From positions 4,180,916 to 4,244,915 of the forward strand of contig NC_134032.1 in the NCBI RefSeq assembly GCF_964204645.1: a stretch of DNA of 64,000 nt. Direction: 5' to 3'. This document shows positions 1 through 64,000 of this stretch, piece by piece. Position 1 is the first letter of the stretch, and each line of letters opens with the position of its first letter. This stretch comes from Tubulanus polymorphus (Eukaryota > Nemertea > Palaeonemertea > Tubulaniformes > Tubulanidae). The position numbers were made by a program, and so were the translations under genes. Below the pieces are notes generated by a model that saw only the letters and a list, made by a program, of their open reading frames with translations, was not told where the DNA came from and made no database searches.

Positions 1-252
1 ATGAAATCTATCCGGTAAATATGTTATGAATTTATATGTATTTCCTTTTAATCCTTCATATTCTAAGTGTATAACTAATTTATCTCCATAGTTATTAGTA
101 ACTGTATCAATATTTGTAATTAGATATTTCTTATGAATTGTTAATTCTGTTAACTTTTTGAATTTATAATCTACAGATTTTACATTTGTTATATCTTTAA
201 TTCTATCTAGAAATAATTTGTTTTTCTCACTGTGCGCTTGTTTACTCTCCAT
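1..252 (-). CDS. Partial ORF downstream of the PolB gene, runs off the window edge
   Basis: Reading leftward, an ATG at 252 opens a frame with no stop for 84 codons up to the window edge. The product is Lys/Ile/Asn-rich and AT-biased like the polymerase before it. It contains a pattern of the type VTNNYGDKLVIHLE followed by YLPDRF near the end. Short proteins with a similar 'lead beta-strands, then F/YLP+RF' ending are, from memory, often found beside PolB2 genes in invertebrate virus-like elements, but I cannot name a function. It starts 30 bp after the polymerase stop on the same strand, so it is probably the next gene of the same element. It appears intact as far as visible. Confidence 0.45.
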   Translation of the reverse strand, partial: MESKQAHSEKNKLFLDRIKDITNVKSVDYKFKKLTELTIHKKYLITNIDTVTNNYGDKLVIHLEYEGLKGNTYKFITYLPDRFH

Positions 253-281
253 TTTCATAACATATTTTTATCAAAATTTGA

Positions 282-3200
282 TTAACACGTTAGAATTCTT
301 TTCATTATCTCGTTCTCTTTTGTTTCTTCTCTTTTAAATTTTAAGTATTCATCTAAATTGCAACCATAAGCAACTGTATGAATTCCATCATCCAGAATAT
401 ATCTTTTATCATCAAATGGGTTTAGACTTATCTTTTCAATTTCTTCAATAAACATTTCATGATCTTCAGATCTTAAACATCTCATCTTATGTTTTCTAAC
501 TTCTTCATTGAATATACAATTGATGTAATCTTTAAAATGAATATTCTTTTCTACAACACTTTTGGTTATTCCTTTTAACTTTTTAGCTTCATGTTCTTTA
601 GTTTTATATGAATACATTTTAGATCTAATACCGATGAATTCAATCATTTCTTCATCACCTAATTCATCTTTGAATTTACCGGGAACTTTTTTATTATCAT
701 TGCTAAACAATTCATGATCTTTAGGATAGTTACTAAAATCAAAATGGTGTTTTAATGTTTTTAAATCATCTGTTATGTTATCAGTTTTTATCTTTAATAT
801 GTAACTGTCAGTATCAAAATATAATATTTCTATATGTTTTTCTCCAAAAAGTGGTTGTAATACATTTTAATAGAATTCATACATTAGTAATTTTGATAAT
901 TCTAAAACTGAAGCGCCAACATAGATTGGTTTATTAAATTTCATTGATGTTCTTTTCATTTTAACTGCAGCTAAATTTTCATCAAATATTCTGTTACCAA
1001 TGAACTTAGGATATGATTGTAAATGCCTTATCCTTTTACCATTACTAACTAACTCAATATCATTTCTATTTCTAATATTTTCACAAGTCTTACCATCGAA
1101 TGCGTTATTCATTAACTTGAAGAAATCTTTTTCGAAATCAGTTTTAGCTTCAGTTCTCTGTTTGGTGTTAAAATCTATTTTTTTTTCTAACCACTTAGAT
1201 TGACTAAATGAAATATATCTATGTACTTTTTTAGAACCATTCCTTGTTTTAGATAAAACTTTAACATTCTATAATGTACTACATAATTATATTTATCTTC
1301 TTGAGTTACCATTAACTTTTCTGTATGAATATGATTTTCGGGTTTAATTCTTTTTTGGTAATTTGATAATTCTTCATGAGTTACAGTTTTATGTTCGGGA
1401 CAGTATGCTAGATTTCTAGATTTAAATTTAATATGTTCAGGATATTCTAAGTCTACAACAAAGAAGTAACCAGTATCTGAATCATCTGCAATATCTAGGA
1501 TTCTTTTCTTCCAATCAAAATTATCATTATTTTCATTCTGTAAAACTTCAGTTAATTCAAATACTCCATAAGGTTGTGGTTCCATCATTGCCCAACCATA
1601 CAAATTATTTGCATCTATATATAATAACTTATATCCAGGGTTATCATTTACATTGAAATATGTATCACCTAATACACCTGAAACTCCTCCTCTTATAGAT
1701 TTTTCAAATAATAATAATTGATCTATATTTGTTAACAAATCCATTTTTATATCTGTAAATTTTAATCCACAATCCCATGTTAGACCTGGTGATGAATAAC
1801 AATGACAAGTATCAATGTTAAAATATTTTAGGTTTACATCTCTAAACCTTTCGAATATATCGGTTAATAATAATACATCTGATTTTAAATATAAATCTAC
1901 TAATTGCCCATGATTTTCTATTTTGAAATGATTCCAAATATTCAATGTTCTATTATAGACTTCATCTTTAACATATTCATTTTTTAATTCGTCATAGAAT
2001 TGTTCTTTCAATAATTCAGTTATGTTAAAATTATTATGATTGTTATAGAAAGAATATGGAATTGCTCCATTATATCTCATTAATTGGAAATCATCATTAT
2101 TTGGGTAGTATTATTTGGGTATATCTTTATTTCATCATCAACTTATGATTTTGATAAGTTATCTAATGAACTATTTAGAAATAATATGAATCTATAAATC
2201 TTAGGCAACCAAATTGGAATGATATATAATTCTCAGATGTTTTAGCTAACATTCTAAATTTATAAGTTGGTATTTTATCTTTTGATCTATTTGAATTTAA
2301 TCTTTCTATTTCATTATTAATTTCTTCTATTTTATAGCATAACTGTTTGATGAATAAATGTGCATCATATCCTGATAGATTATGAAATATAACTGGTACA
2401 AAGTTAATTTTCTTAGCTTGTAAGTTACAATTCTCATGTGCAGCGCCTCTAAACTTTCCATTCAAATGATCATGGTCTCTTACTTTTTTATCTTTATAAT
2501 TAAATATCTTTTCACAATAATAACATTTATCTGCAAACGCAAATTCTTCTTTATCTTCTTCTGTCATTATAATTTCTATATTTGTATTCAATAATTTACT
2601 AAATCTTATTTCATATTCAATTAATAAGTCACAAAAATGATTGATAACATTTTCATTTCTATAATCATAATATTCACTTTCAATTAGTTCTGGATAATCA
2701 GATTTAATATATAACCCGAAAGCTGCAGCTAAATGATGAATCTTTTTAATAGTATTTGTTATTGGCGGTTCATCTGAAAAATCATTTTCATTAGAATTTA
2801 ATTTCTTTCTTTTATAATATATTTCTTTTCTATCTTGATCAGTTAGTTCTTTATTTAATGATTCAAAATCTCCATATATTATAAATGGTACTTTATTTTT
2901 GTAATCATATTTTTTGAATTCTAATATTTTATCCTTTTCATTTGGTATAACTAATTTACAATAATCATGATTTTCACATAATTGTTTATGATTTAATAAT
3001 GTACTTTCATAACTGAATCTATGTAAACATTTTCTACATAGATATATTTTATGGTGATCATTTTCTGATTTAAAAAATAAATCTATTTGTTTAATCCACA
3101 TATAATGATTCTCATAATATAGTATATCTATAACATCGTTTGAATCATAATCTTTTGATAGGTATAAAGGTTCTTATGTATAATGTTTTATGCTGTTACC

Positions 3201-4319
3201 TTTTGTATTTGGTAATTTGATTAAATCAAATACATTTATTCTTAAATTATTATCTCTTTCTATCTTTGGGATGTTTTTAATTCTAACAGGATACTTATCT
3301 ATCTTATAATTATTTTCAAATGGTTTATAATGAGTTAATCTAAAACTATGTGTAATATCTTCTGTTGGATGTAAACAACTTATTATAGCCCATAGAAAAC
3401 ATTTATCATCTTCATTTTTTACATTTATTACAGCATTAGTTTTAAATGGTAGTTTAATATAACTCGATGCTTCAATATCTGGTTCTTTATAATATGATAC
3501 ATTATTTTCATCTATTGGTTTTGATTTAGTTAACTTATTATATTTTGTGTTATAAACATGTAAAGTCATAAATATTATTTCATCAAATATTAAACCAGAT
3601 CCTTCAAAATATTTCTCTTCTATTTTAGTTTTTACTTCATTATAACATTTATCTAATTTATCATCTATATGTTGTTTAGATATAATATGTTGTGAATGAG
3701 AATTTATATTATATATTGGTTTATCTTCAGATTTTATGAATTTAACTTTAACTGATATACTTATTTTAGGGTATTCAACATCAGTTATTATTTTTATTAT
3801 TTCTTTCATATTTTCTAAATGTTTTTTTTCTTCTTCTAATGTTTTTCCTTTATGAAATTTAAACTCGATAGCTGCTGGACCAATATCACTTTTAAATGCT
3901 TCGGTTATCTCTATATCTTTTTTATTATCTAATGAATTAATATGATTTCTTACATCTTCCATGTATGGTCTTTTATTGTTTAATTTATTTTTTATGCTTT
4001 TGATTGTCTTCTGTTTCTTATCATTATCTTTATTAAAATAATCTTCACCTAAAATATCATTATTCTTATTTCTAATATGACTTTTAGATTTTAAATGTTC
4101 ATTATAATATCTTTTATCACTGAATGATTGATTACATGTATCACATTTTTATGTTTCTTTTTCATTCTTTAATTCATCTAATTTAGTTTCTAATATATCA
4201 TCTTCATATTCTAGTTTCAATTTATTCTCTAAATGTGTTTTAGTTTTATTGTGTCTTGCTTTTTGGGATTTATCTATATTGATATTACATGTTGGACAGT
4301 AGTACTTATTTGCTTCCAT
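282..4319 (-). pseudogene. Family-B (protein-primed, PolB2) DNA polymerase of an AT-rich virus-like or Maverick-like element, decayed
   Basis: The reading starts at ATG 4319 with two C2H2-like zinc-binding segments (about 4295-4270 and 4148-4080). It continues through exonuclease motif I (FIIYGDFESL, about 2895-2865), a Cys/His insertion with VRDHDHLNGKFRGAAH resembling recombination endonuclease VII (about 2500-2440), Exo II (NLSGYDAH, about 2375) and Exo III (YLKSDVLLLTD, about 1890). Polymerase motifs A (YIDANNLYGWAM, about 1625), B (LMNNAFDGKT, about 1110) and C (YFDTDSY, about 825) follow, then a typical C-terminus (LNPFDDKRY). It is broken by in-frame stops at 4149-4151, 3174-3176 and 867-869, a frameshift or loss between 2080 and 2175, and a one-base frameshift near an A run at about 1230. 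No integrase or capsid gene is visible, so Maverick/Polinton, adintovirus and linear-plasmid origins cannot be separated. Confidence 0.85.
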
Positions 4320-4395
4320 TTTAATACTAAATTTTTTATTAAAATTGATTTTAGAAGTTATTCATTTATATTTTATTCATATATATGAATATTTT

Positions 4396-4747
4396 AAGAG
4401 TAAAAGGGGTAATGGGCTTTCATATCAAAGGTTGAATGGTCGAGTTCATTAAAAACAAAACATTAAAAATAATTTAAAACTATAATATATTTTCATAACC
4501 GTGTGTACTTCAGTTGAATAATAGAATAATTATTATCATTTGAATATATTTGATGATATGATTTTGTGTATTGTAAATAATTCAATATGCTTTTTAAATT
4601 ATTGATATCTTAGAATAAATATTTAGTTATAATATAAAATGCACACGGTTCTGAAAATATACTATAGTTTTAAATTACTTTTAATGTTTTGTCTTTTAAG
4701 GAGCTCGACCTTTCGACCTTTGGTATGATAGCCCATTACCCCTATTA
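4396..4747. repeat. Fold-back (MITE-like) element with ~105-bp inverted arms
   Basis: The stretch 4400-4505 is an imperfect inverted copy of 4635-4747: both read GGGGTAATGGGCT, then a gap, then GTCGAG, then AACATTAAAA, then AACTATA, ending ACCGTGTG. About 130 bp of AT-rich sequence lies between the arms. It has no coding capacity and sits between the 5' end of the PolB gene and a TTTCAT array. It could be an independent MITE or a terminal repeat fragment of the polymerase element. Confidence 0.7.
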
Positions 4748-4748
4748 C

Positions 4749-4956
4749 TTTCATTTCATTTTCATTTCATTTTCATTTCATTTTCATTTCATTTTCATTT
4801 CATTTTCATTTCATTTTCATTTCATTTTCATTTCATTTTCATTTCATTTTCATTTTATTTTCATTTCATTTTCATTTCAAATTCATTTCATTTTCATTTC
4901 ATTTTCATTTCATTTTCATTTCATTTTCATTTCATTTTCATTTCATTTTCATTTCA
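4749..4956. repeat. (TTTCAT)n microsatellite, ~205 bp
   Basis: A near-perfect hexanucleotide array alternating TTTCA and TTTTCA. It abuts the right arm of the fold-back element, so it may have grown from that element's tail. It is open in one frame only because six is a multiple of three. Confidence 0.95.
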
Positions 4957-5499
4957 TGATATTTTGATAATTGTCTTCTATCTATATAACGTTTAACAGT
5001 TTATTTTCAAGAGAGTGCGCGATATGATCAATGAGAAAAACGCTAAAAGGCGTATTAGTCCACGCCCAGTCGCATACCAGTGTTTATCAAAATACGCTTG
5101 GAGACAGTTAGCGATAGTGTCTTACGTGAATACGTTTGCAGGCAGACTGTTATCGGATTCTAATATTGAAGGCGAACTACGTAGTGTCCGCGAAGGTTCG
5201 TCTTGCATCTCTGTTTTCAGATTTTGAATATATTTTGGTCTAAAGTCAATTCCGGCTTCGCTATTGATCCAATTCCTCATATCTTATTCGGTTAATGTCA
5301 ACAAATCCGCTTGAGTGCAATCATTTGAGTGGGCTTGAAATCTATTCGGAAATACCATTGTAATTCCCGATTTATGCCCAGACTTTCTTAAACACGTCAC
5401 CCGGACGTTTTAGACTCCACGATGAACCGATTATCAATTATTTCCGTAAACATCAGGAATTCAACAAACCATGCACGTTTTACAGGAATGGTTACTGAA

Positions 5500-5581
5500 A
5501 TGCAAGCTTTATGTATAGTTTTGTTGTCAGTAGTAGCAGCAACGACGGTGGCAACAGCAGCGGCGGCAGCACAAGCACCAG
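5500..5581 (+). CDS. Exon 1: signal peptide
   Basis: The ATG at 5500 (or 5488, same frame) starts a short N-region followed by a hydrophobic, Val/Ala-rich core (LCIVLLSVVAATTVATA) typical of a cleaved signal peptide. The exon ends in phase 1 at a GTAATA donor, matching the phase-1 start of the TSP1 exon. Confidence 0.65.
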
Positions 5582-8500
5582 GTAATAAGTCTCTTACGAT
5601 TCATTGAATGCAGTTAACGGTGCTTATTCTGATTGGTCAATAAGACCGGTGCCCTCGGAAACGTACTCGCAGGCAAACGTGCACCAATCCACTCGATGGT
5701 GACCAGAAAGCGTGACATAAGCTTGTTTTGTTGCTAATGCTAGTTAACTACCTGACGTATCACCTACATCGAATAGATTCGCCCCTTGATTCTTTTTATA
5801 ACAATAATTTAAGAGCAAAATTCATCACCGGATATGTCTGGTGTTTCCACACGAAAATCAACTCAAAAATCGTTTTAATTTATCTGGGTCAGCCCTTCTG
5901 CATTTGGTGATGTACGTATAGAAAAGGTTTGCAATTATCTTATTTATATTATTTTATGATGTTTTTACTACAAGCAAGACATAAACGAAACTGCAATATG
6001 GTAACTAACTATAGCGACTTCAGCGCCACCACAGGTAAACATATGAGGACCCTAGAGTGGCAATATGTTTATAAACAATAAGATCTGATCTATCGATTGA
6101 TGTATGTTGCCAACCATTAACACAAAATGCCGTAATATCCAATTTTTTGTACCTTCGGCAGGCCGACTATTATTTATATCTGTCATGTTCGCGTGTATTG
6201 GGCCTTTCCGTTTTTCTTTCAATAAATGTATTGTATTGTTTGTTCAACTCTGTGCAATGAGCTGATTGGGGAGCAATAAACTTAACTTAACTTCATTATT
6301 CAGTTATAATTGCAGCTATGATTTCCTATGTATTTATGTGCGTCAATCCAACTAAATCTATTCACTTTTATGCGAGTTTTTACATTACAGCAGTTAACGG
6401 CGGTTATACTACATGGGGAGGTTGGAGCCCTTGTTTCCAAACTTGTGGCGGCGGGTCTCAGACGCGTTATCGATCGTGTACCGATCCAGCACCATCCAAT
6501 GGCGGTTTGAGCTGCGCCGACCAAAACCTCGGACCTGATAGCGACTCGAAGCCATGCGAATTAGTAATTGCGTGTCCCGGTGAGTGTTTCATTGCGTTGG
6601 TCACCGACTAATAAAATTACTGATTTCAGTTGCTGAAACGTTAAGCGGTGGATAAATACCGTAGAAACAATGAACTTAATTGTCACTGGTTAACCCTGAA
6701 CAATCTTTTAGGCCTTTTTGAATTGCTTGGTTTACGGGAACCGCCTCCGAAATTTAAAGAAAAGTCAAATGAAAATATTTTATTTTTCTTATTCCCGTGC
6801 GTGGAACAAATTCAGTGAAAAAATGAGCAAAAAAAGTTTTTTTCACCACCGCCGAACAAGTATCCTGGCTGGAATGATATAAACATTGGAAAACGCGAGT
6901 TTTTTTTATCTCACTGTGCAGAATTCGAACTTCCCAAGAAACATTTGTTTGGATATATGTACAATGCCCTATCGACAGTTCCGTCTTCCTTTAAAAAGGA
7001 ATTTTATTTCAATAAGGGATTTTCTTTTAAATTTCTATTTCCTCCTCAGAAGTGATATTTGAATAGGTCTACCGCGTAAACCGAGCAGCTATTAAAAAGG
7101 CCTCAGGACCTGACTCCAGGGTAATCCGAATTGGTGATTGCTAATTTCACCCAGAGTGTTTCACCTGCACTGAAAAGATTCGCCCTAGCTAGTTTGTCTT
7201 CATATTGATACAGACTATGTATTTGTGTGTGCGTCAATCGGACTTATCTTAATTCAGATAATCAGATGATAATCCAGAATTCGGATAAGGCCGAATCATC
7301 TTTTTCAGTCGCAACTCTTTACCGTAAAAACCAGCGTAAATTATTTGGTCCGCTGAGATTTCAGCCCCGATTATAGCACTCATTGACCTTGAGTTTACTG
7401 AGTACGTACGCAATCAATATTGATGACGAAGGCGAAGTTTCATTAGGATAAGGTTAGCAGCGGGTGAGGTCATGGTTTGGGAATGGGAGAATTGTACAAA
7501 TTAGTATATAAGTCTAAGGTTTTGGTTCAGGGAAAGAAGAGAACAGGAGGGAGCTAATAATTTAACAATAGGAAGAAGAATAACAGAAACAGTGTGATCA
7601 TATAAGCAAGACGTGTTAGCACTTTATATCTGCCTGATCGAGGAAAGAGGAAGATCCAGCGGTACGAGATTAATAAGAACAACAATAGAGGAGAGTCAGA
7701 GGACACAACACTGGTGGGGAACTTCGTGACACAACAAGTTGTGGGGAATCGAGTGGAATAACTAGGTACAGATTGTTACGTGACATATCAGTGGTTGAGA
7801 TTGTAGTTTTATAACAGGCATATATATGAGGACGATTGAAGTAGAACATTAGAAGAAGTAGAATTTTTAAGCTACCTAGGTACGGCTTCAAATAGACTGC
7901 TGGCCGATATGTTCTAAGGGGGAAGAAAGGAATTTTGTATGAAGGAATGGAATGAGGGAAATTACAATGTATCAGTTTCCTGATCACATTTCAAAAGTTA
8001 TCTTAATGTTGGCTATTTAAAAGGTCTTTCGGAGAAATAGTGAGCGAGTTTCTCGGAACGGAGCTTTACAAAATACGTGTATCGTTTCTCGTCGTCGTCG
8101 TCGTCTTTGTTGTCAATGAAGATCGAAATATTCATCATCTTTATTTCCAGCTCAAAACTTTTGCGACTCGACCAACGACTGCGGAGTGGATGTCGATTGC
8201 ATCGATACAGAAAATTCTTATTATTGTAAATGTCAGGATGGTTTTGTGCTCAGCGCTGATCGAAAACGGTGCAAAGGTAAGCAGGCATGCAATTTCTTAT
8301 TACCGACTGCCCCGTGTGTCATTAGCTATCAATTCAGGAGGCGTATTAGCCGATTGTTTGTTCCTGTATTTTTTTCTGTTTATTTCTATCAACGGTTAAG
8401 GCATGTATTTGTTTGATAGGTAGATTTCGCTTGATTTGTCTTGATTTGGTGTCCTTCACAAACCCATCACTCACACCTGCATTTTCATTCAAACAATCTC

Positions 8501-11500
8501 GAGATCTTGGTAATAACTGTTCTACAAGGTTAATGATCATTACATTTTGGCCGTTTTCCACATGTAAATAGTCCGATTATAGTTCGTGTTGACGAGATTG
8601 AAAAGAAAGAAATTTCGAAACGCAAATAATCAACCTACACAATTTGATTATGCCAAACGAATGCTAAAACATTTTCATAAAAGATCCTACCTTTTTGTAA
8701 TTATCAACAACCTAATAATTACCTGGTGAAATTAGCAGGGATGAGGTGCACGATTCTGATGACATGATCGACAACGCAAACGAAAACGAAGTGGCCAGAA
8801 GTAAGTATGCCATACATTTTTCGGAGCAATTTTTCGATTTGTTAAATCTTGTTCACTCCCGCCCAGAACCTTTTGAAAAATACGCAATAATTTTGGGTTT
8901 TCTGGTTTTTTCACCTTTTTTGATGGATGATATAATACATGATTAATTAATGATTTCGTATCTGCTGGTACAGTATTGAGGCTAAAGTGATCGGAGAACG
9001 CCGGCCTTAAAAACCGGCCCAGGTTTTTCTATATCGGTAAACGAACTTTTCTATCACCGCTTTTTTTATAGAGCTCATACCGAACTACACGGGCGCGTTT
9101 ATTGGTTTTAGGAGACCGTTCAAAATGGTGAGTGTGATGAAATCTTGGACAAGCCACCTTATTTTCACTGAGACGAACAACGTCAGACTATACTTCAACA
9201 GGAAAGAACACTAACGTCCAATCAAGGGCAATAATTCAATTCATTTCAAAAATATCTTGATCTATACGGTTATATCCATACGGATTTGGACGTACAGAGT
9301 AAACAGATAGGAAATAAAAATAAAAAACTATACAATTGCAACATATTACCGATTACAGATGAATACACGATATGATAATGGACAGGTGCAACGCAGGTTT
9401 CCCCGCCAGATGGCGTGGCGAATACTCGGTATCAGTTAATTAGCAATGAACTTCAAATTAGATTTTTTGGCTACCGAATCCATACATTAGCATATGACCC
9501 AGCAAATATACTTTGAATTGATTTAAAGTTCAAAAATATGTAGTTTCAATAATATTTGATCGATTTAAGAGAAAAGACCATTCGGTTTTCATTGAAATTT
9601 AGACGAAATTAAACGCAAATGACCGAGCATAACTACTATGGAACGAACCTAGTGGACCCTCGCTTACAACAAGAGCGTTGGTAGTTGGTAGTTTTGAAAT
9701 AAGGATCCATAAACGTAAATGGAGTCTGCGGTGCATTTTTAGACATCTGCCATTGAAAATTTTGCAAAACTTTGGTGACCACATTCATAACAGACCATGA
9801 TAAATTGTAGGACTGAGACCTGGAAAAAAGGAGCACCCGCAGCAATTCGACCCATCGGCTGTCGTCAACCGTAAAAACGTTTTATTGCAGGCATACTCAA
9901 ATTGGAATTGGGATGAACCTAACAATAGACCTGCGCCTGAAAACTGTGTGGAAATGTTTCCAAATAATGGAAGGTGGAATGACGTCGACTGCGCATACTC
10001 GAAACCCGTGATTGAATATTATTCCTGTAGTTGTCGTGACGGTTACGAATTAAGTGGTGATAAAAAGAAATGCATCGGTACGTAGTGCGCCGTCTTCTTA
10101 CTCATAACTTCTGCAGATATGAACAGATCTGCTTGACACCCCCTCAGACAATCCACTGTCGGTACCCTGCACCCCCTCAGATAGTCTGCTGTCTGTACCC
10201 TGCAACCCGTCAGACAATATGCTCGCTGTACCCTGCAACCCCTCAGATAGTCTACTGTCTGTACCCTGCAACCCCTCAGATAGTTTACTGTCTGTACCTT
10301 TCACCCCTTCAAACAATCTGCTGGCTGTACCCTGCAACCCCTCAGACAATCTGCTGTCTGTACCCTGCAACCTCTCAGACAATCTGCTTTTTGTACCCTG
10401 TACCCATTCAGATAATCTGCTATCTGTACCCTGCAAACCCTAAGACAATCTGCTGTCTGTACCCTGCAACCCCTCAGACAATCTGCTGTATGTGCCCAAT
10501 AACCCCTCAGACAATCTGCTGTTTGTACCCTGTACCCATTCAGATAATCTGCTATCTGTACCCTGCAACCCCTCAGATAATCTGCTATCTGTACCCTGCA
10601 CCCTGTGTTGTAAATTGATGTTCGGTTTGCTACTATAGAATTTGATTGTAGTCTAGTTTAGCATTAGTACTGTAGGATTTGTACCTCTTTACTGAACTCC
10701 TTCATGCTTGAAAGAGCTACAGCAATTGTAAGTTATGAATTTCTAGGAATACAATAGGTTAATTTTCCTCAGCTTAAATTAAATTAATTACTTTCTATCT
10801 TTGTGGCAAACTTAAGACGCCGAGTTTGATTTAAGCTAAGTAGCTAAGTTGTGTAGATTTGACGCGGACTCGTTTCGCCTGTTCGGAACACCCTGCACCC
10901 CGTCGGACAATCTGCTGTTTGTGCCCAGCACCCCTTCTGTACCCATCTCCCAGACAATCTGCTGTCTAACATGAAATTGCTTTTTTTAGATATAAACGAA
11001 TGCGCTTTAGGGCTCGACAAATGTGGTCACGTGGGAACGTGCGTCAACACTGAGGGTTCCTATCGGTGTAACTGTAGCGACGGTTATGAATTAAGCGCCG
11101 ACCAGAAACGATGTGACTGTAAGTTCCATCATTCCAATCGCTCTCGTCGATTATTATTCTCATTCCTCATTCTTCTTGTTTTTCCCTCTTCCTCTTAATC
11201 TCCCTCTCCCTCCCTCTCAATCTCCCTCACCCTCCCTCTCCCTCTCAATCTCCTACTCCCTCCTTAATAAGAAAGCATTCTCAATTCTATTTTTGTTTTG
11301 CCGGTGAATATTTTACACATCCCAGTTTTACAACAAAGCTGAATAGCACTCCTAACTTCACATTTTAATCAAAAGCACGGTGATTAACATCCTCCAGAGA
11401 TTGCCACGGTACGAAACCCTGCCACACTAGACCGAGTGCGCAGTTACACGCGCAGCTTAGATGATGTCATTATCAGCCAATCGGATATCCCGTTTTATTT

Positions 11501-13744
11501 AAGCTCGGGTTTTCCCTTTTATAGTTCGTACGTGAAAGCGATTAAACAACGAGAGCAATCGCATTTGTGCGGCAAAGTTGCGCGTGTACTTGCGCACCCG
11601 GTCTAGTGTGGCAGGGGTTCGTACTGTGGCTGAGTGTAGCGATGTCATTAGGTTCGAATCCCTGCCGCGGGAAGATGGGTGATAAAAGGGCCTTTTCTAT
11701 TCCTATTTCATACGGATGCAGTTTCAGCGAATGGTGGTTGGACTCCGGTTGGAAACAACAAATGTTTCAAGATTTCTGCGCTTGCTAGTACGTTCAATCG
11801 GACCAAACTTTGTCCCGGCTTTTCGATAGCTGAAGTGGAGAGCTGGACTGAAAATCAAGCGGCCAGAAGTAAGTACAGAAACGAGTCGATGTAATACACC
11901 CGGGTCTCGTACGTAGAAGGCAAGTGTGCTAACAAGTAGACCAATAGAACCAGCCCAAGTTCGGTAGATATGAGCTTCTAGTTGTCCGTCGATTTACATT
12001 TTTACTTTAATAAGATCACTTTTAATAGTGACGATATACAAATTCAAGATACCTACCGACCATCTTCGCCCAACCTTCTTCGCTTTTATTCGGATTGAGA
12101 AAATTGCGATTTTGAATCTTATAATCGTTTTCATTAGGGCTCATTCCCGCAGACTACGGATCAACGTGGCTTAACTTCACTAGACCGTTTACAATGGTGA
12201 GTCTATTTGTTAGTTAGTAGCTTTTCCATGTAAATCGATTAACTGGTTATATATATATTCAAAAGACCGTATCAATGTTGATTTTGATGGCTTTATCAGG
12301 CGCCCTCGAGGGGTCCACTTAACTAGACATGGAAAAAATGAATTACGATATTAGCTAGATGAATTTTGCCACCAAGACTTTTCTGCGACAAATATTTTGT
12401 CAATGTTTTCTAACAAACTAGTTCATTCATTCCATTCATTGATATACTCCAGCACATTAGCATTCGCTAGTATTGTTGGAGCGTGCGCGTCTGTGTTAAA
12501 AGAGGAAGGAAAAGAATGTGCATGGAAAATCTGATTAATAATAATGATAAAAGAGATAATGTACATTTTTAAAAACACTCAACAGGATTTCGGAATAAAT
12601 CTAGGGTTGTGCCACAGATACCAGACTCCTGAAGGATACGGGTGACTGGGTAAGAACAACTGATGGAGGGAGAGTATTCAATTGGGCTTTGGAAATTGCT
12701 TTTGGAAAAAAGAGTACTTGTAGCAGTGTTTTGTAGTTTCTTGAATGCTTAGAAACGACGCTATTTTCAAAAATCTTATAATGGGAATAATTTATGGTTT
12801 TGATTATGTGGTCGGAAAGCGTACATTATCGTATTCGAACATAAATTCATTGAGGAATAGGAAGTTTTAACAATTTTACGTCGAGCCTTTTTTGCTACCG
12901 GCCACACCTGCCTGAGATGGAACGGGGTATTTTCATTAAATGGGATACCGAAATAAACAGATGTATTAGATGTATTGGGTACAGGTTAATTCTCTTTTTT
13001 GATCGATGTGCTGGACACTTCGGTTTCAGTTTGGATCCGATAAACAACCTTCCTAGACCAGGAAGTGACCTTAATGGGGACATGTTTGTCCATTGCCTAA
13101 TCTAATGCCGACAACTTTACCCGTAGAGTAGAACATCATACTACTCCGGAAGCTAGCTCAATTGTCTTTCTCATGCACATGACGTCGTGGTTTGTTCGCC
13201 AACCAGTCGTGGATACTTGTCATGCTATCTTGAGATAACTGCTCGCAGGTCGTACATATAATAACAAAACACGATAATCAACTTTTTGGTTACTTACTCA
13301 TGTTTGGAGTTAATATGGAAATTTAAACCATGACCATAGGGAGAAACTGACCCCAACCAGACACGTCTGAAATTTGGCCCGTGTCAATTTAAAAGTGCAC
13401 AATATTCACCAATTCGCATTCACACGAAGATTCATAATTTGGCACGGGCTTGGTCTTACGTTTTGGGCGGACTATATTCTTCCCGTTTTAAACAGGCATG
13501 AGTCCGGCACCTCCACGCGCGGGCTCAGGTCAGAAATTATCGGTGATTGCGATGAATATTATTTCAGAACTACAGCAAATGGATGCGGGGAGAACCAAAC
13601 AATCAGAACAATGAAGAAAATTGCGTCGAAATTCAACGCTCTTATGGCGCATGGAACGATGAACGATGCACTTCCAAACTTGTGCCTGCAGTCGAAGGCT
13701 TGCTAATAACAACAAAATATGCGACGAGGCGAAAAGCACTTTAG
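5500..13744 (+). CDS. Modular secreted protein: signal peptide, TSP1, EGF, C-type lectin/EGF, EGF, C-type lectin (multi-exon)
   Basis: Proposed coding exons: 5500-5581, 6391-6579, 8151-8276, (about 8720)-8800, 9072-9127, 9359-9385, 9891-10077, 10990-11118, 11728-11868, 12138-12196, 13568-13744 (stop TAG). All flanks are AG/GT, and phases agree (1-1 module boundaries; 1-0 and 0-0 inside lectin domains) except at the 5' edge of the first lectin domain. The signal peptide is MQALCIVLLSVVAA and following; a second in-frame ATG lies at 5488. Domain order suggests an extracellular matrix, mucosal or immune recognition protein. Both lectin domains carry EPN-WND motifs, which in known C-type lectins bind calcium and mannose-type sugars. 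The weak point is the missing N-terminal half of lectin domain 1: either an exon was missed, or that domain has decayed and the gene is two fused or damaged copies. Confidence 0.7.
5611..5718 (+). pseudogene. Decayed TSP1 exon
   Basis: The sequence after TGCAG (VNGAYSDWS) matches the start of the intact TSP1 exon at 6391 (VNGGYTTWGGWS). The frame then breaks; in another frame the TSP1 tail continues as RTRRQTCTNP and reaches a TGA without a donor. It lies 30 bp after exon 1. I read it as a second TSP1 module that has died. Confidence 0.6.
6391..6579 (+). CDS. Exon: thrombospondin type-1 repeat
   Basis: A single symmetric phase 1-1 exon encodes WGGWSPCFQTCGGGSQTRYRSC and following, a complete TSP1 repeat with the W-x-x-W core, the CxxTCGGG motif, the R layer (TRYRSC) and six cysteines ending CELVIAC. 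TSP1 repeats bind glycans and matrix partners outside the cell. Acceptor TTACAG, donor GTGAGT. Confidence 0.9.
8151..8276 (+). CDS. Exon: EGF-like module
   Basis: A phase 1-1 exon with six cysteines (CDSTNDCGVDVDC, YYCKCQDGF, RKRC). The CVDVDCIDTENSYYCKC spacing with D and Y resembles calcium-binding EGF modules, although the DINEC start is degenerate (QNFC). Acceptor TTTCCAG, donor GTAAGC. Confidence 0.85.
8720..10077 (+). CDS. Exons of first C-type lectin domain, fused to half an EGF module
   Basis: Three paralogous pieces pair with lectin domain 2. 8720-8800 (PGEISRDEV...EVARS) pairs with 11800-11868, 9072-9127 (LIPNYTGAFIGFRRPFKM) with 12138-12196, and 9891-10077 with 13568-13744. A 27-nt micro-exon (9359-9385, RYDNGQ) fits before AYSNWNWDEPNN. 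EPN and WND sugar/calcium motifs are present. The last exon passes straight from WNDVDC into YYSCSCRDGYELSGDKKKC, the second half of an EGF module. The N-terminal lectin half (first Cys, WxxA) is missing: upstream of 8719 there is a stop (8716-8718), and neither available AG gives the expected phase 1. Confidence 0.6.
10136..10612. repeat. 33-bp minisatellite, ~14 copies, in an intron
   Basis: Tandem units of the form CCTGCAACCCCTCAGACAAT plus 13 more bases repeat every 33 bp; spacing was checked at 10201, 10234 and 10267. Isolated related units recur at 10889-10970, just before the next exon, so the array was once longer or has jumped. Thirty-three bases is eleven codons, which explains the long false ORFs on both strands. 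Confidence 0.9.
10990..11118 (+). CDS. Exon: calcium-binding EGF module
   Basis: A phase 1-1 exon encodes DINECALGLDKC, then CVNTEGSYRCNCSDGYEL, then KRC. It is a textbook cbEGF with DINEC, the hydroxylatable N in CVNTEGSY, and six cysteines. The preceding exon ends in G, completing the Asp codon. Donor GTAAGT. Confidence 0.92.
11177..11262. repeat. Polypyrimidine CCCTCT-rich tract
   Basis: About 85 bp of irregular CTCCCTCTCAAT units on the plus strand, 60 bp downstream of the cbEGF donor. It is low-complexity sequence inside an intron. Confidence 0.85.
11409..11624. repeat. Fold-back element with 49-bp arms; right side continues into a tRNA-like SINE head
   Basis: 11409-11457 and 11576-11624 are inverted copies (44 of 49 positions identical by eye) separated by 118 bp. 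The right arm runs into GTGGCTGAGTG...GGTTCGAATCC (about 11624-11662), close matches to RNA polymerase III A and B boxes, flanked by GGCAGGG/CCCTGCC that could pair like an acceptor stem. This suggests two head-to-head SINE copies in the lectin gene intron. Confidence 0.6.
11728..13744 (+). CDS. Exons of second C-type lectin domain and gene end
   Basis: Exon 11728-11868 carries GGWTPVGNNKCFKI, the SIAEVESWTENQAARS helix and a phase-1 donor GTAAGT. 12138-12196 carries LIPADYGSTWLNFTRPFTM. 13568-13744 carries KWMRGEPNNQNNEENCVEI and GAWNDERC, so the EPN and WND calcium/sugar motifs are intact. The last frame ends VEGLLITTKYATRRKAL at a TAG, without the usual final cysteine; another frame from 13687 offers CSRRLANNNKICDE, so a one-base shift or a further exon is possible. 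No exon matching the micro-exon of domain 1 was found. Confidence 0.75.
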
Positions 13745-14454
13745 ATAGGTTAACTATAGTTTTCTAGACTAATTCGCCTATGGCGAAACTACTATACATA
13801 AGTAGCGAAAACTCGTGCGGCTAATTAACTAGTTAACCTATAAAGTACTAGTAGTCTCGTCACCGGAGAGCCTATCTTAAAATTTTTTACCCGATTTACT
13901 TTTCTTAATCCTTATGATTTAAATGTATCGTACTTGAAACGGTAATAACGGTATAACTCCCCAGCTCTGCGTGCATACGCTTAGTTGTTTCCTTTTTAAA
14001 AATATGTCCATTTGAAGGCTCGAAAAAGTAATCCATTTTTTCAAACTATCAGGTTTTCACCGACAAGTTCGCTCTATCAATTCCACCTGCTCGGTCAGGG
14101 TTTATGTCAGCTTTTTATTATCAGGCTTATTATTATTATTACCATATCTAGTGCTGTGTATCCAAGTAAAAGTACATGCTGAAAATCACTTACAGCATAT
14201 TAAAAGATCTTCTGAATAAAATCACGATATTCTATTCGGACCAACAGTCTTCTCTTCAATAGATTGAGTCGATACTATGTGAGAGGTCGATTATCCGGAC
14301 CGTATCTTTTGGCTAGGGCCTTTTTATCTTCATGGGACATAGTGGTCTTGGAATCGTAAGTCGAGTCATTAAGCTCAATTTTGCTGAATGAAGCGAATGG
14401 GATTTCGTTTCTTTTTATACAATTAGAAACGTTTCCTTAATTTGTGCTATTTGT
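13745..14454. other. Gene-free spacer
   Basis: 3' flank of the lectin gene. It holds a few (TTA)n runs at about 14125-14150. I see no exon-like or RNA-like signal. Confidence 0.5.
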
Positions 14455-15013
14455 AGCTAATGGTCCATTTACAGCCCAACCAAATGCTGTTCCAACGCCA
14501 AACGCGTCATAATTTATAAGCTTTTATTGTTGCCTATCAAAAGGCCGATCTCCACATTGATCGATGGTTACACAATGCATGTAGTGCCATATGTGAACAT
14601 CTTCCTGTCTAGGAATATCTTCATGTGAAACTGGCAAAGATGGTCTCGAATAAACATCCTTGAGCTCTATCATATTCACCTCGTCTAGGTCATATGACCT
14701 ACCAGTCAGCTTCACTGTCATTATTTTCCAAAGTAGGCAACGAAAGTCGCACCTTTTTGCGCGTGACGCCAATACGTCTTACCAATTTCTCAGAGGGAGA
14801 GTAGTATGAGCCTGTGTCGCTGAGTGCATATGTAATAATGACGTCATTGTCATTATGTTTAAACTGAAAGGGAACAATCGGCAAGCCAACGATTACACCT
14901 GTCTTCTTTGTAAAATCATTCTGCGCCCCAATGGTTAATGCATTGTTAGACGAACCGCCATTTTGATCAGCGGCCCGGCATTCAATACTGCGTGTCCTGT
15001 TGACATGCGACAA
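14455..15013 (-). pseudogene. BEL/Pao retrotransposon fragment (aspartic protease region)
   Basis: Reading leftward, IITYALSDTGSYYSPSEKL contains the DTG catalytic motif of a retroviral-type aspartic protease. After a frameshift near 14740 it continues as ELKDVYSRPSLPVSHEDIPRQ, then a third-frame tail with TAFGWAVNGPL. The order protease, 'SRPSxPVS.EDIP', 'LGWxxNGPL' is characteristic of BEL/Pao polyproteins between gag and RT. No RT or LTR is seen, and the copy is broken and truncated on both sides. Confidence 0.75.
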
Positions 15014-17092
15014 AGGGGAATGTTCCCCGCTACATATATTGCAGGCGAGGAATCAAATAGGTGAAACGCAATCCATTATCATTCACGAATTTCACCTGTT
15101 TATCGTAAAACCTCGCCTTAAAATCGGAACAATCTATTAACTTAACAATTTGTACATAATACAAGTTTTATTGCTTGTTGTCTGTTGTGACTTGTCACGC
15201 TTGATTTCACCCGATGAACCGAAACAGCTTCTAGCTGGGCTCTGCTGCCTCTCGACGTATCGGCCCCACTCCGCGCGGGTGCGCCACCGTGCGGGGTTTA
15301 CGCGAAGCAGCAAACACAAACATGGCCACTCTCTCAATTTTCAATGATAGAAATCGTGTGTGCTTTGCAATTATTTCGGCTGTTAGGGTTTTAAGGCACA
15401 ATATAAGTTGATGATGTGATATGGCGATGTTAATTAATGATAATTCCGCGGTGAAGCTAGTCACGAACGGTGCCGATTGAGTGTACAGCTGCCAAAAACA
15501 CTGAAATGTGCGTAGTTGCGTAACTATTTGCAGTGAATTGCAGACGAAACATGAAGCCTTAACGGCCGTTTAAAAGAAAAATTATACCAATCGCAATAGT
15601 AAAATAAAAATGAGATAGAACCTAAGTTAAAATTCTGGCCATTTCTAAAATGTTATTACTAATTTTTAGTCAGTGCGGAACGTTTAGTTTTCCAACAATA
15701 ATGAGGGGTGGTAAGTAGTCATGCAATTCAAGTCATCATTTATTACACGTTACTTCCGTGTCGTTGAAAATTTCGCGAGTCCTGGACCAAACCCCATTGA
15801 ACAATGTGATCTGTGTGCTGGCCACAAATGCACACAGATCACAATACCCTACCCATTACACACTCCAGTACCCACAGCTTTCATATATCCATCCAAATAT
15901 TTAGAGTGTCTTTCTTCCTGGATATTGTCCGTTATTCTACCGAATACTGGGTGGTTGACAATCCGCACCTAGTTCTCAATAAAGGCGCTGATATCTGCGA
16001 GAGTAATTTTGCGAAATTCTAGTTGAGTAATATAGTTCGCTTTAACTCACCACCGTTTCCGGGAGTCGACCGGTTACTTGACGCAGATTGTCGGGATTTT
16101 GTTTAAATAACCAATTTCGTTCGTTCAGCGTGTTTCTACAAGTAATCGATGATAAAGAAAATCAGATTAGGTGAGCCATTAATCAGACGATCAACGGGAG
16201 CGATAGCAATGCGATGATTATTGCTGTATTTTCCAGACAGGAGATGCTTCGTTTATTTATATCATCTTTTCATCAGTTCTTGTGCGTCGCTTCTAGTGTA
16301 CTGAACTTAATAATACAGTCGTTCACTATTACCAACGTTTTTGTAACCATTGAAAGCTTTCCATCTTTGTTGACTGGCAGCACGTATATGTTTAAACCTT
16401 TACAATCTTAAGACATATCGTTACTATTGTAATGAGATATATCAAACTTTCTATTCAAATCCAAAATCCAGAATTAAAAGTAACGGGTTCTTAACTTAAC
16501 CCTTCATTTTTGGAAAAGGGGTTCAATAAGAATGTCCAATGAGCGCGATACCTCACATAATAGCAGCAAAACCACTAAAATACGCGAAAACAACACCAGA
16601 AAAGAATGAAACTACCAGACAACACAGAACTTAAAATCGAACAGTATACTAATAACACTATACTATGTGTAACTGACTTAGAATCACTGAATGAAGTCTT
16701 GACAACTTTAGCTCTTTTTGAACGGGCATCGGGTGCAAAAATTAAACTAATAGGGAATCTATTCTGGTGAGCTTCGAACTCGCAATAATTCGTACAGCAG
16801 CGTATCGCCTATACCACCCGAACACCGGGTCCAGTCAGCAGTAGTGATGATTGGCGCTTTTATACATGTATCGCGTGTGTCTTATATGCCTCTCATTTGT
16901 TGGTATTACCCCCAGCCTATAACTCTAAACACGTACGCATCAGTCTGAGTTCGATTCGGATGATTCGATTTTTTTCTGAATAAGCTACTACTTCCGAGGT
17001 AACAGCCTCTATGGCACTTTATGAACGGTGCACATCCGCGATTTTACAGCGTCCACTAACGACCAACTTAACAGGCGAATGCGACGAATAGA
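15014..17092. other. Gene-free spacer with one tRNA-like SINE head (minus, ~16768-16845)
   Basis: No supported exon. On the minus strand, TGGTATAGGCG (A box) and GTTCGAAGC (B box) lie about 36 nt apart around 16780-16830. That suits a tRNA-derived SINE, but no folded acceptor stem is seen. A 14-bp inverted repeat (15805-15818 with 15830-15843) can form a small hairpin. Confidence 0.45.
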
Positions 17093-18106
17093 TTATCTTT
17101 TCGATGCATTACAAATAGTAGTTAAGAGATCTTTTCTAAACTGTTCGCTACTAGCCAGATAAATAAAACCATTCAAAACATGATTCGCCCTATATAGTAG
17201 AGTTGCACCCACGTGGCCAAAAAGTACAAACCAAGCGTATGAGCCGAATAGTCTACAATTAGGGACATAATATGTGGTGGTTTCCTCCAACGAGCCTTTC
17301 TCCAGAACTAACGTGTCAAATAGACACATCGGGAAAGTAAAACACAGGAACGCTAACGCTGTTGTAACGACTAAAGCTGTGATCTTATTCGACGCTCCTT
17401 GTTTTTTATAGGATGCAGTACCTTTGGCGACAGGCAGTTTAGCTGATTTTCGAACTGATGAAATTATTATCCAATTAGCTACGGAGATAACGACAAAAGG
17501 AACATAAAGGGATATAGTATTTGTAGTTGCGTAGTAAGCAAAAAGTACATATTTTTCTACAATTTGACAGTTTGTCCAGATTCTATATTTAATTGACTCA
17601 AACTGTGAACACCAGCCGAGATTCTGCACCGTCAATAAAACTGCCGTAACGAATAGCAGTTTGCAGCTGCGTTTAATCGTACAGATAGACACTGCTTGTA
17701 GGGGTTTAGGCACAGCTTTAGCGCGATCTATAGTCATCAACACTAGAAACCATATAGCGATCTGACTTGGCCCGATCTTGTGGAACTGCTTCAAAACGCA
17801 TTCGACATCGTTGAACGGGTGTCCGAAGTAGTTCATCAGATATTGAGTTTCAACCGATACAATAGCGTACAGATCGGCGACACCGATGACCAACATGTGG
17901 AAATAACTGGTACTAGACGCCGAGCGTTTAAAAGTGCCCAAAAGTACGATACCAAAGTTAACGCATCCAACAGCGGGAAAAACGAACGCCAAATACCAAC
18001 GCATGTCTCGACTGATATCGGCCGCGTCGTTAAACAATCTGCGTAAACGTTTACGAGCTTGCCTACGAGCCAACTTACTGGACATAAGTGAATCCGTTAT
18101 ATTCAT
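17093..18106 (-). CDS. Orphan rhodopsin-like (class A) GPCR, single exon
   Basis: The 337-codon ORF is intact and encodes seven hydrophobic segments. The N-terminus has an N-glycosylation site (NIT at residue 2). The disulfide pair is present: Cys in VECVLKQF before TM3, and Cys in WTNCQIV in loop 2. TM3 ends IDRAKAV, so the DRY motif is DRA. TM6 reads FLCFTFPMCLF with the bend proline. TM7 has NHVLNGFIY, a loose NPxxY, followed by an amphipathic helix 8 (SSEQFRKDL). Intronless, divergent receptors of this kind form large lineage-specific families in lophotrochozoans. The ligand cannot be predicted; peptide or small-molecule sensing is possible. The membrane topology is my reading of hydrophobicity, not a computed prediction. 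Confidence 0.88.
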   Translation of the reverse strand: MNITDSLMSSKLARRQARKRLRRLFNDAADISRDMRWYLAFVFPAVGCVNFGIVLLGTFKRSASSTSYFHMLVIGVADLYAIVSVETQYLMNYFGHPFNDVECVLKQFHKIGPSQIAIWFLVLMTIDRAKAVPKPLQAVSICTIKRSCKLLFVTAVLLTVQNLGWCSQFESIKYRIWTNCQIVEKYVLFAYYATTNTISLYVPFVVISVANWIIISSVRKSAKLPVAKGTASYKKQGASNKITALVVTTALAFLCFTFPMCLFDTLVLEKGSLEETTTYYVPNCRLFGSYAWFVLFGHVGATLLYRANHVLNGFIYLASSEQFRKDLLTTICNASKR

Positions 18107-19017
18107 CGTGGTATTGTTGATAAGTGACGCACGTCACAAAATCCTCAAATAGCACGGAAGAGTTTAAAACCATGGCGGAAAACCGACACTGCTCCCAGCA
18201 AAGATACTAACGATAATGATAATTTCCTTCTTACATAGCACTTTGAATATAAAATCATTACAGCGCTTTATACCAAATTGGAAAGCATGTCGATCAGAAT
18301 GAACTGCCATCTCATAATGTTATTGAACTGAACATGTCTCCTCGCATATCAGAAAATCAATTCCGATTTACTACAAGGGATATAATAGAAATAATTTAAT
18401 ATTCAGTCTTTTATATTACAATCACAATTTCATTTGCAGGATGTATTACTTACAGCTAATTGAAAATCAACTCTCACAAACCTCACACAATTTAATTAGA
18501 TAGGCCTTATAGCAAGCGTTTGTGAATGTGTAAAATATAAACGCAACTATATTGAATATCATTATTCTTTGTCCAAGAATTCATCATAAATTGTGAAAGT
18601 AAAACTTCTGAACTGGTTGGAAAATATATTCATCAATTATATACGGGGACACGCATGTCGAAATATGATCAGCTCATTAGAACCACGTATTTATAATCAA
18701 ATCCATAAGAGAAACAAGTGTTGTGATTACTTTATAGTACAGCCCTATCAATGATATTAGTCATAATTAGAAAAATAGATAAAATGCATGTACGAAGATC
18801 TAGTTATTGAGATCCAGAGAGAATATCCAGATTAAGCTATGGCACTGACATGGGACATGCAACCATACGGACCTGATCCGACTGACGAGAGACAACCACA
18901 ATAAACAACGTGCATTGGAACTAAAGTATACAGAAATCAGTATCAGTTATACTAGGAAGAAACATGGTGAAATAGCATCACATTATCCGGTTTGCTCGAC
19001 TACAGTAGTAGAAATTG

Positions 19018-19090
19018 GGCTTTTCATACCAGAGGTATGAGGCATGTTGTAAGTAGGTTTTGGGTAAAAATACTATGTAAAATATATTAA
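19018..19090. repeat. Short dispersed repeat, copy 1
   Basis: Shares CATACCAGA.GTATGA, then AGTAGGTTTTGGGTAAAAATA, with 20167-20232 in the same orientation. The unit is about 70 bp and non-coding. Confidence 0.7.
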
Positions 19091-19110
19091 TGGTTTTTGC
19101 TGCCTTGCGA

Positions 19111-19340
19111 CAGCTTATAAACGTAATTTTCAATTCTGTCAGAAATATAACTCAGCGCCTGACGATTTCGAATTTGCGAATAGTAATTTATTATGAATTA
19201 ATCCAGCGTAATTACCGGGTCTAAACAGCGACAAGAATAACGCAAAGAATCGTCATCCATTGATAAAAGTGCACCACGAAAAGCCTTAAATTTACCGGGC
19301 GACCTTGAGCGTCAACTCAACCGTAAATCTCGGATTCGAA
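19111..19340. repeat. Dispersed ~230-bp repeat, copy A
   Basis: Aligns in the same orientation with 41775-42000. Shared blocks include GAAATATAACTCAGCGCCTGA, then TTATGAATTAATCC, then CATCATCCATTGATAAA (with substitutions), then GACCTTGAGC and CGGATTCG. It is non-coding, and copy identity is moderate, so it is an old family. Confidence 0.8.
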
Positions 19341-20166
19341 CTCCTATTAGTCCGGACACGTCAATTCTCGCTATCTGATTCATATATGAGCGATTCAAAA
19401 CGCCTCTATTTTGTTTACGCAAATCACGTAATCGGACTGATATAAGTCCCGATGCGTCATTTCCCGTTTCTGTTTCATATATCTCCACCATTTTGTACCA
19501 TCATCCGTTTGGCAGATGAACTCAACATTATCTAGATCGCTTCAAAGACATCGACGCAGTTGATGCCACATCATGTTCGAATCCATCCCGACATCGCTAT
19601 GATTTTGTTACCTATAATTCCATATTGAAGTAAATTAATGTTCATTGAGTATACGTGGTTAAGTTAGTTTTCAAAGTAGATTTAGTTCAAACTTATGTGC
19701 AATATGTAAACTGATAAATGGAAACAAAAGCAACTTTTTAAAAAATCGTTGTTTATTTCTGAATGCAAATTCCTCAATGAACAATTGATGCATAAAGGTA
19801 GATCAACCTAGTATTAACGAAATTATCGAACAAAACGCGCAAGGAGAGCATGTGCGACGGACTAGTTCATGCAACTGCCACCAGGGGACTTTGAAAAACC
19901 ATATCTTGGGTTAAGCCATTTTGGTACATCGATACTTTCACGCGAAAGCCCTTATATGTAGCTGGATCCACATTATCCAGCATATTGTTGACCCAGGTTG
20001 CGCTTCTCGGAAATAAGTCATATGTTATAGACTGTAGAATTATTTCGATGACACTTCCCAGTGAGATAAATGAACCAGTTAGGCAGAAACCCGCTATTGC
20101 TGCTATGCAGCTATATTTGGTTAAGTTTTATCTATATAAATGGAGAATGATAATGCAAATCGTTGG

Positions 20167-20232
20167 GGCTTCATACCAGAAGTATGAAGTATGTAGGTAG
20201 GTTTTGGGTAAAAATATTAAGTAAAATACATT
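20167..20232. repeat. Short dispersed repeat, copy 2
   Basis: Second copy of the 19018-19090 repeat, about 1.1 kb away in the same orientation. Confidence 0.7.
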
Positions 20233-20399
20233 TGGTAAATTCCTGCTATTTGAATGCAGAATGATAATGCCCTTAAAATTTCTAAAATTTCAAGAATTTG
20301 TAAATGTTGTATTGAATTTAATAAATCTAATTCCATGTAAGAATATTTAGGTAGAGGCACGAGAAAAAATACACGTTTCGCACCTAAAAAACAGAATTT

Positions 20400-20612
20400 T
20401 CATCTAAAAAATTAAATGAATTATCAGAAGACGGTGAATATCATATAGATAGATTAGAAAAAAAATTGATATTTAATATGGAAAAAGAATAAGCGCATAT
20501 TTAAGTCATACAGGATTAAATAGCACACATAGATGTAGACCTATATTACCTGAAAGATACATTCAATTATCAGATGAAGAATTAGTTGATAATAATAATT
20601 AATAATAATGTT
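20400..20612 (+). pseudogene. AT-rich coding relic
   Basis: Two open stretches in different frames (KLNELSEDGEYHIDRLEKKL, then CRPILPERYIQLSDEELVDNN ending at TAA) read like real but broken protein. The Asp/Glu/Lys-rich, AT-biased codon use resembles the PolB element at 1-4319 rather than host exons. I do not recognise the protein. It may be another fragment of a virus-like element. Confidence 0.4.
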
Positions 20613-23600
20613 TATTTAGGATATAATAGAAAAAGGAAGATGGTTGTCATTTAATAGAATTCATTGAATCGGAATAATATTTAATAATTAAAAGAAAATA
20701 AAAAAAACAAAAAAAAATTGAAATCATGAAACCAAAGATATATTAAGCGATTAAAGGATAAGATATGATTCATTATCAATAAATTATCTGGACGGAATTA
20801 TTTATTGCTCTGCATAGATAGATAAACATAGTGAGATATTTAATCACGTGAATATTCTAAAGTATTTATAATATATGTATTACAGTAGTCTAATTGTTTT
20901 TTTTTCAAATTGAAAGATGACAGTACATAGAAGAACGTTTTGTTTTAATTAATGCACATTTAATTAAAACCATTTATTTTAATCGATAATTAATTCAATT
21001 TTTAATCAAATCATAATTAAGCTGAAAATCCTCAATTCAATAATAAGTTTTCATTCTTTCATTCTTTTTAATCGAAATAATATAAAATCTCAAATAACGT
21101 TTTCCTAGGAAACAGAGTTAATATTGGTTTCGGTGTTTTGAGCTAGTATGTATACATATATAGTAATCTGTTTCACTTATAAAATTGGCTGCCCGGTCTT
21201 GCAGGGCTACACGTAATAATAATTAGTATACCTTTTAGAATAATGTAGATTTAAAAACAACATTGAATCGGCAGCTTCTATTCACTACGCCTAATTTACA
21301 ACTTGATCGTCGAGTTATTTACCTAAGGTGAAGGTAACTTTTTCCTTCATGGAAGTCGGTATTGAAATAAGTAACACATCTTCCGAGATATAATGAGAGG
21401 TCATCTGTTGTTTTATTGGACTTTTTCACTACTGAGGGATGCGTGTTTACTAAAAACTACGAGATGTTGAACCGATTTAGTGGGATTCAATAATGGTAGA
21501 GGTGAACAAAATAGTAAAATCTTGAACGAGTAACCGAATCGGGAACAAGTTATACGTATTTCTTAATGGAAGGTATCATTTGAACAAGTAACCGAATCAA
21601 GAATAAGAAACGAGTAACTTACTTCACTTGGGTTTTGTTTTGGTGACAAATCGCGGATTTATACGAGCAATTCACGAAGCTGAAATAGGAAAAAACAAAT
21701 CGGTGATATTTTGACTGATTTTCAAAAATATTCTATTGCTCATAAAGGCTAGTAAACGTTAGTAGAGAATATCACAGTCCTACAGTTAGAAACAAGTTTT
21801 ATTGGTACCACATTCAAAATTGTAGTCGATAGCTATCAGGGTGTGATTTGAATGATGATAGATGTTTACAGAATGGTGACAGAAAGACCACTAGTTGTAC
21901 GACTTATCGATGCGAAACTAGAAATGGATACATCATCCACTGATTAATTTCAACAGATATATGAAACATGTTACTGAGGGTCTTACTGTTGATTACTGAT
22001 TAATTTGAACAGAAATATGACGTATGTTACTGAGGCACTTACTGTTGATCATTTTCTTTCATATTCCAATGAAGTTCATGAATATAGTCAATTTGTTACT
22101 GATAACACTATTCAGCCGTTGAGACTGTTCATAAGAAATAAAAACCCCGTAATATCACTGAAACTATACGATATACGTAGGTCTAGCAATAACTATCGCC
22201 TAAACCTGTCAATGACACCAACGGTTTCGATGTTTTTCAAACTTTGTAGCGGCTCGAATTAAACTTTATAGATAAATTCAAACCTTTCTTTTGTCCATTT
22301 TTATAAGCCGGACATTCTAATATATCTGAATGCTACAAGTTTCAGCTTTCAATGTTCTGTCGCCCACTGATTAAATTATTCATACTGTTTATCAATTCAG
22401 TTTGCATGGCTCTGATACAAATTGGTTGGAATTAGAATAAATGCGAGTGTTTCAGTTATTGCAAAGATAACGGACTCACAGAACTGCTGCATGTCATGAA
22501 AAGAATGCACCGTAGAACAGACAGCGACTGGAGCTAGCAGGGACAAATACCTCAGATAGATCTTTTCCCTTGGTCTTATTGATTTGAATGCGGAATAAAA
22601 TTGAATTTTCTGAAATTTGCTCAATTAATAAAAATGGATTTGCTGTCTAACCTTGTTCAATAAAGTAAAATTGAATTGAATTGGATTTGTTTTTTTTGCA
22701 GAATAAAATTTCATTGAATTTGTAGTTTGAGCACATGGCTAATTAGCATATCAAGGTCATCCACCCGATTTGAGAAAAAGCTATTTTTCCCGGAATTCTG
22801 TGGTGCTAATAAAAATATTCCTCCCAGAAACCAAATCAACTAAAGATTTCACAGAAATCGATATTGAAATATAATTTTAGATCATAAAATGAAACCCAGA
22901 ATTAAAACGGTAGACAATACCGCGGGTTCACGTGAACACCTGCTGATCTCTACGGCTAAGCCAATCATAGAGGAGTCTTTGCTTTCTGATTGGCGTTTTT
23001 AAACAGATATTTTTGCGATCAGATTTTTCAGATCAGAAAAAGCTCATACAAATTTTAACGAGGCCTTCTTTCATGGATGATAATGCTTAAATGAATGATT
23101 TGTATGAATATATGCCCAGTTGCACTGTCAAAGAGCCTCATCTGGAAACCATGTCATTCAAATTTGCTCCATTTGTAAAGTAATAGTCTCAGCCTACGGC
23201 CTTCCTTTATTGCACACTTGCACACTCACCCTGCCCCCTTTTTGGTATAATAATGTAACTTTATTGTTTATGTCCGGCATGTGCATTTTGGTTTCGTTCT
23301 TTTTGTAAATTTTCCTAAAATGTGCATTCGTGCGCGGTGGCAAATCATTATGTAATGTATATAATTTCATAAAGGTAATAAACTTATGCTATAAAAAACG
23401 AACTGATATATACGGAACTGACTCTGTCAACACTCGTAAAAATACGTCAATGTTACATAAAAAATCTTTTGATTTCTAGTTCTTCCTTTATGTTCTTTAT
23501 AAAAACTTTACTGAGATTCAGTATTTTCTTGTTTACTGGAAGTTTTCTAAGAACTCGCTCTGGTGAGCTTTGAGATCATATTGTAAGCAGGACAGACAAT

Positions 23601-23821
23601 CTTTTATTTGTTACAAGAAAAGTCTACTTTTCTTATCTTTTTTTAGATTCCGAAATCATAAATCCGAAGCAACGTCACATAGTGACTGGTCGGTCGAGAT
23701 TTTGTTTAAATCAAAGTATCTATTTGTAGGTGTAGACCTTGCCGAGACATCACTATCGAGTCCGCGCATGCGCTATGGAAGTTGAAATTGTTTTGAAGGA
23801 TTCAATACCATTATTTGTTAA

Positions 23822-23840
23822 AGGGTAACTGACACTTTTT
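23822..23840 (+). repeat. Left 19-bp terminal inverted repeat
   Basis: Begins directly after TTAA and is identical to the reverse complement of 31077-31095. Confidence 0.92.
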
Positions 23841-24104
23841 TTTTATTTCAAAATTCGATAAGTTCTATCGAACTAAGGAAGACTTTGAAATAGTTCTGTT
23901 CAAAAATGTGTAGTTTCCGCGAAAATCGTGATTTTGTAAGACAACTTTTGACCTCATTTCGTTGTATACATCGCGTTAGAAATCATCGGCAATTTCCGTC
24001 GATCTCCGGCGCTGTGACGTCAATAAAGTGAGCACTGAAAATTTTCTTCTATGAGATAACGTTGCGTTTTTACTACTCGGCGTGTTTTCACTGCTTTTTC
24101 TCAA

Positions 24105-26694
24105 ATGCCAAATCGTTGTGTTTGCTTTGGGTGCGATTATTCGGATAGGGGTATATTTCTTTTTCCGAAGAATCCTGTTCTTCGAGAAAAATGGGCTTCT
24201 TTTGTAGGTTTAAAGCGATTGAATTGGAGCGGCCCAACGTCGAATAGCGTCGTGTGTTACCGGCATTTTACCAACGATGATTTCGTTAATAAAATGCAGT
24301 ATGATTTCACAATTTGCAAAGAGGTAAGTTTCATTCAGTCATCTTAACATTTATTCGAGACATGGTTTGAGAATAATTATTGTATGGGCTTGAAAATCAC
24401 TGTTAAAAGGGTCGCATTTTCAAGTCCAATTCAAATCAATAAAATTTATTTTTTGCACGCGCGGTATCCAATTCATAATTTTTTATGTCAAAATGCCGTT
24501 TAACTTTTGTTTGCTAAGCGTGATTGTAAAACCATGCCTTCTAGGTCAGCTTACATCGTGTGACAATAGAAACATCTTTTCATTGAACTACTACTATAGG
24601 CCACAGTGCATTGGCCATCGTACAATAGGCTTTTATTGTCATTGTGAGTGCCTTACTTCACTCACTAACTACAATAACAAAATGAATATTTCACGAGCCT
24701 TGTGAATTAACGGTTGCCTTTTGCTTGAAATAGATTGTTGCTGAAACAAGGAGCCGTGCCATCGATCCACACTGTGATAGAAACCCCTGAATCTACATCT
24801 CAACCAGAGGATTTCTTCTCGCCACCACGAAAGCCTGGACGAAAAGTGTTTGAGAAGAGGGAGAGACGGCGAGTCATTGCTGAGACTGAGAGCCAGGTTT
24901 TGCATAATCTTCAACCAAATTTGGTTGAAGATTATGCAAAACCTGGTGAAGATGACGGCGGGGAAGTGTATGCGGAACCCGGTATCAAATCAGAGTTCGA
25001 GGCGACAAGAGAATTTGCTGTGCAGGCTGAACCGGATTGTAAATCTCGAGGTAGGATTTTCATGATGGTATGGTGTATCATTGTCATTCAGTTTTGAATA
25101 TATCACTGTAATCATTGAATTTCATGTTATTTAATGATAATTTTTTCTAGGGATGCAAACGCTGAAAGAAACTGCACAGGTGAAGACCAAAATTGTGTAC
25201 CGCATCAAACCTAAGATTATCTACAGAACGCCATTTAAGGCTCAGCGTTCAGTTGGAATCCAGGAAAATGCATTGAGTGAGTATTCTTTATTCAGTCTAT
25301 ATCGTATTATGGTACGGCTTGTATTATGGGGTTTTTTATGATATCATCTATTCTCCCTATCTATTTAATCCTACTACTGTGATTGGTCTGTTTTAGCCCG
25401 AAACATTGGTATTCAATGTAAGCGACCTGCTGAAGAACTTACAAATACCTCAAAAGCCATTTGTATTGGAGAAGAATCAGATTTAGGGAGTGACAGTGAA
25501 GATGATGACTATCATCCAGATTCGGCAGAAGAGTCAGAGATGGACAGTGACTCTGAGGATGATTCTGAAGGCAGAGTTATGTTTGAAGAAATGAGGTTAG
25601 TAAAGTATAATATTTTAATCATGAATGAACGTTGTTAAAAGTAAGTTCAAAAATTCTTTGTGTAGAATTTACATATCACTCACGGAATCAAAAATGAGAC
25701 GAAATACTAATTTTTCATTTCAAGGTATAACTAAGAAACTAGAAATAATGTCAAGGAAAAAGGAATGTGAAGAAATCAAGGATTGGATAAAGTCAATAAA
25801 ATGTCATTTGTACTGGTGCGCTGCATCATCATCACCCAGGGATAAAGAAGGCATCAGTAAAAAATGGTCATCAGCAGTCAAACACATCCAAGACAATCAT
25901 GAAGACTGCAGCCATGAACCCATAACATCAGAAAAGAAATGGCTTTATCCAGGTAAGATATTATCTATTGCAACTACTGAATCAGAAATTATATCTAATT
26001 TCATGTGATGAAACATTTGATGTACTATTTACAGGATCTTTGGTTGGTGATTCTATGCAAAAATATCTGACGAATACACGGGTTATAAATAAAGTGAAGA
26101 TGATGTCACCATACGGCCAGACCAGTAAACTGGAGTGTCTTCACAGTTTATTCAATCATTTTGCCCCGAAGATGATTCAGTTTTCTTACAATGGAATGAC
26201 AAGCAGGTAAGCAAAGTATATAACAATTGAGTGATTTCTATTTTTTCATACATATGTCCCTGCTAAGACTTATATCAATGTCTTATGTCTTCTCTTAGGT
26301 TACAAATAGCTGCCCTACATTTCAATGAGAATAGTGACAGAATACAAGGCACAAAGATTGATGGGACAAAAAAATATAGCATTGTCTATCCAAAATACAA
26401 GGACACCCACACATTACGAAAACTACTCACTGATGCCACTTATGGTGAATATTAAAGTCATTAACTAAACTTATGTAAATAATTCATTACCAAACACATT
26501 GTTGGCTAACAGTGTTTTTTATTTCAGAATATGTCGACATTTGCTGGAACAAGATACTCGAGGACGTGGAAGAAGCAGATAGGCCGAGGAAAATAATCAC
26601 AGTACCACCAAATCTCACATCAAACAAAGAAAAAATCACCAAAGAGGAAGCCATCGCAATGCACAGGACAAGATTCAAAAAAACTAATAGATGA
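24105..26694 (+). CDS. THAP-domain transposase, catalytic core exons missing
   Basis: Exons: 24105-24323 (THAP C2CH zinc finger: CVCFGC, FPKNP, W, VCYRHF), 24734-25050 (LLKQGAVPSIH, the usual THAP tail, then basic linker), 25151-25276, 25397-25595 (acidic), about 25725-25952 (IKDWIKSIKCHLYWCAASS, HIQDNHEDCSH), 26035-26206 (SKLECLHSLFNHFAPKMIQFSYNGM), 26299-26444 (LQIAALHFNEN), 26528-26694 (stop TGA). The C-terminal exons join in perfect phase. Relatives of this family, as I recall them, have about 200 residues with the catalytic acidic residues between the acidic exon and KKLE...HLYWCA. Here that gap is only about 130 bp, and the phases (2 versus 1) do not match. Exon 1 to exon 2 also carries one surplus base. 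The likely role was DNA binding and cleavage for the element; this copy looks defective. Confidence 0.75.
24893..24946. repeat. Perfect 54-bp palindrome inside a coding exon
   Basis: 24893-24919 is followed with no spacer by its exact reverse complement, 24920-24946. It lies in the second THAP-gene exon and stays in frame (QVLHNLQPNLVEDYAKPG). It would form a 27-bp hairpin in RNA or a cruciform in DNA. Confidence 0.95.
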
Positions 26695-27384
26695 TTGAAT
26701 GGTAAGTCTCTTGACATTTGTATTGAAGGTATAATTTCATTTAAAATTGTAATACATGCACATGAAAACATGACAATTATATTGATTTTCTTAAAAAATA
26801 CATTCTTTTTAGGTCTGCGGAAAAAATGATGACCCGAAGTGATGATTTAATTCGAAAAATAATGTACGAAGAAATATATTTGAAATTTGGCAGTTCAAGA
26901 TACCGAGTGCGTTTTATTTCAACATCAGGAATCATGATATATCTTGTATTCGTTTTATAATTCAACCTAAAATATTTTTCATGTCTTTTTCAGGTGATAA
27001 AGACAAAATATCTACATTTGCATGGGAAGATTAATGGTGAAACTACAAGTCTAAGTGAAAGTTGTAGACACCAGTTCACTCAATAAATGATCTGTAGAAA
27101 ATTGATAGGAAACTGAAAATAAAATTATTGATCTGCTTAAGCATAACAAAACTGCTCCTTACTTGAACAATTAATTGCGATCAGATGTTTAAATTAGAAC
27201 TCAATGGATTGAAAGCAAAACGTTTTATACATTATAAATATGCAATAAAATTTATATTTTATATCTAAGCGATGTCATTGTTTTATTAAAATATCTGTAA
27301 GAAAAGCACAAGTTAAGAAGAATATATAAACATCGTTAGAATTTTTAAGTTGAATTCTTCTATTTTAATTCATTATGGTCCATC

Positions 27385-27445
27385 TGTGACAGTGGTATTA
27401 TTGAGTTTCAACAGCAGTCTCAATTCATAGGCAGTGCTGCCATCT
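27385..27445 (+). repeat. Perfect 61-bp inverted repeat, left copy
   Basis: Exact reverse complement of 29868-29928. The right copy contains the stop and last codons of the minus-strand ballast-like gene, so this left copy is a displaced duplicate of that gene's 3' end. Confidence 0.95.
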
Positions 27446-27687
27446 TCTAACGATATCATAAACTATTCCGCATTCATTATCCAACTCATTCAACAGTGCC
27501 ATCTTTCGTGATAAAACTTTCGAACTTTGTTCCAGCGTCAGCTTTCATATAACTTTTTGTACTGAGATTGAACCTTAGGAAAATTACGACTAATGCGCGT
27601 CAGTTGCTCGTAAGTATTTGCTTCTGCGAGCAACGACTGCCGCTGAAGAACATAATTCAAAGTTAATGTTACATTTTTCTGGGAAGC

Positions 27688-28003
27688 TGTCACGTATAAT
27701 GTCCTTTTGTAATTATTTCGGTTGAATAATGATATTTTTATGGGCAACGCTGTTGCGCTAACGACAAATTAACGGGCTTTGGCAATGTCGTTCGCTAATG
27801 AGATGGGTTGGAGAATTGACTATATATACTGGGGTTTTTTGGACCGTGGGGGAGACCGCTAGAAATTTTTAGATCGTTGAGATCAGTTCGTGAAATAAAA
27901 GTAATTTTGAAGACAGGAACTCTGTGTGTTGCGACTCGTTTATTCTTGGACGTTTGTTAACATTCTATCACTCAAGTGGAATTCAAAGATCCCGATAGTG
28001 ACA
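27688..28003 (+). mobile_element. Gypsy-like 5' LTR
   Basis: Bounded by TGTCAC...GTGACA, 316 bp, with a TATATATA box near 27820 and AATAAA near 27893. It is followed two bases later by TGGTGGAGAACC, a plausible tRNA primer-binding site, and by the gag ORF. No matching 3' LTR was found before the inverted repeat, so the element is truncated. Confidence 0.55.
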
Positions 28004-28286
28004 AATGGTGGAGAACCTGGCGGGCATTTTACTTGAGTGAGGTATCGAGCTATTTAACAAAACCAACGGAAACAAAGATAATTCACTGGAACAATACACG
28101 AAGTAGGAACTCGAGAAACGCACGGAAAATGGATTTTGGTAAATATTGAACAATACTTGTTATTTAATTTTGATTTCGTCGTGTGCGTAGAACAATTTTC
28201 TGTGGATAGACCGAATATTTTGCTGTCTCCTCCGGTCTATCGTACATTTAATTGACTTAATATTGAAGAACCTAGAAATTATTTGA

Positions 28287-29264
28287 TTGAATTTGTGTAT
28301 GCCGGTCGAAACGAGGTCTGGAATGGACCGCGCTTTGGCAGATAGACTAGCTGAAATGACAGCCAAAATTGACGATAAGCCAATGGGCATGACTCGTCTA
28401 CAACCGCCACAGTTTACCGGTACGGTAAGCGAAGACGCTAATATTTGGTGGCGGCGGTTCACCCAATATTCTACTTTCATGGGCTGGACCAATGAGAAGA
28501 AACTTAAAGCAGTGGGGCTGTTTTTAGATGGACTTGCTTCGGCTTGGTATTGGACCGTGGTCGAGGCAAGCAAGTCAAAAGACGCAACCGTTAAGACAAC
28601 GGCGAATAGTATCTTATCAGATATTGACAACTTTGAAAGGGAATTCAAAAAGAAATTCGATTCTGGATCAATGAAATGGGTGCGTGAGCAAAGTTTAATG
28701 AACAGAAAACAATTACCGGGGGAATCGTTGGACGTCTATCTTCAAGACATCCAAATACGTTCGGCGGCTCTTGAAAAGAACGATCATGATTTAATGGTCC
28801 TATTTATCAATGGCTTGGCGGACAATTTGAGAGCGTTTGTCGTATCTAGATCACCAACAACTATGGACGAAGCCGAACAATACGCGCGCTTGTATGAATC
28901 CGTGTTGGCGCTGCAGGCGAAACCGCCTCCAATTGCCGGCATCATATCATCCACTGAGAACCGAAATGAAATTTCGGATCTCAGGGATGAAATCAGGAAT
29001 TTAAGCCGGGAAGTCTCGAGACTTCAGGTACAGGTCCGGAGGCAGGATAATAACCTGCCGCCACGAAACTTCAGATCTGCTTCCGGATCTGTAGTTTGTG
29101 GTAGATGCAATCGAGTTGGGCATCACGAACGTAATTGTTTTAGGCAGAACGGTAGTTATCGGCCGGATAGACGGTTTAATAATTCTAACAATAATTTCGG
29201 TAATCGTTCCAACGATAATCCTAATAGATTCAGGCCGGGAAACAACCCCAGGCCCGGATTTTAG
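28287..29264 (+). CDS. Retrotransposon gag with CCHC zinc knuckle
   Basis: The 325-codon ORF has a capsid-like region (FTGTVSEDANIWWRRFTQYSTFMGW, then FLDGLASAWYW, then LPGESLDVYLQDI). This is the Ty3/Gypsy gag-type 'F.G....a..Wl..f......W' pattern. A coiled region (DLRDEIRNLSREVSRLQVQVR) precedes the zinc knuckle CGRCNRVGHHERNC and an Asn/Arg/Pro-rich tail. In-frame translation may start at MPVETRSGM (codon 5). The gag appears intact, but no protease or RT follows, so the element lost pol. Confidence 0.85.
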   Translation: MNLCMPVETRSGMDRALADRLAEMTAKIDDKPMGMTRLQPPQFTGTVSEDANIWWRRFTQYSTFMGWTNEKKLKAVGLFLDGLASAWYWTVVEASKSKDATVKTTANSILSDIDNFEREFKKKFDSGSMKWVREQSLMNRKQLPGESLDVYLQDIQIRSAALEKNDHDLMVLFINGLADNLRAFVVSRSPTTMDEAEQYARLYESVLALQAKPPPIAGIISSTENRNEISDLRDEIRNLSREVSRLQVQVRRQDNNLPPRNFRSASGSVVCGRCNRVGHHERNCFRQNGSYRPDRRFNNSNNNFGNRSNDNPNRFRPGNNPRPGF

Positions 29265-29301
29265 GGGATGATTCCGAGCCAAAACATTCGTTTACAAAAG
29301 G

Positions 29302-29867
29302 TTGCCTAATATATTCATCAGAGATTTTACTGTTTTAATTCCTGCTTTGTTTCTCGTGTTGTTGTTCCTATTCTTTGTACGTGAGTCTGTCACGATGTCG
29401 TTAATCGTTCATCTTCCACGCGTGAATGGAGAATTCGAGGCAGGCATAGCAGCCGGCGTCGATCCCCGTCTCGCCGACACTGACAAGCTCCCGATACATA
29501 ACGCTGGAGATCACCAGGAAGCAAAGTCCATCGCCTGTGCATGGCTCTACCACAAGTATCGAGCATCAGCAAGCGATGAGGTACTTGCAGTTTTGATGGG
29601 AGGAGTCATAGGTGGTCTGGACCTAGGGCTTTTCTCTAATGCGGATGGAGACGTGCTTGTGTCCAACCATGCTACTATATCGGCAACCGCACCAGAGCTG
29701 GAGACGTTTGTTAAGGATAAAGTTAGCATGGACGCTGTCCGTAAAGGAGTTACTTTGGCCATAGCTACAAAGGCAACTTGGTGGGCCATGAACCACCACA
29801 CAGGCCAGGGCCGAGCGCAGGGCTACGCGAGAAAAGTGATGAGCACCTTTTTTGGAGAATCCAACGT
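29302..29867 (+). CDS. Unidentified ORF (hydrophobic start, then conserved-looking globular region)
   Basis: The frame opens after gag with a membrane-like stretch (VLIPALFLVLLFLFF), but a more natural start is the Met at about 29395 (MSLIVHLPRVNGEFEAG). The region to about 29855 (DHQEAKSIACAWLYHKYRAS, ATWWAMNHHTGQG, GYARKVMSTFFG) looks like genuine protein. It is cut off where the 61-bp inverted repeat begins; codons after that are antisense to the ballast-like gene. The composition and the 'NHHTGQG..GYA.KVM' block faintly recall nucleoproteins of negative-strand RNA viruses found as genomic fossils. That is weak memory, not evidence. Otherwise unrecognised. Confidence 0.4.
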
Positions 29868-29928
29868 AGATGGCAGCACTGCCTATGAATTGAGACTGCT
29901 GTTGAAACTCAATAATACCACTGTCACA
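29868..29928 (-). repeat. Perfect 61-bp inverted repeat, right copy
   Basis: Pairs exactly with 27385-27445. Together the two enclose 2.42 kb that is foreign to the TTAA transposon. Confidence 0.95.
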
Positions 29929-30870
29929 CATCAATCGACACATTACGAAATCCTTTATATACATGGTCCTCCTCATAACCGTCCTCAGGGAAATGTGCGC
30001 GGATGCACGAAACGACACAAGCAGGCAAAATTCTCCTATTTTCCTTGCCCAAATATCCCCAACACCACCGAACAAATGATCTGTATGCTACATGTCTTAA
30101 TTTCGCATTTGCTGGCCCTTCAAAACTTTTCCGTCCGTACTGCCGTTTAAATTCGGTCCACATCAGCTGCAGGACCCAAGGGTTCAAACAGATCGAAGCG
30201 AAAGCTGCTGTGTCCGTCATGCAGGTCTCTTCATTTTGTCCGGACTCCTCCCAAACCCATTCCAGTCTTCTTTTCACGACATCAATCTCCATACAGCACA
30301 CACACTCTTGCTCCGTCTCTAAGATCTGACAGTGTCCACATTGGCACCTAAAAAGATTATCCATAAAAATATTTTTAAGGTATGGATATAGGTATCTACT
30401 TGTTGTAAGCCTATGCTGATGCAATGCAGTGCAAGAATAGTCCAGCAGTGCCAGCACAACGACGTTGAATCGCACTGAGCTTTTGAAACGAACATGATAA
30501 GATTCTCTCAACTTCGCCAACAAAGCTCAAAAACCCATAATTAAATCTACGGCTTAATGAATCTTAAAATATATATTTTTAAGTTAATTGTTATATGAAC
30601 ATACCACTGATTCAGATTATCCAGCTCCAAACGGTTTATTCGGCCTTCGTCGTCGTCTCCCTCTGCCTCCGGTCTGGGTCCATCGCCGTTTCGCTTCGGT
30701 TCTGCCTCTGGTTCGTATAAATACGGCCCGATCATTAATTCCTCTTCGTCACTTGTTTCCTGCCATTCAAAATCACTAAGCGATTTATCTGAATTTGATG
30801 CCGAAGTGGCATTAAATTCAGATGAATCGCTCCCATTGTCCGATTCTCTATTCATTTCTATAGACGCCAT
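29924..30870 (-). CDS. P2X7 ballast-like (Cys-rich zinc-domain) protein, two exons
   Basis: Exon 1 is 30870-30605 (ATG; acidic, Ser-rich, with GPYLYEPEAEP). Exon 2 is 30347-29924. The splice (GTATGT donor, TTTTTAG acceptor, phase 2) completes the Trp codon to give W-CQCGHCQ, then ECVCCMEID, CLNPWVL, HVAYRSFVRWCWGYLGKENRRILPACVV and IRAHFPEDGY. This Cys/Trp pattern is that of the cytoplasmic 'ballast' domain of vertebrate P2X7 receptors and of many stand-alone invertebrate proteins. There is no P2X channel part: no transmembrane segments, about 229 aa in total. It is encoded inside the TTAA transposon, facing the THAP gene, and appears intact. Confidence 0.85.
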
Positions 30871-31076
30871 TATTGAGTCGCTGCCTTTAATGACGTAGTT
30901 CTATAAATAGCCCGCAGTACACGTGTTTTTCCGGAACGATGTAAACAAAACGAGGCGCGCGAAAATCAAAATCATCAAATATCATTATAAATTGAAATTT
31001 TTTCCGATCTTTCAAATTGTCAATCTCAATAGTATACTATAATGAATCATTTTATTCCAAAAGTAGAAAATTCTTG

Positions 31077-31095
31077 AAAAAGTGTCAGTTACCCT
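31077..31095 (-). repeat. Right 19-bp terminal inverted repeat
   Basis: Followed directly by TTAA (31096-31099), completing the target-site duplication. Confidence 0.92.
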
Positions 31096-31099
31096 TTAA

Positions 31100-32203
31100 T
31101 TTGTCCCTTGTTCAATGACATGCGCGCAGCGCACGTTATACCTTAAAATTGGACCGAGTCATTTAAAACTCTGCCAACTTGTAAATTCTACAGGAAGAAC
31201 ACTTTTAGATCGATTGTTATACTGCCATCTTGTTGAAAGCAATTTTCGCGAATTTGTACTTTTTGCTCGACGCAAATTATTTTTTTTTGTGCAATAGAAT
31301 ATGAATAAATGAATGAACCGCAAATATTTCAGCTTTTCAACATCGATGGTTTTGCGTCACCGTTTCCATCGTTTGCTATTCAGAGGTAACACTTTTCATC
31401 GTCGAATATATTTGTATAGGGACAGGGTGGACCTATCCAAGGTTTTTGATTACTGCTTAGCTGCGGAAGGGCACCTTTGTCATAGAAAATTTTGGGGCTC
31501 TGAGAGGCAATCTGAATCAATTTGGGGCATCATATCCCTTGTCTGCATCCACTAAATATGACATTTTGACATGTTAAAGACAAATCATTGATAAAAAAAG
31601 AAGTTTACCCATTTTCGACTGTTCACATTTGTAATTTTAAAATCTATTCTACCTGAACTTCAAAAATAAAAGGACACTTCTTATCTTCAATCATGAGTAC
31701 CGTTCAAGCGGTAGTAGCGGTAGGCTGGATCCGTCACTGAGGTATTATCCCCGACCCTTGACTCCCATTCAGTCTGTTACTTGACGAATTTTGTTTTGTA
31801 ATGCTAAGATTTCATATGGGGAAGTACCCGGTGTAGGTTATGATTCTTGCGAGAAAAGTGATCGCTGATGACATCTATATCAACTGCTGCTAATAAAGCG
31901 AATTCATCCTGTCAAATCAGAATTGATTTTGCTCTTTGCTGGCCGCGTGTCATTCGATCGAATCAGATTTGCACAGCAGGATAAATTTTACGATTTGTTA
32001 AAAACGACGGACAAGAAAATACTGTCCCTGATTTTCTATTATTATTACTAGTACGGTATTTCTATTCTATTATTACTAGTATTTCTACTTATGCATACAA
32101 ATCTATATAGTTCTATCTATTTGATTCACTTGTATTTCATCTGATGAGGGGATATGATCTCGAAAACGTTCGTGTTTAATAAACCATTTTTACTCATTAG
32201 AAA
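31100..32203. other. Gene-free spacer between transposon and CAP gene
   Basis: No supported exon. At 32142-32166 the core CTGATGA...GAAA of a hammerhead-type ribozyme is present with a weak wobble-rich stem II, followed by a conserved-looking ACGTTCGTGTTTAATAAACC. Such blocks occur at the 3' ends of Penelope-like and related elements; this is probably an element tail. Confidence 0.35.
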
Positions 32204-35200
32204 ATGAGGTTTTCAACGTTACCGCTTTTATGGTTGTTCGGATACTTGAACTCTTTACCCATGATCAATTTTCTAATACCGCGTGAGTATCAGTTTCACT
32301 TTGAGTTTTGACCATTCGGATCAGTTTTACAAGTTGAGCTTTTCATGTTTTCCATTTGACAACCGTAAACCTTTGTAAGTACCTAATAACCCAGATCACG
32401 ACGAACTAAGACGCACTTAAATATCCCTCCAGGTGATATGAGTCAATACTGAGATATTGAATTCGGTTTCTAATGACTATTGAAAATATGATCATCACGT
32501 AGTTATAATTGTTGTCTCACTCGGCTGAGATTCTAACAGATGGTTTATATGGATCTTTAATCAATTAAAACACCGAATATTAATGCAATCATCAGCGCAC
32601 AGGGCGCGGATGATTAGTCAGAAGTCCCGCGGTATTCGATGAGAGAGGAGATCAGTTAGGAGACCGAAAGCAAGTCTAACTTATCAAATTTCGGAGCCGC
32701 CACGCATCCAGACTGTTGTAGCTATAATGAAATCAAACTCAACGATTGATTTTCTCATAAAAGGTGCGTCAATTTTTTCCACTGTAAAAACCGTTATTTA
32801 TGGTGGATGGCATGTAAAAAAAAATGTTTACGTTTGCTGGTTTTTGTTCTCACCCGAGCATTCAAAACTTTTTGGATTTCTCACACGAGAATTTGAAGAT
32901 AATGTGGTTTTCTCGCGCGAGCTTTCGAAACTGCGTTTTCTAAAAAAGAAAACATAAACGTTTTGTAATTTAGTAAATGATATCATTTTTTGACGCCTTA
33001 TAAAACGTTACCATTATGAAACCTAAACAATGATAACCATTCAGCGTCATTTTACAAACGACAACCGTAAATCGATGTGCAAAACGTCACAGGTTTATGT
33101 GTACACATACAAGCTATTTGGCAAAATATTATTGATACAGATGTAGAATGGCTCCCTGGGATTATATAATGACCTCTATTTGAACGTCGAAATGTTATAT
33201 CGTATTGAATATCATGAGAAGACGTATTGTAATAGTAAAGGATGTATGATTATATCAGGGGCGGCAGGGATAAATAGAAATGATAAGTTAATCGGATTAT
33301 TCGGTTAAATGGCGGATGTATACACGATTTGGAAGTCTGATATAAAAGTCAGACCCTGACATGGGGATGCTAGTGGAATGACGAAGCTATCTACGATCTG
33401 AGTTGGGCCGGCGTGAATTTCATCGGCGGCTACAAGCGGTCTATATAAAAACGTGTAAACATATAATTTCAATATTCAAATGTTTTAGAAAATATGTTCG
33501 ATATAAGACGAATGCAGGTTTCATGAGATTAGCAATTTATAATAGCATAGCTGTCATATACGGCTCCGCATCCACTGATGGCATGTGTATAAGGTGACAA
33601 TTAAATTCAATACTTTATTGATCCTTATTACATTGAAATTCCGGGATAAAATTCCAAAAATCAATACATTTACAAATTTTAAAATAAGGAAATACAAGAC
33701 ACACGGGTAATTCATACAGAATAACATGAATAAGTTAATTATATGACAATGTCTACTTCAACCCAGACTCAAGTCTAGGATATCAAGTGACAGCCAGACC
33801 GGGCCCCAGGACCGGGCTGGCTGGCTACACGATATGCTCAAAGTCATGATGAAGCAGACATCAGAAGAGCTCTTTCTTCAACCATGGAGGCAATGAAGTT
33901 TCAGACCAGCTTAGAAGCAAAAGTGAATCGAAGTCACAAGTTGACAATTTTTTGTTGTTGATTAGACCAGTCGAAAACTGTATCATCTACCCAATCGCCA
34001 AATCTCATAATTCCCGAAATTTCTTAAAACTTCGTTTTCAAATTTGCAATTCCACATTAGCTTATACCAGAAATTCTACATTTTTCCGCAGGCGTCAAAT
34101 AATTTATTAAAGTTAATTTTCTTGTTTCCATTTACCTCCAAAGTCTCGCTGACGGCTGGTTATTTGATTGAAGCGATTCGGGTAAGAAACGCAATCCGTA
34201 TAGTGATACCTGGATGATTATTCGAATCCATCAAAACTACGTTCTAATGAATTGTCCACGTGACTGGTTTTTAGGGTACGACTTGTGATGCGCGATTCGA
34301 ACGTTTCGCTACCGATCACGCCATGTGTCTGAAAAGAGGCGCCGACTCAGGTAAGAATACCGCTAAATCGATAAAAACAGAAAATTCTGTAAACTCGACC
34401 GCCGATTCCACAACTATGTACTTCTGTAGGCCCCTACTTCGAGATTTCCGATTTCAAAATCAAACCCACTGTTTCGCTCGCGGCAGCAGATGTAGTGGGT
34501 TTGTAAGGGACACCAAATCAAATCAAATCTACGAATCAAATGAATCAGAGGGTCAATCCTTATTTTCAGAACACGTAATAATAGCTTAAATGTTTAGAGT
34601 GTTTTCCAGATGCTGTTTCCAGTTGTGATGAACTGAAATAGCGTCAAAATAATAACGAAGATTGTAATGTTTGCAAGATTGGAATTTCAGATAGATTTTT
34701 ATTTCGGATATCCAATTGATTTCATTTAATTGTTCCTTTTCTCGTCCTGTCTAAATTTCGATGAACATCCTCCGGGATCGAATCCCCCCCTGTCTGGTTT
34801 TGTTTCAGAAATGGACGGCGCCTCACGAGACGTTTTGCCAAAAATCGTCAACAGTTTTAGAACTCTGAAAATGACCCGCGATCGGAACAGATACATGTTC
34901 CGTATGGTAAGCTAGTAGTAACAATGACAGAAAATATAATAATGATAATTATCAAAGCGATTTATAAAGAGCTTCACCAGAGCGATTCACATGTTAAAAA
35001 TGCCTACACAAAGAAAGCATTTTAACTGCTCCATCGATGGAAGTGACTGCCCGGCTGTGATAGGAAACTCGTCCCACTTAGGGGCACTGTTGGAAAATGC
35101 ACGACCACCATTATACTGTGACTATGAACAACTTCGAGCAATTATCTGAAAGATTAGATAATTGCTCGTAGGAACAACTAATGAAACTTGATTAGCTGAT

Positions 35201-38200
35201 CGAATTGCACGTGTGTGCTGCTTGTTATAGTTGGGTAGTCAGTGTTAACTAATGATGTTACTCGCAGGTCCTAAGTAGAGCCGGTTTTTGACTCTAAGTG
35301 ACATGTTTTGTGCTGGGTGTCAAATCCATTGCATATGGAAGACAGACGATGGAAGTCAGATCATGTGGACGTAACGCTTAAAAATGGGCACATTTCGCGC
35401 GCGTTATGAACAGCCCCCGATTTTGTTAGGAACCATTTAATAACCGGGAGCCAGACACTTAAATGATAATTTTCTCTTCTCATTACACGTAAAATCGATA
35501 TTGCCGATGTTATTGTGTTTCAGTATTGGGATACTGTATTGAGTCGTATGGCTGAAAACTACGCGTCCACTTGTCCCGATACCGTCATATCCGAAACGAG
35601 GAACTATATACCAGGTAATACACAACCATCCAGAAATAAAACAAGAGACCTCCCTCCGTACAACCCTAATGACGTCATCATCCAATAATATAATCTATAC
35701 GATTCAGGTCGAGGTCGCGTGGATCAGTTGGTGTTAGTAATGGCGGATGAGGTGATGAACGTCTACCGGAATTACGTCACTGCGGCCGAGTCACGTGACT
35801 ACGCGGGTATTCTCATGGATGTGGCTGGAGAACTCAGTGACGGAACGACGAATCAGTTTCTGTCGATGTTCCTCTCCCCGGATAATGCCGTGAAAGTAAG
35901 AGCTTATAGCACCTCCCGTCGATTCGAAAAAAAAGTTTTGTATTACCAAAACAAATTCGTTTATTCAAGAACTAATTATCTTTTCAATTTTTAAAAGTTT
36001 TATTTTAAAGTTTTCCACAAACTCAAGATGTAACGCGCTATGTCAATCATGTCAGGGATTTGATTCTAAAAATGGCTTGATTTCTATGATTATATTTTCT
36101 TGTTTCAATGTTATAGTTTGAACATGCTACTGCTATGAAGTTGGGCTGCGGTCTGAAGGCGTGTTCACCGCAAAAGAACGTGCTCGTTTGTAACATAGCC
36201 CCCAGGTATTTAGCATTTCACTCAAGTTTAGAATTGATCATGGAGTCACCCGCATGGAGCTTGCAGAATTGGTGTCTAATGTCAATATCAAATTGCTCCG
36301 GGTCGGGTTCCTGCTGAGCTGTCTTTTCAGTAGTACATACCTGATAAAGTTGTTTAGTAGGGCAAGCACAGATGAGCAGCTTAACTAAAAACATCGATCA
36401 TTTCATTGAAATGTTACCGAAAATTCTCCTTTAGAATTGGGTTGTCTTCAAAGAGACTTTTTGGTAATCCCTCATTACAGCATAAAATGGATTTTAAAGG
36501 TTGATGTTTCAGTTCAGCTGCCTCAATCTGTGCTGGTTCAATAAACACCTATCAAGTTTGTTCCACTAAAACTGGCTGAGCTAGGCCACCCAACTGACGT
36601 CCTCTCACGCAAAAGTTTAAACAAAAATTTACTAAACGAATATTTGAAAAAATCTCAAGAGCTTTAAACCGACCTAATAAGCAGATTATCATAAACAGGC
36701 TGTCCCGGGTTCGAAACCGAGTTGATTCCGAGTTGGTCTCAGATGCTGAATCGATGATAAGAGAGGTCCTAGGTTCGAACCCATTGATTGTAAATTCTAA
36801 TTGGTTCCTAATTAAACATAAATCATTAATTCGGGAATGATCCTACCTTTTCGATTTTCGTTTAACTTAACAATTCCGGACATTCAGTAATTTTTGGAAA
36901 GTTCCAAAAGATGGCGAGCTATGATTATGGTCTTTTCGAACAACATGTCTTTAGTAGCTCCATCGGAATTCAGTCAGTTCCGGTAAATTCTGATAGATGA
37001 CGATCCATGATTCCAGGAACATCTGCAAATTTTAATTCATCCTGATTATTTTTGCTTTACCATAGGAAAGTTCGTCAAAACAGTGAGCGAATGTCGAGTG
37101 CGGAACCTTCACTGGATTGTCCCGACAACTTCAACGCAGAATATCAGTTATGCGGTGAGTTTCAAGTAACGCATTGGGCGGGGGAATATAAAATAAATGA
37201 AGGACAAAGACATTATTTCTTATGACTGGATGATTCTTTGGTCGTTTTCCTACTCCGATGGACAGGGGTAGGGGTAGTTCAATGTAGACATTTATATGCG
37301 GTCATGGGGGAGGGAGGTCAAAACTTTGAAATTTAGCGTGGACGTCTTTTGTTGAAAAACTCCTTAAGTTGTTTCAGTCGGTAGATCACCATTATAAACA
37401 ACAATTTTATTCTGGTTGTTTTTATTTGATTGTTTTCAGATTGTGGTGACAGGAATGTGTGCAGTTATAACGCTTTGCTTTATCCGGTCACCTGCAGTTG
37501 TTGGTGCGATAGAGTTTTCATATATTCCGTCAAACCGTACGTTAACAGAGACGATTCATGTTCGCGTAAGTGTCTCGAAGGTTCTCACGAGATCCCGTCG
37601 CGTTTCCCGAAGTTTCAAGCGAGGATCTCGTATGTTCCTCGCGAGAACCTTTGAGAAACGATACAGGATCTCGCGAGATCCTTCGAGAAACGATACGGGA
37701 TCACTAATCGTTTCTCAAATGTTATCGCGAGATCTCGTAATTTTCTCGAGGGTTCTCGCAAGATCCATCTGTACAAATACAATATTATCCTTAACATACA
37801 ATTTGTATCACATAATTCGTTATCGACAACATTACGAAATATGTTTTATTTTTCAAGGCGTTGATAAACTTCATTTTCTCGTTTGTTCTGTAGTAAATTG
37901 TACAAAAGTGAGAACGGATGAAAGTGTGACGCAACAGTTTGACGGGATCGATTCTAACCTGGAGATGAAGGATTTAGAAGCGTCTTGTATGACACCGGAT
38001 ACATCTCCAACAACTCCAGCTCCAACGACTCCAGCTCCAACGACTCCAGTTCCGACGACCCCAGCTCCAATGACACCAGCTCCAACGACTCTCGTTCCAA
38101 CATCAACAACGACTCATAATTCGAAGATAACTTCGACTCCAAGTACCAGGACTCCAGCTCCAAGTGCGCCACATCCAGACGAGTCAAACGGTAGGGTATC

Positions 38201-38547
38201 TCTAGCAGCCAGTGAAGATAGTCACTGAAAATTTGTCAAATGCCTCGTGAAAAAATTCGCTCAACACAACCATTCAGCCGGAGACCGGGTCTCTAGTCGA
38301 CTTTCCCAAGTGAACATTCAAACTAAAACGGTTTTTCGATTTGTTTCTAGGACGACAGAAATTTGTTATCTGCAAGATACGTTTTACAAAGAAAAATGGC
38401 CGCTCTCCGGCGCGTCGCCGCAAGAAGAGGAGATACATGTGTAGGCGGCCTACAAACTCCAGAATATTGAAACATTTATTCGGGCGACTGGCAAATAACA
38501 CCGCACAGGTGAATATAGCGCCATCTAGTGGACGACTCCGTGACTAA
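32204..38547 (+). CDS. Secreted CAP-superfamily (CRISP/SCP-like) protein with Pro/Thr-rich and basic C-terminal regions, 11 exons
   Basis: Coding exons: 32204-32282, 34144-34181, 34275-34350, 34809-34906, 35524-35614, 35708-35895, 36117-36205, 37066-37154, 37440-37565, 37894-38190, 38351-38547. All have AG/GT borders and matching phases, giving 455 codons and TAA. Exon 1 is a signal peptide (MRFSTLPLLWLFGYL); it and the 38-nt exon are the least certain. The CAP domain shows YWDTVLSRMAENYASTC and FEHATAMKLGCGLKAC, then VLVCNIAP, the usual alpha-helix and 'GCG..C...VVCNY.P' elements in divergent form. A Cys-rich segment (CGDRNVC...CSCWCDRV) follows, then repeats of (A/V)PTTP likely to be O-glycosylated, then a basic tail (RSPARRRKKRRYMCRRP). 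CAP proteins act outside cells in immunity, venom or reproduction; the role here is unknown. Confidence 0.78.
36733..36786 (+). repeat. tRNA-like SINE head in CAP gene intron
   Basis: TTGGTCTCAGATGCTG, then TAGGTTCGAACCC with B-box consensus. No acceptor stem or anticodon arm folds convincingly. Confidence 0.45.
37566..37893. repeat. Intron built of TCTCGCGAGA-like palindromic units
   Basis: Repeated units containing CTCGCGAGA, GATCTCGCGAGATC, ATCGCGAGATCTCG and TCTCGAGGGTTCTCGC occur between about 37575 and 37765, alternating with CGTTTCTC/GAGAAACG. TCTCGCGAGA is a known palindromic promoter element in animals. A run of degenerate copies in an intron is unusual. Confidence 0.7.
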
Positions 38548-38841
38548 ACAGGCGAAATCAAATGTCGTAGATTTATTGATGTAGGCGTATGTATGTATAT
38601 ATGCATATGTATGCCAAATATAGCAAGAAATACATGAACTGCAGCCTACACAAACTATATTAGTTTGATTTCTTACAATGGGCGACTCGTAATCAGAGAG
38701 GGTTTAGGTACTGCAGTAACCATAGAATGAGCGGGCCGTACAAACGGCCAACAGTCACCATGCACCAAGTCACTTCATCTGACTGGTCACTAGTCACTTC
38801 AATCGCTAGACAAACTTACAAACTTCGTCAGTCACTACTGG

Positions 38842-38915
38842 TCTATGGTCGAGTGATTAGCGTGCTCGTCTGGCGCGCGCTGGAGGTCGCAGGTTCGAGT
38901 CCATCTTAAGGCGTA
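38842..38915 (+). repeat. tRNA-derived SINE head
   Basis: TGGTCGAGTGA (A box) and GGTTCGAGTCC (B box) lie 42 nt apart in a GC-rich tRNA-like stretch. Flanks do not pair as an acceptor stem, so this is a SINE promoter rather than a tRNA gene. Confidence 0.6.
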
Positions 38916-40189
38916 TTTAAGGCGTATCTTAGGGTTATCGGCATTTTTTGTCGTTTATTTTATTCTCGTGTTCCAACCTAGTCACTCTGGAAGGTCTAGG
39001 ATTTTTAGGAGATTATCCCTCATGAAATAAAGAAGCGTCTTTAACCATTTCTGGTCGTTGATTTTACAACTTATGACGTTATTCAATGAAATTAATTAAT
39101 TGCTAATTTCACCGATCGATTCCGGCGCCCAATTAGCGACAACGGGACGAAAACAAAACAGGGAGTCGGATCACAGGAATCAATTCTAATTCGATCGCAG
39201 CAGCAGCAGCAGCAACCTCCTCTTATCGTCGCTTTTGTTAGATCTTCGGCGCGACTACGCAATCTATTATCGGGAGCGTTAGATTGGCGGCAGCTCGTCC
39301 AGTTATATATAATTGCTGCGAGGTGACACTAGTGCAGATAATTGAAAAGAAAATTAGCAACTCGGGATGCAACACTGTTTGTTGTCTAACGATCTGGAGC
39401 AGGTTCTTCACCTGTACCACTGAAATACTGTTCGTTCAGAATCGTCGGTGATTGTCAAACTCTCTGAAGTCGTCATCGGATGAGTCACGTCGATTGAAAT
39501 CGTTTGTCTCATCGCTCTTAACTAACTGTAAGTCGTATTTTCTTTTCTCGATACACTCAAATTCACCACTTCTTCCAATTCAATTTATTAAGTGTATGTT
39601 ATACGCATTTGGATTAGTCGTCATATTACTGAAGTCATCCGATGGGTTTCCACCGCTGCCTGCGCGTTGCAGTTTTGGCAAGGATGTTATTAATCAAAGA
39701 GATATTGACACCAGAGATATTGTCAATGGCATTTGTAATTTCTGACTGGATATCCGCAGCAGAGGGAGCAGTTATATATCTTGCGACATCAGAACAAGGC
39801 TCACAAAAAAATCCAACGGGTAGGGCGTTGTCCGAGATGGAATTGTAAGCAACCGTGAGGGGGATATGGAAGGAACCAGTTTAGATTAGAGTAGATAGCT
39901 TACAATGGATAGAGTGCGCAGATGTTGGATTTATATACAACATTTCAACATTACAAAATATTCTCCCATTCCAACTAAATAACCAATTGTACTTGGTGCA
40001 CGCACCATGGTGGTTGTAACAAGCAGATTTACCCGTTTAGTCAGCTGAAACACGACCATTGGTGATTCTGAAGTTTTACATAGATCTAGGAGCTTTACCC
40101 CAAGAGCATCAACAGCATGGTTGCCACTTGGGTTTCCCAGTTAAGAGGCTATCACACCCAACCCATAAACTAGATCATTAATACTATAA
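38916..40189. other. Spacer downstream of CAP gene
   Basis: Contains a (CAG)5 run at about 39198-39212 and an AATAAA at about 39029. One possible small secreted peptide ORF (39596-39745) is listed separately. Nothing else is supported. Confidence 0.45.
39596..39745 (+). CDS. Possible small secreted peptide (49 aa)
   Basis: ATG followed by MLYAFGLVVILLKSSDG, a plausible signal peptide, then a 32-residue tail with two cysteines (PARCSF and NGICNF) and a TGA. It could instead be a first exon. There is no family match; support is compositional only. Confidence 0.25.
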   Translation: MLYAFGLVVILLKSSDGFPPLPARCSFGKDVINQRDIDTRDIVNGICNF

Positions 40190-41640
40190 TTTAATACGAT
40201 ACATGAATTGTCCATTTTGAAAATTGTTTATATCTGCCAATTAAAAAATTTTTGCAGATTTAAATAATGGTGAGGTATGGGCTCTAATATCGGTCTTAAA
40301 GATAATGCGGAACGCTTTCTTCTGGAGAAGTTCCAGCTTTCATAAGTTTGAGATGGCAATAAATGAAAGAATAATACAACTGCAGTAAAGTTGTTTTTGA
40401 CAAAATTCCATAAAGTCTACCCATTATACAAATGAACCGTAATAGTTTAGTACAGATGCCATTCATTTGTGACTTCCAAGTAAGCTGGTCGTCAACTTGA
40501 ACGCCTAGAAATTTTGTTGTCGAAACTTGTGATATAGACATATTGTTGATTTTGATAGAAATTGAGTGTTTATGTTTAGCACGGCTGAAAAATATGAAAT
40601 GAATCAAATTCAATGAAAGCCTGTTTGCCCGAAAACAGATATTCAGTTTGTGTAGTTCTGTATTAACTATCATAGTTAACTCGTTAAAATATTGATATGA
40701 GAAGTGAATACACTGGCATCATCAGCAAACATGATAAAATTAAAAACGCTTGATGCGTTTACAAGGTCATTTATATATAATAAGAAAAGGATCGGCACCA
40801 AAATAGAACCTTGGGGCACACCACATAATACATGATAGGTAGTGGTAGTAGTCTCTTTAAAAAGAACAGTCGGAAAACGGTTTGAAAGATAATTTCTAAA
40901 CCAGAGTAATGGCGTACCTCTGATGCCATAATGGCAAAGTTTTGACAATAAAATTTCATGATTCACTCTATCAAATGCACGCGAAAGATCTAGAAATATT
41001 CCTATAGTAGATTTGCCATTGTCTAAATTATTGATGATTTTATCTATGATAACAGTAATTGCCATGTTGGTGGAATGGTCTTTCCTAAATCCAAATTGAC
41101 ATGGAGATAGCATTTTATACTTGTCGAAAAAACTTTTTTGTAAACTACTTTTTCTAAGATCTTGGAAATACATGGTATTGATATTGTTTAGGTCTGTAGT
41201 TTGAAAAATGTGAAACATCTCCCGATTTGAACAAATGTAATATCTTTGATATTTTGAAGCATTCAGGTACTTGCCCATTAATCAAACTTAGATTTAAAAT
41301 ATGAGATAACGGCAGAGATATAGCGTCAATTACTCTCTTGAGGATCTTTTGATTGATACCATCATGACCAGTGTTATTACTATTTTTAAATTTTGAAACA
41401 ATATTTTTAATTTCTAAAGAATCTGTGAGAGAGAAAAAGATATCATTTTGTTGTGGCGGACCCAGAAAAGAGAAAAATGTTAGTAGGTAAAATATCATTG
41501 GCTAAATTTGGACCCGCTTGTGCAAAACACTTATTAAATTCATCGGCTATACTAACATTATTTTTGTACATCACACCATTCTGTTCAAAACATGCGAAAA
41601 TTTAGAATTTGACGATGTTATATTAATAAGCTCATTAATT
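40190..41640 (-). pseudogene. LINE (non-LTR retrotransposon) reverse transcriptase fragment
   Basis: Reading leftward, the pre-RT block (FKNSNNTGHDGI, VPECFKISKI, NYRP) comes first. RT motifs follow: FGFRKDHSTN, GIFLDLSRAFDRVNHEIL, GVPQGSILVPILFLLYINDL and the catalytic FADDASVF. After a frameshift come TKFLGVQVDDQLTW and the 3' domain QKKAFRIIF..HTSPLF at about 40300-40190. The catalytic ADD is present, but at least three frameshifts break the ORF and the endonuclease is missing, as in a 5'-truncated copy. The pattern fits jockey/CR1-type LINEs; exact clade uncertain. Confidence 0.9.
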
Positions 41641-41712
41641 AGGGTTTCTGCTGCTTTCGCAGAAACCCTCTTGTAATTCTGTTGATTATTATTATTATTA
41701 TTATTATTATTA
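41640..41712. repeat. Hairpin AGGGTTTCTG...CAGAAACCCT followed by (ATT)n
   Basis: 10-bp inverted arms around CTGCTTTCG, then CTCTTGTAATTCTGTTG and about 9 ATT units. This hairpin-plus-ATT arrangement looks like the terminus of a microsatellite-bearing mobile element adjoining the LINE. Confidence 0.6.
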
Positions 41713-41774
41713 ATTTTCCCCTTTCCAGCCAAAAATTTTTCATAAAATGTAACTCCTCTCAGATTCGACTACTA

Positions 41775-42000
41775 GCAGCTTATAAACCTAATTTTCAATT
41801 ATGAAAGAAATATAACTCAGCGCCTGACCATTTCCAATTTGCGTATTATAATTGATTATGAATTAATCCCGCGTAATTATTTGGTCTAAACAGGAAATAA
41901 GAATGTCGCAAGAATCATCATCCATTGATAAATGTACATCGTGAAAAGCCTGCAAATTACCCGACGACCTTGAGCTTCAAAATAAATCACGGATTCGGAT
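41775..42000. repeat. Dispersed ~230-bp repeat, copy B
   Basis: Same orientation as 19111-19340, with shared blocks listed there. Starts 60 bp after the (ATT)n tract. Confidence 0.8.
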
Positions 42001-44279
42001 TTATAAATCGGTGTTCGACCTACGACATCCATTCAATGTTTTCAGATTTCGTGCGCATGCGTCAATTTAGCTCGGACGCCATTTTCTTTATTTTACAACG
42101 TGCGACGTCACTCTACGTTACTTGCATTTTTACGACTTTGTTGTGTGTTTCTGTGACCAATCTTCAGAGAGGTATGTATATATAACGGTTAGGCCTAATA
42201 TGATGTATTTTTCCACGTAATCTGACGACTGGTATTAAAAGCCGACCGGAATTCGTCTTGATCCGCGCGTTGTGGTAGCAGTCGGGTCTGGTTGGTGTGA
42301 GATCGATATCGAATCCCGCATGACTTACAGATAGAAGTAGCTTTTAAAAGGCCAAATTTGGGCTAGGTGTTAAGGTTGACCCAATGCGTATGATTTAATA
42401 ATAGTGTTTGTGGTATGGGTAGAAAATATTTAGGCCTATATAGACAGCAGCTTAAATATTGAATAATGGGATTTGAACTGCACTAGTGTGTGTGTGTCTG
42501 TGTGCGAGAGCAGGGAGCACTCCATCTCCCTGACCCTGTGACTTATGATTAAGCCACCCGATTCTGCTGAATGCGAACAAGTCATCAGGTTTTCGTGAAT
42601 GTGAATAAATACTATAAGAAGGGACTGCCAATTTTAATGAACACAGAAATATCTTAATTGAAATCGTATGTCAGCTAATTTCAAATTGAAGGCCTATTAT
42701 ACATAAATTACAGTACACTCCGCCCACTCATGTCAGACCATTTGGGAGTGTAAAAATGTATCCTGCTTTTCGGATCTGATTCAAGCTTAAGTCTACTGTT
42801 TGTATATTCAATCTACCTAGGCCCATAGGCCTAATTGTGCCTGCCTAATTATTGGGGAAATCGACAATGTCAGGTTCTTGAATTTCTCGACTGATGGCGC
42901 TAGTTAGAACTGGATATTGGTACCTAAATCTGCCATGTTCTAGTTTATTTGCAATAAAAATCTGGCCTCTCAATTTTTTAGTAGGCAGTAGTTATTTTAC
43001 TGGATCTGGTCACTGACTTCTGAACGCTATTTTGCCAAATATTGTCTCTAAATTGGCTGATTTACTACGCACATGCGCAAAGAGGTGCGCGGCTTAGATA
43101 ATTGGAAGGAAGTGTGGAGAACAGAGTTTACCCGGACCAGTGAATTACTAGCCTAGCGTCTTCCTATTAGATCACAGAGCTCATTGAAAACCATCCGAAT
43201 GTTTTAGCTACATTTAGCCTCACCTAGCCCTAACCCTATCCCTACTTGTGAAATCGAACCCTGTGGACCCTCTTCTCACCCTCTTGACACTAACCCTATC
43301 CAAACCCTTACCCTAAACCCAATAAAATGATTTAATTGTTACATAATAAATGGATTTGGCAAAATAGCGTTCAGAAGTCGGTGACCGGATCCAGGTTAAA
43401 TATGCACTTCCTTTTTAGTAAGTGTATTTTACGTACATACATCATCACGTTTAATCCTTTAAGTATGATATCCTGGAAATCTGTTAGATTGGACAAAACG
43501 TTACCTCAACTGTCAAAAATTTTCCAAAAATCACAAATTTAGTGAAAAAAAATGCTCATTAAAAACTTGAAGCGAGAGATCTTTATTGCAAATCAACAAA
43601 ACAAGGTGGATTTAGGTTCCAATTTCCGGTTCTGACTAGTGCCATCATACGAGTAATTCCAGAACTTGAATTTGTTGATATTTGTATTGGCATCATTCCT
43701 TTTCTAAAACGGAACCTGACGACCAATTATTCAATTTCCTATTTATTTATTTTTTTAAACAAGACTCATCATGCAGGTATTCCCCACAACAACAGGTTTC
43801 AGAGGGAAGACCACCCTTTTATTTTTGTTTCAACCCATCTTAAAATGAGCCACCAATCGGTAATCGGGCGAACCATAATAGTGTTCACTGCCTGTTTTAA
43901 TACTCGTCGTTGCACATTTGTTCAGGATACTACGTCTAGCCTATGTGGGTTATAGGGTTTATTCCAAAAGTTTGCAAACAAAATCCAGTTAATTTGTTTA
44001 GTTTTGGAGACATTTTTGATGCATTGTTTTCAACACATTTTATTCAATTTTCTTCCAATCTTGCCATCAACCAAACCCAGCGGAGCTATCACAGCTGACA
44101 GGCTGCTTGTTTAACACACCATACCTATTTGTAGCAGGTGTCACCTATTGTTTCGAAATTTTAGAGAAAGTTCCTACAGGCTGATTAATAATGCTGTGAT
44201 AATGTTTCTTTTGTGATAGGTCACATACTTGATACTTGTTGATACTTGAAATAGGATATTGATCAGTACATTACTCATC
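42001..44279. other. Gene-free spacer 5' of the Helentron
   Basis: Contains a tRNA-like stretch around 42270-42325 with weak boxes, a short GT tract (about 42485-42505) and degenerate CCCTAA-like runs at 43215-43320. No exon was identified. The Helentron's 5' terminus must lie in here but was not located. Confidence 0.4.
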
Positions 44280-47200
44280 ATGCCTAAAAGGAAAAGAAGA
44301 GCTGGTAGCTTTCAGCCGAAGAAGGTAAGACCCTCTTTTCATAGGCAAATGTTAATCTTCTAGTAAGAAGTATGTAGGCCTTTTTTCCGAGTAAAAAATT
44401 CATTAAACTGTTCATCACATGTGTTAGCTGCGCAATATTTTGGTGCCTGATTTTGGTATTTTATCAGAAAAAACCATATCAGTAAATCATAAACCAGTTG
44501 CTTAGAGGGTGTGTAACTGACCAGTGTCGTATCATCCCTGGTTCTTGTTGAGATAATTATAAGCTATTGAATTGAATTGAACTCATTAGAAAATTCTACG
44601 AACGTATAGTGAATGAATTTTTTTTCTATTTTCAGAAGGTGGAGGTGGTTGGAGTTCCCTCAGCCCTAACTGGACAAAACAGAGATGAAAAAAGGATCAA
44701 TGGAAAAAAATTATGAAAAATCTCAATATACACAATATACATGAAACCTCATCGAAAATGAAAGCTGACTCATCTATTCAACCAATTTCGAGTATGATTT
44801 CGTGTAGAGATTGTGATGGCAATTTTGGTAACAGTGAGTCATGTTTAAGTGCTGAGAATATGAGATGTTCATCAATTCATGGAAATTTCCACCAGGGTCA
44901 TCCAAAATACGGTATTCATTCAGGTAAGCAATGTGTAACAAATGCATTAGCTGCAATGATTCATGCATCAAATAAAGCTGTATGCCTCATGATATTGATT
45001 CAGTATTGAATATTGGAAATGATTTATACGCAACATTGACTAATATGAATACAATAACAAATATGTATTTATTGATCAGTGAGCTACCAACTGCTGTTGA
45101 GATTGGAAATTCCATTTATAATGTGACTGTTGGATCCCCTCAAGTTGCTATATCTGAATTATCTGATGAAATGAGAGCTGGAAATTTTGGAATTATCAGT
45201 GAACTACATGAATGTTTGCACAATAATCTGCTTAATTACGACACATGCTTTATAACATTTGCTGGAAATACAAATACACGTGTTTTAAAACAGGATGACA
45301 TGTACTGGGTATTTGATTCACATTCGAGAGATGCATCAGGAATGATGACCGCTGATGGACATGCTGTATTAGTAAGGTACTCTTGTGTTAATTGTATTGT
45401 CAAACATTGTCAGAATCTTGCAGCTTCAATGAATCAGAGGCAACCAATACAGTATGAAATTACAGTGGCTTCTATCAACCATGAAATTGAAACTACTGTA
45501 GAGAATAGCATTATCGAAACAACGACTACATACTCTCCAAACTACCAACAAACAAGTAGTGAAGATGAACTGCCCTATACAAACCCAAAAGTAGATGAAT
45601 GCGATGTAATTGTTACTAGTGAATCCGTGCAGCATGATGATTTAATTTACAACCCACTAGAAAAAGGTCAGTGCAAAACATTATGCTCTATTCTAGGTAT
45701 TCATTGTCGACCCTCAACTCTCGGATATGAATGTATGCCCAAATATGATGGACAACTCTACTCTCCATGTAATACGCAGAAAATTAAAGGCGATGGAAGC
45801 TGTTTTTTTCGGGCAATTTCATATTCAATCTGTGGAACTGAGCAATATCATCGGGCTATACTCACCGAAGTTTTAAAGCACATGCGGCAGAATTCCGACA
45901 AATTCCAACCACATCTGAGAAATCCACAACTTACTATAAATGAGTATATTGATGAATCCCGTATGAAATATACAGGTACTTGGGTGACAGAGGTTGAAAT
46001 TCTTGCAACAGCTGATTTACTGCATGCTGATATATATACATTTGTAGGCAATGGTTGGTTACGATTCGCTGGTTCTACTTTCAGTGCACCAAATCGTGTG
46101 TGTGAATTAAATGGCAACATTTATTTGAAAAATTGCAGAGGTGTACACTATGAAGTTGTGTCATGTGTGAAACAATCTGAGGAATGTATTTGCTCTTGGT
46201 GTGGCAAGCGACGAAATACTGAAAAAACGGATGATAAAAAAGCCCTGAAAAGGCAGTATAATTATCAAAGATATCATGAAGATGAAGATTACAAACAGCA
46301 CAAACAGAAATTAGCATGTATGAAATCAAAAAATGACGAGGCCTATCGTTTAAATCAAAACCAGCAGAGGCAAATCAGATACAATGATGATGACTCGTCT
46401 TATCGTAGAACGAAGATGTCTAGTACTCTTAGAAGATACTATAATGATATCAATTATAAGCAAAAGGTAAATAAGCGAACATCAGAGAAATACAAAAGTG
46501 ACGTTGACTTCAGAAATAAAGCTAAGCTTTGTAGTATTCAGAAATACAAAAGTGATGAGCAACATCGAGCACAACTAAGAACTAACAGCATCGAGAAATA
46601 TCATAATGATGAACAGCATCAAGCCCAAGTTAAATCTTACAGCATTGCAAAATACCAAAATGATGAACAGCATCGACGCCAAGTTAAATCTTACAGCATT
46701 GAAAAATACCAAAATGATGAACAGCATCGAGCCAAGTTAAATGTTACAGCATTGAAAAATACCAAAATGATGAACAGCATCGAGGCCAAGTTAAATCTTA
46801 CAGCATTGAAAAATACCAAAATGATGAACAGCATCGAGCCCAAGTTAAATCTTACAGCATTGAAAAATACCAAAATGATGAACAGCATCGAGGCCATGTT
46901 AAATCTTACAGCATTGAAAAATACCAAAATGATGAACAGCATCGACGCCAAGTTAAATCTTACAGCATTGAAAAATACCAAAATCATGAACAGCATCAAG
47001 CCCAAGTTAGATTTAACAGCATTGAAAAATACCGAAATGATGAACAGCATCGAGCCCAAGTTAAAACATTCAGTGTTGAAAAGTATCAAACCAACATGCA
47101 ACATCGTGATAAAATGAAAAGACTAAGCATCAACAAGTATGCAGGTGATCCTAAAATCAAGGAAATGGTTGTTGCTTCCACAAGATCACGTCGTGAAAAT

Positions 47201-47443
47201 GAAAAATTGAAAAAGAAAGACATCAACTATGTGATCAGTGAATTTCGACGTGTATCTAAAGACGGTCCTGAATATGTCTGCTCTGTGTGTCATCGACTCT
47301 TGTTCAGAAATCAAGTTAAAGATCTTATTGAAAACAATTACACTACTCATGGACCTACACATGCTGAAATTGCTCAAAAATGTATAACAAATACATATCT
47401 ACATGTCTGCAATGAAGATTGTCCAACACCATGCACCTTGTAA
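44280..47443 (+). CDS. Helentron ORF part 1: basic N-terminus, deubiquitinase-like protease, OTU domain, KY repeats
   Basis: Exon 1 (44280-44324) encodes a basic start, MPKRKRRAGSFQPKK; exon 2 starts at 44636 after a canonical intron. A first cysteine-protease-like domain has Cys in HSGKQCVTNALAA (about 44930) and FDSHSRDASG (about 45313), resembling C76-type tegument deubiquitinases. An OTU domain follows (GDGSCFFRAIS at about 45790; His in GVHYEVV at about 46145). Then 18-residue repeats (KYxNDEQHRAQVKSYSIE) and a CxxC pair (YVCSVCHRLL). Frameshifts: the A run at 44702-44709, about 44975-44985, and about 46733 where one C is lost, after which about 380 bp read in the wrong frame. Stop TAA at 47441-47443 interrupts the frame that continues in part 2. 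Confidence 0.75.
46585..47095. repeat. 54-bp coding tandem repeat in the Helentron
   Basis: About nine 54-bp (18-codon) units with ATTGAAAAATACCAAAATGA and GAACAGCATCGAGCC. Charged KY..DE.HR repeats are usual in this part of Helitron proteins. The high identity between units suggests recent expansion. Confidence 0.9.
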
Positions 47444-47494
47444 ACTGAACCATCAATTAAGCAGTGGATTTGTCACAATTGTCATCATAAGTTA

Positions 47495-49120
47495 TTGATG
47501 GCTAAGATACCATGTGAGGCTGCTTGCAATAATTTGCAGTTAGATAGAGTTCCAAGAGAATTATCACATCTGAATCCACTGGAGGAGCATCTTATTGCGA
47601 TAAACATTCCATTCATTAAGATGATTGCTTTGCCGAGGCAAGGACAGCATGGTTGTCATGGGCCTGTTGTATGTGTGCCAAGTGATGTTAAAAAAACTAC
47701 TACAATATTACCTCGTGATTCATCTGATGATCAAATGATGAAAGTTAAATTGAAACGCAAACTCACGTACAAGGGTCACTATCAGTATCAGTTTGTTGAC
47801 CAGAAAAAAATCATGGATGCTCTTACCACTTTAAAATCAATTAACAAACACTATCGTGACATTGAACTGAACCAAGACTGGACCAATTGTCTTGAAAAAA
47901 TTGATGAAGAATCAGAATCTGAAGTGCTCTCAACTGATAAATCGTCGTCCAATATAGATGAAAGCTGTGTGAATTCCTTACCTACTGCTAAGAGTGAAGC
48001 AGATAAGGAAACAAATGGAACTGATTCACAGGAAGAAACCGAGGCAGAAAATCTACACGAAATGTATATGAATTCATGTCTACAACCAATTGATATTGGT
48101 CAAGAAATTCTTGATGCACACTTTAATGATATTTTGTGTCTGGCACCAGCTGAAAATAACAGCCCAATACAAATATTAACCGACAAAGAAAATGAAGCCA
48201 AATCATTCCCCACATTGTTTCCTACTGGAAGATTCACTTATCATGCTGTTCGTGATGAAAGAATCACTCTCGCACGATATTTACATACCCGATTGATGAA
48301 CGCTGATCCAAGATTCTCTCGAAATACTGACTTTATTTTCTATTCACAATTTTTGTCAGAAATTAATCAGGTTGCATCAAATGTATCGATAGCGCTACGA
48401 AAAGGAGTGAAAGATAGCACTCGGCAATTTCATGTCGGATTGGATAGTCTAAGAAATCTCAAAGACGTGAATGATATCTTCAAGTATAATGATGGCTACA
48501 AGTTTTTGAAACCAATACGAGGAACACCACCATTCTGGCAGGCTGCTCAAAAAGACTTATTGGCTATGGTTCGGCAATTAGGTGTCCCTACATTTTTTGT
48601 GTCATTTTCAGCCGCTGAAATGAGATGGAATGAACATTTAGAAGCTATAATGCGAATCGATGGATGCAATAAACCAGTTAGTGAATTGTCATGGTCTGAG
48701 AAATGTGGTATTTTGAGACGCAATCCTGTCACTGCTGCACGCATGTTTGATCACAGATTTCATACATTCCTTAATGATGTTATCAAATCCCCAGCGCAAC
48801 CTATTGGTGAAATTCAAGACTTTTTTTATCGAGTAGAATTCCAGATGAGAGGCAGCCCACATGTACATGCACTGATATGGGTAAAAGACGCACCGAAATC
48901 AGGAATTGATGACGACGCTAATGTCACCTCGTTTGTAGATCGATATATCACCTGTAAATTACCTGATGATTCTGAGGATCCTGAATTACATGAAACTGTA
49001 ACCAGTGTCCAAATGCACAGCAAAAGACACTCAAAAACATGCCGCAAGAAAGGTACTAAATGTAGGTTTAATTTCCCAAAGAATCCTTCATTACAAACAT
49101 TTTTCACTCAAGAAAAATAG
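47495..49120 (+). CDS. Helentron ORF part 2: Rep (HUH) region
   Basis: Same frame as the preceding and following parts; only stops at 47441-47443 and 49118-49120 separate them. It opens with MAKIPCEAACNNLQL and HLNPLEEHLIAINIPFIKMIALPRQGQHG, the usual Helitron N-terminal block. The Helitron-like N domain follows, with EFQMRGSPHVHALIWV, which holds the two metal-binding histidines of the HUH endonuclease. It nicks and rejoins single-stranded ends during rolling-circle transposition in known members. Both stops may be real mutations or sequence errors. Confidence 0.9.
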   Translation: MMAKIPCEAACNNLQLDRVPRELSHLNPLEEHLIAINIPFIKMIALPRQGQHGCHGPVVCVPSDVKKTTTILPRDSSDDQMMKVKLKRKLTYKGHYQYQFVDQKKIMDALTTLKSINKHYRDIELNQDWTNCLEKIDEESESEVLSTDKSSSNIDESCVNSLPTAKSEADKETNGTDSQEETEAENLHEMYMNSCLQPIDIGQEILDAHFNDILCLAPAENNSPIQILTDKENEAKSFPTLFPTGRFTYHAVRDERITLARYLHTRLMNADPRFSRNTDFIFYSQFLSEINQVASNVSIALRKGVKDSTRQFHVGLDSLRNLKDVNDIFKYNDGYKFLKPIRGTPPFWQAAQKDLLAMVRQLGVPTFFVSFSAAEMRWNEHLEAIMRIDGCNKPVSELSWSEKCGILRRNPVTAARMFDHRFHTFLNDVIKSPAQPIGEIQDFFYRVEFQMRGSPHVHALIWVKDAPKSGIDDDANVTSFVDRYITCKLPDDSEDPELHETVTSVQMHSKRHSKTCRKKGTKCRFNFPKNPSLQTFFTQEK

Positions 49121-49201
49121 GAACCCCCACCACCACCAAGTACTGATGAATCGAATAATGAAGAACCATTAAATGAACAAATTGAGGCAGCTAGCAATGC
49201 A

Positions 49202-52200
49202 ATGAGTCCCGATCAAGCGAAAGAAATATTACAGAAAGTCTGGGAATTGATGAACAAAGAGGATACTGATTTATCAACTACAGAATCACTGTACATATCA
49301 ATTGGAATCACACAAGATATGTTTGAAGAAGCTTATCGTTGTTTATCACGTAAGAGTAGTGTCGTTTTGAAAAGGGAACCAAATGAATGTTGGGTAAATC
49401 AATACAATCCTGCATTATTGAGAGCCTGGCAGGCTAACATGGATATACAGTATGTGACTGATGCATTTGCATGCGTAGTATACATAGTATCGTATATCTC
49501 AAAGAGTGAACGAGAAATGGGTCTTTTATTAGAACACACAAGAGCGGAGGCTGCAGATAATAATCAAAGCGCGAAACAAGCCATGAAATCATTAGGTTCA
49601 ACTTATCTCCATAATCGTGAGGTGTCAGCTCAAGAAGCAGTGTATCGAGTTTGTAATCTAAAAATGAAGCAAGGATCTCGAAAAGTTCAGTTTATTCCTA
49701 CAGGTGACAATATCATTAAATTAAGTAAACCACTGAGCGTATTACAATCAAAAAGCGCAGATCACGATTTGACTGATGATGATGTATGGATGACTGGCAT
49801 CGTAGAACGATATCAAAATCGACCTGATGATGAGGAATTTGAACAAATGTGTTTGGCTCAATTCTGCTCTGAATATAGGATTCTCGCAAAATCTCAAGTG
49901 AACAACAGCAGCATAGCATTGAAAAATGAGAGTGGATATATCAGAAAGAGAACCAACACAGCCCCGGCAGTTGTCAGGTATGCTAGATTTTCAAAAACAA
50001 AACAACCTGAAAAACATTATCAAACAAGTCTACAATTATTTCTGCCATATCGTCAAGATGAACAATTAAAACCACCAGGTTTTGAAACATTCGAAGTTTT
50101 CTATGAAACAGGGCATGTATGTTTAGGTTCAGCACCATTAACGGCTGTTAAACATATTGTAGACAAACATCGCAGTTGGTTCGAAGCCGATATTGAAACA
50201 TTTGACATGGCGCAAGAAATGTTGAATACAAATGATGAGTACGAGGATGCATGGGCTCAAATTGCACCGGAATGTGAACATGAAAGACATGAGGCTATTG
50301 CTGAATCACAACCTAATACCCACGATGACAATGAAAATGACCCTAATGATATACCGGATTTGCAGTATACCGCAGAAAAAAAATCACCTGGCAACTATGC
50401 AATTGAAAATTCAAATGCAGCCCTATCAAAAGACGCTGCATGGAAATTAATTCGATCATTGAACAATCAACAGAAAGAGGTATTCTATAAACTGAGACAG
50501 TGGTGTATTGATATTCGTAATGGTCATAACCCTAAACCATTTCATATATTTCTAACAGGCGGAGCAGGTACAGGAAAATCACATTTGATAAAGGCTATCA
50601 AATATGAGGCATCAAGAATTCTTGCACCAACTGCTGAAAACCCAGATGATGTAACTGTTTGTTTGACTGCTCCAACAGGTGTTGCCGCATACAATATTGG
50701 TGCGACTACAATTCATAATACGTTTGCTATTAACATTGGAGCAAAATTACCGTATGTACCTTTGAGCGATGACAAAATATCTGAATTACGTGTGAAGTTC
50801 AACAGTCTCCAAATAGTGATAATCGATGAAATATCTATGGTTGATCATAAAATGCTTGGTTATGTACACGGCAGATTGAGGCAGATAAAACAATGTCCTG
50901 ATTATTCTCCATTTGGTAATGTCAGTGTTATAGCTGTCGGTGATTTCTATCAACTGCCTCCAGTCAAAGGCAAACCTCTGTATTCACCGCCTGATAATGG
51001 TGTTGATTTATGGTCTAATGTATTTGAAATTGTAGAATTACAAGAAATAATGCGCCAAAAAGGTGGTGAATTTGCAGCTATGTTGAACCGACTAAGATCA
51101 AAAAAGAAAGAAGATATGCTATCAGATACAGACGACGCAACCTTGAAAGCAAGAGTTACAGGTGAAACCAATGCAACTGCTTTAGGTATATACTCTACGA
51201 ACAAACAAGTAGACGACGTTAATACAGCCATGTTGACAGAAAACTGCACTAACATTGTTGAAATTGCAGCACATGATTTGACTAAAGATCCAAGAACTGG
51301 CAGATTGATAAAAAAAGTTAATTACCACATAAGCAATAAGAGCTTGTCATTGGCAAAAAGCTTATTGTTAGCCTATAATGCAAGAGTTATGCTGACTAAG
51401 AATATCAATGTTTCAGATGGACTAGTCAATGGAGTTCTTGGCACTGTGTCGCATATATCATTTGATGATGACATGGAATGTACTACAATATATGTGATTT
51501 TTGATGATAAAAAAATCGGTAAAGAACTACGTAATACGTCTAATGTTTCTAATGTGCCAGAAAATAGTACACCAATAGTACGAGTTGAGGAATCAGCGAT
51601 GAAAAATAAAGGCGTGCGTCGACAATTCCCATTGAAATTAGCTTGGGCCTGTACAGTTCATAAAGTTCAAGGAGTTACAGCACAAAACGCAGTAGTTTCG
51701 TTGAAAAAGATTTTCTCACCTGGACAGGCAGACGTAGCACTGAGTCGAGTGACATCTATTGAAGGTTTAATTCTTGAGGATTATTCACCCAAGGCAATTT
51801 TTTGCAATGAGCTCATTAAACCAAGCGTTGAAAATATGACTCCATTCATACAAACTGAAAATGATCTATGTAACGACTGTACCCTCACTATGGCTCTACA
51901 TAATACTGAAGGTTTACCCGCCCACTATAATGATATTGCTAATGATGAAAGGCTTTCGGGAATAGATTATATTTGTGTCACTGAAACCTGGTTAACTGAT
52001 GATCACAACAGTGTCGACATTCAGGGATATAACTTCCACCATCAGACAAGATCTATGAGTTATGATATTGATCATGAAATGGTAACACAAATTCACGGTG
52101 GTGTAGGTATTTATGCAAAATTAACATCAGATTATGACCAGATTCCGCTACAAACAAAGAATATTGAATGTATGGCCATAAAGGATCACAAATCCGGAAT

Positions 52201-52519
52201 AGCATTTGCTGTAATATATCGTCCTCCCTCCTACAATGTAACTCCATTCAAAATAGCTCTGAGAGATGTTATTTGTGAAATACGATCACACTCTGATCAA
52301 ATAGCTATTGTTGGTGATTTCAATGAAAATGTATTAGTATCGTCGAGTGTTGCAAATATGCTCGAAACATTTGGATATGTACAATGTGTTACTATGCCAA
52401 CTACAAATGCTGGAACGCTTGTAGATCATGTATATGTCACTGGTTTTGCACGACCGCACATTCATATAGTACCCACTTTCTACAGTCATCACGATATAGT
52501 TTCGCTAGGATTCCACTAA
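49202..52519 (+). CDS. Helentron ORF part 3: Rep tyrosines, PIF1 helicase, EEP endonuclease
   Basis: The true frame enters from 49121 right after the stop. The Rep catalytic Tyr pair lies in CVVYIVSYISK. The SF1 PIF1-type helicase shows GGAGTGKSH, APTGVAAYNIGA, IIDEISMVD, VGDFYQLPPV, and near its end PLKLAWACTVHKVQG and DVALSRVTS. From about residue 905 an endonuclease/exonuclease/phosphatase domain follows (ICVTETWL, FAVIYRPP, IVGDFNEN, YSHHDIVSL), the Helentron hallmark. This 1105-codon stretch has no stops, so the enzymatic half is well preserved. Confidence 0.92.
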   Translation: MSPDQAKEILQKVWELMNKEDTDLSTTESLYISIGITQDMFEEAYRCLSRKSSVVLKREPNECWVNQYNPALLRAWQANMDIQYVTDAFACVVYIVSYISKSEREMGLLLEHTRAEAADNNQSAKQAMKSLGSTYLHNREVSAQEAVYRVCNLKMKQGSRKVQFIPTGDNIIKLSKPLSVLQSKSADHDLTDDDVWMTGIVERYQNRPDDEEFEQMCLAQFCSEYRILAKSQVNNSSIALKNESGYIRKRTNTAPAVVRYARFSKTKQPEKHYQTSLQLFLPYRQDEQLKPPGFETFEVFYETGHVCLGSAPLTAVKHIVDKHRSWFEADIETFDMAQEMLNTNDEYEDAWAQIAPECEHERHEAIAESQPNTHDDNENDPNDIPDLQYTAEKKSPGNYAIENSNAALSKDAAWKLIRSLNNQQKEVFYKLRQWCIDIRNGHNPKPFHIFLTGGAGTGKSHLIKAIKYEASRILAPTAENPDDVTVCLTAPTGVAAYNIGATTIHNTFAINIGAKLPYVPLSDDKISELRVKFNSLQIVIIDEISMVDHKMLGYVHGRLRQIKQCPDYSPFGNVSVIAVGDFYQLPPVKGKPLYSPPDNGVDLWSNVFEIVELQEIMRQKGGEFAAMLNRLRSKKKEDMLSDTDDATLKARVTGETNATALGIYSTNKQVDDVNTAMLTENCTNIVEIAAHDLTKDPRTGRLIKKVNYHISNKSLSLAKSLLLAYNARVMLTKNINVSDGLVNGVLGTVSHISFDDDMECTTIYVIFDDKKIGKELRNTSNVSNVPENSTPIVRVEESAMKNKGVRRQFPLKLAWACTVHKVQGVTAQNAVVSLKKIFSPGQADVALSRVTSIEGLILEDYSPKAIFCNELIKPSVENMTPFIQTENDLCNDCTLTMALHNTEGLPAHYNDIANDERLSGIDYICVTETWLTDDHNSVDIQGYNFHHQTRSMSYDIDHEMVTQIHGGVGIYAKLTSDYDQIPLQTKNIECMAIKDHKSGIAFAVIYRPPSYNVTPFKIALRDVICEIRSHSDQIAIVGDFNENVLVSSSVANMLETFGYVQCVTMPTTNAGTLVDHVYVTGFARPHIHIVPTFYSHHDIVSLGFH

Positions 52520-55056
52520 TTATAAGCTGTAACTTTTCGTATACAAAATTCGAATCACCTCGACAAAATATCCCACTGACCTTCCATATATGCATGTATT
52601 TGATAAATGTTTTTTCAGACATAACTGTTGATATTACCAGAAGATATTGAGCTAATACAGGATGTTGGTTAATGGATCATGATCGCAAAGAAGAAGAATA
52701 TTCAAGACATGAATGGGATTTACTCGTCAACAAATTAATAATTATTGGTAATTACAGATACTTGATCAATAATTTCTATGTTTATACAAAAGAAAATAAG
52801 GCTCAACAAAAATGATACCTTGTTTCTTCGCAGCGGTCGGGTCATATTTGTAAAATATGGTAAAATTTGTAAACAGTTCATTTCTATAGCGGCCGGGTCT
52901 GTTGTGGTAAAATTGGTCACGTTTTTAAAGATGTAATGTATAGGGTAGATAGGGGGCTGGCTTGGTCAAGTTTTAAGCTCAGCAGAGCTGAAAACAAGGT
53001 ATCAATTTTTTTAGCCTAATGGGAAATAAATAATGTATATAAATATTTTTTAGATGCCAATATTGAGAAATGTTTATAAATACACAAATTTTCATAATGT
53101 TTTACAGTAAAAATTATGATTTATATGACTGGCTATGAAATTTAAATCTGTGATATAATTCCAGGAATGATGATGCACCATCGTGCTAACAAATACAACA
53201 AACCAATCAACTATTCCTGGCCCCAGATTTAGTATCTAATGACACTGCCTCATATGGGATACTACCTGAACTAGAATAAAATAGATACAGTACATTGAAA
53301 AATATATCAACATGATAAAATAATAAAAGTATAGATACCAATACATGGTCAAAATTGACAAATGACACTGCATTTGATCAGTACGCAATGTGTATGAGTA
53401 TCAGTGATGTGTATCAGAGCATGAGTATGTTAAAGTGGATTCAATTGATAATCGTTTAATAAATTACCAATAACTTTATACTGGTATTATACCTCTTGTG
53501 ATTGAGGCAATCAACTGAATTTCAAATCGCTGCTCTATCAGAATCTCTCACAAAACCATATGCAGTGATTTATATTATGATATCTTCAATGGAGACTAGA
53601 TTTTTGGTTCATATCTCAGAATCATGCGATCTTATAATAGGACCCCATATTGCATTGGGATATCAAAAGTGATGATTTATCTTCAGTATTTGCACCCATG
53701 AAATGACCAATGAATAAAACAATGATTTTTCCCAGACTGTGTGATACGAAAATCATGAACTAGTAAACAACCTGTGAAATCAAATAACATCACGATGCCT
53801 CAAATCAAATAACATCAGGAAATCAAATAACACTAGGACACTTCAGTGGACAGAAACTGTCCATTGAGGTGTAGCTGTCCCACCTTATATGGACAGTTAC
53901 ACAGCAAAAGTTCTTCTATATTGAGGAACATGCATTGATATTACTATTTTTAAAAAGGTAGGTTACAGAAAGGTAGATGTACCTCCATGAAAACGTATCA
54001 TTAAGAACAATTACTTAGAAAATTATTTAACTATTTTCAGGCCACGTAAAACAAGAGGATCCATTGTTCGTATCATGACTGGCTACAGTATCTACAAAAC
54101 ATGCCATTAAAACATATGAACTGTTTCAACGATGTCTCCACAAGGTAAAGTAGCAGGGATGAGATAAATGCATGAGAAAAATGTGAAAACTCCTGAAATT
54201 GTTAGAAATTACCAGTAAGATTTTATGTGGTTTTCCTGATGGGCTGTTTAAAATGTTTAGAGTATGGGTACTTTTTGACCCTAGATAGTTCATTATACAT
54301 GTACATGTTCTAAATGTAGTGTCAGTCATCCATTTATTTACCCTTACCGGACAGAATTGTTTTATACTGTATCTTAAAAAATTTAACTCTGCAGTTCTCG
54401 CATGTAACTTTGTTGAAATTGATGAGATCACATTAGGTATATGTCCCCTTTGAACACAATTCTGTTTTTGGGATGAAAACATTTAAAATCTTGTTTTTTG
54501 GTGTGATGATAATAATATGACAAAAGTTAATAATGACCACATCATTAACTGTGAAATTTTCACATTTTTCATCATATCCTTGAAATATTGAGGAAATTCC
54601 TTCACACCAATAACTGATTATAAATATCTTTCTCACTTTCAGAAAAGTTATGTAACTTTCTATTATTCAACATATTCCTCTACTTCAAACATGTCTACTT
54701 CAACAAGTCACTTCGCTTATCCTGGCAAAATACAAAATGCCTGCAACAACATTACACTTCGACACCAACCCAACAGACCACACTTGTACTGAGGCATTAA
54801 TGCATGTTCTTGCACATACCAGTATTCTCAAGATGGAGCCATTCGAGTCATATGTCTGAATTGACAATAAATCAGGTAACTTATAATGTCTGCTTTGATG
54901 TACACTATTGTGTATTTTAATTTCTCTGCTATTTCTCTGCTATTCAAATAATAACTTTTAAATTTAACATTTCAGCAATTAACAAGCTTTATGTATATCA
55001 CTGCAACATTCACTCGCAAAAATGGATAAAGAAGCGTAACATGAACTCTTATAGAC
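52520..55056. other. Spacer: Helentron 3' flank and left flank of the TTA transposon
   Basis: No supported gene. A 205-bp MITE-like unit (52808-53012) lies in the first part. Direct CAAATAACATCA repeats occur at 53779-53825. The Helentron 3' end is presumably in this interval but no terminal hairpin could be assigned. Confidence 0.45.
52808..53012. repeat. MITE-like element, ~205 bp
   Basis: AAAAATGATACCTTGTTTC (52808-52826) and GAAAACAAGGTATCAATTTTT (52990-53010) are near-perfect inverted ends. The inside holds a repeated GCGG(T/C)CGGGTC motif. Target duplication is unclear. Confidence 0.6.
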
Positions 55057-55059
55057 TTA

Positions 55060-55099
55060 TGCAGCTATCAATGTTATGTCTGACCCCCCCTAGTTCAGC
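55060..55099 (+). repeat. Left 40-bp terminal inverted repeat
   Basis: Identical over 40 bases to the reverse complement of 63422-63461; preceded by TTA. Confidence 0.96.
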
Positions 55100-55370
55100 G
55101 GTCGATGCAACATCGACGTCGAATTTTGGCGTATGCCTGACGTGGCGGCAAAACGCTGATGTCGATTGTCTGGCTATCATTTTTTTTATATTGGGTGAAT
55201 GACTGACGAACAGTTGGGGGCTATATAATGATGTTCTGGCGAATAGTTTCATGGAATGAGGTGAAAACCTGACGTACCGGTACCGGATTTTTAATTATGC
55301 GCAAGGAAGTTAAATAACCCGAACCGAAAAAAGATATATTACGACGCGTCTGTTGTGTTCTGCAGATAAA

Positions 55371-55440
55371 TATAGCCTGCATGGGATTCGAACCTAATCA
55401 CCGCGTTTGTATTCTAAATAGACTGGTTCCCTGCCCCAAC
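55371..55440 (-). repeat. tRNA-like SINE head (minus strand) nested in the transposon
   Basis: On the minus strand GGTTCGAATCCC (B box) lies at about 55389-55400. A TTGAATTGAATTG tail follows on the plus side at about 55577-55591. It is probably a nested SINE. Confidence 0.4.
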
Positions 55441-55644
55441 GAGTCTATTTTCTTACTCGAGTCAGGTAACTTCGCTTGTAATTGGTGTGAGTAAATGTTT
55501 TTTTTTCATTGTCTATGCAAACTTTATTCATGTGTGTTACGCGATATTTTATATGTAGCAAATGTTAATAAATATTGAATTGAATTGAATTGTAAATAAA
55601 GAATTTGAATTTTCGTTTATCGATTGGCGAACGAAGAAAAACGG

Positions 55645-58600
55645 ATGGAAAAAATGCCAAGGTATTTATCAATCAGTTTATCTTATCGTCTCAGCAGGCC
55701 CCTATCTAGTATCTATATGACAATCTATACTAACTATGCCATCAATCACTTCCTTGGCTTGTTGGAGTTGTATCTAGCTAGAACGTAAAATTTCAGCCTA
55801 GGTTAGTCTGAGTAAAAACGCTCACAAAAAATTGATTGAAATTCAATTCTGTAGGGCCAGGCCTAATCTGCTTATATGGCTATTCCATGCTTCCACAACA
55901 AAGCCTGTCATCTGAACACCATTATTATTTATTCCATTGCCGTTATATTATTACTAAAAATTCACCCCCTCCTAATCCTAGGCGCCAGGCTGCTCTTGGT
56001 CTTGGACTTGTACTCTAGGCCTACAATATACAACTTGTATTTTGTAGTGTATGTATGGAAAGAAGTCAGTGAGACCTTCTTCACTCACAATCACGTATTC
56101 TGCTATTCATTACAATTAATGTGGATGCCGTGAAGAAAACTCAAACTGTTGTCTATCAGTGTCTTTTCAATCCAAGGGACACTGCCTACAGAAAGCACCA
56201 CCTCATCATGATCTGTCAAATTTTAAAATGTTTTACTTCTTTCGCGATATGTGACCTAGTTCCCATTATTGTGAAACTTCATTAGAAGTGATCAGGCTAA
56301 CCAGTAACCTATCCTTTACGAAGCGTGCCCTTGCTCTTCTTGATAAAATTAATAGGCCTATTATAATTTTTTATTTTCAGTCGACCCTTTAAATTACTCG
56401 TGGGCAAAGGAACCCAAGAAAAAGTTCCAATAATAGCAACATCGTATGAGGATTTATTACAGAAAGGTGAGTCTATTTAAGTCTTGATTCGTGTAAGGTC
56501 AATGAGGCCTATAAAGGTAAAATTCACCTTTCCTGATCTCACGATTAGTTTATAAATTCTTAGCATTTCTTTAGCAGCAAGGGTATTTCTTTTCAAATGA
56601 ATAGAAATCAATCTTTATTTAATTAATTGTAAAGCTTTTGTACAATATTGTTTTTATGGTAATGCTGCAATTGGGACATAAGTTCACAAAAATGAATATA
56701 AATCAAATGTCTATCTTCCTATAAAATGATACTACGTAGGATATAAGTTAAAAACCACTCTTTGATACTACGTACTGGTAGGGCTTGAAATTTTTGAAAT
56801 TTCATACATCATCGATCCACATTGGATACTACTCAACCAAAATCTCGATCCGATATCCAAATCATGGTAGGCCTACCCCAAGTTCAGAGGTTTACTGAAA
56901 ATTTTGGAAACCCATTTGGATACATAGACATCAAAGATCTAGGCCTAGTAGGCCTATCATGTAGAAAACCCTCAAGTTTTTTTAACAATTTTATTTCCGA
57001 CGTTTCGACACACCACTGTGTGTCATCAGGGTAAAGTTACAAGTGACCTAGTAGGCCTATCCTTTGGATATCAAGATACTGCTAATTTCAAGCCCTGTAT
57101 GACGAAATTAATTTGCCTAGGTGCACGAAGCACTCCTAGTTTGTAAAATGGTATTTGTATTTTAGTTTGTGAAAAATTGAACTGTGAAGGTGTCCTGTAC
57201 ACAGAAGACCACACAGAAATAACTGCTGAATACTATGACTTTCTTGAAAACTTCACTGTTGTGTATTTGAAAGCTAGTCCCGATGTCAGCGAAATAGAAT
57301 CGATCGAGAGTGAACCTGATATTGCAGCTGTCAGAGGTAACTATTATTTCTTATGACTTCACCCTTCAGCTGCAAGAGATAGTTAACCCTTTCCTAAATA
57401 TATTTTCTGCTTTTAAGAACTACAATAGTGATAGATGTCCCACTGTGATAGCCTTTCAAGGCTGGGTTCAAACTTGTGTCTGCGTTGAACTCAAGTGTGA
57501 CTCTCTTACTTAAACATAACTTACCGTACTTGCCGTATCCTGGCAATATTGCTACCCCAGTAATATTGGATTTCACTTGATATTTTTTATATTACTTTAC
57601 TATCATTTTAAAAGCTCAGATATAGAGGACTGTCATTGTTTCTTTTATAGTCTAATGAAGTTGTGTAATTTTTCCACAGAAATTACAGTTCAGAAAACTT
57701 TAGTTGATTTTGGCACAATGGATACAGAAAAACATAAAGCTCATATTCAGCGACAGACAAAGATTCTGGCAGAGCATGGGAAAAATGCTAATTACAACAA
57801 GGAAATAAATAAAACATGCTATAAGCTTGTTTTAAAAACACCGGAGCTGTTAAATAAAGGCAATAGAGGAACGCTTCTGAAAAATGCAAGACTTGAGGTA
57901 CATGTATAAATTTGAAAACCAATGATTTTAAAAAGTTTTTGATTACAGGTATTTTTGAAAGTCTACGCTACATTATCCGCCACCCTCACTATCTGCCAAT
58001 ACATTTTACATACGAATGGATTTCTACAACATATTTGTTTGTTTACTGATTAGCTCTGCTGTGACTGAAGTTCCCAGTTCAAGATGGCCGACAGGTGGCC
58101 ATGATTATTTTAGGTTTTATTATCTTATGACATAACTTTATAAAAACCAATTGAGGTAATTTCATTGAATTTTTTGATGGTAGGTGTATATTAAATCTGG
58201 GAGGTGGCTGACAGTTTGTGTTGGCTTTTATGTATTTTATGCCATAACACTGATGGACATAATTTCATGAAATCTTTATGGTGGGTGTATGGTAGTACAA
58301 AGAGGAATCCTGTTTACATGAATTTACAGGACAATTGCTAATTCCCCAAAAATACTTAAATTTTCCCACCAGAGCTTTATCCATAGAGATTTGTTATATT
58401 TCTTTTCAGGTTAATAAAGTGTACCCTTTTAAGAGAAAACGCAGACATGCCAACGCTGATTCTGGTCCAAAACCGAAGCTGTCGAAAAAGTGTCGTCAAC
58501 AAAGGATCGCTGATATAAATGATAGGTTATTGTCAATCGAATCTAAAACCGGCATTCTGCTCATTCAGATACGCACCAAAACTTTATTGAATTTAACGGA

Positions 58601-61600
58601 AGAGGCTGATGCACTTCAAACCCAATTAGATAATCTGTATGCTGAAAAAAAGGGCTCAAAATTGAAAAAGAAGATTTAAATCGAAAGGAAAATAAATCTG
58701 GAAGGGACTCTCGTTATCATGCATCACAAAGTATAAAGACTTCTCCATCAGCTACTGTTACTTACTCAACCGATACATTTAGTAGTGCTACAGAAGAAGT
58801 GATTTCCGATGCAGACACTGTCATCCTTTCTGATGATGAACAAGTTAATGCCACAATTAGTTCATATAAGACTGTTCCATCAACTAATGTTGTTACTAAG
58901 CCCACCGATGAAGATAAGAGTATTAATACTGAAGAAGTGAATGAATCTGTATCTCACAATTCAGACACTGTCATCCCCTCTAATGATGAACAAGATAATA
59001 CTGAAATGAGTTCAGATGTTGGTAATGAGATCAGTGATGTTACGAGTAGTATTAAAGATAGTATTCAATCAGTACCAGATAATAACAGGTATTTTTCAGA
59101 TACTTATAGGTTGTTTATTTCCGAGAAAATGGTAGTTGATAGTAAAAAGGTTTTCTTCTTGAAAGTGAATGACCATGTAAAAGTGTCTCATTATTCAAAC
59201 CTCACTCTTGCCGATTTTAAAATCATTCAAGAGAACTGCCGTCATACTGATACAGATAACTGTTCATGTCAGCTTGATGCTTCGATAGCCAGATATGTCT
59301 TGGAGAATGAACCAGTCTCTCTTCGACAGATACATGATTCTTGTTTCCCTGCATCACACAAGTATTGTAAGCCCAATGTCTTAAGAAAAGTTTTCCAAAT
59401 GCCTGTTGTTGCCGTGTTAATGGGTAGAAACCTGAAAGGAACACTACGGTGTGGTGGAACTCAGCTGTATATTTCACAGAAATTGAGTGGTGTCGATTAT
59501 GGTTCAGCTTTTAATATAGGTGTCAAGTTTGGACTTTTCTCTGAATCAGAGTTTGGTTACAATTATATTAGCAAAGATCGTCTAAAGTTGCTGAAATCGT
59601 TGTGTTCTACTGAGAAGGACAAACGACTGGTCACATTTGCTGCAACAGATTGTCTATCTGGTAAAAAGTGTAAGGCAGCTTATGGATCTAACTATAGGAA
59701 ATTACGTGATGATGTAGAGGAAGCTCTATCACGGATACAAGTAATTCATAGTGTATATACAGATCTGGTGCAATCGAAGGATAAAGCTATGCTAGAAGAG
59801 CTGGGGTTGTATGATCATTATGTTGACAATGAAGCAGATGATTTAGATGAGGAAGAGATTGATGAAGACGAATTGAGTAATCTTCTGCCATGTGAAAATA
59901 CTCCTGATGACACTGAACCATTGGAGATTGATAGTGATGACGATGATGATTGTGATACTGCTGAGAGACTAGTGAATGTAAAATCTGTTACAGATCCTAA
60001 GTTTATTCAGTTAATTAAAGAAAAGAGACAGCATTTACAACGACAAAAGAAGGTATTAATTGCTAAGCAAATGGCAGAGGAACGATTATTACAACGAAAA
60101 GTCACTAAATCTACTAAAACTTTACTACAGAGCCATCCAGACATTGGGAAAGTCATGGAGGACATTGTGAGAAATGCGGGTGTGGGGGCCGATAAGTGGC
60201 GGTCCTCGTCTAGTTTGACATGGGAGCGCAAAAAGGTCGGCCAAAAAATGACTATGGAAAGGTTGCGAGATGAACTGTCAAAAAGAATTGGAAAAAAAAT
60301 CAGTTATGGCACAGTATTTGAATTATGTGTTCCACCTAACAAACGGAGAAAATCAAGTTCAAGGTACCGTGGTGTTGCAAACATTGTGTCTAAACGTGCG
60401 AGGAAGGGCTTTGACATCAAAATTAATGTAGATGACCATTGGTCGTCGGCCTTGTATAAAGGTCTTGATAAATTACACTCAACTGACAACAAGAACATTC
60501 TTCTAATTAACAGAGATGATGCTGCTGGCTTCCGATTAAATACGCTAGCAACATCAAATCATTTTAAATCGCTTATGGTGCGAGGTGAAGAGGACCTGGC
60601 CACGCGTACCGACTTCACAAATTCTGAACAGTCAATACTACAGGTCACTTCGTATCATTTCACCGGTAGTCCAACTACTATAGAGGACTATGCTGGGATA
60701 GTGAAACCAACCAAATTAGTTCCTAAGACACCTAGTCAACATGCAGCGGATCTACGTATGTTGTCAAATGTTCCACAACTGAAACATGTTTTCTATCGAG
60801 AAGATGGTCATGTGAAAGAAATTGATGCCATCAGAGTAGATGGGGCGGGGGATGAAAATCCCGACCATGTAGAACAGAAATTCATGTGGGGAGAATGGCA
60901 CTATGAGCAAAGGAAACTAGCCACCTTCGTAACGACACGGTTTGCTGGCGGGAGCTTCTTAAATATTGTCGAACATTTAAATGGGCAGCTCAAGCGAGCT
61001 CACGCAAACTTGTTTATCCCATCGACCCTATTGGGTCCTAATAAAAATGCTGGTGTTATAGATGAAACATTGGTTGCAAATAATCTAAATGCTGCTGTGG
61101 ATGTTTACCTATCCAGAGTAAATGGAACAAAGTTTAACAATAACACAATTAAACTATTCAAACATGGTGAAAGACCAGATTATGTAGATAGGAGAGAATT
61201 GTTGCTGTCTTATCTGAAAGCCAATGAGAAGAAACGAAGTGATATAAAGTACCAATATTCAGCAGAACCAGAAAAATTCCAACAGTTGCAATATTTTGAC
61301 ATGATATTGAGTGTGATATCTAATCATCAGATTGATACAGTTAAGTATGTCTACGGATTAGTGTGTTGTTTCAAAGATGGATGTCCACACCCAATTTGCC
61401 AAGAACGGAACAGGAGGAATGAAGAAATGGTCTGGTTCCCAAATGGCCCACTTCTCACTTTTATTCCATGGCCATACGCTGATCCAGAGAGAAAATGTGA
61501 ATGTGATAATTGTGATGGGCACTTTAAATCATATCTTGATCTTCTGGAACTTTCGAAGTCACGAATCCTTGACCCTGGAAATTGTCTACCTTCGAAACTT

Positions 61601-61876
61601 ATTGCTGAAGAATTCTCCAAGAAGAAGTTAGAAGTAAAAAAAGGTTCTGAAATGGCTAAAGCTGGCATGGTTCCTCCGCTTACAGAATCTGAAGTGAAAG
61701 TTCTTTCGACGCAGCTTTGTCTTTCTATTGATCGTGTGAACTATTACTACAATCACCTTGCTGCAGTTCATAAAGCAAGAGTTATGGGTGGCCAAAAAGC
61801 TGCTGCCACAAGACAGAAAAAAAGGCTGGAGGAGGAAAATGCCAGTGTTGATTACATAAAAAAGGTTCTTCATTGA
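55645..61876 (+). CDS. CIDE-N-like domain fused to a DDE-type transposase (5 exons, one frameshift)
   Basis: Exons: 55645-55661, 56381-56466, 57166-57336, 57680-57897, 58410-61876, all GT-AG and phase-matched. Residues ~7-78 (RPFKLLVGKG, then ATSYEDLLQKVCEKL, then LYTEDHTEITAEYYDFLENFTVVYLKA) match the CIDE-N layout of CAD/DFF proteins: RPF start, 'SS..ELL', 'eDGTev....f..L..nt'. A basic linker and Ser/Thr/Asp-rich segment follow. The catalytic part has INRDDAAGF (about 60510), RVDGAGDENPDH (about 60837) and NIVEHLNGQLKRAH (Glu at 60971), a plausible D-D-E triad, then a Cys-rich segment (CCFKDGCPHPIC; CECDNC). A coiled/acidic region (LDEEEIDEDELSNLL) lies between. Frame changes by one base within 58644-58673 beside an A7 run. 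About 1,320 aa if that is a sequence error. Confidence 0.8.
56955..57040 (-). repeat. Conserved element tail fragment in an intron
   Basis: On the minus strand CCTGATGACACACAGTGGTGTGTCGAAACGTCGG forms a 7-bp stem between CTGATG and CGAAACG. This motif recurs in metazoan repeats and resembles, but does not satisfy, a hammerhead core. It probably marks a small inserted repeat. Confidence 0.45.
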
Positions 61877-61947
61877 CATTTTCTGTGTTATGAGTTGCAT
61901 CAAGCTGACACAAAAATCTACAGAGGAGGATTTGATATAGGGACTAT

Positions 61948-62091
61948 TAGACAATTTCAGAAAGTCGCAATCCTTGCGGCAGGTGCACGTACATGGTGGA
62001 TAATCACAAAGCCAAAAGAATTCGATTCATAGTGATTATCCACCATGTACGTGCACCTGCCGCAAGGATTGCGACTTTCTGAAATTGTCTA
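61948..62091. repeat. Perfect 60-bp inverted repeat with 24-nt loop, just after the transposase stop
   Basis: 61948-62007 pairs exactly with 62032-62091; the loop is 62008-62031. It begins 71 bp after the transposase stop codon. Transcripts reading through would form a 60-bp dsRNA stem, a possible miRNA/siRNA precursor or a 3'-end structure. No mismatch in 60 bp implies recent origin or constraint. Confidence 0.96.
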
Positions 62092-62164
62092 TTGAATACA
62101 TACTTTAACAAGTATTGTTCTATGTACATGTATTACATCAAATTGTGTCTTTTTTTTTGTAGGT

Positions 62165-62420
62165 CAGCCACTGATCCAGTGATCAGATACTGATCTAGAA
62201 GATCAATGACAGAAAAGAGTGGCACCGACATTTTGTTTTAATTAATAATGTAGAGTGTTTAACATGGCTCTTTGGAAATTTGTATATACCTGGTATTAGC
62301 AGCCACTGATCAGATACTGATCTAGAAGATCGATGATAGAAATGAGTGGCACCGACATTTTGTTTTAATTAATAATGTAGAGCGTTTTACATGGCTCTTT
62401 GGAAATTTGTATATACCTGG
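62165..62420. repeat. Tandem duplication, ~128-bp unit
   Basis: 62165-62292 (CAGCCACTGATC...ATACCTGG) is repeated at 62300-62420 with few substitutions and one 7-bp gap (CCAGTGA). Non-coding, in the transposon's right arm. Confidence 0.92.
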
Positions 62421-62822
62421 AGCCAGTTTCATATACATAAATACACTCCTGGTTAATTAATTATATGGAACATTTTATGGTTAGACCATCAAGACCGAAC
62501 TCCAGGTACAATATGAACAGGTCGATCTCTGATTGCCCTAATGATATCTGAATTATGATCAATTTAAAAGTCAGGTACTTATTCCATCTACACGAAACTG
62601 GCCCCTGGGTAACAGTATTTTAACTTTGTTGTAATTCTTCTGATGTTTATTAAGTTTTGTTGTTATTTTTCCGAGGTTTATATAAGTAGTTCTTTTTTAC
62701 CTACCTCAGTGGCCACTTGAGGTAATACTTAATTACTGATTTTTTGTAATATCAATATGACGGTCGGGTAATTCCACATGGGGCATGTGTCAATAATACC
62801 TACCTCCAAGACTGACCTGGTC

Positions 62823-62875
62823 AAATATTGAAATAAGTACAACATGGTCACCATGTTGTATTTATTTCAATATTT
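62823..62875. repeat. 53-bp near-perfect palindrome
   Basis: Arms 62823-62848 and 62850-62875 match at 25 of 26 positions around a single central base. It overlaps the sequence AACATGGTCACCATGTT. It can form a cruciform; possibly a small nested element or a protein-binding site. Confidence 0.9.
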
Positions 62876-63421
62876 AATATTTTCGATGAGAGGGATTCCG
62901 AAGTCATTCCGATTTGTTGAATTGAACAATAATCATTTCAAGTACTTAAGATGAAGTAGGAAAATGACTCCCAGGAACATAAATGCATTATTAATGTTTC
63001 CATACACATTTTGCATTAATAGTAATAACTTGGTTATTTTTGAAGCTCAACTATTTGAGCACTTTATTTTTTATAAAATGGAAACCAAATAACACCAATT
63101 ATTTTAACAAATGTATATTGCATTGCAATAGGCTTAGGCCTTGTTAGTTAAATAAAGTTTACTGATAATTTGTAGAAAATTTAGTATCTTGAAAATGCTT
63201 AGTTTCGGACCTTGGTCAAAAACTATTTTTTGTTCACGGTTTTTCGAAAGGTGAATGTCTGACTACAGGAAATATGTATGAGGTGAATATCAGGCGAAGC
63301 TCTGACATTCTTCATTCTGGAGTAGGGTGAATTCTTGACTTATGTATTCTTCTTCTGAGGCGAATATTGGTCGAATCCTAGACGAATGACATCATTGGAA
63401 ATGTCTAATAGATGGTGATGT

Positions 63422-63461
63422 GCTGAACTAGGGGGGGTCAGACATAACATTGATAGCTGCA
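63422..63461 (-). repeat. Right 40-bp terminal inverted repeat
   Basis: Followed by TTA (63462-63464), the duplicated target. Confidence 0.96.
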
Positions 63462-63464
63462 TTA

Positions 63465-64000
63465 ATGTTACTTTCTGGTTATGACGACATCTTGCTAACT
63501 AAGAGCATGACTTGTCTATGAATTCATCAGACATTCATCCACAATCTAGCTTGCAAGATGTTCATGTAAACTTTCATATTTAAAATATATTTAATCAGAT
63601 ATACATAAATTACGTCATGTTCATGTTTCATATTATATATCTGTATTATTCTCTGCATAATTGATTCATAGTAAATAAGTAATTTTTGTTACCTATGTGT
63701 TTCCTACTAAAGATCATATATGTAGATTAGTTGAAATCCAATGATTGAATGAAATAATTTTCAATATTACTATATCTATAAACAACATATTTGATGCTTA
63801 ATTACTGATTTTCCCATGGGATTTTCCTTAGTCACTGTGCATGTACAGGTCTGCAAATTGTAGACTATTTGATTAAATATATGTCTCTTCCTAATAAAGG
63901 TAAACTTAAATTGCTTCCTTGCTTCATTTTTATTAACCATTTGAATTTGGAAAATCACAAAAGAATATACTTTTTCACAGCTTAAATAACTTAAGGAGAT
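63465..64000. other. Right flank of the transposon
   Basis: AT-rich sequence after the TTA duplication. I see no exon, RNA gene or repeat in it. Confidence 0.5.

Follow-up and report, generated by a model that had tools for sequence, protein, structure and literature searches.

The window, a 64,000-nucleotide stretch of the Tubulanus polymorphus genome, almost certainly carries a young DNA transposon of the cut-and-paste type that belongs to a DD43E clade, generates 3-bp TWA duplications and encodes a transposase with an N-terminal CIDE-N domain. The full account, in which an ancestor of this clade captured the domain and the element uses it for transposase self-assembly, has in our estimate a probability of about 0.5.

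Structure and copies of the element

The element is bounded by perfect 40-bp terminal inverted repeats (TIRs) with TTA on both sides (Table 1), exactly as the sequence-only reading of this DNA had described; 41 nt are complementary when the flanking A/T is included. A sister copy on contig C5 is 99.7% identical to the window copy and lies in different flanking sequence. The target duplications are TTA in the window and on contigs C5 and C12 and TAA on C2, which gives a TWA duplication in all four complete copies inspected, each at a different insertion site. By its TIRs, the fixed-length duplications at differing sites and the D/D/E triad, the window element is a cut-and-paste DDE DNA transposon. 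The 60-bp inverted repeat listed in Table 1 was found in the two element copies only.

Table 1. Features of the transposon in the window (positions are those of the window)
Feature	Position	Strand	Remark
Left target site duplication TTA	55057..55059	none	
Left TIR, 40 bp	55060..55099	+	recurs at C5
Exon 1 (MEKMP + 2 nt)	55645..55661	+	start identical to P0020
Exon 2, CIDE-N first half (RPFKLLVGKGTQEKVPIIATSYEDLLQK)	56381..56466	+	phase-1 end, likewise in families F2-F4
Exon 3, CIDE-N second half (VCEKLNCEGVLYTEDHTEITAEYYDFLENFTVVYL) and linker	57166..57336	+	
Exon 4, block around GKNANYNKEINKTC	57680..57897	+	conserved in family F2
Exon 5 first part, basic/helical segment	58410..58679	+	stop 58677-58679 here, open in C5 copy
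Transposase ORF, 1,076 aa	58646..61876	+	frame differs from exon 5 here; single frame in C5 copy
Putative winged-helix-like region	59195..59494	+	model residues 46-145
First catalytic D, in an invariant DD pair (NRDDAAGF)	60515..60520	+	20/20 rows
Second catalytic D (RVDGAGDE)	60839..60841	+	20/20 rows
Catalytic E (NIVEHLNG)	60971..60973	+	43 residues between second D and E; 17/17 covering rows
Putative homeodomain-like helix-turn-helix	61586..61813	+	model residues 843-918
Perfect 60-bp inverted repeat, 24-nt loop	61948..62091	none	3' of transposase stop
Terminal exon, NCBI short isoform	62163..62193	+	spliced from 58525; entire core skipped
Right TIR, 40 bp	63422..63461	-	
Right target site duplication TTA	63462..63464	none	

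The exon borders carry GT and AG, and in-phase splicing yields a protein that begins with MEKMPSRPFKLL...TEDHTEI...NFTVVYL. The NCBI protein of LOC141910267 (P0020) agrees letter for letter with the predicted exon chain over exons 1-4 and the beginning of exon 5, and splicing from 58525 to 62163 reproduces it with the same exactness. This short CIDE-N isoform, which lacks the core, is the only product in the NCBI annotation of the gene.

The sequence-only reading had proposed a phase-consistent five-exon gene that includes the core. The exons, their GT/AG borders, their phase and the N-terminal blocks stand; in the window copy, exon 5 and the core are in different frames due to a frame shift at an A-run near 58644, after which the spliced frame ends at the stop at 58677-58679. 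In the C5 copy the A-run region is open and a single 1,319-aa protein is encoded. The family thus does have the five-exon gene, which is interrupted in the window copy. Programmed frameshifting at the A-run was set aside. Neither the C5 copy nor family F2 needs such a shift to stay open, so that loss of a base in the window copy, or an error in its assembly, is the simpler account.

The transposase core

The catalytic residues were compared in an alignment of 20 rows. The aspartates are invariant in all 20; the glutamate site is covered by 17 rows and invariant in each of them, which bears out the D/D/E-like core proposed earlier. The spacing between the second aspartate and the glutamate is 43 in 16 of these 17 rows and 45 in P0017; judged from this alignment, the core is of the DD43E class. 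The modelled core shows an RNase-H-like fold order, and its best structural alignments, with moderate Z scores, are to transposases and integrases. A Foldseek search with the core gave no match at E≤0.001. In the structural-match (VIA) rows homeodomains are mixed in from rank 11 and winged helices appear lower, and these rows serve as hints only.

Identity of the N-terminal domain

The spliced N-terminus of the window family (F1) matches the CIDE-N profile PF02017 with 30.2 bits, against a curated Pfam cut-off of 23.5 bits, which upholds the domain assignment of the sequence-only reading. Two further families in this genome also score above the cut-off (F2, 25.4 bits; F3, 24.5 bits); F4 reaches 17.2 bits, below it, and F5, which retains half a domain, gave no match. 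CIDE-N is the sole Pfam family that passes its cut-off for the transposon domain. When the PDB was searched with a profile built from three transposon families only, nine of the ten matches at E≤10 were CIDE proteins, the best being CIDE-B at 2.2e-5. With the single F1 domain, three viral nsp1 chains ranked on top (E 0.0017, no single stretch within the limit) and CIDE-B followed at 0.076. A single-sequence AlphaFold2 model of P0020, made without an alignment, had a mean pLDDT of 38.7.

Counted from the sequence, the net charge in F1, F2 and F3 is +2, +2 and +3 for the first half of the domain and -6, -6 and -5 for the second half. This split appears in line with the two-faced, oppositely charged CIDE surface described in an excerpt of PMC8647176. 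The position of the loop glycine G92 of DREP4 is occupied by H, K and N, respectively, in the three aligned families. According to part of PMC8891305, the DREP4 mutation G92I blocks proper filament formation; the replaced glycine would therefore speak against ordinary CIDE filaments for the transposon domain.

Related elements in the genome and beyond

Family F2 has a transposase 36% (35.8%) identical to that of F1, and both families are open. Because they share the order CIDE-N, GKNANY block and core at this distance, the fusion has been maintained through long divergence. F3 is a decayed third family. F4 and F5 contain weaker CIDE-N remnants; in F4 there is a stop inside the domain, and the F4 core pieces are riddled with stops. 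In the decayed core copies L031, L032, L033, L034 and L036 no convincing CIDE-N was detected using tblastn and exon profiles. L033 does contain a GKNANY-like block.

N-terminal searches matched P0020 only and gave no CIDE-N transposase beyond the T. polymorphus genome. Core searches of viral contigs and prokaryote genomes produced 33 and 65 pattern matches, respectively, with no confirmed relatives, and none of the literature matches listed describes a transposase with a CIDE-N domain. The database relatives P0001 and P0003 fall inside the CIDE-N clade of a tree from which P0002, P0004 and P0019 were left out as incomplete. In this tree a clade of PHD-bearing sequences (rows among P0005-P0018, including P0018 from Paramuricea clavata) is separated from the CIDE-N clade with 100/100 support. 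Its members have a core and DD43E triad alignable with those of the window family and differ by a C-terminal PHD finger and by having no visible CIDE-N, several of them being partial models.

Origin of the CIDE-N domain

Other CIDE-N exons of the DFF type are present in the T. polymorphus genome. Across the genome, PF02017 was listed at three places. As the split exons of the element itself were not among them, counts of this kind are minimum values; L038 and L039, 99.4% alike over 2 kb, were counted as one. A search for the DFF40 nuclease domain (PF09230) gave no match in this genome, and none in the controls either, which makes this absence uninformative.

The transposon domain contains a phase-1 intron at an identical codon in F1-F4. 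The host exons at L038 and L040 begin at this codon when the first of two AGs serves as acceptor, and otherwise within two codons of it. No first-half CIDE-N exon was found beside either locus or in about 3 kb further upstream of each, so only the acceptor side defines the host intron position. Transposon domains differ from the host exons in lacking their Q-E-E-W end segment and in the replaced loop glycine.

The sequence-only reading had left open whether the domain was acquired or convergent. Acquisition is favoured, since the profiles link the domain to CIDE proteins and its intron lies at or near the host CIDE-N exon position. We think it rather likely that an ancestor of the clade took CIDE-N from an animal gene of the DFF/CIDE type, probably together with the internal intron. 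This proposal, like the intron argument itself, is weakened by the failure to find the host donor sides.

Comparison with known systems

A close parallel is the CAD/DFF40-ICAD/DFF45 pair, in which CIDE-N is likewise N-terminal on a DNA-cutting enzyme and a second CIDE-N protein is without a catalytic part, here the annotated short isoform. The enzymes themselves differ: DFF40 is a nuclease, whereas the protein described here is an RNase-H-like DD43E transposase in a mobile element. The betabaculovirus CIDE_N proteins also represent parasitic DNA with a domain related to host DFF; as given in an extract of PMC5245865, they are 91-111 aa long (one of 185) and are not fused to a recombinase.

Zator, a superfamily related to IS630/Tc1/mariner, has a 3-bp target duplication, and PIF/Harbinger shares the TWA duplication with the window family. 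No Harbinger-type DDE family occurs among the 25 listed of the 26 Pfam families matched by the 20 aligned members at E≤10. The window family departs from IS630/Tc1/mariner (Mos1, SETMAR, Sleeping Beauty) in duplicating TWA instead of TA, in its spacing of 43 and in its long multi-domain N-terminus. According to PMC7386202, Zator is related to bacterial TP36 transposases, and the excerpts among the literature matches listed give no length for its target duplication.

Possible functions of the domain

For the function of the domain, the sequence-only reading had suggested transposase filaments or an interaction with the host DNA-fragmentation machinery. The most likely role of CIDE-N, by analogy with CAD and ICAD, would be transposase self-assembly. 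Transposases could dock through oppositely charged CIDE-N faces, which would concentrate them locally on the TIRs and help to pair both element ends before the RNase-H-like core cuts. Alternative splicing may further give a core-less CIDE-N protein that docks on the full-length enzyme and dampens it. Extended further, one gene would supply its own CAD/ICAD-like pair, a long CIDE-N transposase and a short spliced CIDE-N protein that docks on it as chaperone and inhibitor, so that an apoptosis circuit is copied as copy-number control and possibly cross-wired to host DFF; we regard this version as speculative and unlikely.

The domain might instead be directed at the host, with the transposase or the short isoform binding CAD or ICAD, so as to exploit the apoptotic nuclease system, to block it or to be held in check by it. 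The domain comes from the family of the DFF system, of which this genome holds further exons, DFF40/DFF45 pairing runs through CIDE-N (excerpt of PMC8647176), and for the small viral proteins an interaction with host DFF was suggested by the authors (part of PMC5245865). The transposon domains are only distantly similar to those of the host, however, and we consider this reading doubtful. CIDE-N could also be a chromatin-contact module that replaces the PHD finger of the sister clade. An excerpt of PMC8891305 reports binding of the DREP4 CIDE domain to histones H1 and H2; the Pfam PHD family is matched by nine of the 20 aligned members and not by the window member, and a 100/100 branch separates the nine rows labelled PHD in the alignment from F1 and F2. 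The swap is nevertheless a pattern among relatives many of which are incomplete gene models, so that domain absence is uncertain, and the proposal seems distinctly improbable.

Transposons capture exons, and the F4 domain holds an internal stop, as would suit a captured exon carried along as a relic that plays no part in transposition. In that case decay would be expected, yet the domain is open and above the cut-off in two families whose transposases are only 35.8% identical, and in F4 the core has decayed as well; this makes a relic very unlikely. We give hardly any credence to a convergent ubiquitin-like fold, for instance PB1-like. The domain is short, the P0020 model is unreliable and the single F1 sequence finds CIDE-B below the nsp1 chains, but the Pfam result, the dominance of CIDE proteins in the profile search and the intron position all point to CIDE-N itself.

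If CIDE-N works in the transposase as it does in CAD and ICAD, it would offer a defined and testable interface for the assembly or restraint of a eukaryotic transposase, and a domain of the apoptosis system would have been kept on a mobile element over long divergence. In Hydra, an excess of CIDE-N genes adjoining transposase domains is described in a section of PMC7642931. A CIDE-N transposon may be an explanation worth testing for that excess.

CIDE-N domain at the N-terminus of the transposase

The spliced N-terminal protein of the element was compared with Pfam and matched PF02017 (4.9e-7, 30.2 bits), over the curated cut-off of 23.5 bits; it matched no other Pfam family at E<=1. The CIDE-N domain proposed in the sequence-only reading was thus recovered by the profile search. 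A second profile was built only from the domains of F1 (the family of the window copy and its relative on contig C5) and of two further families of the same genome, F2 and F3, and was searched against all PDB sequences. Nine of the ten matches at E<=10 were CIDE proteins, headed by CIDE-B at 2.2e-5; the others, with E-values between 0.015 and 1, were CIDE-3 (two), CIDE-A, DREP2, ICAD, DFF45 and CAD (two). The F1 domain alone gave a weaker result than this profile, with CIDE-B at 0.076, after three unrelated chains.

Element ends and recent mobility

The perfect 40-bp terminal repeats and the TTA duplications that the sequence-only reading had described were both borne out, TTA adjoining the element on either side. 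Its first 70 bases, used as a genome-wide query, occurred in four places, which are both ends in the window and both ends of the C5 copy. The two copies are 99.69% identical over 8,422 aligned bases, and the alignment breaks down immediately beyond the element ends; the C5 copy has its own TTA duplication and a 4-bp insertion in its right end. In view of the near-identical copy, the loss of alignment outside the ends and the separate TTA, the element is recently mobile.

Features of the element and of CIDE-N loci in the Tubulanus polymorphus genome
Feature	Position	Size or score	Remark
Whole element	window 55060-63461		40-bp ends are perfect inverted repeats
Long ORF, window copy	window 58646-61876	1,076 aa	frame differs from exon 5
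Inverted repeat, perfect	window 61948-62091	60 bp, 24-nt loop	
Direct repeat	window 62176-62293 and 62303-62420	118 bp, 94.9% identical	3' part of element
Second F1 copy	C5 10928722-10937124		whole-genome search with the element's first 70 bases
F3	C2:13877k	CIDE-N 24.5 bits, over cut-off	upstream of decayed core
F4	C3:14051k	CIDE-N 17.2 bits, under cut-off, one stop	upstream of decayed core
F5	C1:14268k	domain's second half only	without Pfam match
CIDE-N exon, locus L038	C3:15396272		
CIDE-N exon, locus L039	C4:17386301		
CIDE-N exon, locus L040	C5:9284030		

Gene structure

The proposed phase-consistent five-exon gene held in part. Exons 1-4 are in phase among themselves and into exon 5 when spliced, and the C5 copy is fully open, encoding a single protein of 1,319 aa that comprises the CIDE-N domain, a region around GKNANYNKEINKTC, a basic helical segment, an acidic linker and the RNase-H-like DDE core. 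In the window copy, however, the exon-5 frame ends in a stop at 58677-58679 and the core ORF lies in another frame. The shift sits at an A-run whose length is unequal between the two copies. P0020, the NCBI protein of LOC141910267, is encoded by the window and identical letter for letter once spliced; the NCBI model of the locus splices 58525 to 62163 and differs from the five-exon plus core gene. This splice yields the predicted short isoform, a 212-aa protein that contains CIDE-N without the core.

Between the transposase stop and the last exon of this isoform lies the 60-bp inverted repeat. A genome search placed it only in both copies of the element, so it is probably the element's own part and not an inserted MITE; within the long transcript it could fold into an extended RNA hairpin. 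The direct repeat and its identity come from the alignment of the two copies.

Further CIDE-N families

With the core as protein query, 40 matches were listed in the genome. One family among them, F2, is present in three copies: the frame is open over 1,173 codons in the C2 copy and in one C12 copy, and the other copy on C12 is partly masked. The inverted repeats of the two open copies start with TGCA, are ~84 bp long and 87-88% alike, and the target duplications are TAA (C2) and TTA (C12). Two exons upstream of the F2 core are CIDE-N by Pfam (25.4 bits); when they are joined to the acceptor at position 6304 in the merged sequence of C2, a single open frame of 1,252 residues results, which does not include a first exon or start codon. 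In protein sequence F1 and F2 are 35.8% identical over 1,222 columns. A CIDE-N transposase is encoded by two open families.

Three more copies (F3, F4, F5) are decayed and retain the domain or half of it. None of the listed core matches falls within the F5 locus, L051 (C1:14261500-14269500), where the CIDE-N half exon and a GKNANY-like block flank fragments that resemble a BEL/Pao-type retroelement. P0008, a PHD-bearing transposase relative, has many tandem 20-odd-residue repeats (TLAQATASLDCRVTTSPAGLQAV) ahead of its PHD finger.

Origin of the domain

A CIDE-N family search of the genome found other CIDE-N exons on C3, C4 and C5, the C4 exon being near-identical to that on C3. In all three the domain is followed by a Q-E-E-W segment, which is absent from the transposon versions, and for this reason we read them as DFF-type host genes. 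The C3 and C4 loci share ~2 kb at 99.4% identity, a stretch that is either a recent duplication or mobile itself. At the third locus (L052 and L040, C5:9279500-9285661) long open stretches, e.g. CLGHDLFEGIVRVD..., lie directly upstream of the exon and resemble another transposable element.

The sequence-only reading had left acquisition and convergence side by side; acquisition is favored here. In F1-F4 an intron interrupts the domain at the same codon, after the first base, directly before an x-x-K-(L/F)-like motif (VCEKL in F1, AASKL in F2). The host exons on C3 (QEKF) and C5 (QLKF) start at this codon and in this phase provided that the first AG is the acceptor; in each, a second AG follows five bases later, and its use would shift the intron by two codons into another phase. 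A donor was not found within ~4.5 kb upstream of either exon. The intron position thus agrees with capture without proving it. We estimate a probability of roughly 0.7 that the domain was captured as genomic DNA from a DFF/CIDE-type gene. Transfer from transposon to host is unlikely, since passages in PMC8647176 place CIDE-N in fly and mammalian genes.

Possible function

The charge pattern of CIDE-N would allow transposase molecules to dock head to tail and thereby collect on the inverted repeats, with the DNA bound by putative winged-helix and homeodomain-like parts and the DDE core cutting and joining at TWA (TTA or TAA). In this scheme the short isoform would be a non-cutting partner. Since the loop glycine of CIDE filaments is lost in the transposon domains, assembly into pairs or short chains is more probable than into long filaments. 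Alternatively, the domain might contact DFF proteins of the host, a possibility paralleled by the CIDE_N proteins of betabaculoviruses (PMC5245865), or it might contact histones and so replace the PHD finger of the sister clade; histone contact is known for the DREP4 CIDE domain, according to passages in PMC8891305.

The literature was searched for CIDE together with transposon, transposase or transposable element, and no report of a CIDE-N/transposase fusion was among the best matches. In the relevant passages of the Hydra viridissima genome paper (PMC7642931), 10 and 7 CIDE-N domains are given for the two Hydra genomes and between 1 and 3 for each of five further cnidarians, and the over-represented CIDE-N is listed together with transposase domains. 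These counts are suggestive of a link to CIDE-N transposons, and the Hydra excess may reflect the same kind of element.
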